DNA of 56,840 nt from an uncultured Gammaproteobacteria bacterium (GTDB taxonomy: Bacteria > Pseudomonadota > Gammaproteobacteria > Arenicellales > JAANXG01). The notes below the pieces were generated by a model. The model was given only the letters and a program-made list of their open reading frames with translations, did not search any database and was not told the DNA's origin. Numbering within the stretch: position 1 is the first letter of the stretch; each line of letters starts with the position of its first letter. Below are positions 1 through 56,840 of this stretch, in pieces. The stretch is from positions 1 through 56,840 of the forward strand of contig CAMYKW010000058.1 of assembly GCA_947259175.1 (NCBI GenBank), written 5' to 3'. The translations under genes and the position numbers were made by a program.

Positions 1-225
<225 letters not shown>

Positions 226-309
226 TAACACTCAAGCAGTTTACAGCTGCGAGTGTTCTGGTAGGCAATATACGTCGCCGCAACTACTGCCAAGAACATT
301 TGTAAATAA

Positions 310-341
310 GGGGTCGGGTTGTACAGTCGCAATCCGACCCC
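310..341 (+). other. Hairpin in the 23S-5S spacer
   Basis: The arm GGGGTCGGGTT (310-320) pairs with AATCCGACCCC (331-341), with one G-T pair, across a 10-nt loop. It lies just upstream of 5S and has no T-tract, so a processing or structural stem is more likely than a terminator. Its role is inferred only from its position. Confidence 0.5.
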
Positions 342-351
342 GTGAACGGTT

Positions 352-469
352 TGCCTGGCGGCCATAGCGAGCGGGTCCCACCTGAATCCATACCGAACTC
401 AGAAGTGAAAACGCTCAGCGCCGATGATAGTGCGGCATTAGCCGTGTGAAAGTAGGACACTGCCAGGCT
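352..469 (+). rRNA. rrf: 5S ribosomal RNA
   Basis: Starts TGCCTGGCGGCCATAGCG and ends CACTGCCAGGCTT, so the 5' and 3' ends form the 5S terminal stem (TGCCTGGC with GCCAGGC). The internal block CCGAACTCAGAAGTGAAA is the universal 5S loop region. Length is about 118 nt, normal for the family. It follows 23S by about 125 nt in the same operon. Confidence 0.97.
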
Positions 470-480
470 TCAATTAGCCG

Positions 481-511
481 CCCCGTACCTCGACAGGTAC
501 GGGGCTTTTTT
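481..511 (+). terminator. Rho-independent terminator of the rRNA operon
   Basis: A perfect 10-bp stem CCCCGTACCT / AGGTACGGGG around a CGAC loop is followed by a run of T residues. It sits 11 nt after 5S, as expected for the end of an rrn operon. Confidence 0.95.
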
Positions 512-667
512 GTGGCCGACCATCCACAGGGGTCGTCTTATCCGGGTTTACGTTGTCCGCGGCGGTGAGCGCCTGGCTCCGGCGGATCGACACGGTCACT
601 CGCAGCGTCTACCGCTCAGTCGAATCAATGCAGTACCATAATCGATTCAAGTCATGGGGAGCGGCTA

Positions 668-3091
668 ATGGAAGATTTCGAAAAACTTGGCGCGTTTTAT
701 CTTGGCAAAGGCTACGATCTCGAAAAAAACAAGCTCACGGACGAGTTGATTCTGTACGATTCCAAGGACCTCACCACGCACGCGGTGATCATCGGGATGA
801 CCGGCAGCGGTAAGACCGGCCTCGGTATCGGACTGCTCGAAGAGGCCGCGATCGACAAAATTCCGGTGATTGCGATTGATCCAAAGGGAGACCTGGGCAA
901 CCTCCTGTTGACCTTCCCGGGCCTGCGCGGCGCGGATTTTGCCCCCTGGGTCGACCCCCAGGAGGCGGCGAAGGACGGGAGCACAGTGGCGCAGTACGGA
1001 GACAACCAGGCGAGATTGTGGAAGAAGGGCCTGGCGGATTGGGGACAGACCCCGGACCGGATTCAGCGGCTGCGCGACAGCGTGGACATCGCGATCTACA
1101 CCCCCGGAAGTGCGGCGGGTGTAGCGATCTCGGTATTGAGGTCGTTCACGGCGCCTCCCGCGGAAATCAGAGACGACAGGGACTTGTATCGGGAGCGTAT
1201 TCTTTCCACGGCAACCAGTATTCTGGCGCTGCTCGATATCGAGGGCGATCCTCTCACCAGCCGCGAACATCTACTGATCGCCAATATCCTGCAGAAGAGC
1301 TGGGACGAAGCGCGCGACCTGGACCTGCCGGGATTGATCGCCGCGATTCAGCAGCCACCGATTACGCGGGTGGGAGTGATGGACATCGATTCGTTCTTTC
1401 CGCCCAAGGAGCGGACCGCGCTGGCGATGCGCATCAACAACCTGCTCGCGGCGCCGGGTTTCGATGTGTGGATGGAGGGTGAACCGCTGGACGCCGGCGG
1501 TCTGCTCTACACCGGGTCCGGCCAACCCAGGGTGTCGGTGGTGTCGATTGCCCACCTGTCGGATTCGGAACGCATGTTTTTCGTGACCATGCTGCTTAAC
1601 GAGGTCATCAGTTGGATGCGGCGTCAGCCGGGTACCGGCAGCCTGCGCGCTGTTCTTTATATGGACGAGATATTCGGATACCTGCCGCCGACCGCCAACC
1701 CGCCATCAAAGACATTGTTTCTCACGCTGCTCAAACAAGCGCGTGCCTACGGAGTCGGACTGGTGCTGGCGACGCAAAACCCGGTCGATCTCGACTATAA
1801 AGGCCTGTCCAATACCGGAACTTGGTTCATCGGTCGATTGCAGACCGAGCGCGACAAGGCAAGAGTCATGGAGGGGTTGGAAGGCGCGTCCGCGGGGCAA
1901 GCTTTCGACAGGCAAAAAATGGAACGCGTTCTCGCTGGACTGGGTAAACGCCGCTTCCTACTCCACAATGTGCATGAGAACGCACCGGTCGTGTTCAGTA
2001 CGCGGTGGGTGATGTCGTACCTGTCGGGACCGATGACGCGCGATCAAATCAAAACCATCATGAGTGACCGCATTGCCGCCGCAGCCACGCAACCGGACGC
2101 GGATAGAGCAACGACGGCGACACTGGATGAGGGTCAATCCAATCCGCCGATTCTCCCGTCATCGGTGCCGCAATACTACCTTCCGGTCGTGCGCAGGAGT
2201 GGGGAAGACGAGCGTCTGATTTATCGTGCCCAGCTGATCGGCGCAGCCGATGTCGGTTACTCGAGCGCGCGTTACAAAATCAATGCCGAGCGCCGAATAG
2301 TCGCTTTGACCGAAATCGTAGACGATCCGGTTCCGGTGGACTGGGAGGCCGGTGCGGTCATTGAACTTGATCCTGGCGAGCTGGAGTCCTCCGCCGTCGA
2401 GGGCGCCGGTTACGCCGAGGTCGCAACCGCGGCGATGAATGAGAAAAGCTATGGCGACTGGAAGAAGCTGTTCACCCGTTGGATACGTAACGCCCACGCG
2501 CTGGTGTTGTACAAGAGTCCGACATTCAAGTTGAACTCCGATCCGGGTGAGCCGGAGGGTGATTTCCGCGCCCGCCTGCAGATATTCGCCCACGAAAAGC
2601 GCGATGTCGCGATGGGAAAGCTGCGCAAAAAGTATGACGCCAAGATTACGACTCTGGAAAACCGCTTGTTGCGTGCGCGACAGCGCGTCGAGACTGAAGA
2701 GGCACAATCGAAGCAGACCAAATTGGACGCCGCAATCGCGGTCGGTGCCGCAGTTTTAGGGGCGTTTCTCGGGCGCAAACGGGTGTCGACGGCGACAGCC
2801 ACCCGGGTTGGTTCGGCGGTAAAACGCGCTGGCAGGATGAGCAAGGAAAGCAGTGACGTAGCGCGCGCCCGGGAAACCGCGGACGCGGTTCGCGTGCAAC
2901 TCCAGGAGATCAACCGGGAATTTGAGAACGAGATCGCGGACCTGGAGACCTCGTACGACGCGCAGGCCGAAGAGCTGGACGAGCTCTCGATCAAGCCCAA
3001 ATCGACCGATGTGCATGTACATTTGTTGGGCGTGGCCTGGGTGCCGTATTACCGGTCCGAGGATGGCGAGTTGACCCGCGCCTGGGATTGA
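668..3091 (+). CDS. HerA/DUF87-type ATP-binding protein
   Basis: An 807-residue P-loop ATPase of the HerA/FtsK superfamily (DUF87/DUF853-like). Walker A GMTGSGKT is at residues 43-50, DPKGDLGN lies near 73-80, and the Walker B stretch LYMDEIFGY is near 330-338. A sensor-like ATQNPVDLDY segment follows. The C-terminal third has two long charged coiled-coil stretches (about 625-680 and 740-790) around a small Gly/Ala-rich segment that may touch the membrane. The start ATG has GGGAG upstream. Family members are DNA- or protein-translocating ATPases, and the substrate here is unknown. It is the first gene after the rrn terminator and is not clearly in an operon with malate synthase, which begins 202 bp later. 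Confidence 0.85.
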   Translation: MEDFEKLGAFYLGKGYDLEKNKLTDELILYDSKDLTTHAVIIGMTGSGKTGLGIGLLEEAAIDKIPVIAIDPKGDLGNLLLTFPGLRGADFAPWVDPQEAAKDGSTVAQYGDNQARLWKKGLADWGQTPDRIQRLRDSVDIAIYTPGSAAGVAISVLRSFTAPPAEIRDDRDLYRERILSTATSILALLDIEGDPLTSREHLLIANILQKSWDEARDLDLPGLIAAIQQPPITRVGVMDIDSFFPPKERTALAMRINNLLAAPGFDVWMEGEPLDAGGLLYTGSGQPRVSVVSIAHLSDSERMFFVTMLLNEVISWMRRQPGTGSLRAVLYMDEIFGYLPPTANPPSKTLFLTLLKQARAYGVGLVLATQNPVDLDYKGLSNTGTWFIGRLQTERDKARVMEGLEGASAGQAFDRQKMERVLAGLGKRRFLLHNVHENAPVVFSTRWVMSYLSGPMTRDQIKTIMSDRIAAAATQPDADRATTATLDEGQSNPPILPSSVPQYYLPVVRRSGEDERLIYRAQLIGAADVGYSSARYKINAERRIVALTEIVDDPVPVDWEAGAVIELDPGELESSAVEGAGYAEVATAAMNEKSYGDWKKLFTRWIRNAHALVLYKSPTFKLNSDPGEPEGDFRARLQIFAHEKRDVAMGKLRKKYDAKITTLENRLLRARQRVETEEAQSKQTKLDAAIAVGAAVLGAFLGRKRVSTATATRVGSAVKRAGRMSKESSDVARARETADAVRVQLQEINREFENEIADLETSYDAQAEELDELSIKPKSTDVHVHLLGVAWVPYYRSEDGELTRAWD

Positions 3092-3232
3092 GTGACGCGC
3101 ACGCGCAGGCGTTCGCGGTAGTAAGGGGGCCGCGTTTTTCCCGTTGCGGGCCGGAAATACCGCAACTTGCCTCGATAAACGACGGCGCGAGGCGGTCCAA
3201 GTTGCGCGGCAAGGCGAGGCACCGGGGGATCG

Positions 3233-3261
3233 TTGCGACGCAACAAGGGGTTGTGTTATGT
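3233..3261 (+). promoter_or_regulatory. Possible sigma70 promoter for glcB
   Basis: TTGCGA (3233-3238), a 17-nt spacer and TTATGT (3256-3261) lie about 33 nt before the glcB start. The -35 box overlaps a small inverted repeat (GTTGCG-A-CGCAAC). This is a match by eye only. Confidence 0.3.
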
Positions 3262-3293
3262 TGCGGTGCACCATCATTCGTTACGAGAGCCCC

Positions 3294-5489
3294 ATGAGCG
3301 AGAAACGAGACACGGCGTATATCGATGCCGGTGGGTTGCGGGTCGCGCAGCCGCTCTTTGACCTGATCGCTAACGGTATCGCGCCCGGTACCGGTATTGA
3401 AAGCGACGATTTCTGGTCCTCCCTGGCCGATATCGTTGCTGATCTGGAGCCCGAAAACCGCCGATTGCTCGCCAAGCGAGATGAGTTGCAGGGGCGGATT
3501 GACGCGTGGTATCTGGCGTTTAAGGCGCAGACTCCGGATGTGGCGGCGCAACGGCAGTTTCTGACCGAAATCGGTTACCTGGTCGAGGAAGGTCCCAACT
3601 TCCAAATTTCCGTCGAAAATGTCGACGATGAAATCACCAAGATAGCCGGACCGCAGTTGGTGGTGCCGCTCGACAATGCGCGCTATGCGTTGAATGCGGC
3701 CAACGCGCGGTGGGGCAGCCTCTACGACGCGCTGTATGGCACCAACGTGATCGATGAATCTGCGGGCGCGGAAAAAACCAGCACCTACAATCCAACGCGC
3801 GGCCGCAAGGTCGTTGCGTATGCGAAATCTTTCCTGGATGAGGCGGCACCGCTGGCCGAGGGTGGTTACGGCGATGTCGCCGAATTCAAGTTAATCGACC
3901 TGGACGGGCGTAGGCAACTCGTTGTCGTGCTGCAAGACGGCACCGAAACCAGCCTCGCCGACAGTGAACAGTTCGCCGGTTACACAGAGTCGGAGGGGAC
4001 GCTGCTCGGTGTGGTGCTGCGTAATCATGGTCTGCACATCGAAATCCAGATTGATCGCAACGATGATATTGGAGGAGACGATCCGGCCGGGATCAAGGAC
4101 GTGGTGATCGAATCCGCAGTGACGACAATACAGGATCTCGAAGATGCAGTTGCGGCGGTGGATGTTGACGACAAGGTGCGCGCTTACCGCAATTGGCTGG
4201 GAATTATGAAGGGCGACCTCCAGGCCAGTTTCGATAAGGGCGGTGTGCGGGTAAATCGCTGTTTGAATCCGGACAAGGAATTTACCGATCCGAATGGGGA
4301 TCTGGTGACCTTGTCCGGCCGAAGCTTGTTGCTGATTCGAAACGTTGGCCTGCACATGTATACCGATGCGGTGACTACTGCTAGCGGGGATGAGATCCCC
4401 GAGGGATTTCTGGACGCCATGGTGTCGGTGCTCACCGCGATACACGATCTAAAGGGAAACGGCAAATATCGCAACAGTAAAAATGGCAGTGTCTATATCG
4501 TTAAACCGAAGCTGCACGGACCCGAGGAAGTAACCGCGACCGTTGAGCTGTTCGGCCGCGTTGAAGATGCGCTGGGAATTCAGCGGAACACGATTAAGAT
4601 CGGCATCATGGACGAAGAGAGGCGCACGACGGTGAATCTCAAAGAATGCATCCGCGCCGCAAAAGATCGCGTCATCTTTATTAACACCGGATTTCTAGAT
4701 CGTACCGGTGATGAGATACACACCTCTATGGAGGCGGGTCCGATGATGCCCAAGCCCGAGATCAAAAACGCCCCGTGGATACTCGCCTATGAAGATTGGA
4801 ATGTGGATATCGGCATCGAATGCGGGCTCTCGGGTCGTGCGCAGATCGGGAAAGGGATGTGGGCGGCGCCGGATGAAATGAAGGCGATGGTGGAAACCAA
4901 AATAGCCCATGTTCGCGCGGGCGCCAACACCGCCTGGGTTCCCTCGCCGACCGCCGCGACGCTGCACGGCATGCATTACCACAAGGAAGATGTGTTCGCG
5001 CGGCAACATGAGCTGGCAGGCCGGGCGCGGGCCAGCCTGGACGAAATCCTGACGCCGCCATTGCTGGGAGACCATACACTGACCGAAGAGGAGATCCAAA
5101 AGGAATTGGATAACAACGCGCAAAGCATACTCGGCTATGTTGTGCGTTGGATAGACCAGGGGATAGGATGTTCCAAGGTGCCGGATATCAATGATGTCGC
5201 GCTGATGGAAGATCGCGCTACGTTGCGGATCTCAAGTCAGCACATTGCCAATTGGTTGCACCATGCGGTGGTCGAGAAAAGCCAGGTCGTGGACAGCATG
5301 AAAAAGATGGCGGCGGTAGTGGATCGGCAAAACAGCGGCGACCCGAACTATCGTGCCCTGACTAATGGTTTCGATAGCGCGGCATTTCAAGGTGCGTTGG
5401 ATCTGGTATTCGATGGCGGCGCCGAAGCGAACGGATACACGGAGACGGTGCTACACGCCCGCCGGCGTGAGGCCAAGACGGGGGCTTGA
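3294..5489 (+). CDS. glcB: Malate synthase G
   Basis: Condenses glyoxylate with acetyl-CoA to form malate in the cytoplasm. The 731-residue product matches the long G isoform (723 aa in E. coli) along its length. The [21 protein letters not shown] block is near residues 130-150 and the active-site region [15 protein letters not shown] is near 463-477. The ORF is open further upstream to 3144, but ATG 3294 follows GAGAG and gives an N-terminus resembling known GlcB. There are no glycolate oxidase genes nearby. A role in glycolate or glyoxylate salvage is the family expectation. A possible link to photorespiratory glycolate, given the Prk-like gene at 45195, is only inference. Confidence 0.96.
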
Positions 5490-6000
5490 ATCGTCCCCGC
5501 GATCGCGGGGATGCTTTCGATCGCGTGTTCCTGTTGCGTTGTTGGAGCGGAGGTTTTCACGGTCGCCGGGTCTGCGCGGCGCGGTTCACTGCTGAAGGTG
5601 GCTCGGCCCCTGATTTCGCCGTGCGTCGCGGCGGGATTAGAGGGCTATTGACGTGGAATTGCGGCCAATATCGACACCGCCGGTGCTCCCGAAGCATACG
5701 CCGGGTTCGGGCCAAATTCGCTCAGACTGCCGATGAATACGTTCTGGGCGAGTAGTCCGCAGGCCGGTTCGATACGTTGCCCAGATCACGCCGCGCACGC
5801 GAATTTTCACGCGGCAGTCCCGGTTCAGCGCGGCCTGCGCGGACGATACCTGCCTTTCGCGGCGGGACGGAATTCACATTAAGATGTTGCGAGAACAAGT
5901 GTGCGGCGTTAGGGTAGTCGTAACGCGTGATATCAACGCGACGAATTGCTACACCATAGGGATATTGGATTGTGTTCTTACGCAATCGCCACATTAGCCG
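5490..6000. other. Intergenic region with one GC-rich hairpin
   Basis: This 511-bp gap contains the hairpin TCCCCGC-gatc-GCGGGGA at 5494-5511, immediately after the glcB stop. It resembles the hairpins clustered at 9836-9982. It could aid termination but lacks a T-tract. I see no convincing gene in the rest. The small ORFs here have arginine-rich, low-information translations. Confidence 0.5.
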
Positions 6001-7065
6001 ATGACATCCAAAGCCAGTAAGCTGCATGCCGCCGGTGATGCACCGGGTCGGGACGCCGCGCCCTTCCGGCTGGTGTATGTGCCGGACATCGATGAAACCG
6101 CACCGCGGCAGGGAGAAGCTTACGTGCTGGGTGAAGTGCGTTTCGGTTCCTCCCGCACTCCGGCCCGCCGTCCGGACCCGGATTATCCGCTTGTTTGCGT
6201 CCCCATCGCGCAGCTGTGGGCGTCGCCGATCAAGGAATATTGGTTGAGTCCCACGCCCGTGGACAGAAGGCGGCAAGCCGGCATCCAGATAAGCGCGAAT
6301 GATCACGTGCTGTTCGGCCACACGCAATTCACACTTCCGGCTACAGGCGCGGAGCTCGAGCGGGAGATACGTCAACGCTACGATGCGATTCTTGAATTAT
6401 TAGGTGCGCAAGGATACGACCATTTAATGCGCATGTGGAATTATCTGCCTCGAATCAGTGATGATATCGACGGTATGGAGTGCTACCGACGATTCTGTCG
6501 CGCCAGGTACGACGCATTTGAGACTTTTCACGAAGAGTTAATTCCTAATCTGCCGGCGACCAGCGTTTTGGGGACCTCAGGCGTTGACTTTCAAATCGTG
6601 TTTCTGGCCGGCCGTAGTTCACCGCGGCATTATGAAAACCCTCGGCAGGTCAGTGCCTATCACTATCCGCGGAAGTACGGACCGAAAAGCCCGTTATTCG
6701 CCCGCGCGACCTTGGTACGGTGGAACCGCGAGGACAGCCTTTTCATATCCGGAACAGCGAGCATCGTCGGGCACGAATCGCAGCACCTGGGAAACGCACG
6801 TGCTCAGGCGGAGGAGATCCTGCGCAATATAGAGTCCCTGGTTAACCACGTCGCAGCGTCGGCAAACCTGGCCACTCGGGGGCTGAGGGAAATCACCCAT
6901 TTGCGGGTATATCTGCGTGACGCCAAGGACCTGGAAACAGTGCGCCGCGTTGTCCAGGGGTATCTGGGGACGACCATTCCTGCAATCTATCTGCACGCCG
7001 GTATCTGCCGCCGCGAATTACTCGTGGAGATGGAGGCCTTTCTGGGGGTTGAAAAACTGACTTGA
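6001..7065 (+). CDS. FkbO/Hyg5/XanB2-type chorismatase
   Basis: The 354-residue product resembles chorismatases of the FkbO/Hyg5/XanB2 family, often labelled pteridine-dependent deoxygenase. These have a YjgF-like fold and hydrolyse or rearrange chorismate. Recognisable features are HVLFGHTQF near residues 101-109, the GTSGVDFQIVFL stretch in the middle, and the conserved GTASIVGHES near 250-259, followed by HLRVYLRD. Xanthomonas XanB2 makes 3- and 4-hydroxybenzoate for aryl-polyene pigment and ubiquinone. FkbO makes a dihydrodiol starter unit. The subtype cannot be fixed from sequence reading. The gene stands alone between glcB and the c-di-GMP block with no pigment or polyketide genes beside it, so a ubiC-like supply of 4-hydroxybenzoate is one plausible role. 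Confidence 0.8.
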   Translation: MTSKASKLHAAGDAPGRDAAPFRLVYVPDIDETAPRQGEAYVLGEVRFGSSRTPARRPDPDYPLVCVPIAQLWASPIKEYWLSPTPVDRRRQAGIQISANDHVLFGHTQFTLPATGAELEREIRQRYDAILELLGAQGYDHLMRMWNYLPRISDDIDGMECYRRFCRARYDAFETFHEELIPNLPATSVLGTSGVDFQIVFLAGRSSPRHYENPRQVSAYHYPRKYGPKSPLFARATLVRWNREDSLFISGTASIVGHESQHLGNARAQAEEILRNIESLVNHVAASANLATRGLREITHLRVYLRDAKDLETVRRVVQGYLGTTIPAIYLHAGICRRELLVEMEAFLGVEKLT

Positions 7066-7158
7066 AGGCGCAGGAATGCCCGGTTTCACTGGATGACTGG
7101 GCTTTCATGGTCAATACTATATAAGCACAGCATGTAGGTGGGCCACGACTGCTCAATC

Positions 7159-8400
7159 ATGAAGCGCAAGGTTTCAGCGGATGACCTGACGTTGGGGATG
7201 TATGTTGCGGAGCTCGATCGCAGCTGGGAGGCAGCGCCGTTCGAATCGCCCTTCGAGCTCCAGGGATTTACGATCCAAAACGTCGAGGAACTCCTGAAAG
7301 TCCAAAAATTATGTCGCTTTGTTTACATCGACCCAAAACTGGGCGTCGGTGCGAAGCGGTATTTGTCCGACGAACACCAGTTCAGTTCCGCCGTTAACAT
7401 AGTCCAGGAGACGGCGGCCGCCGCGCCGTTGGAGGAATATTACCCCGAGAAGCAGCCGATAGAACGCGAGATCGTACGCGCCAAAGAGATATTGGACGAC
7501 ACGAATCGGGTTTACGATCAAGTTCTTCGAGATATCGCGTCGGGTAATAAAGTGGATGCCCGTAGCGTCAAAACCGTCATCGGCAATCTGGTTGAAAGTG
7601 TATTGCGTAATGCGTCGGCAGCGTCCTGGCTGGTTCGTCTGAAAAAGCAAGACGAAACGGCATATGCACATTCGATATCGGTCTGTGTCATGGGCTTGAC
7701 CGTGGGGCGTTATCTCGGATTATCCAAGAAGCAACTCAATGTACTTGGCATGGCGACGCTTCTTCAGGATATCGGCAAGCTGAGCATCCCGACCTATCTG
7801 CTGGCGAAGACGGAACGACTCGACAAGCGGGAACAGGAATTGATCAAACTGCACGTTAGTAAATCAATAAGCGTAATCCGCTCCATGGAAGAAGTTTCCA
7901 GCGACATCGTCGAAGTGATCGCCGTTCATCATGAACGTTTCGATGGTACCGGTTACCCGCTCGGCCTGTCGCGTTCAGAGATCGACACCCTGGGTTCCAT
8001 GGCGGGCCTGGTGGACACCTACGAAGCGATGACTGCGAAACGTCCGTATCGCAGAGCCAAGACAGGATTCGAGGCGTTGATGGAGTTATATGACGAAAGG
8101 GACCGCGCCCATCCGGGCGGACTCATCGAGCAATTCATTCAATGCGTCGGAATATTTCCCGTGGGTGGTTTTATCAAATTGAATACGGGTGAAATCGCGG
8201 TTGTCGTGAAGCGCAATCGGGTCGTTCAATTGAAGCCTCGTGTAATGATATTGACCGATCCCAAGGGCAACAGGCTGCCCCACCCGCAGACTTTGGATTT
8301 GTCCGCGCAATTTGTGCTGCCGGGCAGGATGCCCAAGGTGATCGCAAAGATCGTGAATCCCAAGGACTACAACATCGACCCCCGGGACTTGTTCCTGTAA
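7159..8400 (+). CDS. DUF3391-HD-GYP domain protein (first copy), QD variant
   Basis: 413 residues: an N-terminal DUF3391 domain (about 1-130) and an HD-GYP domain (about 140-330) of the family that hydrolyses cyclic di-GMP. The GYP motif HHERFDGTGYP is intact near residue 256 and the later Asp (LVDTYEAM) is present. The HD pair reads QD (LLQDIGK, near 202-208), so one metal ligand is changed. ATG 7159 is preferred to GTG 7138 because it aligns with the start of the paralogue at 10035 (KVS-x2-DL-x-LGMYV). A GGDEF-EAL gene follows 20 bp later. Whether it retains phosphodiesterase activity is open. Confidence 0.9.
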   Translation: MKRKVSADDLTLGMYVAELDRSWEAAPFESPFELQGFTIQNVEELLKVQKLCRFVYIDPKLGVGAKRYLSDEHQFSSAVNIVQETAAAAPLEEYYPEKQPIEREIVRAKEILDDTNRVYDQVLRDIASGNKVDARSVKTVIGNLVESVLRNASAASWLVRLKKQDETAYAHSISVCVMGLTVGRYLGLSKKQLNVLGMATLLQDIGKLSIPTYLLAKTERLDKREQELIKLHVSKSISVIRSMEEVSSDIVEVIAVHHERFDGTGYPLGLSRSEIDTLGSMAGLVDTYEAMTAKRPYRRAKTGFEALMELYDERDRAHPGGLIEQFIQCVGIFPVGGFIKLNTGEIAVVVKRNRVVQLKPRVMILTDPKGNRLPHPQTLDLSAQFVLPGRMPKVIAKIVNPKDYNIDPRDLFL

Positions 8401-8420
8401 GGGGAAAAGACATATGCGCT

Positions 8421-9755
8421 ATGACTAATATGCGACCCGACCTCAAGGCAGTTAGCTTACCAAAGGATGCGCCTGCGCCTGATATGGGGCTCGCAGGTGC
8501 GCCGCTGCCGATAGACCGGCATGGCATGACGCAGGCACTTGCGGGCATGATTCAAAGTAGTGCGCAGGGGAGCTTGTCGTTGGCGCTGATTTGCATCGAT
8601 CTGAACGAGTTTCGGGAGATCAACTTGTCATCCGGATTCGATGTCGGAGACGCAGTGCTCGATGAAGTTGCTAGCCGTCTTGGCGAAGCCCTGCGGCAGG
8701 GGGACTTGTTGTTTCGCATTGGGGATGACGAATTCGCCATACTCCTGCCGTCTATATTGCACGAAGACCACGCGATACTGGCCGCGCATAAGATCAGCGC
8801 ATCGTTTGAGGAGTTGATCGTCGTCCGTGACACCGAGCCGATGGACGTGCGCGCCAGTATTGGCATTGCGCTATATCCGGACACCGCAGACAGTGCGGGC
8901 GAACTGCTGCGCCAGGCGACAATAGCGAGGTACCGCGCCAAGAACTCGAAAACTCCGTTTGAGCTGTACAAGAAAGTACTCACACCCGGCAATATTTCGC
9001 CGGTGCAGTTCGCGCGTGAACTTCGGCGTGCCGTGTCGAACAATGACCTCGAGCTGTACTTTCAGCCCAAATACGAGTTATCCACCCGACGAATAACCGG
9101 TGTGGAGGCGTTATGCCGCTGGACGCACGCCATCCATGGAATGATCAGTCCCGCGGAATTTATTCCGGTGGCGGAAGAAACGGGGATCATTACATCCATC
9201 ACTTCCTGGGCGTTGAATTCCGCGCTGCGGCAATGTTCCGATTGGCGGGTGAATGGAAAACCGGTAGTGGTATCGGTCAATCTTTCGGCATACGACTTGG
9301 ATGAAGGGGATTTCCCAGAGCTGATACAGCGGGCTCTCAGGACTTGGCGGGTGCCACCGTCACAGCTGATGCTGGAAATAACCGAGACCACTATGATGCA
9401 GGACCAAAAACGCACCATTGGTATCCTGCGTCGGTTGTCTGAAATCGGAGTCGGCTTGGCTATTGATGACTTTGGCAGCGGTTACTCTTCGCTCAACTAC
9501 CTGCAACAGATGCCGGTGAATGACTTAAAGATTGACAAGGATTTCGTATTAAAGATGGAGCACAGCGACAGTGACATCGCCCTGGTTAATACCGTCATAG
9601 ATCTTGGGCATAATTACAATTTGACGGTTACTGCCGAAGGCGTAGAAACTGAAAAGGCTGAAAAGCTGCTCGTGGACATGGGGTGTGACTTCGCTCAAGG
9701 CCAATATTTCTCTCCGCCGGTGGCCGCAGAAGAACTGGAGAAACTTCTGGATTAA
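8421..9755 (+). CDS. GGDEF-EAL dual-domain cyclic-di-GMP protein
   Basis: 444 residues with no transmembrane segment or obvious sensor domain. The GGDEF domain (about 40-170) has the degenerate motif GDDEF near residue 101, so cyclase activity is doubtful. An RxxD inhibitory-site motif (RQGD) sits five residues upstream. The EAL domain (about 190-440) keeps GVEALCRW, NLS, EITETT, DDFGSGYSSL, KIDKDFV and TAEGVET, the residues expected of an active c-di-GMP phosphodiesterase. I infer an EAL phosphodiesterase with a regulatory GGDEF domain. It lies between two HD-GYP paralogues and is probably co-transcribed with the first one. Confidence 0.93.
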   Translation: MTNMRPDLKAVSLPKDAPAPDMGLAGAPLPIDRHGMTQALAGMIQSSAQGSLSLALICIDLNEFREINLSSGFDVGDAVLDEVASRLGEALRQGDLLFRIGDDEFAILLPSILHEDHAILAAHKISASFEELIVVRDTEPMDVRASIGIALYPDTADSAGELLRQATIARYRAKNSKTPFELYKKVLTPGNISPVQFARELRRAVSNNDLELYFQPKYELSTRRITGVEALCRWTHAIHGMISPAEFIPVAEETGIITSITSWALNSALRQCSDWRVNGKPVVVSVNLSAYDLDEGDFPELIQRALRTWRVPPSQLMLEITETTMMQDQKRTIGILRRLSEIGVGLAIDDFGSGYSSLNYLQQMPVNDLKIDKDFVLKMEHSDSDIALVNTVIDLGHNYNLTVTAEGVETEKAEKLLVDMGCDFAQGQYFSPPVAAEELEKLLD

Positions 9756-9835
9756 CATGTTATAAATTAATGATCGCAATAGCCGCGAAGTGGTAATGCG
9801 TGACTTTGCGGAGCTGGCTTTATCGCGGAGCAAAG

Positions 9836-9982
9836 CCCCGTGCGTGAGCACGGGGATCGACGCGATGCCCGCACGGTATCGTGCGGGCCACGGACGAGGT
9901 CGGAAGCGGCGCTGCCGACAGCCGGCCGAGTCCAGTGTATCCCGGCTTAGCCGGGATGATTCCCCGCGCGTTAGCGCGGGGA
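9836..9982. repeat. Cluster of four GC-rich hairpins
   Basis: Four perfect stem-loops in 147 bp: CCCCGTGC/GCACGGGG (9836-9855, loop GTGA), GCCCGCAC/GTGCGGGC (9867-9888, loop GGTATC), ATCCCGGC/GCCGGGAT (9939-9957, loop TTA) and TCCCCGCGC/GCGCGGGGA (9961-9982, loop GTTA). Stem sequences differ but most start with (T)CCCCG or CCCG, and three are followed by GAT or ATG. A related hairpin is at 5494. The form is REP-like. They occupy most of the gap between the EAL gene and the second HD-GYP gene. Confidence 0.75.
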
Positions 9983-10034
9983 GATTCAATTTGACCGGTG
10001 ACATCAGGCGCGAACGCGGGTGTAACAACGGCGC

Positions 10035-11276
10035 ATGAAAAACAAAGTGTCCATCAATGACCTGAGGCTTGGCATGTATGTCGTTGAGCTCGATCGCCCG
10101 TGGGAATCCGTTCCTTTCGAGGAGCCGTTCGATCTGCAGGGATTTACCATTACCAAAGTCGATGAGATAACCAGGCTGCAGGAGCTTTGTCGGTTTGTTT
10201 ATATCGATCCCGAACTCGGGGTTGGCGCGTCAAGATACCTGACCGAAGAGACCAACCTGACCGCGATGGACAGGCTGGTCAAGAAAACCGTGGATGCCAT
10301 ACCGCTGCAGGATTTCTATCCGGAACAGGTTACCGTTGAAGAAGAACTCAATCAGGCTCAGGAGATCCTGCAGGACAGTCGTGCGGTTTACGATAAAGTC
10401 GTCAAGGACATCCAGGCGGGAAGTTTAAGCGACACCAAGGCAGTGAAAAAGGTTGTGAATTCTTTGGTGGAAAGCGTGCTCAGGAATCCTGCGGCAACGG
10501 TGTGGTTAGTCCGTCTGAAGCAACGAGACTCGACTTCGTATTCGCACGCCATCTCCGTATGTGTAATGGCACTCACTTTGGGACGATTCCTGGGTCTGCC
10601 GAAAAAGGACCTGCAGACCCTGGGTTTTGCAGCATTGCTGCAGGATTTGGGCAAGTTGAAGCTGCCGGCGGAGTTGCTATCCAAAGCGGACCCACTGAAC
10701 AGCAAGGAACTTGGTCTTGTGCGCAAGCATGTCGATATCTCCGTATTGTTGGTTGGATCCATGGAGGATATTCCCAAGAGCGTGGTGAATGTCGTGGCTT
10801 CGCATCATGAACGATTTGACGGTTCCGGGTATCCACGCAAGTTCTCCCGGTCGCAAATCGACACTTTGGCGGCCATCGCCGGGCTCGTAGACTCCTATGA
10901 GGCAATGATATCCGATCGTCCGTATCGGAGTGCCAAGACTTCGTTTCAAGCCCTCATGGAACTGTACGAACAACGGGATAAAACTTTTCCCGGCGGACTG
11001 GTTGAGCAGTTTATCCAGTGTATCGGTATCTTCCCGGTCGGGAGTTTTGTGGAATTGAACAGCGGTGAGATCGGAGTGGTCGTGAGCCGCAATCGGGTGC
11101 AACAATTAAAGCCGCGGGTCATGGTTCTTGTCGATCCCGACGGCAAAAAGATGGCGCAACCGCAGGCCATAGATTTAGCCGCACAATACCTGCTTCCGGC
11201 GACGATGCCGCGCATGATCACGAAAATTGTCGAGCCGGAGAAATACGACCTCGATCCCAGCCAATTTTTCTTTTGA
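10035..11276 (+). CDS. DUF3391-HD-GYP domain protein (second copy), QD variant
   Basis: A paralogue of the gene at 7159 with the same length (413 aa) and domain order: DUF3391 then HD-GYP. GYP motif HHERFDGSGYP and LVDSYEAM are intact. The HD pair is again QD (LLQDLGK). The first copy's FPVGGFIKLNTGEIAVVV segment matches FPVGSFVELNSGEIGVVV here, so similarity runs through the C-terminal tail. The same His-to-Gln change in both copies argues for a shared ancestral state rather than recent decay. It is separated from the GGDEF-EAL gene by 279 bp with four hairpins, so it may have its own promoter. Confidence 0.9.
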   Translation: MKNKVSINDLRLGMYVVELDRPWESVPFEEPFDLQGFTITKVDEITRLQELCRFVYIDPELGVGASRYLTEETNLTAMDRLVKKTVDAIPLQDFYPEQVTVEEELNQAQEILQDSRAVYDKVVKDIQAGSLSDTKAVKKVVNSLVESVLRNPAATVWLVRLKQRDSTSYSHAISVCVMALTLGRFLGLPKKDLQTLGFAALLQDLGKLKLPAELLSKADPLNSKELGLVRKHVDISVLLVGSMEDIPKSVVNVVASHHERFDGSGYPRKFSRSQIDTLAAIAGLVDSYEAMISDRPYRSAKTSFQALMELYEQRDKTFPGGLVEQFIQCIGIFPVGSFVELNSGEIGVVVSRNRVQQLKPRVMVLVDPDGKKMAQPQAIDLAAQYLLPATMPRMITKIVEPEKYDLDPSQFFF

Positions 11277-11418
11277 AAATCCGCGAATTGCTTGCGCGTG
11301 CCACGAGTGCGGTGATATCCCTGACGCTGTTATCACCGGTTTCGAACCGATGTCGAACTCGTGACACTCGCGAAGTGGAATTGCTTAAAACAACACCCAT
11401 TGGATCGCCATCGAGCAC

Positions 11419-12132
11419 TTGTCTGGACACCCATATACATCGATTGTCGTATTGACCGGAGCCGGTGTTTCAGCCGAATCCGGTATATCCACGTTTCGTG
11501 CGTCAAACGGCCTGTGGGAGAGTTACCGGGTCGAGGAGGTCGCTTCTCCGCAGGGTTTCGCCGCGGATCCCGACCTCGTGCATCGCTTCTATAACGGCAG
11601 GCGCAAGCAACTTCTGTCCGGGTCGGTTCAGTTCAATCGCGCCCATAGGGCGCTGGCGGAGTTTGAAAAAGATTTTCACGGTGAGTTTCTGCTCGTCACC
11701 CAGAATATCGATGATCTGCACGAGCGCGCCGGTTCGCGAAATGTGATTCATATGCATGGGGAGCTGCTAAAAAAACGCTGTATCCATTGCGGCGATGTGG
11801 ACGCGGCTGCGCAGGAACTCGGAACAGCGGATGTCTGTGGACGTTGCCAACGCAGCGGTGGGATCCGACCCCATGTAGTGTGGTTTGGCGAGATGCCCCT
11901 GCGACTGGAGGACATCCATAGCGCGCTCGCATGTTGCGATCTTTTTGTCGCTATCGGCACCTCGGGAAATGTTTATCCCGCCGCGGGTTTCGTAGACGCC
12001 GCGGCCGTTGCGGGTGCACACACGGTAGAGCTAAATCTCGAGCCAACCGCGGTGGAATCGGCGTTTTCTGAAAAAAGATACGGGCCGGCCGGTAGAATCG
12101 TACCCGAATTCATCGCCACGCTACGGAGATGA
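11419..12132 (+). CDS. cobB: NAD-dependent protein deacylase, CobB/sirtuin class III
   Basis: Removes acyl groups from protein lysines using NAD. The 237-residue product follows E. coli CobB closely: the NAD motif GAGVSAESGI at the N-terminus, QNIDDLHERAG, the catalytic His in HMHGEL, and two zinc Cys pairs (CIHC and CGRC). It keeps YNGR, the Tyr-x-x-Arg pair tied to desuccinylase and demalonylase specificity in class III sirtuins. No ATG fits; TTG 11419 gives the right N-terminus. The next gene, a small lipoprotein, begins about 106 bp downstream. Confidence 0.94.
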   Translation: MSGHPYTSIVVLTGAGVSAESGISTFRASNGLWESYRVEEVASPQGFAADPDLVHRFYNGRRKQLLSGSVQFNRAHRALAEFEKDFHGEFLLVTQNIDDLHERAGSRNVIHMHGELLKKRCIHCGDVDAAAQELGTADVCGRCQRSGGIRPHVVWFGEMPLRLEDIHSALACCDLFVAIGTSGNVYPAAGFVDAAAVAGAHTVELNLEPTAVESAFSEKRYGPAGRIVPEFIATLRR

Positions 12133-12238
12133 GCGGCGGCGTCGCGTTGGTGTGAATTACTGTCAACAGCCTTGTAATCCTGCTGCAACGGACCTAAGCT
12201 ACAACACCCACTCGCCGCAAATTTCCGGAGGTTGGAGA

Positions 12239-12403
12239 TTGCAGTCCAAGTCGATCCTGCGCAAAACGTTGGGGATATTCCTGCTCATCATCACCGCCGG
12301 TCTGGCGAGCTGCCAATCCTTCTGGTTTAGTTGGGTTGCGGATGCTGATGACACCACATGGCGCCAATCGCCGTTCGAGGGTCAGCCGATTCGCCGTAAC
12401 TGA
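12239..12403 (+). CDS. Small lipoprotein heading the xpaC-telA set
   Basis: A 54-residue ORF from TTG 12239, preceded by a GGAGG Shine-Dalgarno sequence at 12227-12231 with 7-nt spacing. The N-terminus is a basic stretch followed by a hydrophobic run and a lipobox, LGIFLLIITAGLASC, then a short Trp-rich mature part. It stops 3 bp before the XpaC-like gene, so the two are almost certainly translated from one mRNA. I recognise no family. The SD, lipobox and tight spacing are the evidence that it is real. Confidence 0.6.
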   Translation: MQSKSILRKTLGIFLLIITAGLASCQSFWFSWVADADDTTWRQSPFEGQPIRRN

Positions 12404-12406
12404 GAG

Positions 12407-13270
12407 ATGAACGAGCATACCAACGGCGACTCCTTTACCAGCGCGCAACGAGTAACGAAAACTCCCGGAACCGTCTCTTTCGGCGGCGCGCTGTTGTTTA
12501 TATTTCCCATTCCTCTGTTTATGGCAGTCGCGGTGTCGCTGGGGCGCGGCGATTTTTCGGGTGTGTTGGGAAACGCGTCGGCGGCGATCCTGTTTCTTGT
12601 CGGGGCGTTGACCATGCGCAAAGGCCTGAACGTGGAACGCGTTTACAATGCCAAGAAGGTCGCTACGGCTCCGAAAATTCCGCTCAAACTCGCCGCCTCG
12701 ATCATTATTGGGGTTGCCGCCATGCTCGCTGCAAAGTTCGGCGTCGGTCACGGACTCCTGGTGGCGCTGTGTTTCGGCATTGGGGCCGCGGTAGGCGGCA
12801 TTCTCGCCTATGGCGCGGATCCGCGAAAAGAGAAGGTCGCCAAAGCCGGCTACGGCTACACCACGGCGGAGGTCGTTGAAGCTTTAGAGGAAGCTGAGCA
12901 AAAGGTACGCAAGATTGAGTCCGCCCGCCGCCAGATAAACAACCAAGAGCTGAAAGACCGCCTGTCGCGCATCGTGGTCTCGGCTCGCAAGGTGCTTGCG
13001 GTCATCGAGGACGATCCAAGGGACCTGCGTCGCGCGCGTAAGTTTCTGAACACCTACCTGGAGGGTGCGCGTAAAGTAACCGAGGGCTACGCACAGACCC
13101 ATAAGAAAACGCAGTCCAACGAACTGGAAGCAAATTTTCGGAATGTATTAATGACTATCGAAGAAGTTTTCGATGAGCAGCACCGCCGACTCCTGCGCAA
13201 TGACGTGCTTGATCTCGATGTGCAGATCGAGGTTCTGGCCACGCAACTGAAGCGGGAAGGCATTCTGTAG
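12407..13270 (+). CDS. XpaC-like membrane protein
   Basis: 287 residues resembling the XpaC family, named for a Bacillus 5-bromo-4-chloroindolyl phosphate hydrolysis phenotype; the real function is unclear. Two hydrophobic hairpins lie at about 22-62 and 84-125. A cytoplasmic, highly charged helical region follows (about 140-287), rich in Arg/Glu and probably coiled coil. It is followed 74 bp later by the TelA-like gene, the usual partner of XpaC proteins in many bacteria. The arrangement suggests a membrane-anchored partner for TelA. Confidence 0.8.
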   Translation: MNEHTNGDSFTSAQRVTKTPGTVSFGGALLFIFPIPLFMAVAVSLGRGDFSGVLGNASAAILFLVGALTMRKGLNVERVYNAKKVATAPKIPLKLAASIIIGVAAMLAAKFGVGHGLLVALCFGIGAAVGGILAYGADPRKEKVAKAGYGYTTAEVVEALEEAEQKVRKIESARRQINNQELKDRLSRIVVSARKVLAVIEDDPRDLRRARKFLNTYLEGARKVTEGYAQTHKKTQSNELEANFRNVLMTIEEVFDEQHRRLLRNDVLDLDVQIEVLATQLKREGIL

Positions 13271-13344
13271 TTCCAGTCCGTCGATACGGAGAAACACGTA
13301 TATTTGACCTGATCCGTGAGAGCGGAGAAAGAGGAAGACTAGCA

Positions 13345-14487
13345 ATGAATCAAACGACAACCAATTTAGAAATCGATCCGAAATTGTTTGAGCGCGCCAC
13401 GCTTCCCGATGTCGAGGACGTGGTCGTGTCTATGGAGAAGGTGTCAAAGGACGATCGCTCCATGATCGAATCATTGATTAATGAAATCACTATTACGGAC
13501 ACGAATTCGATCATATTCTTCGGTTCCAAAGCCCAGGAGAAGCTCACCGAAATATCGGATAACATGCTGGAAGGCGTGCGTAACAAGGATGTCGGAGGCG
13601 CGGGGGAGGCGTTGAACGAAATGGTGGCTACGCTACGCGGCTTCGACTCCGAGGGGCTGAAAAAACCCGGATTCTTTGCCCGCCTGTTTGGCCGTGCCAA
13701 ACCCGTGGTCAAGTTTCTCCAGCAGTATGAGAAGGTCAGCAAACAGATCGACGGGATCACCAACAATCTCGAAGGGCACAAGACCAAGTTATTGACCGAT
13801 ATCGTGTCCTTGGATCGACTTTACGATGCCAATTTGGATTATTTTCACGAGCTGGAGTTGTACATCGCAGCCGGCGACGAGAAGTTGAAGCAGGTGGATC
13901 AGGAGGTGATACCGGCCAAGGAGAAGGAAATTTCTGCATCCGGGGAAACTTTGGAAGCGCAGGAGTTGCGGGACCTGCGTAGCGCGCGCGATGATCTCGA
14001 GCGACGCACCCATGACCTTCGACTCACGCGTCAAGTCACCATGCAGAGTCTACCGAGCATTCGCATCGTGCAGGAAAACGACAAAGGGCTGGTAACGAAA
14101 ATCAATTCCACTCTGGTCAACACCGTGCCGCTTTGGCGTCAACAGTTGGCGACGTCGGTGACGATATTTCGGTCCCAAGAGGCGACGAAATCCGTCAAGG
14201 CGGCATCGGACCTGACCAACGATCTGCTGGAGGAGAACGCGGAGATGCTAAAAACCGCCAATGAGGAAACGAGGCGCCAGATAGAGCGCGGCGTGTTCGA
14301 TATCGAGGCGGTTAAGAAGGCGAATCGAACTCTGATTGAGACCATTGAGGACAGTCTGCGAATCGCGGACGAAGGAAAACGGTTACGCGCTGAGGCGCTG
14401 GTCGAATTGCAGAAAGCAGAAGATGAGCTTCGCCAGACGTTGACGGCGGCGAAAGCGCGCCCCGAATCTCCAGCAGCCGGGGCTTGA
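13345..14487 (+). CDS. telA: TelA-family (toxic anion resistance) protein
   Basis: 380 residues, mostly helical and soluble, without signal peptide. The pattern DTNSIIFFGSKAQEKL near residues 52-67, the FFARLFGRAKP segment and the long helical body match the TelA/KlaA family tied to tellurite and other envelope stresses. The biochemical role is unknown. GAGGAAG-like bases precede ATG 13345. It sits between the XpaC-like and SPFH genes and overlaps the latter's possible GTG/ATG start by about 4 bp, which suggests translational coupling. Confidence 0.88.
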   Translation: MNQTTTNLEIDPKLFERATLPDVEDVVVSMEKVSKDDRSMIESLINEITITDTNSIIFFGSKAQEKLTEISDNMLEGVRNKDVGGAGEALNEMVATLRGFDSEGLKKPGFFARLFGRAKPVVKFLQQYEKVSKQIDGITNNLEGHKTKLLTDIVSLDRLYDANLDYFHELELYIAAGDEKLKQVDQEVIPAKEKEISASGETLEAQELRDLRSARDDLERRTHDLRLTRQVTMQSLPSIRIVQENDKGLVTKINSTLVNTVPLWRQQLATSVTIFRSQEATKSVKAASDLTNDLLEENAEMLKTANEETRRQIERGVFDIEAVKKANRTLIETIEDSLRIADEGKRLRAEALVELQKAEDELRQTLTAAKARPESPAAGA

Positions 14488-14489
14488 GC

Positions 14490-15608
14490 ATGGGACTATG
14501 GGACAAGCTGTTCGGTGAGTTTGTCGACATCATCGAATGGACCGACGATTCGAATGACACCTTAGTTTACCGCTTCGAGCGTTACGGCAATGAAATCAAG
14601 TACGGCGCCAAGTTGACGGTCAGGGAGTCCCAGGTTGCGGTGTTCATCAATGAAGGACAGGTCGCGGATGTATTCGAGCCGGGCATGTATGAGCTCAAAA
14701 CCAACAATCTGCCGATATTGTCCACGATTCAAGGATGGCCCCACGGTTTTGAGAGTCCATTCAAGTCCGAGGTATATTTTTTCAACACCCGTCAGTTCAC
14801 GGATCTGAAATGGGGCACTAAGAACCCTGTTATGTTGCGCGATTCGGAGTTCGGACCGGTGCGTCTGCGTGGTTTTGGGACCTATTCGATACGCGTGACC
14901 GAACCGGTGGTGTTCCTACGGGAAATCGTCGGCACTGACGCGCATTTCACTACCGATGAGATTACCAATCAGTTGCGTAACCTGATCGTGTCGCGTTTCG
15001 CTTCGATTCTTGGGCAATCGGGTATTCCAGTGCTGGATCTGGCCGCCAATTACGACGACCTGAGCACCTATGTTACCAACAAAATACGACCTGAGTTTGT
15101 CGCTTATGGCCTCGACGTCCCCCTGTTGCTGGTCGAAAATATCTCCCTGCCGCCGGTAGTGGAGGAGGCGCTGGATCGGCGCACCAGCATGGGCGTGGTG
15201 GGTAGTCTACGCGATTACGCCAGCTTCCAGGCGGCCGAGGCGATGACCGCGGCAGCCAATAATCCGAGTGGGAGTGCGGCGGCCGGCGTTGGTTTGGGGA
15301 TCGGTTTCGCGATGGCCAACAAAATGGCGGACGCCATGTCGCCACCGTTAACGCGCAAGGACTATCTTCAGTTGCCCGACCAAGACGCGGCGCAGAAACC
15401 GCGGGAAGAGCAATATTTTGTTGAGGTGGACGGCCGTCAGCAGGGCCCGATGAGTACCGAGGATCTCGCACAGAAAGTGAGATCGGCTGAAGTGGTTAGG
15501 GAAACGCTGATATGGAGTCAGACGCTGGTTGACTGGACGCCGGCCGGCCAAGTCGAGGCACTGGACGAGGTGTTCGCTAACGTGCCGCCACCGCTGCCCA
15601 GCTCATAG
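14490..15608 (+). CDS. SPFH-domain protein with C-terminal GYF-like domain
   Basis: About 372 residues from ATG 14490 (the frame is open from 14484). The N-terminal two-thirds is an SPFH/band-7-like domain of the YdjI type, often annotated virion core protein, starting MGLWDKLFGEFVDIIEW. It is followed by a Gly/Ala-rich segment (about 250-280). The last ~60 residues form a GYF_2-like domain (YFVEVDGRQQGPMSTEDL then WTPAGQV). In Bacillus, YdjI works with zinc-ribbon membrane proteins and a PspA homologue. The zinc-ribbon gene here begins 92 bp downstream, consistent with one membrane scaffold. Confidence 0.82.
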   Translation: MGLWDKLFGEFVDIIEWTDDSNDTLVYRFERYGNEIKYGAKLTVRESQVAVFINEGQVADVFEPGMYELKTNNLPILSTIQGWPHGFESPFKSEVYFFNTRQFTDLKWGTKNPVMLRDSEFGPVRLRGFGTYSIRVTEPVVFLREIVGTDAHFTTDEITNQLRNLIVSRFASILGQSGIPVLDLAANYDDLSTYVTNKIRPEFVAYGLDVPLLLVENISLPPVVEEALDRRTSMGVVGSLRDYASFQAAEAMTAAANNPSGSAAAGVGLGIGFAMANKMADAMSPPLTRKDYLQLPDQDAAQKPREEQYFVEVDGRQQGPMSTEDLAQKVRSAEVVRETLIWSQTLVDWTPAGQVEALDEVFANVPPPLPSS

Positions 15609-15700
15609 ATTGAGCGCGGAAACACCGTTTATCGATCCGCGCAGGGCCGGGACCGGTAGGCGCGTTAGCGTAACCCGGGCGGCATGGGACGGACACGTCT

Positions 15701-16882
15701 ATGCAGGGACGTGAGTCTACACAACCGAGCAGGCGCCAGTTTCCCTGCGGCCAATGTGGGGCCCTGCTGGTCTACGCGCCGGGCACTGAATTTCTCCAAT
15801 GTGGCTACTGTAAGCACAAAGAACCCGTCCCGCCGCTGCTCGCCCGCATCCAGGAGCACGATTTCCACAGCGCGCTAAGCGAACTGGTTACCGCGCGGCG
15901 ATCCGATGAACCTGACCGGTCTATTCAGGTGACGAGCTGCGACGCGTGCGGCGCATCGTTCGAATTCGAAAACGATATTCATTCCGGCGAGTGTCCATAT
16001 TGTGGTCATGCAATTGTCCTGCAAACCAGTGCCGAGAAACTGCTCAAACCGCAATCGTTATTGCCGTTTAAAATCACCGAGGCGCAGGCAAAGCAACACT
16101 TTCGGCGCTGGATCAGGAAGTTGTGGTTCGCGCCAAACGGCATCAAAAAGTACGCGCGGGATGACAACCGGCTTACCGGCATATACCTCCCTTATTGGAC
16201 CTACGACAGTCAAACCCATACCAGTTACATTGGTGAACGCGGTGACGCCTACCAGGTGCCGCAAAAAGTGGTCCAGGTTATCGATGGCCGACGGGTGGTG
16301 AAAACCATAATGGTGACCAAGATCAGGTGGACGCCGGTGCGCGGTGCGGTCTCCAGGTTTTTCGATGATGTGTTGGTCGGCGCCAGCCGTTCCCTGCCGC
16401 GCCAGATAACGGATCGCCTGCAACCGTGGGACTTGGCGAATCTGGCGCCTTATCAGGAACAATATCTGAGCGGATTCGGCAGCCAAGCCTATCAAGTAGA
16501 GTTGGACGAAGGGTTCGAATATGCCCGTGAAACCATGAACAGTATCATTCGTGGTGATATCGCCAGGGATATTGGCGGTGATGCACAACGCATACATCGT
16601 TTCGATACCAGGCACGATAGCACCACATTCAAACATATCCTGCTTCCGATCTGGTCCGCGGGATTTCGATTCAAAAACAAGGCCTACCATTTTGTGGTCA
16701 ACGGGCGAACCGGCAAGGTTCGCGGTGAACGTCCGTACAGTCCCTGGAAAATCGCCGTCGCCGTAGTGCTGCTGATCATCCTGGTGATCGGCGGCGTGTA
16801 CGTGTTCGATTATTACAACCAATATCAACAGGCCAATCCCGGTCGCCTGCCGAACATCGGCCCGGGCGGATTTCGCTATTAG
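15701..16882 (+). CDS. Membrane-anchored double zinc-ribbon protein
   Basis: 393 residues. Two TFIIB-like zinc ribbons lie at the N-terminus: CGQC then CGYC (about residues 16-37), and CDACG then CPYC (about 83-105). A globular region follows with YLPYWTYD near 165-172. A single transmembrane helix is near 348-370 and a short Asn/Gly/Pro-rich tail ends the protein. Such proteins are often mislabelled as helicase-related because of the zinc ribbon; no helicase motifs are visible. By layout it is the counterpart of YdjG-type proteins beside SPFH genes. It closes the lipoprotein-XpaC-TelA-SPFH set. Confidence 0.78.
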   Translation: MQGRESTQPSRRQFPCGQCGALLVYAPGTEFLQCGYCKHKEPVPPLLARIQEHDFHSALSELVTARRSDEPDRSIQVTSCDACGASFEFENDIHSGECPYCGHAIVLQTSAEKLLKPQSLLPFKITEAQAKQHFRRWIRKLWFAPNGIKKYARDDNRLTGIYLPYWTYDSQTHTSYIGERGDAYQVPQKVVQVIDGRRVVKTIMVTKIRWTPVRGAVSRFFDDVLVGASRSLPRQITDRLQPWDLANLAPYQEQYLSGFGSQAYQVELDEGFEYARETMNSIIRGDIARDIGGDAQRIHRFDTRHDSTTFKHILLPIWSAGFRFKNKAYHFVVNGRTGKVRGERPYSPWKIAVAVVLLIILVIGGVYVFDYYNQYQQANPGRLPNIGPGGFRY

Positions 16883-16936
16883 CCCGGCGCGTCTTATGGA
16901 ATCGGCTTTGTCTCTGACCAGGTAAGCAACCCGGAG

Positions 16937-17169
16937 CGACGGTCCCGGGAATTTCCCCTCGCTTCAGCGCCTTGGCGACGGTGGCGCGGTGGGCCGACGT
17001 TGCGGGTAGGACCGGGTAGCTGAACCGAGGAAAAACTCCCGGGACACGCCGTGAATACATCCCTGTAGGCTCGACGCCCGCTTCCCTGCGGACGACGGTC
17101 CCGGGAATTTCCCCTCGCTTCAGCGCCTTGACGGCGGTGGCGCGGTGAGCCGACGTTGCGGGTAGGACC
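16937..17169. repeat. Pair of 77-bp direct repeats
   Basis: Nearly identical copies at 16937-17013 and 17093-17169, each starting CGACGGTCCCGGGAATTTCC and ending GCGGGTAGGACC, 156 bp apart. The spacer holds GTGAATACATCCCTGTAGGCT. A looser relative is at about 23648-23690. The pair fills the gap between the convergent zinc-ribbon and YceI genes. No T-tract terminator is evident. Confidence 0.8.
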
Positions 17170-17171
17170 CG

Positions 17172-17735
17172 TCAGTGTTTTCGTTCGAGATATAGATCGA
17201 CCAAAATCTTTACCTCGAAACCGATAATCGGGTCCGTCTTCCAGTCGCCGGTTCCGATTTCGAAGTCCGTGCGCCGGGTGTCGGCCTTGCCCTGGAGGCG
17301 CGCACCGGTAACGCTTTCGCTCCATTCGAAGGGCAGCACGAAGTCCCGGGTGATGTTTTTTATGGTGAGCCGCCCGGCTACTGCAAAGGTCCCGGCCCCG
17401 GTTCGACGCAAATCGGTGGAAACGAAGCGCGCCTTGGGAAACTGTTTCATATCAAACCACTCCGGTTCGAGCATGCCCTGGTCCCGGTCGGCGCTGTCGC
17501 TGTTGACGGATGAGATATCCACCACCACGTCAAATCGCCCGGTTTCGAGCTGTTTCGGATCAAACCGGATACCGGCATCGAAGTTTTCGAAACGAGCCGT
17601 AAATCCGACACCATCATAGGTGGCGACAAAACCCAGCTGGCTGCGGTTCTTGATGACGATCCAATCGCTTGCGGCTGCTGCTGCATTAACCAGGATGAAA
17701 ATCAAAGCGGTTGCCGCGCGCGGAGCAGACATCAT
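17172..17735 (-). CDS. YceI-family periplasmic protein (second copy of the set)
   Basis: 187 residues with a Sec signal peptide (about 1-22, ending in an Ala run) and the lipocalin-like YceI fold. Typical features are SQLGFVATYDGVGF, VVVDISSVNSDSADRD, and a final beta segment ending KILVDLYLER. Family members bind polyisoprenoids such as ubiquinone precursors in the periplasm. Its start overlaps the b561 stop by 4 bp (ATGA), so they are translationally coupled. It is the last gene of the YceI-b561-YceI operon. Confidence 0.92.
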   Translation of the reverse strand: MMSAPRAATALIFILVNAAAAASDWIVIKNRSQLGFVATYDGVGFTARFENFDAGIRFDPKQLETGRFDVVVDISSVNSDSADRDQGMLEPEWFDMKQFPKARFVSTDLRRTGAGTFAVAGRLTIKNITRDFVLPFEWSESVTGARLQGKADTRRTDFEIGTGDWKTDPIIGFEVKILVDLYLERKH

Positions 17736-18304
17736 TCAACCGGTTCTTTAGCGCCGCGTGTCGTGCCGGGCAGCATACGGGTCAATATGTCGTCGCGACG
17801 CACAATGTGATGCCACAGCGCGGCTCCGACATGCAGTATCAACAAGGCGACGAGGATCCAGAACAGGCTCAGATGGACGAATTCCGCTTGTGTCTGCAGG
17901 GTCTTGTCCGCCGGTACGATGTCCGGCAAGCGAATCAAGCCGAACAGCTTTAATGGGAAATTTGCGGCGGAATTGATTATCCACCCGCTCACTGGCATCG
18001 CGATCATCGCCAAGTACAGCAAGGCGTGACTCGTGCGGGCCAGTTGTCGTTCCCAGACGGGCGCATGAGCGGACGAGGCCGGCGGCGGATCAAGAAATCG
18101 CCAAGCCATACGCAAAAGCGCCAGCATGAGTATGGTGATGCCGAAAGATTTGTGCCAGGTAAACAATTTGATCTTGGTGGGAGACATCGGGTAGTTCACC
18201 GCGATCCAACCCAGCACGAACATTCCAAGAATCATTGCGGCAATCAACCAGTGCAGGACCTTGGCGATGCCGCCCCAGCTGTGGTCACTGTTGCGAAGAG
18301 TCAA
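17732..18304 (-). CDS. Cytochrome b561 (YceJ-like)
   Basis: A four-helix haem membrane protein, about 190 residues from TTG 18304. An ATG at 18352 would extend it but overlaps the upstream gene more. Haem-ligand His candidates are in VLHWLIAAM, TWHKSFG, SHALLYLAM and LHVGAALWHH. The b561 family moves electrons between quinol and periplasmic partners. It sits between two YceI genes, the same partnership as E. coli yceJ-yceI. Confidence 0.9.
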   Translation of the reverse strand: MTLRNSDHSWGGIAKVLHWLIAAMILGMFVLGWIAVNYPMSPTKIKLFTWHKSFGITILMLALLRMAWRFLDPPPASSAHAPVWERQLARTSHALLYLAMIAMPVSGWIINSAANFPLKLFGLIRLPDIVPADKTLQTQAEFVHLSLFWILVALLILHVGAALWHHIVRRDDILTRMLPGTTRGAKEPVE

Positions 18305-18869
18305 GCTTGTGTTCGAGGATGCCCTCGACCTCCAGACGGATATGTACCTCATCGCCCACCCACTTGAGATCCGAAGTCATGCCGAATTCCGATCGCTTGA
18401 TCACCGTGTGTCCCGAAAAACCGGCGATGTATTTTTGCGATAAAGGGTGTCGGCCGGCGCGGTTGAAACTCATTTGTAACGCCACGGGCCTGGTGACGCC
18501 CAGCAGGGTTAGATCCCCAAACACATCGGCCGATCTGGACGCGGTGGGTTCGACCCGGGTGCTGACGAATTGGATCTTGGGGTGGTTCTCTGCGTTAAAA
18601 TACTTGCGGCCTTTAAGTCGTGCAGTCCATTTGTCGTCATCCATATCCACGCTGTCCGCATCGATAGTTACCGTTACTTTGGTCGCGCTGAAGCGATTCT
18701 CGTCAAACATTAATTCGCCGTCGAACTTGAGAAATTCGCCCTGGGAGTTGGAAAATCCCAGATGGCTCACAAAGAAAAGAATCTGCGTGTGCACGGTGTC
18801 CAAGCGATACAATTCCTGACCCAGGATCGGCGCGGAATAGACAATAACTGCAAATAGTAGACTTCGCAT
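18285..18869 (-). CDS. YceI-family periplasmic protein (first copy of the set)
   Basis: About 194 residues from ATG 18869, chosen because it begins a clean signal peptide MRSLLFAVIVYSAPILGQ. The frame is open to 18917. YceI features: FFVSHLGFSNSQGEF, TVTIDADSVDMDDD, and GDLTLLGVTRPVALQM. It overlaps the b561 start by about 20 bp and is the first gene of the three-gene minus-strand operon. It is clearly diverged from the other YceI copy at 17172. Confidence 0.92.
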   Translation of the reverse strand: MRSLLFAVIVYSAPILGQELYRLDTVHTQILFFVSHLGFSNSQGEFLKFDGELMFDENRFSATKVTVTIDADSVDMDDDKWTARLKGRKYFNAENHPKIQFVSTRVEPTASRSADVFGDLTLLGVTRPVALQMSFNRAGRHPLSQKYIAGFSGHTVIKRSEFGMTSDLKWVGDEVHIRLEVEGILEHKLDSSQQ

Positions 18870-19018
18870 GACGTTGCGTATTTGGCTCCTGATCTTTGGC
18901 TGGTCGTATACCGACAATAGGGGCGCTCACGCCGGTGTGTACCTTATCCAGACCGCTTGGTCTTGCTACTTATTACGACAACGGACCCTGCTTGCGGTTC
19001 TGGCGCCCGCGGGTGAAC

Positions 19019-20690
<1,672 letters not shown>

Positions 20691-21220
20691 TGTACGCGTG
20701 ATATTCCTCGTGTTGAGTTCGTGCCCGTACGTGCGTTGTTATCAATTCTGCTTCATCGGCGGCGACGGATAAACCAAAGCCGAGTTCTCACCGTGGATCC
20801 CGTATCCTGTTCCAGGGAGCGGGCGGCCGAATGTCAAAAAATTCATGAGATGCTCTGCCGCGGTTTCCGGTTCGTTGCGTCACAGCCCCGGCCACCAGCG
20901 ATCAAACCGGCACGCGCATGACCGGGTCCGCGTTTACTCACACCGGATCGCGACTGTTTAGTTTTCAGCGCTGCCAGTGCAACAACAGCCGCCGGATCTT
21001 CCGCCGGGGTGCAAGACTCGGGTTTGAGCGTTTATTATAACCTGATAACGGAATTTGAACTGTACACGCACCGCCGTGGGCTGTCAGCGGAAGGATGCGC
21101 CACGCGATCTGCGCGGTGCCACGCCAAACCACGGTCAAGGTGGCGCGCGATGCGCAAGGCGTACACGGGTTTATCCGCCCCTCGCCGGTGCGTTGCGGTA
21201 CACCAATCGGAGTATGAAGC
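20691..21220. other. Intergenic region between divergent glnS and yjbQ
   Basis: This 530-bp gap should hold the promoters of glnS (minus) and yjbQ (plus). I see no convincing gene, tRNA or repeat. TTTATTATAACC near 21031-21042 is the most promoter-like stretch. Small ORFs on both strands lack recognisable features. Confidence 0.4.
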
Positions 21221-21643
21221 ATGTGGCGGCAATACAAATTCAGTGTCGATAGTCGCGGTCGCGGCACTTACGACATAACGCGGGAAATCAACCAGTATCT
21301 TCTGCAAGCGGAAGTGACGACCGGACTCGCGCACGTATTCGTGCATCACACCAGCGCATCCCTTATTCTGTGCGAGAACGCGGACCCGGCGGTGCGCCGC
21401 GATCTGGAAACCTTCATGTCGCGTACAGTACCGGACGGCGATCCGATGTTCGAGCATGTCTCTGAAGGTCCCGACGACATGCCGGCCCATGTGCGCAGTG
21501 TGTTGACTCAAAATGGTTTGACCATACCCGTGACCGGCGGCCGGCTCGTGCTTGGCACGTGGCAGGGCGTCTATCTTTGGGAGCATCGAACACGGCCGCA
21601 TGCGCGCTCGGTGACGCTGACCGTCCATGGCGAACGGGCATAA
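21221..21643 (+). CDS. yjbQ: YjbQ/UPF0047 family protein
   Basis: 140 residues of the YjbQ (UPF0047) family, annotated as secondary thiamine-phosphate synthase from weak activity in E. coli. Typical features are VFVHHTSASLILCENAD (about 39-55), GPDDMPAHVRSVL, and the ending LGTWQGVYLWEHR with a conserved H/R-rich tail. ATG 21221 gives the expected N-terminus. It is monocistronic or loosely linked to phaC, which begins 184 bp later. The physiological role of the family is uncertain. Confidence 0.93.
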   Translation: MWRQYKFSVDSRGRGTYDITREINQYLLQAEVTTGLAHVFVHHTSASLILCENADPAVRRDLETFMSRTVPDGDPMFEHVSEGPDDMPAHVRSVLTQNGLTIPVTGGRLVLGTWQGVYLWEHRTRPHARSVTLTVHGERA

Positions 21644-21827
21644 GCCAGGCTGCGGGTGAGCCGGTGATGGCGCGCAGGCGAGTTTTCCGCGTCGGTCGAC
21701 CCAACGGGGGCTGGCGCTCGCTGCGTCGCATCGCGAGGCGGATTATTCGACTTGTCGCGCTGCCCGGTTTTGACTATATTAGTGATGTTTTGGTGCACTG
21801 CAACAAAAATTCGGCCGACGCTTTCCA

Positions 21828-23624
21828 ATGAGTGATTCGCAGGACGGCACTTTCAATCCCCTGGAGATGTCCGAGGCGTGGTTAGACATGGCGCTGCGCA
21901 GTCAGCGCGTCGCGTGGCGGGTGATGTCGGACCACCTCCAGCATCCGCAAGCCTACACGTCGGATCCGTTCAATCTCGCCAGCGCTTACAGCAAACTCGT
22001 GTCCAGTCTGTTGACCGACCCTGCAAGCTTACTGGAATCCCAGGGCGCGTTTTATCGTGATTCCATTACCTTGTGGCAGAACACCGTCAAACGCATGCTG
22101 GGTGCGGATGGGATGGAGCCGGTCATCGAACCGCAAGCCGGCGACAATCGTTTTCGCGACGAGCAGTGGTCGGAACACTTCCTGTTCGACCACATCAAAC
22201 AAACTTATCTGTTGGCGTCGCGCCTGATCGAATCCACCGTGGACAGGACCAATGGGGCGGATCGCGACGAGGCCGAAAAGCTGCAGTTTTTCACACGCCA
22301 ACTTGTTGACGCACTGGCGCCAACCAACTTTGCCGTCACCAACCCAAAAGTCGTGCGCGAGACCATTCAATCCCTGGGCAAGAACCTCATTCGCGGTTTG
22401 AATAATTTTTTGGCTGATCTCGAAAAAGGTGACGGACAGCTGCGCATCAGCATGACCGACGTCGATGCGTTTGAGTTGGGCAAAAACGTCGCGACCACGC
22501 CGGGTAAGGTCGTGTTTCAAAATCGCATGTTTCAACTCATTCAGTACTCGCCCACTTCCGATCAAGTATTCAAACGGCCGCTACTGATCGTCCCGCCGTG
22601 GATAAACAAATACTACATAATGGACTTGCAGCCGAAAAATTCGCTCATCAAGTGGCTGGCCGTGCAAGGACACACGGTGTTTGTCATTTCCTGGATTAAT
22701 CCCGACGAATCCTATGCGGAAACCGGTTATGAACAGTACGTATTCGACGGACTGTATGCCGCTATGGATGCGGTGGAACGGTGTACCGGTGAAAACGAGA
22801 TAAATGCAATTGGCTATTGCCTAGGCGGGACATTGTTGGCATCGGTTTTGGCCCACATGGCGGGAAACGGGGATCAACGCATAAAAAGCGCCACTTTTTT
22901 CACAACGATGATCGATTTCGAAGAGCCTGGTGAGCTCGGCGTATTTATCGACGACCAACAGGTTGCCGCGTTGGAGAAGCGTATGGAGGAAACCGGGTAT
23001 CTCGATGCCTCCTGCATGGCGTCCACTTTCAATATGTTGCGGGCCAACGATCTGGTCTGGACTTTCGCAATCAATAACTACCTGCTTGGCCAGGATCCCC
23101 TGGTCTTCGATTTGCTCTATTGGAATTCGGATTCCACGCGTATGCCGGCAGCCATGCACAGTTTCTATCTGCGTAAGATGTATCTCGAGAACCAGTTGCG
23201 CGAGCCCGGCGGTATTACGGTCGGTGATACGCCCCTTGATATGGGTGATGTTGATATCCCGGCATACTTCCTATCCACACAGGACGATCATATCGCGCCT
23301 TGGAAATCGACTTACGCCGGCGCCAAACTGTTTGCCGGACCGGTTCGTTTCGTGCTGGGGGCCTCGGGCCATATCGCCGGGGTCATCAATCCGCCGGCCG
23401 CAGGCAAATATCATTTCTGGACCAGCAAACACAATCCGCTGCCCGACGATGCCGAGCAGTGGCTGGAGTCGGCGATCCAGAACGACGGTTCCTGGTGGAC
23501 CGACTGGGCATCGTGGGTGGAAGAACAAGCACCCGACAAGGTGCCTGCTCGCCAACCCGGAGACGGTGAACTCCAGGTCATTGAAGACGCACCGGGCAGC
23601 TATGTCGCCAAGCGAATCACTTGA
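21828..23624 (+). CDS. phaC: Class I poly(3-hydroxyalkanoate) synthase
   Basis: 598 residues, the usual length for class I PhaC, polymerising 3-hydroxyacyl-CoA on cytoplasmic granules. The lipase-like box reads GYCLGG with the catalytic Cys near residue 330. The Asp is in STQDDHIAPW (about 482-491) and the His in GASGHIAGVI (about 512-521). WINKYYIMDLQPKNS is also typical. No phaA, phaB or phasin gene is adjacent, so the monomer supply genes must be elsewhere. There is no strong Shine-Dalgarno sequence before ATG 21828. Confidence 0.95.
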   Translation: MSDSQDGTFNPLEMSEAWLDMALRSQRVAWRVMSDHLQHPQAYTSDPFNLASAYSKLVSSLLTDPASLLESQGAFYRDSITLWQNTVKRMLGADGMEPVIEPQAGDNRFRDEQWSEHFLFDHIKQTYLLASRLIESTVDRTNGADRDEAEKLQFFTRQLVDALAPTNFAVTNPKVVRETIQSLGKNLIRGLNNFLADLEKGDGQLRISMTDVDAFELGKNVATTPGKVVFQNRMFQLIQYSPTSDQVFKRPLLIVPPWINKYYIMDLQPKNSLIKWLAVQGHTVFVISWINPDESYAETGYEQYVFDGLYAAMDAVERCTGENEINAIGYCLGGTLLASVLAHMAGNGDQRIKSATFFTTMIDFEEPGELGVFIDDQQVAALEKRMEETGYLDASCMASTFNMLRANDLVWTFAINNYLLGQDPLVFDLLYWNSDSTRMPAAMHSFYLRKMYLENQLREPGGITVGDTPLDMGDVDIPAYFLSTQDDHIAPWKSTYAGAKLFAGPVRFVLGASGHIAGVINPPAAGKYHFWTSKHNPLPDDAEQWLESAIQNDGSWWTDWASWVEEQAPDKVPARQPGDGELQVIEDAPGSYVAKRIT

Positions 23625-23759
23625 GACGTCGCGCAGACCCTAATAGGTCCCGGCAGTTCTCCCTCGCTTGCGCCTTCGTCGGGTCTGTGGGAGCGGCTTC
23701 TAGTTCGCATTTTTAATCGCGCTTAATCTGTGTTCCCACCGCAAAGTTGGAATCCCGGG

Positions 23760-24254
23760 TCAGGGCTGAATGTACCGATAGCCCTCGGCCTGTAGATCGG
23801 CAATGGCGGTGACGCCGGAGGTTACGAACATAACGCCGGAGATCACCTGGGAGGACCGCACGTTTTTTTTGCGCGCCGTGTTCAAGCAGAAAAGCACCTG
23901 GACATCCCGTTGCAGCAGATCCTCCATTCCTGTTTGAAACGGGTTGTTGGTTCGGTGGCGATCGGCAGCGCCGTTGTCCAGGATGAGTGGCCAGCCGTCG
24001 GCGTGGACGATGGCAACCAGTTCGTAATCCGGAGCGGCCATATTGTGGTTACCGAAGTCAGCCAAGGTGTTGAGGATATTTTCAACCGCGAAGGGTTGTG
24101 TCTGTGCGGGATCCTTATAGAGCTGGTTGACTTGAAACAAAAACCTGACGTTGCGCCTGTGGACTAAAGGCCTTGTTTTAGCCGCGGTTCCAGGGCCGAA
24201 CTCATTATCCAGGACATTGGCAAAATCGGGTAGGCTCTCTTGTACCGACGTCAC
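23760..24254 (-). CDS. DsrE-like family protein
   Basis: 164 residues from GTG 24254, preceded by AAGGAG with 6-nt spacing. The C-terminal ~120 residues show the DsrE/YchN-like pattern: YELVAIVHADGWPLIL, a conserved Cys in VLFCLNTARK, and VTSGVTAIADLQAEGYRYI. Family members carry persulfide sulfur in sulfur-oxidising and tRNA-thiolation pathways. The partner is unknown. A sulfur importer gene lies 800 bp downstream on the same strand (25077). Confidence 0.75.
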   Translation of the reverse strand: MTSVQESLPDFANVLDNEFGPGTAAKTRPLVHRRNVRFLFQVNQLYKDPAQTQPFAVENILNTLADFGNHNMAAPDYELVAIVHADGWPLILDNGAADRHRTNNPFQTGMEDLLQRDVQVLFCLNTARKKNVRSSQVISGVMFVTSGVTAIADLQAEGYRYIQP

Positions 24255-24409
24255 ATTGGACTCCTTCTTGTGGCGAATCTTGAGATGGGCTCATTGTAAC
24301 AACTACAGCGCAGCGGCGGCCGGAAACAGTCAGCAAACAAGTTGCGTCACTCGTTGGCGGCTTCGGGAGACCGTCGATTCGCGCTTCGATCACGCCCGCG
24401 GAGCGAGAG

Positions 24410-24664
24410 TTGCCGACGCGATTTGCGCAACTGGGGAACCTGGAGGAATGCCGTGAGTTTGCGCACACGGCGTTGAAGGTATTGGCAGCGCGTTTACAGG
24501 CGAACGACTGGTTAGCCGCCGACGCACCGACGGTTGCCGACGTCGCGTGCTACCCGTACGTCGCGATGGCATCGGATGGCGACATCTCCACCACCCCGTT
24601 CCCCGCGGTGGAACAATGGCTGGTGCGCTTTGCAAGCTTACGCGGATACATGCCGCCGCCTTGA
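24410..24664 (+). pseudogene. Glutathione S-transferase C-terminal remnant
   Basis: An 84-residue fragment matching only the C-terminal helical domain of a GST (full length about 200 aa): DWLAADAPTVADVACYPYVA, where TVADV is the N-capping box. The N-terminal thioredoxin fold with the glutathione site is missing. The in-frame upstream codons to about 24340 do not restore it. The fragment begins next to the DsrE-like gene and is most likely a deletion relic. Confidence 0.7.
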
Positions 24665-24711
24665 CTGCGTACTGCCCGCCGGTTCGCCGGTCACGATATG
24701 ACCAACGGCCG

Positions 24712-25080
24712 TCAACGCGCGTCGTCGGTCTCGGCGTCGAGCTGGAGTCGCCGGTAATACTCCTCCATATCTTCACCGGTATCCGCGTCGCCGGCGGCTG
24801 CGCCATAGCCCCCGGCTTCGGGAGCGGGGCCGGCGGACGGGCCGGAGTCATCGCCAGCCGCGCCATAGCCTCCGGTTTCTGCGCCAAGCCCGGTGACCTG
24901 GGGACTGTCGCTGTCGTCGGAAGCGGACCCGTAGCCTCCGGTTTCGACCTGCGGCGAGAACTCGCCGGTGTCTGGCGCCGGTGCGGAACGGCGATACCGG
25001 CTGTGGTCGAGGGCGACGAAAACCGCACCCAGGACAATGGCCGCGATCATTATCCCGCGATTGCGTCGTAACGCCGTCAT
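24712..25080 (-). CDS. Short membrane-anchored GGYG-repeat protein
   Basis: 122 residues from ATG 25080, whose ATGA overlaps the stop of the YeeE/TsuA gene by 4 bp. An N-terminal helix IMIAAIVLGAVFVAL is followed by a low-complexity, acidic region with three imperfect repeats around ETGGYGSA, ETGGYGAA and EAGGYGAA separated by DDS-type linkers. The C-terminus is charged (EDMEEYYRRLQL). I know no family for it. The coupling to the importer suggests it is expressed with it. Confidence 0.6.
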   Translation of the reverse strand: MTALRRNRGIMIAAIVLGAVFVALDHSRYRRSAPAPDTGEFSPQVETGGYGSASDDSDSPQVTGLGAETGGYGAAGDDSGPSAGPAPEAGGYGAAAGDADTGEDMEEYYRRLQLDAETDDAR

Positions 25081-26276
25081 TTGCGCGTCGGCGGATCCAG
25101 TTGCAGACGCACCCGCAGGCGCACCCCGATCAAGCTGCCGACAAATCCCGCCGCCAACCACAACCAGCCGTGCAAGCTGCCCGAGCCGATACCGGCCAGC
25201 AGTGCGCCTATATTACAGCCGAAGGCGAGGCGGGCGCCGTAACCAAGCAGTAAACCGCCGACCACCGAGGCCACCACGCGTTCGCGCTTGATCCGGCCTT
25301 CGGGGGCGAACTTCCCCGCCAATGCGGCAGCGAGCACCGCTCCCAAGATAAGCCCAAAATCCATGACTGAGATGTTGTCGGCCAGCACGCTGCGTGACAG
25401 GGCGACGGCGGGGTATCCCGAGCTCCAATACGGCCACGAGGCGGCATCGCCACCGATAGCCGACCAGATCTTGGCGCCCCACAGTCCAAAGGCAAAGGTT
25501 ATCGACCACGGATGTCCGGCAATCACCAGGGTGAGCAGATTGAACACCGCCAGACCGATGACTCCCCACAACAGCGGCCAGGGACCCAGAACCAGACGAT
25601 CGGTGAAGCTGGCGTCCGCACTTTTTGCCGCAAACAGAGGTTCGATATTGTCATGACGACGCCGTTCCACCGCGAGTACCACGGCGTATAAAACCAGCAG
25701 GCACAGGGCCTGGCCCGCCAATGCGGGTCCCCAACCGAAGGTGCTGATCAGGGAAAGCTTGCCGAAGCTGGGCAGAGCCAGCCACCAGTGCAGGTGGGCC
25801 GACGCGATAGTGGAGCCGACGATAAAAAACACCAGTGTGATCAGCATCGCCACATGGCCACCGCCGACGGTAAACAGGGTTCCCGAGCCGCAGCCGCCGC
25901 CGAGCTGCATGCCGATGCCGAAAACGAACGCTCCGATCAACACCGATAGGCCCACCGGCGCCACTGCCGCCTGCACACTGATTCCGGAAAACAGCTGGCC
26001 GAGCACCGGGAAAAACAGTATGGAAGTCACCCCCAGCAACAGTATTTGCGCTCGCGCGCTGGTGCTTCGGCGTTCGCGAATCAATCGTCGCCAGCCGCCG
26101 GCAAATCCGAAGGCGGCATGCAAAAGCGTCGCGCCGAGACCGGCGCCGATCAGGAACAACAGCGCCTGGCGGGTCTGGAATTCATTCTGTAGAAACAGGC
26201 TGACCGCCAACAGGGCTGATAGCGTCAGTAACGCTACCGGTTTGTCTGATGTTACTGCAGGGGCGGACGTTTGCAT
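25077..26276 (-). CDS. YeeE/YedE-type sulfur compound importer (TsuA-like)
   Basis: 399 residues with roughly nine or more hydrophobic segments, an inner-membrane importer of the YeeE/YedE family whose characterised member TsuA imports thiosulfate. Two internal halves each hold a conserved Cys motif: GMQLGGGCGSGTL (about 122-134) and ARLAFGCNIGALL (about 351-363). Cys residues in these motifs relay thiosulfate in TsuA. Substrate here is inferred. It is upstream of, and coupled to, the GGYG-repeat protein. Confidence 0.9.
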   Translation of the reverse strand: MQTSAPAVTSDKPVALLTLSALLAVSLFLQNEFQTRQALLFLIGAGLGATLLHAAFGFAGGWRRLIRERRSTSARAQILLLGVTSILFFPVLGQLFSGISVQAAVAPVGLSVLIGAFVFGIGMQLGGGCGSGTLFTVGGGHVAMLITLVFFIVGSTIASAHLHWWLALPSFGKLSLISTFGWGPALAGQALCLLVLYAVVLAVERRRHDNIEPLFAAKSADASFTDRLVLGPWPLLWGVIGLAVFNLLTLVIAGHPWSITFAFGLWGAKIWSAIGGDAASWPYWSSGYPAVALSRSVLADNISVMDFGLILGAVLAAALAGKFAPEGRIKRERVVASVVGGLLLGYGARLAFGCNIGALLAGIGSGSLHGWLWLAAGFVGSLIGVRLRVRLQLDPPTRK

Positions 26277-27103
26277 GCGCCGAGCTCTTTATCTCACGGT
26301 TGTATCAAGGATGCCGGGGATGTTGCAGGGCGCGCCACTCGAAACCGAGTGAGGGGTCCTAAATATATGCAACGCCGTGGACAAACTTATGATACCGAAT
26401 ACATACCGCTTCACGCCTCAATTCAGCGGGCGGTTCCGCGTACTGTTGCCCGCTTGCTTAATGCCGGCGGGAACACACGTGGACCGCAGGCTATAGCAAG
26501 CGTATTGCGACATCAAGTGATTTGCCGCGCTTTCATTTCACGCGAAGCACGGTTTTGCGAAATCAGCCACAGGCTCGGCTCGCGGCATGCTAAACAAGGC
26601 GCAGCGGTAAACGCGGACCGTCTTTCATTTGGCGGGACTGAGATGTAATCGCTCGACGGTGGTGCAAAGCAGCCGGCAAACGGGTTGCTTTGCAGTGGAG
26701 ATGCGCAAGCGCGACGAAATTGCATAAATTTTATTCCCTAAAAACTTGGTAATTAATTGGTTTTTATCTGTATTTCCCAGGAGTATAGTGTGTTTCTACG
26801 ACGCCGATGCAAACCATTGAGGTGCCGGAATCGAGACACCTGATAAACCGATGTTCGTGTTTGCCTAGGTTTGGCGTACTGGATAAAGGCTTTTTGAATA
26901 AACAGCGAGAGTGTTTGACTGTCAGATACATCGCAGTCGACGCCGAGGAAAAAGAATACAACTCGTGCGCGGATGCATCTGGTCACGATAAGAAATCTTT
27001 ATCTGTTATAACTACATCACACAAAAGCCGCGGCCGCGCCATCGATCCGGTGAGAACGTACGGGTTCGATAACGGCACGTGACTTGATTAAAGGAGGGCA
27101 TCC
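26277..27103. other. Long intergenic region, locally AT-rich
   Basis: An 827-bp gap between divergently transcribed genes. The stretch at about 26720-27010 is clearly more AT-rich than its surroundings, with TATAGT at 26784-26789 as a possible -10 box but no good -35 at 17 nt. AAAGGAGGG at about 27090 is the Shine-Dalgarno sequence of the next gene. ORFs here show no recognisable protein. Confidence 0.4.
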
Positions 27104-28132
27104 ATGAAAATTCAATCGAAAACGCTTGCTGGAATTCTTGCAGCGACAATTCTCATCGCGGGTGTGTCGGGCCAGGCCCGTGCCCGAACCACGCTGGAAA
27201 TGGCTTATATGCCGATTGTTCCTTGCAGCCAGCTGTTCGTCATCGAAGGCATGGGATGGGCCAAGGACGCAGGTATTGATCTCAAGCTTACACGGTTTCC
27301 CAACGGGCCGGCGATCGTTCAGGCGATTGCCTCGGGGAAAATGGACGTCATGTGCTTCGGCATCGGTCCCGCGATGGTGACACGGGGCAAGGATATTAAA
27401 CTGAAGGTCATTGCCGCCGGTATCGTCAACCAGATCGCGGTCGTCGCCCAGGGCGATCTGGTGAAGTATTTCGAGAAACACAAGAACGGAAAGGATGCCC
27501 TGTTGGCTTTCGCCAAAGACAAGGGGCGTAAACCGAAAATTGCGAGCTTTCCCAAGGGCTCGGTTCCCGATACGGTAACGCGTCATTGGTTGCTGCGCGC
27601 GCTGGGGATGCAGCTCAGCGATGTCGAACTGATAGGGATGGGCGCCTCCCGTGTGCAACAGGCGCTGCTGTCACGCTCGGTGGATGCCGCCGGGATCCTG
27701 GAGCCGATCTTGACCATCGTCGAAAGCAAGCTGCCGGACGCCAGGGTAATCGCCCGCGCAACGGAAATGATGGACGGTCAGCCGGGATCCACCATCGCCG
27801 CCCGCGAGAACGTGATCGCCGAGCAACGCGAAGCGCTCGTCAAGCTGATGGAATTGCATATCAAAGCCACCGAATTGCTGAAGAGTGATCCCGCCAAGGC
27901 GGCGCCGTACGTGAAGGATTTCGTCGCCAAGGGCTTGATCGACGTCGGCACGATCCAAAAGTCCCTGCAATCACCGTCGTCCAATTTCAAGGCCAATCCG
28001 GAAGAAATCGTGGAAGGAACCCAGTACATGCACGACTTTCAGAAGAGCGAGAAGATCAAGACCAACGTGTCGGTGGACGGTTTGTTCGATTTCAGCATTT
28101 ACCGGGAGGCGGCGAAAAATCTCGGCATGTGA
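27104..28132 (+). CDS. ABC importer substrate-binding protein (NMT1/SsuA-like)
   Basis: 342 residues with a Sec signal peptide (about 1-28, cut after GQARA or ARA-R) and an NMT1/THI5-like periplasmic binding fold: MAYMPIVPCSQLFVIEGMGW, IASGKMDVMCFGIGPA and SVPDTVTRHWLLRALG. Family members bind sulfonates, nitrate, taurine or pyrimidine precursors. Ligand is unknown here. A strong AAAGGAGGG precedes ATG. It is the first gene of an SBP-permease-ATPase set followed by a sulfotransferase. Confidence 0.88.
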   Translation: MKIQSKTLAGILAATILIAGVSGQARARTTLEMAYMPIVPCSQLFVIEGMGWAKDAGIDLKLTRFPNGPAIVQAIASGKMDVMCFGIGPAMVTRGKDIKLKVIAAGIVNQIAVVAQGDLVKYFEKHKNGKDALLAFAKDKGRKPKIASFPKGSVPDTVTRHWLLRALGMQLSDVELIGMGASRVQQALLSRSVDAAGILEPILTIVESKLPDARVIARATEMMDGQPGSTIAARENVIAEQREALVKLMELHIKATELLKSDPAKAAPYVKDFVAKGLIDVGTIQKSLQSPSSNFKANPEEIVEGTQYMHDFQKSEKIKTNVSVDGLFDFSIYREAAKNLGM

Positions 28133-28171
28133 CGGCGCAGTTTTGCCCGGTTATCTACCAAGGCCGCATAC

Positions 28172-28924
28172 GTGAAGGCCACCTCGCGCTACTTGCTGTC
28201 GGCGGCCGGATTGATCGGTTTCCTGTTGATCTGGGAGGCCATCGCCCGCAGCGGCTTATTGGCAACCCACCTGCTGCCCCCGCCCAGCACCATTCCCGCC
28301 GCGCTGACCTCCGAGATCCGCGAGGGGTTCTGGCAGGTGATGGTGCTGTCCAGCTTGCGTCACTACAGCATCGGCTTTGTGTTGGGATCGGTCCTGGGTG
28401 TGGGGCTGGGCGTCATGGTGGCGTTGTTTCCGCGTATCGAGGCCAGCCAGGCGTGGCTGGCGCGGGTGCTGCGTCCGATCCCGCCGCTGGCATGGATCCC
28501 GTTTGCCATCATCTGGTTCGGCATCACGGAGACCGCGGCGGCGTTCATCATTTCCATCGGCATCTTCTGGATCAACTATTTTACCGCCATGGGCGCCGTC
28601 CAGGCGGTGGACAAGGACTTGATCGAGGTCGCCCGCGCCTTCGGTCACCGTTCTTTTCCGGCGCTGCTGCGTAAAGTTATCTTACCCGGCGCCGCGCCCG
28701 GCATTCTCAGCGGGCTGCGCGCCGGCCTGGGGCAGGGTTGGATGACGGTGGTGGCGGCGGAGCTTTTCGGCATCCAGGGCATCGGTCAACGCATGATCGA
28801 GGCATCCGGCTTGCTGGCGACGGACGTGGTTATCCTGTACATGTTCTCGATCGCATTGCTCTATGGGATCAGCGACTACATATTCGTTCTCATACAAAAG
28901 AGAATCCTGGAATGGCAAAGATAA
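28172..28924 (+). CDS. ABC importer permease (SsuC/TauC-like)
   Basis: 250 residues from GTG 28172, with about six transmembrane helices. The EAA-loop region is VDKDLIEVARAFGHRS followed by ILPGAAPGILSGLRAGLG, typical of binding-protein-dependent inner-membrane components. LRPIPPLAWIPFAIIWFGI matches the SsuC/TauC/NrtB branch. The stop overlaps the ATPase start by 13 bp, a normal operon arrangement. Confidence 0.93.
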   Translation: MKATSRYLLSAAGLIGFLLIWEAIARSGLLATHLLPPPSTIPAALTSEIREGFWQVMVLSSLRHYSIGFVLGSVLGVGLGVMVALFPRIEASQAWLARVLRPIPPLAWIPFAIIWFGITETAAAFIISIGIFWINYFTAMGAVQAVDKDLIEVARAFGHRSFPALLRKVILPGAAPGILSGLRAGLGQGWMTVVAAELFGIQGIGQRMIEASGLLATDVVILYMFSIALLYGISDYIFVLIQKRILEWQR

Positions 28925-29682
28925 TCGAGACCCAGGATCTGGCGGTTGCCTTCGGTGAGTCGGATGAGCACAACATCATCTTTCGTCATCTTAATGTGAC
29001 CGTCGAAAAGGGAGAGTTCGTGACCCTGGTCGGCGTATCGGGCGCGGGTAAATCCACGTTACTGCGGGTCATCGCCGATCTCATCCCGCCCTACGAGGGG
29101 TCGGTCAAGCTCGATGCGGCGCACGATCCATCGCGTCGTCCGATCGCGATGGTATTTCAAGCGGCGCTGCTGATGCCGTGGCGCAAGGTCGGAGACAATG
29201 TCGCGCTGGGCTTGGAAGGCATCGATGTGTCGGAGGCGGTCAAGAAGGAAAGAGTGGAATGGACCCTCGAACTCGTGGGACTCGCCGGCTACCAGGACCG
29301 GTGGCCGTACCAGTTGTCCGGCGGCCAGCGTCAGCGCATCGGCATCGCCCGCGCGTTGGCGGTTGACCCGGCGATCCTGTTGATGGATGAACCGTTCGGC
29401 GCGCTCGATGCCATTACCCGCACCGGCCTTCAGGATGAACTGCTGCGCATCTGGCAGGAAACCCACAAATCCGTCCTGTTTGTCACCCACGACATCGAGG
29501 AGGCGGTGTACCTGGGCGACCGGGTGTTGCTCCTGGGCGACAAGCCGGCGCACATCGTCAACGAATACCATATTACCGTGGATCGCGAGCAGCGCCGTGA
29601 GAGCGAAGAGTTCCTGCACATGGTCGACGAGGTTAAGGACGGATTAATGGGCGCAATGGCCTTGAGCAACGGCAGTGGCTAA
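28912..29682 (+). CDS. ABC importer ATPase (SsuB/TauB-like)
   Basis: 256 residues from ATG 28912, overlapping the permease. Walker A GVSGAGKST, Q-loop AMVFQ, signature LSGGQRQRIGIARAL, Walker B ILLMDEPFGALD and H-loop FVTHDIEEAV are all intact. The DEPFGALDA form is typical of the nitrate/sulfonate/taurine branch. It energises the importer formed with the two upstream genes. Confidence 0.95.
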   Translation: MAKIIETQDLAVAFGESDEHNIIFRHLNVTVEKGEFVTLVGVSGAGKSTLLRVIADLIPPYEGSVKLDAAHDPSRRPIAMVFQAALLMPWRKVGDNVALGLEGIDVSEAVKKERVEWTLELVGLAGYQDRWPYQLSGGQRQRIGIARALAVDPAILLMDEPFGALDAITRTGLQDELLRIWQETHKSVLFVTHDIEEAVYLGDRVLLLGDKPAHIVNEYHITVDREQRRESEEFLHMVDEVKDGLMGAMALSNGSG

Positions 29683-29721
29683 CCCGTTCCAGCGTTTAAT
29701 AATCTCGGGGGAAAAATCACG

Positions 29722-30882
29722 ATGTCTTTGACGCTTAACGAACGTCCCGTATTTGTACTCGGTTCCGAACGCTCCGGGACGACCTTGATCATGGCAATAC
29801 TGGGATGCCATCCCCGGCTCGCGGTGCCCGAGGTTGCATGGTATTACCCCCGTTTCCGTCCATACCTGTTCACCTACGGCGATCTGAACGAGATCGACAA
29901 CTATCGTGTCCTGTGTCACGAAATGGCCTATGGGCTGCGCACGCCGTTTTGGGACATGCAAGTGAATCCGTCCACGTTCGGCGACGAGATCGTGGAGCGT
30001 GCGGTGGCCCTGGAGCAGAGTTTCGCCGGCGTTTACGCCGCCATGCTCGAACGCTATGCCGAACAGCAGGGCAAGCCCCGTTGGGGAGAGAAGACCCCAT
30101 ACAACCTATTCTATGTGGAACAGATACTCGAAGACTTCCCCAATGCCCAGTTGGTGTTCATCTACCGGGACGGTCGCGACGCCAGCGCGGAGTTCCTCGA
30201 CTCCTCTTTCGGTCCCACCAACATCTACAGCGCCGCGGAACTCTGGCTGATGGGCCAGGAGGCGGTGAAGCCATGGCGGGAGGCGCTGCCCGCCGACCAA
30301 TGGTTCGACATCAAATACGAAGAATTCGTGCGGGAGCCGGTGGGACACCTCAAGCGGCTGTGCGCTTTTTTGCAGGAAGACTACAGCGACGAATTGATGG
30401 CGTTCCACACCACCCCAATAGCCAAACGCCGCGGTCAGACCAAAGACAATTGGGCGCTGGCCGAACCGATATCCGACAAGCATGTGGGGATCTACAAGCA
30501 ACTATTGAGCATTCGTGACCAGCGTATTATGGCCGCGGTAGCGGGTGACACGCTGCGGGAATTCGGCTACGACAACATACTCGAGCCGCTGCACCTCGAT
30601 CCCGGGCAAATCGCCCATATGGATGAAATGGACGGCCGGTACCGGGCCGCCTCGCTCGACGGTCCCGGCGGTTGGATTGTGATGGAGAGTTACAACGACT
30701 GGCTGATCGATCAACGCATCGCCCGGCGCGCGGCGGGCTTGTGGTCCGAGGTGCCGCGACCGCCGCCGTTTCCAATCGGTCACAAGCACGAGGAGTATCT
30801 CTCCGGCATGCGCGCTAAACGGCAATGGAAGGAGCACTGCTGCGTCAAGCGGGAGTATTCACGCGCCAAGGCGGTACTCTGA
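29722..30882 (+). CDS. PAPS-dependent sulfotransferase
   Basis: 386 residues. The 5'-phosphosulfate-binding loop GSERSGTT is at 14-21, the 3'-phosphate motif is in VFIYRDGRDAS (near 146-156), and KYEEFVREP follows later, as in PAPS sulfotransferases. Cytoplasmic. The last ~90 residues are an extension with HKHEEYLSGM. The acceptor is unknown. It begins 39 bp after the ABC ATPase, so it is likely co-transcribed; a sulfur link between importer and sulfotransferase is plausible but inferred. Confidence 0.87.
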   Translation: MSLTLNERPVFVLGSERSGTTLIMAILGCHPRLAVPEVAWYYPRFRPYLFTYGDLNEIDNYRVLCHEMAYGLRTPFWDMQVNPSTFGDEIVERAVALEQSFAGVYAAMLERYAEQQGKPRWGEKTPYNLFYVEQILEDFPNAQLVFIYRDGRDASAEFLDSSFGPTNIYSAAELWLMGQEAVKPWREALPADQWFDIKYEEFVREPVGHLKRLCAFLQEDYSDELMAFHTTPIAKRRGQTKDNWALAEPISDKHVGIYKQLLSIRDQRIMAAVAGDTLREFGYDNILEPLHLDPGQIAHMDEMDGRYRAASLDGPGGWIVMESYNDWLIDQRIARRAAGLWSEVPRPPPFPIGHKHEEYLSGMRAKRQWKEHCCVKREYSRAKAVL

Positions 30883-30889
30883 CAGCGGT

Positions 30890-30919
30890 CCGGCGCACAA
30901 ACCACGTATGGTGCGCCGG
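30890..30919. other. Hairpin after the sulfotransferase gene
   Basis: CCGGCGCAC (30890-30898) pairs perfectly with GTGCGCCGG (30911-30919) 8 nt after the stop codon. No T-tract follows, so it may be a weak terminator or an mRNA-stabilising stem. Confidence 0.5.
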
Positions 30920-31151
30920 CTTGTGGCGGCGGTTCGATCCCGGGATTGTCCGAGTCCAGGTACAGTGGGTTGATCGAACAGCGAATGACCGCGGTTGAAT
31001 CTCGCATTAGAATCTGACGGCACCGGCGCGTATCCGCCCGGGTATGATATATTTTTTTGGCGTTCGGCCTGCCCAGGGCGCCACCGCGGTGGGGGCCGGC
31101 GGTGCGGCGACGCACTGTTTACCGATTAATTGTCAACAAAGGCTTAACATC

Positions 31152-31793
31152 GTGAGTCAATTCAATCATTGCATGCGCACGTGTTTCACGGCGATTGCGG
31201 CTGCAGTCATGACGTCGTCCTGCGCCACGAGCGCCCCCAAACACCCCGCACCCGTGGTTGCTTCGACGCCGGAGCCGGCGGCCCAGGTCGCCAAGGCGTA
31301 TCCCGCCGCACCCACTCCCGAAGTCACCGGTGAAGAAATCGAAGGCAGCGTATTGCCGGATGCAACGGAACCGCGCGTGCTGCTGGGCATGTCGCTGGAT
31401 GGAAAACCGGTATATTTGTCGGATTTCAAGAGTAAGGTGGTGATCGCGAGTTATTGGGCGAGTTGGTGTCCGCCTTGTTGGACCGAGCTTCAGCAGCTGC
31501 AGGAAATCCATGCGGAGTACACCAGCCGTGACGTTGTCATCGTTGCGATCAATTTTGGGGAGGTTCGGGCGGCTATCGACGGATTCTTGAAACAACAACA
31601 AAAACCGCTACGGTTTACCATTTTATCCGACCGCACTCGGCAGCAATCCGCCGCCCAGGGTGTAGGTGTGGTGCCCACGACTCTCGTATTCGACGCCGCA
31701 GGTGAAGTGTCCAGGCGCTACACCGGGATCTTCGGATTCAGCGCACAAAAGATTCGCGGCGATATCGACCGGCTACTCCGCAATCGGGGATGA
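31152..31793 (+). CDS. TlpA/thioredoxin-like lipoprotein
   Basis: 213 residues from GTG 31152, with AAAGG nine nt upstream; ATG 31173 is an alternative. The signal ends in a weak lipobox (MTSSC), followed by an Ala/Pro-rich linker (about 25-60) and a TlpA-like thioredoxin fold with WCPPC near 105-109 and the cis-Pro in GVVPTTLVF. It probably reduces periplasmic disulfides, for example in cytochrome c maturation. It ends 3 bp before dusA. Confidence 0.83.
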   Translation: MSQFNHCMRTCFTAIAAAVMTSSCATSAPKHPAPVVASTPEPAAQVAKAYPAAPTPEVTGEEIEGSVLPDATEPRVLLGMSLDGKPVYLSDFKSKVVIASYWASWCPPCWTELQQLQEIHAEYTSRDVVIVAINFGEVRAAIDGFLKQQQKPLRFTILSDRTRQQSAAQGVGVVPTTLVFDAAGEVSRRYTGIFGFSAQKIRGDIDRLLRNRG

Positions 31794-31796
31794 GCA

Positions 31797-32810
31797 ATGT
31801 CGAGCGCGGACAGCACGCGAATTGAGTGGCAGCCGTGCCTGGAGCGCAAGCTGTCGGTGGCGCCGATGATGGCGTGCACCGATCGGCATGACCGTTATTT
31901 ACTGCGGCTAATCTCGCAGCGGACATTGTTGTACTCGGAGATGATACCCGTGACCACGCTGGTGTACGGTGATCGCGATCGCGCCTTGACATTCCACCCC
32001 TTTGAACGGCCAGTGGCCCTGCAGATCGGCGGCAGCGATCCGCAACAGATGGCGCTGGGTGCCCGTCTTGGCGAGGACTACGGTTACCAGGAGATCAACC
32101 TGAACGTCGGGTGCCCCAGTGATCGCGTGCGGTCCGGTCGGTTTGGTGCCTGTCTGATGGCGCGGCCGGAGCGGGTCGCCGATTGTGTGCACGTCATGGT
32201 GCGTACCGTTGACGTGCCGATAACAGTCAAATGCCGCATCGGCATCGACGACCAGGATACACTGGAAAGCTTATGCGCGTTTATCCAAACGGTGTCCAGC
32301 GCCGGATGTGATGTGTTCATCATTCACGCGCGCAAGGCCTGGTTGCGCGGACTGAGTCCGCGACAAAATCGTAATGTCCCGCCGCTGCGATACGATATCG
32401 TTCACGCCGTTAAACGAGAGTTTCCCAATCTCACCATCGTCATCAACGGGGGGGTCGTCGACCTGGATGCAGCAGCGACGCAGTTGCGCTCGGTCGATGG
32501 AGTGATGATCGGACGTCGGGCCTACGCCAATCCCTACATGCTGGCTGATGTGGATCGGCGATTCTATGATGTTCAGCGGGCCCCGCTCAGCCGCGAGACG
32601 GTGTTGGAGCGGTATATGGAATACTGCGACCGGCAATTGGCGGCCGGCTGTCGGCTGCACTGGCTCACCCGACATATCATGGGATTGTTTCACGGGCAAC
32701 CCCGGGCCAAAGTCTGGCGGCGTAACTTGAGCGAAAACGTCAGCAAGCCGGGGGCCGGTGTGGAAGTCATTCGCGACGCGGCGCGGGACGTTTTGCCGCT
32801 TGCGTCGTAA
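31797..32810 (+). CDS. dusA: tRNA-dihydrouridine(20/20a) synthase
   Basis: 337 residues, a flavin enzyme reducing uridine 20/20a in tRNA. It matches E. coli DusA closely: SVAPMMACTDRHDRYLLRL, ALQIGGSDP, EINLNVGCPSDRV with the catalytic Cys, GFFGACLM-like RFGACLM, FIIHARKAWLRGLSP and VINGGV with DGVMIGRRAYANP. ATG 31797 follows the TlpA-like gene by 3 bp. Confidence 0.97.
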   Translation: MSSADSTRIEWQPCLERKLSVAPMMACTDRHDRYLLRLISQRTLLYSEMIPVTTLVYGDRDRALTFHPFERPVALQIGGSDPQQMALGARLGEDYGYQEINLNVGCPSDRVRSGRFGACLMARPERVADCVHVMVRTVDVPITVKCRIGIDDQDTLESLCAFIQTVSSAGCDVFIIHARKAWLRGLSPRQNRNVPPLRYDIVHAVKREFPNLTIVINGGVVDLDAAATQLRSVDGVMIGRRAYANPYMLADVDRRFYDVQRAPLSRETVLERYMEYCDRQLAAGCRLHWLTRHIMGLFHGQPRAKVWRRNLSENVSKPGAGVEVIRDAARDVLPLAS

Positions 32811-32888
32811 CGTGGGAAACTTGTATACGGTTGCCGGTGTCAAATCCAGCCGTTTGCAGCCAGTTATCAAACCACAAAGGAGAGCGCA

Positions 32889-33353
32889 GTGATTCACAAC
32901 CTCAAAACTTCCTCACTCGGCATTTGTTTGTTGGCTGTCGTGGCGTTGCCCGCGACGACGATGGGAGCAGAGACCGAAGACATCATCAAATACCGCCAAG
33001 GGGTGATGAAGTCCGTAGGTGGACACACGGCTGCGGCCGCGCAGATTGTGCGCGGAAAGGTCGATTATGCCGACGATCTCGTCTACCACGCTGAATCCAT
33101 TGCGAGATCCATGCAGACCGTTGAATCGCTGTTTCCCAAGGATACCGATTTCGGCGAGACCCGGGCTTTGGATGCGATTTGGTCCCAGGCCGACAAATTC
33201 AAGCAGGTGTCTGAAGAATCCCGCGCCGCGACCAAAGCCTTTGTCGATGCGGCAAAGGCCAACGACAAGGCGGCTTTTGCGGCAAAGTTTAAAGCCATGG
33301 TGGATTCGTGCAAGGCATGCCACAAGGATTTTCGCGAAAAGAAGGAACAATAG
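32889..33353 (+). CDS. Cytochrome c' (class II cytochrome c)
   Basis: 154 residues from GTG 32889 with AGGAGAG at about 32877. A signal peptide (about 1-26) is followed by a four-helix bundle and a single C-terminal CKACH haem site near 141-145, characteristic of cytochrome c'. The YRQGVMKSVGGH start is typical. Family members bind NO or act in electron transfer in denitrifiers, methanotrophs and sulfur bacteria. The next gene, a dihaem cytochrome, overlaps its end. Confidence 0.92.
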   Translation: MIHNLKTSSLGICLLAVVALPATTMGAETEDIIKYRQGVMKSVGGHTAAAAQIVRGKVDYADDLVYHAESIARSMQTVESLFPKDTDFGETRALDAIWSQADKFKQVSEESRAATKAFVDAAKANDKAAFAAKFKAMVDSCKACHKDFREKKEQ

Positions 33354-34267
33354 CAGCCGGTTGGTACCGGGCCCGTAACTTCGTTCTATTGTGCGTAGTC
33401 GCGGCCGGCGCGGTCCCGGCGGCACGCGGTGAGTCGTTGCTCGAGCGCGGTGAATACCTGGTTGCCGCCGCCGGCTGTAGCAATTGCCATACCGATGAAA
33501 ACGGCGGGTTTCTCGCCGGCGGGCGTGCGCTGAACACGCCCTACGGCACGTTTTACACCCCCAACATTACTCCCCACCGTGAGTATGGTATCGGCGCTTG
33601 GACCGAGGCCGAGTTTTTGCGCGCAATGAAGGCGGGGCTGGCGCCGGACGGCGGTAATTATTACCCGGCGTTCCCTTATGTCGCCTATGCCGGGATGCGC
33701 CGGGAAGATGTGTTGGCGGTGAAGGCTTATTTGGACAGCATACCCCCCGTGGCGCGGCCTAACCGGCGGCACCGTCTGCCGTGGTATTTGCGTTTTCGTC
33801 CCGGACTTTGGTTGTGGAAATTCCTTTACCTCGCGCCCCGCGGCGCGGGGGCGGCCGGTGATCCTGATCCGGAGCGTCGACGCGGCGCATATCTCGTTAA
33901 TGCACTGGCGCATTGCGGTGAATGTCACACGCCGCGGGACTGGTTGGGTGGATTAATCGAATCCCAGCGCCACGGGGGGACCGCGCACGGCCCGGACGGA
34001 GAAGCGGTACCCAATATCACTCCGGACCGTCAAAACGGTATCGGAAAATGGTCGGATGGTGACTTGTCGTTCTATTTGGAAACCGGCCTCACCCCCGATG
34101 GCGATGCTGCCGGAGGTGCGATGGCGGAAGTTATCGATAACGTTACCAGCCGCTTGACGAAACAAGACCGGCAGGCAATGGTGCGGTACGTCATGTCTTT
34201 ACCAGCTATCGAGAACGCGCTGAAGACGAAGCGGAAAAAAACCAGGCGCGATCCAGATGAATATTGA
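33308..34267 (+). CDS. Dihaem c-type cytochrome
   Basis: 319 residues if TTG 33308 is used, overlapping cytochrome c' by 46 bp; ATG 33317 is the alternative. Neither has a clear Shine-Dalgarno sequence. A signal-like stretch FVLLCVVAAGAVPAARG precedes two haem sites, CSNCH and CGECH, each in a small cytochrome domain with TPNITP/VPNITP motifs as in gluconate or alcohol dehydrogenase cytochrome subunits. The C-terminal tail is highly basic (KTKRKKTRR). It is probably periplasmic and a partner of cytochrome c'. Confidence 0.85.
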   Translation: MQGMPQGFSRKEGTIAAGWYRARNFVLLCVVAAGAVPAARGESLLERGEYLVAAAGCSNCHTDENGGFLAGGRALNTPYGTFYTPNITPHREYGIGAWTEAEFLRAMKAGLAPDGGNYYPAFPYVAYAGMRREDVLAVKAYLDSIPPVARPNRRHRLPWYLRFRPGLWLWKFLYLAPRGAGAAGDPDPERRRGAYLVNALAHCGECHTPRDWLGGLIESQRHGGTAHGPDGEAVPNITPDRQNGIGKWSDGDLSFYLETGLTPDGDAAGGAMAEVIDNVTSRLTKQDRQAMVRYVMSLPAIENALKTKRKKTRRDPDEY

Positions 34268-34294
34268 TCCTGCCTGAATGTCAGCCGGCGGAAC

Positions 34295-34391
34295 AAGACC
34301 GCATTTCTCACCAGGCGCCCAGCGACTATTCCTGGCACGCACCGGGATGACTCGTGACGTCAATTCTATGAAGAGACAGCTTGAGTTCCTA
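34295..34391 (+). repeat. Truncated copy of the CTAG-bounded repeat
   Basis: GACCGCATTTCTCACCAGG at about 34297-34315 matches the left end of the elements at 35776 and 40712. The following bases through GGATGACTCGTGACGTCAAT and TCTATGAAGAGACAGCTT match the 40712 copy closely. No right terminal repeat is visible. The homologous part ends just inside the next coding sequence and includes its ATG. Confidence 0.75.
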
Positions 34392-34991
34392 TGGTCATGC
34401 ATATCCTGCCGCGCGTCGCCCCGGTCTGCAAGAGCTTGTATTTTCGCCGGCATTCTTTGTGTTCCCCCGGCGCCGCTGTCGGCGGCGAACATCATCGGCG
34501 CCTGGGTGCGCTATAGCCAACCCGCCTATTCCGTCTCTTTTGACGTTGTGCTCAAGGCTAGCCACGACCGCGTACGGCAACTAGTCACCGATTACGAAAA
34601 TCTGCGGGAGCTGTCGCCCACGGTGATTCTCAGCACCGTTGTCAGTTCCAATCCGGGCGGCGGGTCCCGCGTCAAGCTCGTATTGCGACCGTGTTTTTTG
34701 ATCGTGTTCTGTAAGCGTATTACCAAGGTGACTGATACGTCGATTTCAGACAACGGTGATGTAATACATGTAACCGTACCGGCGCTCAGCGATTTTCACC
34801 AAGCACGTGAGGAACTCTCGATTACGGCGGATGCGTCGGATGCAAAGCGAACACGGCTTCGTTACCGCGCACATTTAGTGCCGAAGTTCCGCACGCCGCC
34901 GATTATCGGCCCATGGTTTCTCCGGCGGCAGATCATTAAAGAGTTGACAGTGACCGCTCGCCGGGTGGAAAGTCTGGCGCAACCCATGTAA
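34369..34991 (+). CDS. SRPBCC-family exported protein with repeat-derived N-terminus
   Basis: 207 residues from ATG 34369 (the frame is open from 34278). After a hydrophobic segment ACIFAGILCVPPAPLSA, the rest looks like a START/SRPBCC lipid-binding fold of the polyketide-cyclase type: VSFDVVLKASHDRVRQLVTDYENLREL and VPKFRTPPIIGPWFLRRQI. Function unknown. The ATG and the codons for MKRQLEFL lie inside a dispersed repeat (34295-34391), so the present start appears to come from the repeat. Confidence 0.7.
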
Positions 34992-35010
34992 ATGTCTGTG
35001 CGTATTCGCT

Positions 35011-35661
35011 ATGAAACCTGAATTGCGTGTCACCGTGTTCTCCGATTACATCTGTCCCTTCTGCTACATCGGACATCTGCGAGTGGCCAAGCTTCGCGAC
35101 AGTTATAATGTCAAAATCAACTGGCGTTTTCTGGAAATACATCCGGACAACCCGCCCGAGGGACGACCTTTGTCCGAACTCGGATATCCCCCGCGCCAGT
35201 GGCAGCGGATGATGGAGAATCTGGAAAAGATGGCCGCCGAGGAGGGCGTAGAATTGGCGCAACGTACGTTCACCACCAACTCTCATAAGGCGTTGTTATT
35301 GGCCGAAGCCGGGAAATCTGCGGGTGTGCAGACGTTTAACCGGTTGAACGATGATTTGTTTAGCGCCTACTTTCTACATCAGCAGAACCTCGGAGACCCC
35401 GAGGTGTTGCGGGCCATCGCCAGGCGCGCGGGTGTGGGGGACGAGGTAGTCGAGCAGGCATGGAGCGATCCTCGCTACGAACGGGAGTTGCAGGCCAACC
35501 TGCGTGAGGCCTCGCGACTGGGGATCAACGGTACGCCGGCTTTCATTATCGGGCGCCGTATCGCCGCCGGTGCAGTGCCGGTATCGACCCTGCGGGACAT
35601 GGCTGGTATCGCCGATATTCAACTCAAGCCTTCCGCGACCGCTGGCGCCAATCCGGGTTGA
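35011..35661 (+). CDS. DsbA-family oxidoreductase, FrnE-like
   Basis: 216 residues with no signal peptide. The active-site CPFC is at residues 15-18 (FSDYICPFC) and the cis-Pro is in GINGTPAFII near 170-179. The 2-hydroxychromene isomerase/FrnE branch of DsbA-like proteins is cytoplasmic and handles thiol oxidation or isomerisation. It lies 19 bp after the SRPBCC gene. Substrate unknown. Confidence 0.88.
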   Translation: MKPELRVTVFSDYICPFCYIGHLRVAKLRDSYNVKINWRFLEIHPDNPPEGRPLSELGYPPRQWQRMMENLEKMAAEEGVELAQRTFTTNSHKALLLAEAGKSAGVQTFNRLNDDLFSAYFLHQQNLGDPEVLRAIARRAGVGDEVVEQAWSDPRYERELQANLREASRLGINGTPAFIIGRRIAAGAVPVSTLRDMAGIADIQLKPSATAGANPG

Positions 35662-35670
35662 CTTGAGTCC

Positions 35671-35686
35671 AATGATTATTATCATT
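35671..35686. promoter_or_regulatory. Fur-like inverted repeat overlapping a weak promoter
   Basis: AATGATTATTATCATT contains the inverted repeat AATGAT-N4-ATCATT, reminiscent of a Fur box. TTGACT at 35658-35663 and TATCAT at 35680-35685 could form a promoter with a 16-nt spacer. A MITE-like element (35776-36023) now lies between this site and the ABC operon at 36024. Match by eye only. Confidence 0.3.
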
Positions 35687-35775
35687 AGGTCCCGCTCGGG
35701 AACCAATCGCGGGCGCTGATCCCCGCGACCTGGTTTGTCGCCGCTCGTATGTGATCGTTTGGACGTATGCAGTAA

Positions 35776-36023
35776 CTAGCCCGAATTTCTCACCAGGCGG
35801 CGCCAGGCTGACAATTGACGTTGATGTATAAGGCGATGTGCAGAATCAATGAGATACACTGTGTAAAGACAGTCACGCCTATCCCGGCCCTGGCTGGTCC
35901 TCGCACATCTGCGCATGGCCTTCACTCGACCCATAGCTCGCTATGGGTCTCGCTCCAGGCGCCGCGCGCAGCCGCACGAGTCCTGCGCCAGCATCCGGGA
36001 TCCTGGTGAGAAATTCGGACTAG
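35776..36023. mobile_element. MITE-like element, 248 bp, CTAG-bounded
   Basis: The left end CTAGCCCGAATTTCTCACC continues AGG (35776-35797). It is mirrored by the right end (36002-36023), which reads CCTGGTGAG and ends CGGACTAG, a 22-bp terminal inverted repeat with one mismatch. It encodes no protein. An internal hairpin GACCCATAG/CTATGGGTC is near 35930-35951. The right ~90 bp resembles the element at 40712. The element ends directly before the ATG of the ABC ATPase gene. Confidence 0.8.
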
Positions 36024-36965
36024 ATGGCCGCGCTTGTAGAAATAAACCACCTGACTAAACGATTTGCCTTCATCACCGCCGTGGACGATATCTCGTTTGG
36101 CGTCGACAAAGGTGAAGTATTGGGTTTTCTCGGCCCCAACGGCGCGGGTAAATCGACGACGATGAAGATGATCACCGGATTCCTGGCCCCGGATGGCGGT
36201 GATGTCCGCATAGGCGGTGTGGATATCGGCGCCCAGTCGGTGGCGGTTAAACGCCGCATCGGCTACCTCCCGGAGGGTGCGCCGTTATATCCGGACATGA
36301 CGCCGGCGGCGTTTTTAGGTTTTGTCGGCGCTGTGCGCGGCTTCAGGGGCGAGGAACTGCGCAAACGCATTCGCGATACCGTCGAGAAAGTGCAACTGGC
36401 GTCGGTACTCGAGCAACCGATCGGGACGCTGTCCAAGGGATTTAAACGCCGCGTGGGTATAGCCCAAGCGATTCTTCACGATCCTGAGGTGTTGATTCTA
36501 GACGAGCCGACGGACGGACTGGATCCAAATCAAAAACACGAAGTGCGAGCCTTGATCCGCAACATGTCGAAAGACAAAGCCATCATCCTGTCCACACACA
36601 TCCTGGAGGAAGTCGATGCCGTGTGCAACCGGGTCATCATCGTTGCGGACGGCAAGATCGTCGCCGACGGCACGCCGTCACAATTGGAAGCCAGATCCCC
36701 GCGTCACAATGCGGTAGCTCTGATGGTCAGCGACGCCGATCAAGGCGATGTTCGACAGCAGCTCGAACGCTTGCAGGGCGTGGCCTCGGTTGAGTGCGTT
36801 GGGCGGGACGGCGGGGTTCATTGCACCGTATATCCCACCAGCGGCAACTCCATACTGGCTGCGGTCAGCGGGGTCGCCAGGGAACGGGCATGGACGGTGG
36901 AAGAACTTCACGTCCAGCGGGGCCGCCTGGACGACGTATTCAGAGCAATTACCGCAAAAGGTTGA
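36024..36965 (+). CDS. ABC transporter ATPase, GldA-like
   Basis: 313 residues. Walker A GPNGAGKST, signature LSKGFKRRVGIAQA (LSKG form typical of GldA-like exporters), Walker B VLILDEPTDGLD and H-loop ILSTHILEE are present, followed by a C-terminal regulatory extension of ~90 residues. It pairs with the permease at 36980. The only possible ribosome site, GGTGAG at 36005-36010, lies within the terminal repeat of the preceding mobile element, at a long 13-nt spacing. Cargo unknown. Confidence 0.92.
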   Translation: MAALVEINHLTKRFAFITAVDDISFGVDKGEVLGFLGPNGAGKSTTMKMITGFLAPDGGDVRIGGVDIGAQSVAVKRRIGYLPEGAPLYPDMTPAAFLGFVGAVRGFRGEELRKRIRDTVEKVQLASVLEQPIGTLSKGFKRRVGIAQAILHDPEVLILDEPTDGLDPNQKHEVRALIRNMSKDKAIILSTHILEEVDAVCNRVIIVADGKIVADGTPSQLEARSPRHNAVALMVSDADQGDVRQQLERLQGVASVECVGRDGGVHCTVYPTSGNSILAAVSGVARERAWTVEELHVQRGRLDDVFRAITAKG

Positions 36966-36979
36966 CCGCGAGAAACACG

Positions 36980-37714
36980 ATGTCGAGTGTGTGGATAATC
37001 GCCAAGCGGGAGTTGTCGGGATATTTCACGACGCCCATCGCCTATGTATTTATCGTGATTTTTCTTTTCTTGAACGGCGTGTTCACCTTCTATTTGGGAA
37101 ACTTTTTCGAGCGCGGCCAGGCGGACCTGGTCACCTTTTTCGGTTTTCATCCGTGGCTGTACCTGGCGCTGATCCCCGCGTTGACGATGCGTTTGTGGGC
37201 CGAGGAACGCAAAGCCGGCACCATCGAGCTGCTGTTGACATTGCCTGTGTCGATGCTCGAAGCAGTGTTGGGTAAATTTATTGCTACGTGGATCTTTGCG
37301 GCGATCGCCCTGGCGATGACCTTTCCCATGTGGTTGACGGTCAATTACCTGGGTGATCCCGACAACGGCATCATTTTGGCGAGCTATATGGGCAGTTTAC
37401 TCATGGCCGGGGCCTATATCGCCATTGGATCGTGCATATCCGCTTTGACTAAAAACCAGGTTATTGCGTTTGTGGTTACCGTGGTGGTGTGCCTTATGTT
37501 CCTGTTGAGTGGTTTTCCATTGGTGTTGGATTTCTTCAGCGGCTGGACTCCGGAAATCGTGCTGCGGGCGATCAGCGGAATGAGCTTTCTCGCTCATTTC
37601 GATGACATCAGTAAGGGGATTATTGAATTGCGTGACATGGTGTACTTCCTGTCTCTGATTGTTTTCTGGTTGTTCGTGAACTCCGTTCTGATCGAAGTCA
37701 AGAAGGCGGACTGA
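36980..37714 (+). CDS. ABC transporter permease, GldF-like
   Basis: 244 residues with about six transmembrane helices. The N-terminus IAKRELSGYFTTPIAYVFI and the block WAEERKAGTIELLLTLPVS are typical of ABC-2 permeases of the GldF/NosY type. It starts 14 bp after the ATPase gene and ends 8 bp before the GldG-like gene. Confidence 0.92.
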   Translation: MSSVWIIAKRELSGYFTTPIAYVFIVIFLFLNGVFTFYLGNFFERGQADLVTFFGFHPWLYLALIPALTMRLWAEERKAGTIELLLTLPVSMLEAVLGKFIATWIFAAIALAMTFPMWLTVNYLGDPDNGIILASYMGSLLMAGAYIAIGSCISALTKNQVIAFVVTVVVCLMFLLSGFPLVLDFFSGWTPEIVLRAISGMSFLAHFDDISKGIIELRDMVYFLSLIVFWLFVNSVLIEVKKAD

Positions 37715-37722
37715 GGGTAACG

Positions 37723-39669
37723 ATGTCGTCGAACAAGAAATTCCTCACCATTACCAGTCTGGTGGTCGCGGTCGCGCTGTTATTGGCCGTAAACATCCTG
37801 AGTAATGTCACGTTCACGTCGACGCGGCTTGATCTGACGGCGGCGAAACTATTCACCCTGACGGAGGGCACTGCCAATATTCTCGGCAAACTTGACGAGC
37901 CGATTACACTGCGGTTTTTTCTTTCGCAGCGGGAGGCGACTCGTTTGCCCGGGATCAATAGTTATGCGCAGCGGGTTAAGGAGTTATTGGAAGAGTACCA
38001 ACGGCTCGCCGGTGGAAAGATCCGCCTGCAGATAATAGATCCCGAGCCTTTTTCCGAGCAGGAAGACCGCGCCGTTGGGTACGGATTGCGCGGTGTCGGT
38101 TTGGAAGGCGATGGGGTCTTTTATTTTGGCCTGGTGGGAACCAACGCTGTTGACGATCAGGAGGTCATCCCGTTCTTCTCACCGAACCGCGAGGAGTTCC
38201 TCGAGCACGACATCACCAAGCTCGTCCATCAGCTGACCGCTGCGAAGCGACGGATCGTCGGCGTCATGAGCACGCTGCCCATCGACGGCGGCATGGGGAT
38301 GCCCGGTCGCGGGATGGCGGAACCCTGGGCGGTGATGGAACAGGTGCGTCAATTGTTTGAAGTACGCACGGTGGCCGCGGACGCGACATCGATCCCGGAC
38401 GACATCGATGTGTTGATGATCGTGCATCCGAAAGACCTTTCCGACCGAACGCTGTATGCAATCGACCAGTTTCTATTGACCAAAGGTCGGGCATTGATCT
38501 TCGTTGATCCCAATTCCGAGTCTGATCAGCCCGGCGCTATGCCGATGTTGGGGGGCACACCCGGCGGATCGGACCTGCCCAAAGTATTTGCGTCATTGGG
38601 TATTGACTTGGTCGACGGCAAGGTGGCCGGTGATTTACGCGTCGCCGAACGGGTCCGCTATGCCGACCAGGGGCGTACCGCGGTGACCGAATACCCGGTG
38701 TGGATGAACCTGCAACCCGACCAGTTCAATGCCGACGACATCATCACCGCCGAACTGGGAAACCTGATGTTCGCGACCTCCGGCATATTGGAGATCAATG
38801 ATGCCGCACAGACCAAGGTGGAACCGCTGGTGGAGACGACTCCCGATGCGATGCAGATTGACGCCGCACAACTGCGTCTTCTTAATGATCCCACGATGCT
38901 GCTGCGCCAATTCCGGCCGGGAGGAAAGAAACTGATCCTGGCGGCGCGGGTATCCGGCCCGATGAAGAGCGCTTTTCCGGACGGCAGACCGGTCGCAGAA
39001 TCGTCCACCGACCAAAGCGACGCTGCTGCGGAGCAAAAAGGTGATGCCAAGAAAGATGATGTTTCCGAGGCGCCGCATCGCGCGGAGTCATCGCAGGCCG
39101 TGAACCTGATTGTGGTTGCCGACACCGACCTGCTCAATGACCGGTTTTGGGTGCGGGTACAGAATTTCCTTGGCAGCCGGATTCTGATTCCATCCGCTGC
39201 TAACGGTAATTTTGTAGTCAATGCGCTGGAGAGCTTGACCGGAAGCAACGATCTGATCAGCGTCCGCAGCCGCGGCCGATTTACGCGTCCTTTTACCAAG
39301 GTTACGGACATTCAACAGCACGCGGAACTGCGATACCGACAAAAGGAGCAGGAGTTGCTGACGCGCTTGCGCGAGACGGAGAACAAACTGCTGGAACTGG
39401 AGGATCGGAAACAGGGCGATGAGGCCGTTATCCTGAGTCAGGAACAACAAACAGAAATCGAAAAATTCCGTTTGGAGAAAATTCGCATCCGTAAGGATCT
39501 CCGCACCGTACGCCATCAGTTACACAAGGATATCGAAGGTCTGGCCTCGTGGATGAAGTTCGTCAATATCGGTTTGATGCCGATATTGATAGGTGCCGGG
39601 GGTATTTTTATTGCCTTACAGCGGGCGCGGCGCCGTCAGGTGAGCCAGCGTCGGAAGCAGCCGTCATGA
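37723..39669 (+). CDS. GldG-like ABC-associated membrane protein
   Basis: 648 residues: an N-terminal transmembrane helix (about 7-28), a long extracytoplasmic part of the GldG/IFT52-like type (DLTAAKLFTLTEGT, then VMSTLPIDGG and DVLMIVHPKDLSD), a charged low-complexity patch rich in Asp/Lys/Glu near 420-450, a coiled coil (about 530-605), and a C-terminal helix (about 608-630) ending in a basic tail. It is the auxiliary subunit of ABC-2 systems like GldFG. Its stop overlaps the next ATG (ATGA). Confidence 0.87.
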   Translation: MSSNKKFLTITSLVVAVALLLAVNILSNVTFTSTRLDLTAAKLFTLTEGTANILGKLDEPITLRFFLSQREATRLPGINSYAQRVKELLEEYQRLAGGKIRLQIIDPEPFSEQEDRAVGYGLRGVGLEGDGVFYFGLVGTNAVDDQEVIPFFSPNREEFLEHDITKLVHQLTAAKRRIVGVMSTLPIDGGMGMPGRGMAEPWAVMEQVRQLFEVRTVAADATSIPDDIDVLMIVHPKDLSDRTLYAIDQFLLTKGRALIFVDPNSESDQPGAMPMLGGTPGGSDLPKVFASLGIDLVDGKVAGDLRVAERVRYADQGRTAVTEYPVWMNLQPDQFNADDIITAELGNLMFATSGILEINDAAQTKVEPLVETTPDAMQIDAAQLRLLNDPTMLLRQFRPGGKKLILAARVSGPMKSAFPDGRPVAESSTDQSDAAAEQKGDAKKDDVSEAPHRAESSQAVNLIVVADTDLLNDRFWVRVQNFLGSRILIPSAANGNFVVNALESLTGSNDLISVRSRGRFTRPFTKVTDIQQHAELRYRQKEQELLTRLRETENKLLELEDRKQGDEAVILSQEQQTEIEKFRLEKIRIRKDLRTVRHQLHKDIEGLASWMKFVNIGLMPILIGAGGIFIALQRARRRQVSQRRKQPS

Positions 39670-40715
39670 TCAACGCGAAGCTGCTGGCCGTTCTCTCGGT
39701 CGCGGCGGTATTGGCGTCGGCCGGGGTGTATTTCAGTGAGCGTAGTCCGCAGCATGCCGCGGATGCGGTGGTCGCGCATTTCCCCTCGCTCCTGGACCAG
39801 GCCAACCAGGTTGCCAAGGCGCAGATTGAGACGGGCGACGCCGCGATCACCTTGACCCGGGGCGATTCGCAATGGACGGTTGAGCAAAAAAACGATTATC
39901 CGGCGTCGCTGGATCAAGTCAGGGCCCTTGTTCTAGGGCTGGCCGAGTTGCAGCGGATAGAGCCCAAGACCAATAATCCGCAGTTGCACGCCAAACTCGG
40001 TCTGGCGGACCGTGGACCCCAATCCGAATCGATGCTGATTCGTCTCAAGGATCAGGCTGATCGCGAAATACTCGCCGTGATGATTGGTAAACAAAAGCCC
40101 GCCCGCATGGGTGGCAACCGCAGCCGGTACAACCAGTATTATGTTCGCGCACCCACCGAGACACAGGTGTGGTTGACAGAGGGCAGGTTGCCGTCGGGAC
40201 GCGACGCTGCGGACTGGATCGATAAGCAGTTCGTGAGATTGAGAATCGACGAGATTCAATCGGTGGAGGTTGTGCATACCGACGGGGAGCGGCTGCAAAT
40301 ACGACGGGACGACCGCACCGATAACGAATTTGTGCTTTCCGGGCTATCCGAGGGAGAGGAGGTCGAATCCGCATACGCGGTCAATAACGTTCCGCGTACG
40401 CTACAGTCGTTGATGGCCGATGATGTCGTACCGATCGGTGAGGTTCAGCTCGGCGCTGAAGCGACTCGAGTGCGGGTCGGCACTTTTGCAGGCGCGCGGA
40501 TCGATATCGCGTTCTTCAAACAGAACGAAAAAATCTACGCACGGGTCAGCGGAGGGAATGCGGACGACCCGGATGATTCACCACCGAACACGGAGTCGGC
40601 CGATGTTCCGCGCGCCCTTTGGCAGCAATGGGTGTATGTGATCCCGGAGCACCAGTATGACGCGGTCTCGGTTAAGAAGACTGACCTGATCAAGGCGGGC
40701 GATCCGAAGTCCTAG
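39666..40715 (+). CDS. DUF4340-family protein
   Basis: 349 residues from ATG 39666, coupled to the GldG-like gene by a 4-bp overlap. An N-terminal transmembrane or signal anchor (AKLLAVLSVAAVLASAGVY) precedes a domain with repeated beta segments (ITLTRGDSQWTVEQKNDYPA, and VEVVHTDGERLQIRRD). DUF4340 proteins commonly follow GldA/F/G-like genes and are of unknown function. The TAG stop is part of the CTAG that opens the repeat element at 40712. Confidence 0.85.
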   Translation: MINAKLLAVLSVAAVLASAGVYFSERSPQHAADAVVAHFPSLLDQANQVAKAQIETGDAAITLTRGDSQWTVEQKNDYPASLDQVRALVLGLAELQRIEPKTNNPQLHAKLGLADRGPQSESMLIRLKDQADREILAVMIGKQKPARMGGNRSRYNQYYVRAPTETQVWLTEGRLPSGRDAADWIDKQFVRLRIDEIQSVEVVHTDGERLQIRRDDRTDNEFVLSGLSEGEEVESAYAVNNVPRTLQSLMADDVVPIGEVQLGAEATRVRVGTFAGARIDIAFFKQNEKIYARVSGGNADDPDDSPPNTESADVPRALWQQWVYVIPEHQYDAVSVKKTDLIKAGDPKS

Positions 40716-40905
40716 CCCGCATTTCTCAGCAGGCGCCCAGCTACTATTCCTGGCACCCCCCGGGATGACTCGTGACGTCAATTCTATGAAGAGACAGCTT
40801 AATTTCCTGATGTGTAGCTACGGCTATGGGTTTCGTTCCAGCGCGGCGTCCAGTCGCCCGGTCTCTTCGCCAGCATCCGGGATCCTGGTGAGAACTGCGG
40901 GCTAG
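40712..40905. mobile_element. MITE-like element, 194 bp, CTAG-bounded
   Basis: The left end (40712-40733) starts CTAGCCCGCATTTCTCAGC and the right end (40884-40905) is CCTGGTGAGAAC then TGCGGGCTAG, a 22-bp inverted repeat with two mismatches. The left interior (GGGATGACTCGTGACGTCAA) matches the copy at 34295 and resembles the tandem array at 43510. The right ~90 bp matches the element at 35776. It contributes the stop codon of the upstream gene and lies upstream of ilvD. Confidence 0.82.
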
Positions 40906-40977
40906 CTGGCAGGTTTGTGCGTCACGGCGAACGGGCCAACGGTCAACCAAGCCGTGTTGGAGCTTTTTACGCTTGTT

Positions 40978-41007
40978 TTGCTAACGGTGGGCGGTATTGC
41001 CTACAAT
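40978..41007 (+). promoter_or_regulatory. Probable sigma70 promoter for ilvD
   Basis: TTGCTA (40978-40983), an 18-nt spacer and TACAAT (41002-41007) lie 29 nt before the ilvD start. The transcript would begin near 41014. Seen by eye. Confidence 0.45.
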
Positions 41008-41036
41008 GCGGCATTTCCTCTGGTACTGATTGACTC

Positions 41037-42713
41037 ATGGCTAAACTAAATCGCTACAGTTCCCGCGTGACGCAGCCGAAATCGCAAGGTGCGTCTCAGG
41101 CTATGTTGTATGGGGCCGGATTGTCCGAAGACGACATGTCTAAAGCCGAGGTCGGTATCGCCAGCGTGTGGTGGGAAGGGAATACCTGCAACATGCATTT
41201 GAACGATCTTGCTTCCCACGTGCGCGGCGGCGTAAACGACGCCGGATTGGTGGGCATGCGCTTTAATACCGTCGGCGTAAGCGACGGTATCGCGATGGGC
41301 ACCGACGGCATGAGCTTTTCATTGCAATCCCGTGATTTGATTGCCGATTCAATCGAGACCGTGATGGCGGCGCAGTGGTACGACGCGAATATCTCAATTC
41401 CCGGTTGCGACAAGAATATGCCCGGTTGTTTGATGGCCATGGGTCGGCTGAATCGACCTTCGTTGATGATCTACGGCGGTACGATTAAACCCGGTCATTG
41501 GCAAGGGAAGGTCTTGGATGTGATATCGGCGTTCCAAAGCTACGGGGAGTATCTCGCCGATACTATCGATGACGATCAGCGTAAGGAGATCATCAAGCAT
41601 TCGTGCCCGGGACCAGGGGCATGTGGCGGCATGTATACCGCGAACACCATGGCCAGCGCGATCGAGGCGATGGGCATGTCGCTCCCCTACAGTTCATCGA
41701 CGCCGGCTGTGGATCCGGGAAAGATCAAGGAGTGCCACGCGGCGGGACAAGCGATACGCAAATTGTTGGAGCGGGACATCAAGCCTCGCGATATCATGAC
41801 GCGAGAGGCGTTTGAAAATGCGATGGCGGTGGTTACGGTGTTGGGCGGGTCCACCAATGCGGTGCTTCATTTGATCGCAATTGCGCGATCGGTCGGCGTG
41901 ACGCTCAGCGTCGACGATTTCCAGTCGGTCAGTGACCGGGTCCCGTTTCTCGCCGACCTCAAGCCGAGCGGGCGTTATGTAATGGAGGACCTGCATGACA
42001 TCGGCGGGACACCCGCTTTGATGAAATTTCTGCTGGAAGAAGGGTTGATCGAAGGCGATTGTATGACGGTGACTGGAAATACCGTGCGGGACAATCTTGC
42101 GCAGGTGTCCGGTCTGGCGCAAGGGCAGAAAGTTATTCGACCCCTCAGCAATCCGATACATCACCGCGGGCACATCCAGATACTGAAAGGCAACCTCGCA
42201 CCGGGCGGGGCGGTGGCGAAGATTACCGGCAAGGAGGGGGAGCGCTTCACCGGACCGGCGCGAATTTTCGATTCCGAGGAAGATATGCTCCATGCCCTGG
42301 AGCGCAGCGAGATTCAATCGGGTGACGTAATCGTCATTCGTTACGAGGGGCCCAAAGGCGGGCCTGGCATGCCGGAGATGCTTACCCCCACGTCCGCGAT
42401 CATCGGAGCCGGCTTGGGCGATAAGGTCGCGTTAATTACCGACGGCCGATTCTCCGGCGGTTCCCACGGGTTTATCATCGGCCACGTGGTGCCCGAGGCC
42501 CAGGAAGGCGGTGCTATCGCCCTGATTCGCGACGGCGATATCATAAAAATCGATGCCGGTAACAATACGCTTGATGTTGATTTGTCGGAATCCGAGCTGA
42601 CCAAGCGCAAAAAAGACTGGAAGATGCCTCCGTTTAAGGTGACGCGCGGCACACTTTACAAATATATTAAGACCGTCAAAGATGCGAGCCTGGGATGTGT
42701 TACCGATGAATGA
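41037..42713 (+). CDS. ilvD: Dihydroxy-acid dehydratase
   Basis: 558 residues. Dehydrates dihydroxy acids in isoleucine, valine and CoA-precursor synthesis, in the cytoplasm. Iron-sulfur Cys residues are in NTCNMH (near 50), [11 protein letters not shown] (near 118-128) and [12 protein letters not shown] (near 194-205). [18 protein letters not shown] near the C-terminus is the IlvD signature. It stands alone, not with other ilv genes. The liv branched-chain amino-acid uptake operon is 5 kb downstream, a possible functional pairing. Confidence 0.97.
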
Positions 42714-42796
42714 ATGCGATAGGTATCGGCCCGGATCATCATTCTTGCGCATCGCAAGAATCCTTCAATTATCCTGAGTTTGTTGGGAATCCATTA

Positions 42797-43486
42797 GTGA
42801 CCGTCTCGAAACGCCATTTTTTCTTTGTTGTTGTATCCCTGCTGATGTTGGATCCGGTATTGGCCGAAACCCGGTTTGTAACCGATCAAGTCAGAATCAC
42901 GTTGCGCTCCGGTGAGAGCACCGAGCACAAAGTTTTGCAGATGTTGCCGAGTGGTGCGCCCCTTGAGGTGCTCGGCAGCAACGATAACACCGGGTATTCC
43001 CACGTGCGTACCCAAGCCGGCGACACGGGATACGTGTTGACTCGCTTGTTGATCGAAACTCCAAGTGCGAGACAACGCCTGGCGGCGGCCGAGAAACGGC
43101 TGACTGAGCTGCAGGAGGAACCCGAGAAACTGGCCAGTAAATTGCTTACGTTGCAGACTGAGTATGAAGATTTAAAAGACAATTATGCGAAAGCCGAGAA
43201 CGACAACCAGAACCTGAGAACTCAATTGGAGGAGATCCGGTCCGCGACGAGAAATGCGGTCAGCATCGCCGATGAAAGAAACACGCTGCGTAAAAAGGTG
43301 GCCGCATTGAACGGAGAGGTCGGGGAGTTGAAATTGGACAATCAGGATCTCCGCAATCAGTCCGAGCGAAAGTGGTTCATGATGGGGGCCGGCGCGATAA
43401 TTGTCGGCATCCTGCTGGGCCTGATCCTGCCGCGTTTGCGCGTCCGCCGCCGCCGAGACAACTGGGGCTCGTTGTCCGGATTCTAG
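42797..43486 (+). CDS. SH3 and membrane-anchor domain protein (TIGR04211/YgiM-like)
   Basis: 229 residues from GTG 42797, chosen because it begins a signal peptide (KRHFFFVVVSLLMLDPVLA). The frame is open to 42710, where it overlaps the ilvD stop. Bacterial SH3 domain: RITLRSGESTEHKVLQMLPS then DTGYVLTRLL. A coiled coil (about 95-195) and one C-terminal helix (GAGAIIVGILLGLILP) with a basic tail follow. This is the YgiM/TIGR04211 layout. The TAG stop lies in the CTAG that opens the repeat region at 43483. Confidence 0.87.
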   Translation: MTVSKRHFFFVVVSLLMLDPVLAETRFVTDQVRITLRSGESTEHKVLQMLPSGAPLEVLGSNDNTGYSHVRTQAGDTGYVLTRLLIETPSARQRLAAAEKRLTELQEEPEKLASKLLTLQTEYEDLKDNYAKAENDNQNLRTQLEEIRSATRNAVSIADERNTLRKKVAALNGEVGELKLDNQDLRNQSERKWFMMGAGAIIVGILLGLILPRLRVRRRRDNWGSLSGF

Positions 43487-43929
43487 CCCGGAAATTGCGC
43501 CAAGGCGCCCAGCTACTATTTCCGTCCTGCAATGACCTGACTCGCAACGTCAATTCTACGAATAAACGGCGTAAAATCAGCATATTGTCTGCCCAGCTAC
43601 TATTTCCGTCCTGCAATGAATTGACTCGCAACGTCAATTCTACGAATAAACAGCGTAAAATCAGCATATTGTCTGCCCAGCTACTATTTCCGTCCTGCAA
43701 TGAATTGACTCGCAACGTCAATTCTACGAATAAACAGCGTAAGATCAGCATATTGTCTCCAGCTACTATTTCCGTCCTGCAATGAATTGACTCGCAACGT
43801 CAATTCTACGAATAAACAGCGTAAGATCAGCATATTGTCTGCCCGGAAATAGTAGCTGGGCGCCTTGGCGCAAGGTCCCGACGGTGCAGAATCTGGGTTT
43901 TCATGGCCGATTCGGGATTCTTGGACTAG
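43483..43929. mobile_element. CTAG-bounded repeat region related to the MITE-like family
   Basis: It opens with CTAGCCCGGAAATTGCGCC at 43483 and contains the four-unit tandem array. A right end may be GGACTAG at 43923-43929, like the GGACTAG that ends the 35776 element, but the right terminal repeat is degenerate. The array units are clearly related to the left interior of the 40712 element (CAGCTACTATT, GACTCG, then ACGTCAATTCTA). Confidence 0.6.
43495..43873. repeat. Four tandem 84-bp units bounded by a 29-bp inverted repeat
   Basis: Units begin CAGCTACTATTTCCGTCCTG at 43510, 43594, 43678 and 43760. Spacings are 84, 84 and 82 bp; the third unit lacks two bases. Units differ by only a few substitutions (for example AAAATC versus AAGATC). 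The outer 43495-43523 and 43845-43873 are perfect reverse complements of each other (TTGCGCCAAGGCGCC and so on). The unit length is divisible by three, so both strands give repeated peptides, but no start signal supports translation. This is not a CRISPR: units are contiguous with no unique spacers. Confidence 0.9.
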
Positions 43930-43972
43930 AATAAAACCATCATTTATCGCTCATAATAGAAAGGGGGCGAAG

Positions 43973-44692
43973 GTGTTCGTATTAAAAGAGTCATCCCGGG
44001 ATCGCTGGCTGCTCGGTCTGGTCGTGCTCATGAGCGTCGTCGCCAATCTGCCGGAAAGCATGGGCGAATACATCGCCGTCGACAAGAAATGGCTGTTGGT
44101 CGGATTGTTGATTATCGTGGCGGTGTCCCTGGTTCGTTACCTACGCACCGGCTTGATCCTAGTTACCGCGGTTCTGGTCATGGGCGCCAATCTGCCGGCG
44201 GAACTTGCCGAATATTTCAACCTTGATCCTGCGGTCATGTTGTACACGCTGGGGATTATGATCGCGATCCCGCTGGCCAACCGTTATTTCAAATTACCCA
44301 CCGGGCTGGAACCGAAACAAGTGGCGAAAACCGCCTATGGAGCCAAGGCGCTGTTTCATGCAGTGCTCAAAGGCAATGTGCCGGTAGTTCAATCGCTGAT
44401 AGATTCCGGAGTCAATGTAAACGTGCGCACGGTATCCGGAAAGACACCATTGATGGCCTCGGCATTTCGCGGTTACACCGACATCGCGCAATTATTGATA
44501 TCTGCCGGCGCCGATATTCATTCTATGGATCGCGACGGTAGCACCGCCCTGACCGTGGCGCAAAATCACGGCTTCTCGCGGATCGTTGCGTTGCTCAAGA
44601 TCGCCAATGAAAAAGAAAGGGAGAAAGCCAAGGAAGCCCCGCTAGATGTTCGCTCCGTCGGCGGCCCGGCCAAAGCCGTCGCCAACGGTTGA
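43973..44692 (+). CDS. Inner-membrane ankyrin-repeat protein
   Basis: 239 residues from GTG 43973, preceded by AAGGGGG with short spacing. Three hydrophobic segments (about 14-28, 39-55, 60-75, with a fourth near 84-100) are followed by ankyrin repeats: AVLKGNVPVVQSLIDSGVNV, TPLMASAFRGYTDIAQLLIS and STALTVAQNHGFSRIVALLK. The end is charged. Function unknown; ankyrin repeats suggest a cytoplasmic partner. It follows the repeat region and precedes a 500-bp gap. Confidence 0.8.
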   Translation: MFVLKESSRDRWLLGLVVLMSVVANLPESMGEYIAVDKKWLLVGLLIIVAVSLVRYLRTGLILVTAVLVMGANLPAELAEYFNLDPAVMLYTLGIMIAIPLANRYFKLPTGLEPKQVAKTAYGAKALFHAVLKGNVPVVQSLIDSGVNVNVRTVSGKTPLMASAFRGYTDIAQLLISAGADIHSMDRDGSTALTVAQNHGFSRIVALLKIANEKEREKAKEAPLDVRSVGGPAKAVANG

Positions 44693-45194
44693 TGTATCGG
44701 CAGCCAGCCGTTTTCCCATCGGCTGCAATTTGTAGATTGCCGGCAATAACCAGCTCGGGGTAACCCAGATAATCACAGGGTGGGCGGCGCTCCAACACGG
44801 ATGAAGTCGCTGCACGTATAGCTTCCTGCATTCATAACCAACCGGTTGGTCTTGTACGCCATCGGCGTGGTGTCACTCTATTTCGCTCCGAACAATACCG
44901 CCCACACCAATTGCCTCGCGGGCAGGTTGATTTGTTGAGCTATGTTCACCGCAATAGGCGTGACGATGCCGCCGCGGCGTGCGCGTTAGGTACGTCCGGC
45001 ATTCCAGGTTCGGACCCGGGTGGTGGGAGCGGTGATCATAAATTTACCTAACGGAAGGCGAAATTTCCGTGGTTTAGAGATGCGGCGGCACAGTAAATGT
45101 GATAAATCTGTATTAGGCGAACATAAATTACTCTGCGATCGGCACGCACCCGTTTCGGTTATGGTGGCGATCGCGAAAATAATACCAAGCACTT
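44693..45194. other. Intergenic region before the phosphoribulokinase-like gene
   Basis: A 502-bp gap. I see no gene, RNA or clear repeat. AACCAACCGGTTGGTC at about 44837-44852 contains a small inverted repeat (AACCGGTT core). A stretch GCGAACATAAATTACTC at about 45117-45133 is the most promoter-like. Confidence 0.4.
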
Positions 45195-46085
45195 ATGTCG
45201 AGTCGATATCCCATAATCGCGATAACCGGATCCTCGGGCGCCGGCAGTTCCCAGGTAATTGCCGCATTCGAGCATATTTGCCGCCGGGAGCAGGCCACGA
45301 TGTCGGTGGTTGATGGCGATGGTTTTCATCGCTACAACCGCGCGGAATTCACCAAGGTCGTGGCTGACGCCGAAGTTGCGGAACATCCCAGCCACTTCAG
45401 CCCCAGATACAACATGTTCGATAAATTGGACGCGTTGTTGCACGAATATTCCAGCAGCGGGACAGGACAGCAGCGGCGCTACCTGCACGATGAGATTGAG
45501 GCCGCCAAATTTCAACAGGAATCGGGTACCTTCACCCCCTGGACGGCGATTCCGAACGGCACGGATCTGCTCTGCTATCAGGGGCTGCATGGTTGTTTCG
45601 TTGACGAGCAGTATGACATCGCAAGCTATATGGATCTCAAGGTTGGTGTGGTGCCGGTGGTGAATTTGGAATGGATCCGCAAGATTCACCGGGACATTCG
45701 CATGCGAGGGTATCGGCCCGATGACGTTACCGAGACTATCTTGCGACGCTTACCCGATTACCTGACATACATCACTCCCCAGTTTTCCCGCACCGATATC
45801 AATTTCCAGCGCGTACCCATGGTTGATACTTCCAATCCGTTCATTTCGCTGGATGCGCCCCAGGAGAAGGAAACGGTTGTTGTAATCCGCGTTGCGCATC
45901 CAGAGCGGTTGAACGTGGACTTGCTGTATCTGCTCCAAATGATTCCCAACTCTTTCATGTCGCGCCGCAACTCGATTGTCGTACCGGGTGATGAATTAAG
46001 GTACGCCATGGAATTGATCTTCACTCCCATAGTCCATGATTTGCTCAGTAAACGCCGGAAGGCGATTGGAGACAAAGTCGCCTGA
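45195..46085 (+). CDS. prkB: Phosphoribulokinase-family protein with Walker B Glu changed to Gln
   Basis: 296 residues, matching proteobacterial phosphoribulokinase, closest in style to E. coli PrkB: P-loop-like GSSGAGSSQV (most family members have GAGTT), DGDGFHRYNR with the catalytic Asp/His/Arg, GTFTPW, and NLEWIRKIHRDI plus ITPQFSRTDINFQRVP. Where the family reads FYEGLHG, this protein reads CYQGLHG (Gln at residue 129, codon CAG at 45579-45581). That Glu coordinates the nucleotide metal in characterised enzymes. Ribulose-5-phosphate kinase activity is therefore uncertain. No Rubisco or other Calvin-cycle genes are nearby. Confidence 0.85.
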   Translation: MSSRYPIIAITGSSGAGSSQVIAAFEHICRREQATMSVVDGDGFHRYNRAEFTKVVADAEVAEHPSHFSPRYNMFDKLDALLHEYSSSGTGQQRRYLHDEIEAAKFQQESGTFTPWTAIPNGTDLLCYQGLHGCFVDEQYDIASYMDLKVGVVPVVNLEWIRKIHRDIRMRGYRPDDVTETILRRLPDYLTYITPQFSRTDINFQRVPMVDTSNPFISLDAPQEKETVVVIRVAHPERLNVDLLYLLQMIPNSFMSRRNSIVVPGDELRYAMELIFTPIVHDLLSKRRKAIGDKVA

Positions 46086-46219
46086 GCGGGAATTTCCAAC
46101 TTACCCCTTTCCTTCGTATTCCTCTGCTGTGTAAGCTACGCCCTGTAGATACAGGCTAACGAGAATGAAAAAAACACGAACCCCAACCTTAACAGCATAG
46201 CGACAGATGAGGTGAGGTC

Positions 46220-47134
46220 ATGGAATATTTCGTTCAGCAGCTAATCAATGGATTAACGCTCGGTATGATCTATGGGCTGATCGCCATCGGTTACACGATG
46301 GTTTACGGCATCATCGGGATGATCAATTTTGCCCACGGCGAGATATTCATGATAGGCGCGTTTGTGTCCATTATCACCTTTCTGCTGCTGGGAATACTCG
46401 GAATCGGATGGATGCCGTTAGCGGTGCTGGTCGTAATGATCATCACCATGGCGTTGACCTCGGTTTACGGTTGGGCGTTGGAGCGAGTGGCGTACCGGCC
46501 GCTAAGGAATTCGCCGCGTCTGGCGGCGTTGATTACCGCCATCGGCATGTCCATTTTCCTGCAGAACTATGTACAACTGCTGCAGGGCGCGCGGATAAAA
46601 CCGCTGCAACCGGTCATCGCCGGCGGTTTCCGGTTCATGCAGGAATCGGACTTCGTTGTTACGCTCAGCTACCTGCAGGTCTTCATCATTTTGTTGACAC
46701 TGGGTCTCATGGTGATTTTCACGCTGGTGATCAATAAGACGGCGTTGGGACGCGCTCAGCGGGCGTGCCAGCAGGATTTGGGCATGGCCGCTCTTATCGG
46801 CATAAACGTTGACCGTACCATCTCGCTGACGTTTGTCATGGGCGCATCGATGGCGGCCGTCGCCGGACTGATGTTTTTGATGAACTACGGCGTGATTGAT
46901 TTTTACATCGGCTTCCTGGCCGGAATAAAGGCCTTTACCGCGGCGGTGTTGGGTGGCATCGGTTCGTTGCCTGGTGCGATGCTCGGTGGCTTGCTGATCG
47001 GGCTGATTGAAGGCTTCTGGTCGGCGTACTTCACCGTGGAATACAAAGACGTCGCGGCGTTCTCAATCCTCGTATTGGTGTTGATCTTCCGGCCCACCGG
47101 ATTACTGGGTAAACCCGATATCGAAAAGGTGTAG
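46220..47134 (+). CDS. livH: Branched-chain amino-acid ABC permease LivH
   Basis: 304 residues with about eight hydrophobic helices. LINGLTLGMIYGLIAIGYTM and MINFAHGEIFMIGAF at the N-terminus, and VKAFTAAVLGGIGS-like IKAFTAAVLGGIGSLPGAML near the C-terminus, are diagnostic of LivH. A strong GAGGTGAGG ribosome site precedes ATG. First gene of the liv operon. Confidence 0.96.
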   Translation: MEYFVQQLINGLTLGMIYGLIAIGYTMVYGIIGMINFAHGEIFMIGAFVSIITFLLLGILGIGWMPLAVLVVMIITMALTSVYGWALERVAYRPLRNSPRLAALITAIGMSIFLQNYVQLLQGARIKPLQPVIAGGFRFMQESDFVVTLSYLQVFIILLTLGLMVIFTLVINKTALGRAQRACQQDLGMAALIGINVDRTISLTFVMGASMAAVAGLMFLMNYGVIDFYIGFLAGIKAFTAAVLGGIGSLPGAMLGGLLIGLIEGFWSAYFTVEYKDVAAFSILVLVLIFRPTGLLGKPDIEKV

Positions 47135-47287
47135 CCGGAGCTTCGCATCGAGGTGTCCCGCGACTATTCATGGTAAACAATCAAAAATACCCACAGCGTT
47201 TCGCTACGGAGTTGAGTTCACCCGGCTCTCCAGGTTTCCTGGCAACAATAGTTGCGGGATCCATGGCCCGATATACGGTCCGTCTGC

Positions 47288-48805
47288 ATGGCACTTTCGT
47301 CGTCTGAGCAATCAAGCGTCCAGCCGTTGGATCTGGCTGCGATCTTTAAGGAAGCGGGCTATGTAGCCGTAGTGGTGCTGGGTTTGACTATCGGATTAGT
47401 TGGATTCAAGACCGAAGATGTACCCGGCGGCTTGGACATCGTCACCCGCTTCGGACAAGTGATTGCAGCGACCCTGGTCGCTTTTGCCGGTCGGGTAGGA
47501 TTCATCCTGCTACGCGAACGGCGATTTCCGCCGGTGTTCATCGGCGGCGGCGCGTTCGGCGCGGCGATGCTGGCGCTTTTGGTCGGTGGCATCGCGTATC
47601 CCGAGTGGGAATGGCAACGGTTGCTGCCGTTTGAAAGCCTGGTGGTCAATTGGCTGATCACCTTGTTCGCCCTGAGTTTGGCGGGTCGCGCCGCCTGGTC
47701 GTGGGTCCATTCGCGACCGTCACAGGCAGTGGTGGACCGCGAGGCGGCAATGGACCGCTTAAGCGCCCAGGTGCAAAGGGCAGCCAAATTCCTCGGGCCG
47801 TTGATGCTCGGGGTCGCGATTGTGTTGCCGTTCCTACCGGTGGCTGACCGCCGACTGCTGGATGTCGCCATCCTCGTTGTCACCTACATCATGCTGGGGT
47901 GGGGGCTCAACATCGTGGTCGGTCTGGCGGGCCTGCTGGATCTGGGGTATGTGGCGTTTTACGCCGTCGGGGCGTACAGCTATGCGCTGCTGGCCATGCA
48001 TTTCGACCTGGGTTTCTGGATCTGCCTGCCCTTCGCCGGGGTCATGGCGGCGTTCGCCGGAATTCTGCTCGGCTTTCCGGTGTTGCGCTTGCGGGGTGAT
48101 TACCTGGCGATAGTCACACTGGGGTTCGGGGAGATGGTGCGCGTTATTCTCCTCAACTGGTATGAGTTTACTCGTGGACCGGACGGTATTTCGGGTATTC
48201 CACGACCGACATTCTTCGGGTTGCCGTTCACCCGCCGTCCCCCCGAGGGCACGCAGTCCTTTCACGAGTTTTTCGGACTCACTTTCTCACCGCTGGACCG
48301 GATCATTTTCTTGTACTACCTGATCCTGGTGCTGGCGTTGATAACGAATTTCTTTACCTTGCGTATTCGGAAACTGCCGGTGGGCCGCGCCTGGGAGGCG
48401 TTGCGCGAAGATGAAATCGCCTGTCGCAGCATCGGCATCAATCCGCGCAACACCAAACTGACTGCGTTCTCTATCGGCGCGATGTTTGGTGGCTTCGGCG
48501 GTTCGTTCTTCGCCACCCGGCAGGGATTCATCAGTCCCGAAAGTTTTACCTTTATCGAGTCCGCCATCATTCTGGCCATCGTGGTGTTAGGCGGATTCGG
48601 CAGCCAGATTGGCGTCGTATTGGCAGCCATCCTGTTGATCGGCTTGCCGGAGTTTTTCCGCGAGCTGCAGCAGTACCGCATGTTGGCGTTCGGCGCGGCC
48701 ATGGTGACGATTATGGTGTGGCGACCCAGTGGCTTGCTGGCGCATCGCGAGCCCACCATCCGTCTTTATCCCCACGGGCCGCCTGAAAAGGAGAAGCCGT
48801 CGTGA
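47288..48805 (+). CDS. livM: Branched-chain amino-acid ABC permease LivM
   Basis: 505 residues from ATG 47288 (TTG 47252 would add 12). Long LivM with an extra N-terminal region of about 150 residues containing several hydrophobic segments before the core ([20 protein letters not shown], then VAILGYPVLRLRG-like [21 protein letters not shown]). It overlaps the livG start by 4 bp (GTGA). Second permease subunit of the importer. Confidence 0.95.
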
Positions 48806-49671
48806 ACGCGCGACCTGAGGGGCAGACTCCGCCGTTGATATCGGTGGAGCACCTGACCATGCGTTTCGGGGGGCTGGTGGCTATCGACGATGTTTCATTT
48901 ACCGGGGAGAACCGCCGGATCACCGCAATCATCGGACCCAACGGCGCCGGCAAGACCACGGTATTCAATTGTCTCACCGGGTTTTATAAGCCCACCGTGG
49001 GCCGACTGACCCTGAATCATCCGCGCAAAGGCGAGTTGTTGCTTGAGCGCATGGAAGGTTATCAGATCCCGCAACAAGCGGATGTGGCTCGGACATTCCA
49101 AAACATCCGGTTGTTTCCGGCGATGTCGGTGCTCGAAAATTTGATTGTCGCGCAACACAATCAATTGATGCGCGCATCGGGTTTTTCGGTGGCCGGACTG
49201 TTGGGCATGCGGCGTTATCGCGATGCCGAGAAGAAAGCGGTGGAACGCGCCAAGTACTGGCTGGATCGCACCGGCTTGACCGCCCGCGCCGACTGGGACG
49301 CCGGCAACCTGCCTTATGGTGATCAGCGCCGTCTGGAAATCGCCCGCGCAATGTGTATAGGCCCGGTATTATTGTGCCTGGACGAACCTGCCGCCGGGCT
49401 GAACCCGAGAGAATCCGCAGAATTGAATCAATTGCTGCGCTACATACGCGACGAACACCAGATCGGGTTGTTGCTGATAGAACATGATATGTCGGTGGTG
49501 ATGGAGATTTCCGACCGCATAAACGTTCTCGATTACGGCCGAATGATTGCAGCCGGCACGCCGGATGAGATCAAAAACAATCCCGACGTCATTCGCGCGT
49601 ATTTGGGCGAAACCGAGGACGAGGCGCTGCCGGATGTCGTCGCCCAAGACCTCGAAAACCCGGAGTCGTGA
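48802..49671 (+). CDS. livG: Branched-chain amino-acid ABC ATPase LivG
   Basis: 289 residues from GTG 48802. Walker [10 protein letters not shown], LivG-specific [15 protein letters not shown], the degenerate signature [14 protein letters not shown] and Walker [14 protein letters not shown] are typical of LivG. The C-terminal ~25 residues form an acidic extension. Start and stop overlap its neighbours by 4 bp. Confidence 0.96.
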
Positions 49672-50393
49672 GTGTGAGCCTGCTGAACGCAACCGGTATC
49701 CATACTTTTTACGGCCGTATCGAAGCGCTCCGGGGGGTGGACGTAAGCATCGATGAGGGCGAAATCGTTACCCTCATCGGCGCCAACGGCGCGGGTAAAT
49801 CCACCCTGCTGATGACGATATGCGGTAGTCCCCGCGCCTCGGCGGGGACGGTGGAGTTCGACGGCGCGGACATCACTCACTTGCTAACGCATCAGATCAT
49901 TCGCCGCGGCATCGCGCAGTCCCCTGAGGGGCGGCGTATTTTTCCGTTCATGACTGTGCTCGAAAACCTGCAAATGGGCGCGGCGATAAGCGATCCGGCT
50001 TATTATGATGAAGATTTGGAGCGGGTATTCACGTTGTATCCGATCTTGAAGGAACGCCAGCACCAGAGGGGCGGCACCCTGTCCGGTGGCGAGCAGCAGA
50101 TGTTGGCCATAGCCCGGGCGTTGATGAGCCGGCCACGGTTGTTGTTGCTGGACGAGCCATCCCTGGGATTGGCGCCGCTTCTGGTGCAGCAGATTTTTAA
50201 GGTCATCAGGGAAATCAACGAACAACAGGGGGTCACCGTGTTTCTTGTGGAGCAGAACGCGTTTCATGCTTTACGTCTGGCACATCGAGGATATGTAATG
50301 GCTAATGGCCGGATCATCATGTCGGGGACCGGCCAGGAACTGTTGTCGAACAAGGAGATCCGCGCAGCGTATCTGGAGGGCGGGCACAAATGA
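49668..50393 (+). CDS. livF: Branched-chain amino-acid ABC ATPase LivF
   Basis: 241 residues from GTG 49668, overlapping the livG stop (GTGA); GTG 49674 is also possible. Walker A GANGAGKST, signature LSGGEQQMLAIARAL, Walker B LLLLDEPSLGLAP and VEQNAFHALRLAHRGYVMANG are the LivF pattern. It overlaps the following small membrane gene by 4 bp. Confidence 0.96.
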   Translation: MSVSLLNATGIHTFYGRIEALRGVDVSIDEGEIVTLIGANGAGKSTLLMTICGSPRASAGTVEFDGADITHLLTHQIIRRGIAQSPEGRRIFPFMTVLENLQMGAAISDPAYYDEDLERVFTLYPILKERQHQRGGTLSGGEQQMLAIARALMSRPRLLLLDEPSLGLAPLLVQQIFKVIREINEQQGVTVFLVEQNAFHALRLAHRGYVMANGRIIMSGTGQELLSNKEIRAAYLEGGHK

Positions 50394-50755
50394 ATTCGCT
50401 ATCGCTGTTGGGTACGTCATGGCAGGTGTTTCTTCTTGTTACCGTAATGGTCATGGGTTTCGTCGCCTTTATGACGGGGCAGGCGACCGCCAACACCTGG
50501 AAACCGATGTGGCATGCGCTGATCTATTGCTTGTTCTTGGGTCTTGCCGACCGGTTTTTAATCTACGCTTTGTTTGAGGGTGAGTTGCTGTCTTTCACCG
50601 GCTATCTTGTCGATACCGCGGTGTTGATTATCATCGCCCTGTTTGCGTATCGGTTGACACAAGCCCGGAAAATGGTGAGTCAGTATCCGTGGCGGTACCG
50701 GCGTGCGGGGCTGTTTGGGTGGAAGTCGATAGATTCGAGCGATACCGGCGGTTGA
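50390..50755 (+). CDS. Small membrane protein of the liv operon (DUF6867-like)
   Basis: 121 residues with three hydrophobic segments (about 10-30, 43-60, 70-88) and a basic C-terminal stretch with YPWRYRRAGLFGW. I recall this small protein type (DUF6867) next to livF in some proteobacterial liv operons; its role is unknown. It overlaps livF by 4 bp and precedes the binding-protein gene, so it is likely an accessory subunit or stability factor of the importer. Confidence 0.75.
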   Translation: MNSLSLLGTSWQVFLLVTVMVMGFVAFMTGQATANTWKPMWHALIYCLFLGLADRFLIYALFEGELLSFTGYLVDTAVLIIIALFAYRLTQARKMVSQYPWRYRRAGLFGWKSIDSSDTGG

Positions 50756-50878
50756 CCGGTCAAGCTGATGTTACGCCGATATCACATATGCTACATTTAC
50801 CCGCACTTGCATCAAGGATGTTCTGTAGTGAGGATGGAGCCGACTATTTACTAACCCCATTTGGAGGATAATTTAGCA

Positions 50879-51979
50879 ATGAAGAAACTGACAACTGCAA
50901 CAATCGTTACCGCGCTGGCGGGTTTGTTTGCTGCTTCGGGTGCGATGGCCGACATCAAGATTGCCGTCGCCGGCCCGATGACCGGCCAGTACGCTTCGTT
51001 CGGTGAGCAGATGAAGCGCGGCGCGGAAATGGCGGTCGCGGATATTAATGCCGCCGGCGGCGTGATGGGGCAGAAGCTTCAACTGAGTATCGAAGACGAC
51101 GCCTGCGATCCCAAACAGGCGGTAGCGATTGCCAATAAAATGGCCAGCGACGGCGTAATCTTCGTCGCCGGCCACTTCTGCTCCGGGTCCTCGATCCCGG
51201 CCTCAAAGGTTTACGAAGAGGAGAACATGCTGCAGATCTCGCCTGCGTCGACCAATCCGAAACTGACCGAGGAAGGTGGTCCCAATGTGTTCCGTACTTG
51301 CGGCCGTGACGATCAACAAGGCAGCGTGGCAGGTAATTTCCTCGCCGACACCTACGCCGGTAAAAAGATCGCGATCCTTCACGACAAGACCGCGTACGGA
51401 AAAGGCCTCGCGGATGAAACCATGAAACAACTCAACAAGCGTGGCATGAAGGAGGCCATGTACGAGGCCTACACCGCCGGTGAAAAGGACTATTCGGCGC
51501 TGGTTTCGAAAATGAAAGGCGCCGCTATCGATGTATTTTATCTGGGTGGTTACCATACCGAGGCCGGCCTGATGATCCGCCAGGCCCGCGAGCAGGGATA
51601 CAATGTGCAGCTGGTCTCGGGCGATGCTCTGGTGACCGATGAGTTCTGGAAAATCACCGGCAACGCCGGACAAGGTACGTTAATGACTTTCAGCCCCGAT
51701 CCACGCAAGAATCCGTCCGCAGCGCCGGTGGTGAAGAAGTTCCGCGATGGCGGTTACGAGCCGGAGGGTTACACCTTGTATACCTATGGCGCGATTCAGG
51801 CTTGGGTCGATGCAGTGAACAAGGCGGGAAGCACCGATACCGACAAGGTGATCGGCGCACTGCGTAATAACCAGTTTGACACGGTGCTGGGTAAGATCGG
51901 CTTCGACGGTAAAGGTGATGTTACTGCACCGGGTTACGTGTTTTATGTTTGGAAGGACGGTACTTACGATTACCTGTAA
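50879..51979 (+). CDS. livK: Branched-chain amino-acid binding protein LivK/LivJ
   Basis: 366 residues from ATG 50879, with TTGGAGGA upstream. Signal peptide ends near GAMA|DIKIAVAGPMTGQYAS. The Leu/Ile/Val-binding fold shows GEQMKRGAEMAVADINAAGG, EDDACDPKQAVAIANK and the cleft segment GHFCSGSSIPAS. It binds the amino acid in the periplasm and delivers it to LivHM. It lies 123 bp after the small membrane gene, which could allow extra expression. A strong terminator follows. Confidence 0.96.
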   Translation: MKKLTTATIVTALAGLFAASGAMADIKIAVAGPMTGQYASFGEQMKRGAEMAVADINAAGGVMGQKLQLSIEDDACDPKQAVAIANKMASDGVIFVAGHFCSGSSIPASKVYEEENMLQISPASTNPKLTEEGGPNVFRTCGRDDQQGSVAGNFLADTYAGKKIAILHDKTAYGKGLADETMKQLNKRGMKEAMYEAYTAGEKDYSALVSKMKGAAIDVFYLGGYHTEAGLMIRQAREQGYNVQLVSGDALVTDEFWKITGNAGQGTLMTFSPDPRKNPSAAPVVKKFRDGGYEPEGYTLYTYGAIQAWVDAVNKAGSTDTDKVIGALRNNQFDTVLGKIGFDGKGDVTAPGYVFYVWKDGTYDYL

Positions 51980-52001
51980 GTTGCGATCTGGTAATCACGA
52001 G

Positions 52002-52035
52002 GCCCGGCGGCCGTCAGGCTCGCCGGGCTTTTTTT
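52002..52035 (+). terminator. Rho-independent terminator of the liv operon
   Basis: Stem GCCCGGCG (52002-52009) pairs with CGCCGGGC (52021-52028), followed by seven T residues. It sits 23 nt after the livK stop. ispG on the opposite strand ends at 52082. Confidence 0.93.
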
Positions 52036-52081
52036 GTCTTCCGATGCGAGCAGCCGCAGCGAAGCAAACAGCGCGAGGATT

Positions 52082-53224
52082 CTAACGATTGGTTTTTGCT
52101 GCGATCAGCTGATCCAGCTCTTGTTTTAAACGCGGCAGAATTTCGTCGTATTTGTAGGCTCCAACCTTTTGTGGGCCGCGTTTCAGGTTCACGTACTTGG
52201 GGCCGCACCACAGTCCAAGATCGGCATCGTCGGTTTCGCCCGGTCCGTTGACGCGGCATCCCATCACCGCGATGGTGATCGCGTAGTTCTGGGCATAGTC
52301 AGTCAACGTTTTGACCTTCTGCGCCAGTTCAACGAATGACTCGTTTTCAACCCGGGAACAACTCGGGCAGCTGATGATATTCAGTTTTTCGTTGTCAAAA
52401 CGAACCACGCTGCGCACCCGTCCGGCGTAGATGTCATTGACAATTTCGTGGCCGACGCGCACTTCGTCCGCCTTGTCTACATTGGGCAGGGTGAGCGATA
52501 CGCGCACCGTGTCGCCGATTCCAACGCCGATCAACTGCTCAAAGGCGATGCGAGTCTTCACCACGCCGTCCGGCGGCATGCCGGCCTCGGTGACGCCTAG
52601 ATGCAAAGGAACGTCCGGGCGCTGGGCGGCGAAACGGCGATTAGCGGTTACGACTTTGTTGGGGTTGGAGTCTTTCAAAGACACGCAATAGCGGCGAAAG
52701 CCGATGGCGTCGAGCAGATCACAATGTTCCAGGGCGCTGTCCACCATTGGCGACACGGTATCGTCCGCCGGATATTCGCCGAGTTTGTCGGGATCGACGG
52801 AACCGCTGTTCACGCCCACCCGCACAGCACAATCGTTGGCGCCGGCGATATCCGCCAGGTATCGGACTTTGTCCTGCCAGGGCTTGTGTTTTTCATGGTG
52901 GTACAGGTGTCCCGGATTGTAGCGAATCTTCTCTACATGGGGCGCCACCAACTCGGCCATGCGGTAATTCTCCTGCAGATCTACGGACAACGTGACGTCG
53001 GTGTGTTGTGTTATCACCGTCAACGCCTCGGCGTCTTTGCGGTTGTCTATCGCGATACGCACAATTCCGGCGCCGGCGGCGGCGAGGTCGTTGGCTTGAG
53101 ACACGGTTGCATCGATGTCCTGGGTGCGAGTGGCGCACATACTCTGTACTACAATGGGGTGATGCGCCCCGATAGTCACTTTACCGATGGCAACGGATCG
53201 CGTCGGGTTACGAACGATATGCAT
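52082..53224 (-). CDS. ispG: 4-hydroxy-3-methylbut-2-enyl diphosphate synthase
   Basis: 380 residues, the penultimate MEP-pathway enzyme making the isoprenoid precursor HMBPP. TIM-barrel start [27 protein letters not shown], and the iron-sulfur Cys residues in IISCPSCSR (near 280-288) and [12 protein letters not shown] (near 326-337) are clear. It is monocistronic and divergent from birA, with 142 bp between their starts. Confidence 0.96.
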
Positions 53225-53366
53225 AGATTACATGGTGCGTCAGATCCGGGGGGATCGTAAACTAATCGTTTCCGTCGCCAAGCGCAATGGCTGGGGGGCC
53301 GACAGTCACCCCGGGTACCGTGCAATCCAGGCTGGGGCTGATGATCCCGGCACCGACAAACACGCC

Positions 53367-54353
53367 GTGTCTAACGATAACAGAAACCGACTGCTGGCCT
53401 TATTGAGTACCGGTCGACTCACATCGGGCACCGCGCTCGGCGAACGTCTCAACATGTCCCGCTCGGCGGTGCACAAACACGTGCAGGCGCTGATGCGTCA
53501 GGGCGTTCCCATTCACCGCGTGCCGGGTCGCGGTTACCGTTTGTCCCACGACGTGCACTTGCTCGATTCGTCCTGCATTCGGCGTGGTTTGCATGCGGAT
53601 ATTGCCCAACGAATCACCCAAGTCACGGTTTTGCAGCAAGTCGATTCAACCAACAACTGGTTGCTGCACAGGCAGGAACAGTCCGGTATACATGGCCACG
53701 TATGCGCCGCGGAGGCGCAAACCCGGGGCCGCGGCCGGCGCGGACATGGTTGGGTGGCGACGCCCTACCGCAATGTGATGTTTTCCGTTGGATGGGAGTT
53801 CTCCACCTGGCCGGAGTCGGTCACCGGTCTCGGGTTGGCGGCCTCGGTGGCGGTGGTGCGCGGATTGCGCGGTTTATCGATCTGCGACGTTGGTATTAAG
53901 TGGCCCAATGACCTGATGGTCGGCGGCGCGAAACTCGGCGGCATCTTGATCGACGTCCATGGTGAATCCGCCGGTGAATGCGTCGCCGTCATCGGTATCG
54001 GCATCAACGTACGTATCGAGGGTGCGGACGCCGCCGCTATCGACCAGCCCTACACGGACCTCAGCACGGTGATGGGGGAGGCAATCGATCGAAACCAGTT
54101 GATTGCTGCGTGCGGAACAGAGATAGTCCGGATGTTGGATCGGTTCGGCGAAATTGGATTTAACGCTTTCAAGGAGGAGTGGGAGCGCCTGCACGCATAT
54201 TCGGGTTGCCGGGTCACGGCGTTGGGTCATGGAAGTGAGATTCGTGGGCGTGTTGCGGGCGCCAGCGAAACCGGCGCATTGCTGATAATAGATGACCACG
54301 GTCGCACGCATCGCTTCATGTCGGGTGACGTCCGTTTGCTGTTGGATCGATGA
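53367..54353 (+). CDS. birA: Biotin-protein ligase / biotin repressor
   Basis: 328 residues from GTG 53367 (E. coli BirA is 321). The N-terminal winged helix (NMSRSAVHKHVQALMRQGV) suggests a repressor as well as a ligase. The catalytic part has QTRGRGRRGHGWVA, IKWPNDLMVGGAKLGGIL and GIGINVRI. The frame is open to 53187 but the upstream codons do not look like BirA. It overlaps coaX by 4 bp. Confidence 0.94.
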   Translation: MSNDNRNRLLALLSTGRLTSGTALGERLNMSRSAVHKHVQALMRQGVPIHRVPGRGYRLSHDVHLLDSSCIRRGLHADIAQRITQVTVLQQVDSTNNWLLHRQEQSGIHGHVCAAEAQTRGRGRRGHGWVATPYRNVMFSVGWEFSTWPESVTGLGLAASVAVVRGLRGLSICDVGIKWPNDLMVGGAKLGGILIDVHGESAGECVAVIGIGINVRIEGADAAAIDQPYTDLSTVMGEAIDRNQLIAACGTEIVRMLDRFGEIGFNAFKEEWERLHAYSGCRVTALGHGSEIRGRVAGASETGALLIIDDHGRTHRFMSGDVRLLLDR

Positions 54354-55087
54354 ATCTGCTGATTGACGTTGGCAATAATTACTTGAAATGGGCGCTGGTG
54401 GAGAACGGCCATTGGGATGGTGGATTCTCCACCGCCATCCCGGATGGACGAACCGGCCTGTTTGATTCGTGCTGGGGCCGCTTGACGACGCCGCAACGGA
54501 TCGTGGCGTCCAACGTGCGCGGCGAGGGGTTCAAGTCCGAGCTCAGTGACTGGTGCCAGAGTCAGTGGCGGGTTACCCCCGAGTTTCTCGAACCGGCGGC
54601 GTCCGCCTACGGCATCGTCAATAGCTACCATGATCCCCAGCAGCTCGGACCGGATCGCTGGGCGGCATTGATCGGCGCGCGCGCGCTCGCGGACGGCGTC
54701 GTCGTAGTCGTTGATTGCGGCACCGCAATTACGGTGGACACCTTGAGTGCCGACAACGTGTTCTTGGGCGGCGCGATCCTTCCGGGATTGACCCTGGCCG
54801 GCGAGTGCCTGTTGGTCAGCACGCGCGGCATCGGTGCAAGCAGTGCGGCTACCATATCGGTGTTTGGACGTTCAACCGCGGAATGCGTCTCGAGCGGCGT
54901 TAATTATGGGTTGGCCGGCGGCATTGACCGGCTCGTGGGAGAGATTGAAAAAGCGCTGAATCAGGACCTAAGCTTGTATCTTACGGGTGGAGACGCGGTC
55001 CGCGTACAACCGTTGTTGAAGTCGCAATCCCGGCTGGAGCCGGAACTGGTGTTGAAAGGTTTGCTCGAGGCGCTGAACAGCTTATGA
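54350..55087 (+). CDS. coaX: Type III pantothenate kinase
   Basis: 245 residues, phosphorylating pantothenate in the first step of CoA synthesis. ASKHA-fold motifs: DVGNNYLKWAL at the N-terminus, LGPDRWAALIGA near 98-109, and VVDCGTAITVDTL near 120-132. Coupled to birA by ATGA and to the SPOR gene by a 4-bp overlap. The birA-coaX-SPOR order is frequent in gammaproteobacteria. Confidence 0.95.
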   Translation: MNLLIDVGNNYLKWALVENGHWDGGFSTAIPDGRTGLFDSCWGRLTTPQRIVASNVRGEGFKSELSDWCQSQWRVTPEFLEPAASAYGIVNSYHDPQQLGPDRWAALIGARALADGVVVVVDCGTAITVDTLSADNVFLGGAILPGLTLAGECLLVSTRGIGASSAATISVFGRSTAECVSSGVNYGLAGGIDRLVGEIEKALNQDLSLYLTGGDAVRVQPLLKSQSRLEPELVLKGLLEALNSL

Positions 55088-55713
55088 AATGGGTATTCGC
55101 ATTACTGGTGTTGGTCAACGTCGGCATGTACCTGTGGGCGACCGGACACAAGACCAGCGGTTCACCGTCAGCCCGAACCGTGGTAAATACCGAAGGAATG
55201 AGGCTGCTGAGTGAGTTGCCCGCAGCAAGAAACAATCGCAGTGCCCGTTCTTGTTATCGCGTCGGTCCGTTCTCTGAGGAGGATGGTTCAATCCAGGCGG
55301 CGGCGACTCTCAATGCATTGTCGGTCGTGTACACATCCTTGACCATCAAGAAACGGCAAGTGCGTGCGTACCGGGTATACCTTGGCCCGTTCAATACCTC
55401 GGAACAAATCGAAACCCAGCGCAACATATTACGCAGTAGCGGTATTAACGAGCACTACGTCAAGAGCGAGCGCGACACGCAAGATTTGATCTCTTTGGGT
55501 CTTTTTTCGCAGCAGGCGAGGGCGGATGACTTTTTACAGCAGTTGAACAAGAAGGATATTCGCGCAAAGACGCGACCCGAGAATCGCACCCTGGGGCCGA
55601 CTTATTGGTTGGAACTGCACGATCTCGAGTCGAATTCCGGGGTACTCGCGGCGCTGCGCGAGACCCAGTGGCCGGGTGACCGCGCCCGCCTTAGGGTTTT
55701 CCCCTGCAGCTGA
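55084..55713 (+). CDS. SPOR-domain membrane protein
   Basis: 209 residues. A short N-terminal helix (KWVFALLVLVNVGMYLWA) is followed by an extracytoplasmic region with two SPOR-like segments: CYRVGPFSEEDGSIQAAATL and later SLGLFSQQARADDFLQQL, with GPTYWLELHD near the end. SPOR domains bind denuded peptidoglycan glycans at division sites. It is the last gene of the birA-coaX set. Confidence 0.85.
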   Translation: MKWVFALLVLVNVGMYLWATGHKTSGSPSARTVVNTEGMRLLSELPAARNNRSARSCYRVGPFSEEDGSIQAAATLNALSVVYTSLTIKKRQVRAYRVYLGPFNTSEQIETQRNILRSSGINEHYVKSERDTQDLISLGLFSQQARADDFLQQLNKKDIRAKTRPENRTLGPTYWLELHDLESNSGVLAALRETQWPGDRARLRVFPCS

Positions 55714-56048
55714 ATCACGATCAGACCCTGGTTCGGGCAGCCGGCTCGCTCACGGGGCGGGGCGATGGATGAACACTGCGGGCCAAACCGGGCACGGCGA
55801 TCCGCCGCTTCGCGTCCGTTTCTTATCGGGTGGCTGTTGGATTCACCGCCGGCCCGTAAGCGATAGACGCCGCCGATTTCCCCTGGATCCGTGTGGAAAT
55901 AGCATCAGGATGTGGGCCCGACATCCGCGTCCACCGGGCATCGCCCGCCACCTCGGTCGCGGCCCGGTTTCAGGACCGAGACCCACACCCACTCACGGAG
56001 GTCGACTCGCAACCCGATTCTTCCTACAATCCGCCCCCCGGCGGCGTG
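55714..56048. other. Intergenic region upstream of the tRNA genes
   Basis: A 335-bp gap holding the likely tRNA promoter near its end. Nothing else recognisable; the small ORF on the plus strand is low-information and overlaps the tRNA. Confidence 0.4.
56002..56030 (+). promoter_or_regulatory. Probable stable-RNA promoter for tRNA-Thr
   Basis: TCGACT (56002-56007), 17 nt, TACAAT (56025-56030), then a GC-rich discriminator CCGCCCCCC, the hallmark of stringently controlled promoters. The tRNA begins 18 nt downstream. Confidence 0.5.
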
Positions 56049-56121
56049 GCCCGCATAGCTCAGCTGGTAGAGCAGCTGATTTGTAATCAGCCGGTCGGGG
56101 GTTCGAGTCCCTCTGCGGGCT
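56049..56121 (+). tRNA. tRNA-Thr (anticodon TGT)
   Basis: The acceptor GCCCGCA pairs with TGCGGGC (56114-56120). The D-arm AGCTCAGCTGGTAGAGC, anticodon arm CTGATTTGTAATCAG and T-arm GGTTCGAGTCCC are canonical. The discriminator is T, followed by CCG, so the 3' CCA is not encoded. Corresponds to thrU in the E. coli order. Confidence 0.97.
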
Positions 56122-56153
56122 CCGGAATGCGTGAAAAAATCTACGGATTTTAA

Positions 56154-56183
56154 TTGACAGTGCCTCATAATTTTTACGACAAT
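56154..56183 (+). promoter_or_regulatory. Possible second promoter before tRNA-Tyr
   Basis: Consensus TTGACA (56154-56159), an 18-nt spacer and GACAAT (56178-56183), 16 nt before tRNA-Tyr. It would let tRNA-Tyr-Gly-Thr and tuf be transcribed apart from tRNA-Thr(TGT). Confidence 0.45.
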
Positions 56184-56199
56184 AACGGGTTACGCTTTT

Positions 56200-56284
56200 G
56201 GAGGGGTTCCCGAGCGGTCAAAGGGATCAGACTGTAAATCTGACGGCTCAGCCTTCGGAGGTTCGAATCCTCCCCCCTCCACCA
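56200..56284 (+). tRNA. tRNA-Tyr (anticodon GTA)
   Basis: An 85-nt class II tRNA with long variable arm. The acceptor GGAGGGG pairs with CCCCTCC, with CCA encoded. Anticodon arm AGACTGTAAATCT. Corresponds to tyrU. Confidence 0.97.
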
Positions 56285-56382
56285 GTTCATGCTGGAGACA
56301 GGCGCCACGGCGCAGCCAACTGCCGTGGACGTTTCGGAGCGGATGAGTTCGGACTGCAGGCACCGGTTTCCTGATTCCCGAT

Positions 56383-56456
56383 GCGGGTGTAGTTCAACGG
56401 TAGAACCTCAGCCTTCCAAGCTGATGATGTGGGTTCGATTCCCATCACCCGCTCCA
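56383..56456 (+). tRNA. tRNA-Gly (anticodon TCC)
   Basis: 74 nt. The acceptor GCGGGTG pairs with CACCCGC, with TCCA at the end. Anticodon arm CAGCCTTCCAAGCTG. Corresponds to glyT. Confidence 0.97.
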
Positions 56457-56557
56457 ACAGTGGTGAGACGGAGGTCAGTTTATGACATGGGGGTCGGAGT
56501 TGATTTTTAACGCAGACAAAAGGTGATTCGGAAAATTGACTCCCAACGCACATGCGA

Positions 56558-56633
<76 letters not shown>

Positions 56634-56707
56634 GTTGAGGAAAGTGACAGTACGCCACAGGCAAATAAGCGAGCAGCCGAAATCCTGCTCAGATTCATCG
56701 GACTTAA

Positions 56708-56840
<133 letters not shown>

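Follow-up and report, generated by a model that had tools for sequence, protein, structure and literature searches.

The window, a stretch of 56,840 nucleotides on contig CAMYKW010000058.1 of an uncultured gammaproteobacterium of the order Arenicellales, belongs to a draft genome of 4.18 Mb in 121 contigs (G000) and carries two short, CTAG-bounded elements at gene borders. Both were recovered where a preliminary description had placed them. The first (35776–36023) has inverted arms of 22 nt (35776–35797/36002–36023, 95% complementary) and the second (40712–40905) has arms of 34 nt (40712–40745/40872–40905, 79% complementary); their right arms share 80% identity over 70 nt. The positions at gene borders given in that description also held: the 35776 copy abuts the ATG (36024) of its 3′ neighbour, an ABC-transporter ATPase gene, the 40712 copy starts at the TAG stop of a DUF4340 gene, and a third element starts at the TAG stop of an SH3_3 gene at 43483. 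The features are listed here, with the evidence for each in brackets.

34294–34391, + strand: truncated copy, consisting of a left repeat (2 mismatches) and module A; a right end was not seen (3′ limit approximate)
35776–35779, unstranded: left target-site duplication CTAG of the 35776 copy (single 4-bp slot in the empty site of relatives)
35780–35797, + strand: left terminal inverted repeat CCCGAATTTCTCACCAGG of the 35776 copy (arm comparison, genome-wide pattern, paired copies)
35879–36003, + strand: right-arm hairpin of the 35776 copy, about 125 nt (fold, covariance model, covariation)
36002–36019, − strand: right terminal inverted repeat of the 35776 copy (arm comparison)
36020–36023, unstranded: right target-site duplication CTAG of the 35776 copy (the ATG at 36024 follows immediately)
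40712–40715, unstranded: left target-site duplication CTAG of the 40712 copy (its TAG is the stop of the DUF4340 gene, which ends at 40715)
40716–40733, + strand: left terminal inverted repeat CCCGCATTTCTCAGCAGG of the 40712 copy (arm comparison, genome-wide pattern)
40737–40822, + strand: module A sequence (CCAGCTACTATT...) in the 40712 copy (63% to the repeat unit at 43483)
40823–40883, + strand: right arm of the 40712 copy, a deletion derivative with the 3′ half only, the 5′ half of the long hairpin being absent (sequence comparison)
40884–40901, − strand: right terminal inverted repeat of the 40712 copy (arm comparison)
40902–40905, unstranded: right target-site duplication CTAG of the 40712 copy (paired-copy listing)
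43483–43879, + strand: cousin element, beginning with CTAG and an inverted repeat of its own, CCCGGAAATTGCGCC; its module A holds four tandem units of 84 bp and is followed by a closing arm and a right end that is degenerate (3′ limit approximate)
43507–43844, + strand: 84-bp tandem array, 4.0 copies, in module A of the cousin (tandem-repeat analysis)

The 43483 element had been taken for a related array; it does start at the SH3_3 stop, but its different inverted repeat makes it a degenerate cousin rather than a copy. A relative matching one of its four 84-bp units (83%) lies at 38794–38904 of contig C2 in the same genome. The truncated copy sits at the 5′ end of an ORF (34278–34991) whose match to Polyketide_cyc2 falls slightly under the cut-off; the true start of this ORF may be the ATG at 34392, or its N-terminus may have been acquired from the element. 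Just past the 40712 element, some tens of bp (40906–40990) have no counterpart in four relatives.

The family extends well beyond the window. Across the genome the left-end pattern (≤3 mismatches) gave 94 matches, with 0 for the reversed control, and the 22-mer end (≤2 mismatches) gave 103, again with 0 for its control. From 88 candidates, 25 rows without YTAR at either end were removed. The remaining 63, flanked by YTAR on one side or both, are counted as insertions, i.e. about 60, 28 of the 63 being seen at one end only, so that some may be two halves of one insertion. The 36 paired distinct copies in this genome span 118–363 bp without a transposase gene and are mosaics of the ends, a left part and a right arm, each of these liable to truncation; the left part consists of module A (CCAGCTACTATT...AATAGTAGCTGG), doubled in some copies, or else of unrelated sequence. 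Beyond this genome the 22-bp end was found in 10/59 relatives (11/60 genomes in all), with 57 matches in G001, 54 in G004, 228 in G008, 136 in G012 and 74 in G025, which belongs to another family. Its spread is patchy, with 0 matches in G010 and G011, congeners of G008.

CTAG itself was presumed to be rare, and in the window it is about ten-fold under-represented (20 observed, 213 expected from base composition). The preliminary description had left it as either a target-site duplication or part of the terminal repeat, and comparison with relatives upholds the former. The empty-site comparison covers the three window sites (35776, 40712 and 43483), all of which lack elements in four syntenic genomes of the same genus (G001, G003, G004 and G005). 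At the first, the window reads AGTAA-CTAG-[240 bp]-CTAG-ATGGCC, G005 reads AGTAA-CAGC-ATGGCC and G004 reads AGTAA-CTGC-ATGACC; the G005 alignment runs to the insertion and picks up again 3 bp later. A single 4-bp slot in the relatives, with two in the window, means that CTAG is the duplication and that the element proper begins CCCG. Relatives show CAGC or CTGC in this slot instead of CTAG, which means that the sequence has altered either in their lineage or in that of the window. Upstream of the site, G001 and G003 each carry additional private sequence, and G004 has a piece resembling the right arm.

Pairing of ends over all genomes gave 60 copies. CTAG/CTAG flanked 34 of them, direct non-palindromic duplications five (CTAA in three, TTAG in two, orientation not standardised) and TTAA/TTAA one; the other members of the 26 lacking CTAG/CTAG were 19 without a direct or inverted match and one with an inverted match only (CTAA/TTAG), suggesting that mutated (aged) ends and ends paired wrongly are common. 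The empty site, together with copies in which CTAA/CTAA is direct and not inverted, rules out that the terminal repeat includes CTAG, which is the 4-bp target-site duplication and not inverted-repeat sequence.

The preliminary description did not recognise the family, and its ends now place it with the IS1380 insertion sequences. A profile search with PF13701 in 27 genomes, this one included, gave matches in 12. In G004, of the same genus as the window, an IS1380 transposase (486-aa open frame) lies between CTAG-CCTGGATTTCTCACCG and CGGTGAGAAATCCAGG-CTAG; transposase scores were 524 bits for Pfam PF13701 and, for the G004 protein against the NCBIfam IS1380 equivalog (NF033539), 403 bits. The right end of an IS1380 element in G006 is CCCGCATTTCTCACC, which matches 15/15 of the MITE consensus end, and one end of a CTAG-flanked IS1380 element in a further Gammaproteobacteria MAG (L215) is CCCGCATTTCTCACCAGG, matching 18/18. 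At least 80 IS1380 loci from named genomes, many from few genomes, were among the matches listed; 67 of the 80 had ends above threshold, though at least four of these picks look wrong (L227, L256, L261 and L262) and seven Nannocystis rows are apparently offset by one base. Identical duplications were found at 46/67 (CTAG 28, CTAA 9, TTAG 7, TTAA 1, CTAT 1), as picked by an end-finder that favoured matching duplications and demanded ends starting CC.

Since IS1380 ends and a YTAR duplication are common to the copies and to full-length elements elsewhere, the copies are very probably non-autonomous miniature transposons (MITEs) of the IS1380 family. The IS5 family also prefers YTAR as a target, and would thus share the 4-bp duplication, but ends identical or nearly so to those of IS1380 elements make MITEs of IS5 type an exceedingly improbable reading.

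A full-length transposon with the same ends, suggested as something to look for, exists as IS1380 elements in other genomes, where alone autonomous copies with TTTCTCACC ends were found; none with MITE ends was found in the 121 contigs of the draft assembly itself. The single PF13701 match there (C24, 466 aa) is an IS1380 element with ends CCCGGATATTGCACGA, unlike those of the MITEs. Concealment of a full-length element at contig breaks found no support, the contig-end copies examined running into MITE sequence. Similarly, G008 has 219–228 end matches and no PF13701 match. Classing the family as mobile at present in this genome (type I in the narrow sense) would require an autonomous partner there; placing its ends does not.

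In the group examined, IS1380 insertion sequences (PF13701; NF033539) share the ends (CCCGCATTTCTCACC) and the YTAR duplication of 4 bp with the MITEs, from which they differ in carrying a transposase gene and in length (about 1.7 kb, against 118–363 bp). IS1247, a member of the IS1380 family, is listed with a 5-bp duplication (PMC3281130). Like bacterial type I MITEs, the elements are short, non-coding and multicopy, with terminal inverted repeats common to MITE and IS family; unlike them, they have a covarying body hairpin that lies beside at least two IS1380 end types. Eukaryotic piggyBac may offer a further parallel, in ends and target alone: its ends likewise begin CCC, and its rare target variants, which according to PMC10813416 include TTAG and CTAA beside the main target TTAA, overlap YTAR. 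The same paper uses IS1380 transposases as an outgroup. The main target here, however, is CTAG (34/60 paired copies), with TTAA/TTAA at only 1/60. No description of an IS1380 MITE appears in the available portions of PMC10813416, PMC4133298, PMC3281130 and PMC3542288, and open-access literature, which does not cover ISfinder, yielded nothing linking IS1380 with CTAG, piggyBac/TTAA, target site or duplication, or miniature elements. A repeat family left unrecognised in the preliminary description is assigned here to IS1380, with a YTAR target backed by empty sites.

Most insertions (35/63) sit elsewhere than at a stop codon. With genes called by a simple hexamer model, 28/63 insertions lay at a gene stop, compared with 14/96 other CTAG sites from 400 kb of the same genome (p = 4e-5). 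The same stop test assigned 49 of those 96 sites to genes and 33 elsewhere, and against the non-genic sites the excess was not significant (28:35 vs 14:33, p 0.16), a result that held for insertions with both ends readable (17:18, p 0.11). Both flanks could be read in 35 insertions: at 17 of these a coding frame terminates in the duplicated stop, and a junction test placed 0 inside a gene. Insertions hence avoid genes, while stops are not clearly preferred among the CTAG sites that remain; the association with stops seen at first survives against all CTAG sites and not against non-genic ones. A transposase that prefers stop codons, in place of CTAG specificity combined with purifying selection, would suit the 28/63 insertions at stops, but is very unlikely given that an equal test on both sets left no significant excess over non-genic CTAG (p 0.16; p 0.11). 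A coding frame's ATG immediately follows the duplication in two copies, that at 35776 and L013.

Insertion had also been thought to recreate stop codons. The 40712 stop lines up with that of the relatives; at 43483 the gene ends at the same codon, as TGA, in relatives without the element. The creation of stop codons by insertion is therefore ruled out at 40712 and unlikely at 43483; the idea stands insofar as the duplication restores a stop at its native place, and falls insofar as no new stop is made. Judged by these alignments, stop codons are re-used, not created.

Such placement is best explained if an IS1380 (DDE) transposase, acting in trans, binds the 15–18 bp ends (CCCGCATTTCTCACC(AGG)), excises the MITE and inserts it at YTAR targets, for the most part CTAG, duplicating these four bases. 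Insertion at a C-TAG stop would leave the gene intact precisely because the target is CTAG; insertions within genes would presumably be purged by selection, so that survivors are expected at stops and between genes. We infer all three of mobilisation in trans, cut-and-paste movement and selection as the cause of placement, a combination that would explain how a CTAG-specific transposon can land harmlessly on stop codons. The arm hairpin might help the element to persist, as an RNA 3′ end or as an ssDNA hairpin; this is its most likely role, but a guess.

The right arm of the 35776 copy folds at −65.2 kcal/mol (z −2.92; 3/200 shuffles as good), and arm hairpins in 37 copies range from −50 to −78 kcal/mol. 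Folding was no better than in shuffles for the left part of the same copy (35780–35900, z −0.95) or for module A (43509–43594, z −0.34; 40716–40824, z 0.18); by eye, stems of module A show matched changes in L011 and changes on the left side only in L014. Folded as a whole, the 248-nt element is very stable (RNA z −7.13, DNA z −5.73). In that structure the terminal repeats pair mutually and the left part pairs with portions of the right arm, which means that the complete 35776 copy does not reach its energy minimum with the full arm hairpin formed. No intrinsic terminator was found within the 35776 copy, the sole terminator-like site in 35660–36100 lying outside it (35707–35728), nor any sigma-70 promoter by consensus; Rfam gave 0 matches (window 35500–44200; six loci).

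REP/BIME, ERIC and Correia-type repeats are intergenic, structured and often near gene ends. The MITEs resemble them in being intergenic and structured and in their frequent gene-end position, and differ in having a clear terminal inverted repeat, a duplication, empty sites and no Rfam match. Retention mainly for a benefit to the host, as REP/BIME-like protectors of transcript 3′ ends, would be in keeping with stable arm hairpins in 37 copies and with 28/63 insertions at stops vs 14/96 CTAG sites. It is an unlikely explanation, however, given that stops are not significantly enriched relative to non-genic CTAG (p 0.16), that the ends occur patchily (this genome and 10/59 relatives, with none in two congeners of G008) and that syntenic relatives lack all three window insertions.

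Evidence that the arm fold is conserved comes from alignment. From 98 arm copies, 71 remained without near-duplicates, 47 were aligned (those set aside being 23 whose length differed and one with an unverified match) and 46, from nine genomes, were kept in alignment A3 after removal of one wrong row. On A3, RNAalifold called 21 pairs, 9 of them changed on both sides; on an initial, badly trimmed alignment of 85 copies, before A3 was built, it had called almost no structure. A 37-pair structure, obtained by extending the 21 pairs by hand on the same sequences and so favoured by them, showed compensated changes in 14 pairs and 118 cells, compared with means of 9.7 pairs and 40 cells in shuffles, 9–19 compensated cells when partners were slid along (a control with the equal bias), and means of 6 pairs and 20 cells (maxima 11 and 50) in 200 runs of a FastTree-based simulation of independent columns. 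Parsimony counted 23 changes between Watson-Crick classes on this structure. Other measures were unremarkable: 90.1% of 1699 cells pair, not above the highest simulation (90.2), and 95/500 shuffles had as many further pair types. The covariance model matches C58:35879–36003 at E 6.7e-29, the 35776 copy itself being among the sequences from which the model was built. One subgroup of arms (L353, L372 and others, from G005 and G001) carries an insert of ~23 nt in one strand of a stem.

Structural selection on the body hairpin is plausible, and the same pattern can be yielded by palindrome correction. Long imperfect palindromes are known substrates for template switching, by which one arm of a quasi-palindrome is corrected from the other, so that covariation would be mutational, requiring neither selection nor function. 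Adjacent pairs do change jointly (columns 23 and 24, UA to AU and CG to GC), as such correction would produce. On the other hand, mismatches persist (pair 22-108 is unpaired in 25/46 copies and pair 34-96 in 22/46), some unpaired columns are invariant, and differences in the terminal repeats within one copy are mostly unmatched at the other end, with one matched in the 35776 copy. Correction is thus a serious contender, although one that we would not expect to prevail.

The arm also occurs where the 22-bp end does not. When up to 32 candidates per genome were scored with the covariance model, the arm was found in at least 14/109 genomes of the order, this one included (E ≤ 1e-5), with copies in two genera of another family (at least 15 in G083, at least 2 in G082 and at least 1 in G053). 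G011 has at least 17 arm copies, yet no match to the 22-bp end. Beside 129 distinct arm loci, which are not a random sample, the right end was TTTCTCACC in 64, TATTGCACC in 40, TATTTCACC in 4, TTGCTCACC in 3 and unclassifiable in 18; each was assigned to the closest type with two mismatches allowed, which makes the small classes uncertain. In G007, most copies inspected had the second type (TATTGCACC) at both ends, close to the ends of the IS1380 element in the window's own genome (CCCGGATATTGCACGA).

The predicted arm hairpin, then, occurs beside at least two IS1380 end types, and the same arm beside differing ends indicates that the body stays while the ends change. Our tentative reading, to which we give slightly less than an even chance, is that the family's true conserved unit is its right arm, a structured nucleic acid under selection, whether as an RNA or as an ssDNA hairpin. 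Compensatory changes would maintain its fold among species, among genera and between at least two bacterial families within the order, and it would have changed carrier by swapping terminal repeats between IS1380 subgroups (TTTCTCACC, TATTGCACC and possibly others). If true, the arm would be a parasite or passenger with a structure of its own, carried by any IS1380 transposase that happens to be present. A covarying hairpin beside different ends raises the question of whether the body of a MITE can be structurally selected independently of the transposase used.

Two arm loci of G083 (L395 and L408), from a family other than that of the window, have the arm hairpin next to CCCGGATATTTCACC, a right end that may represent a third type.
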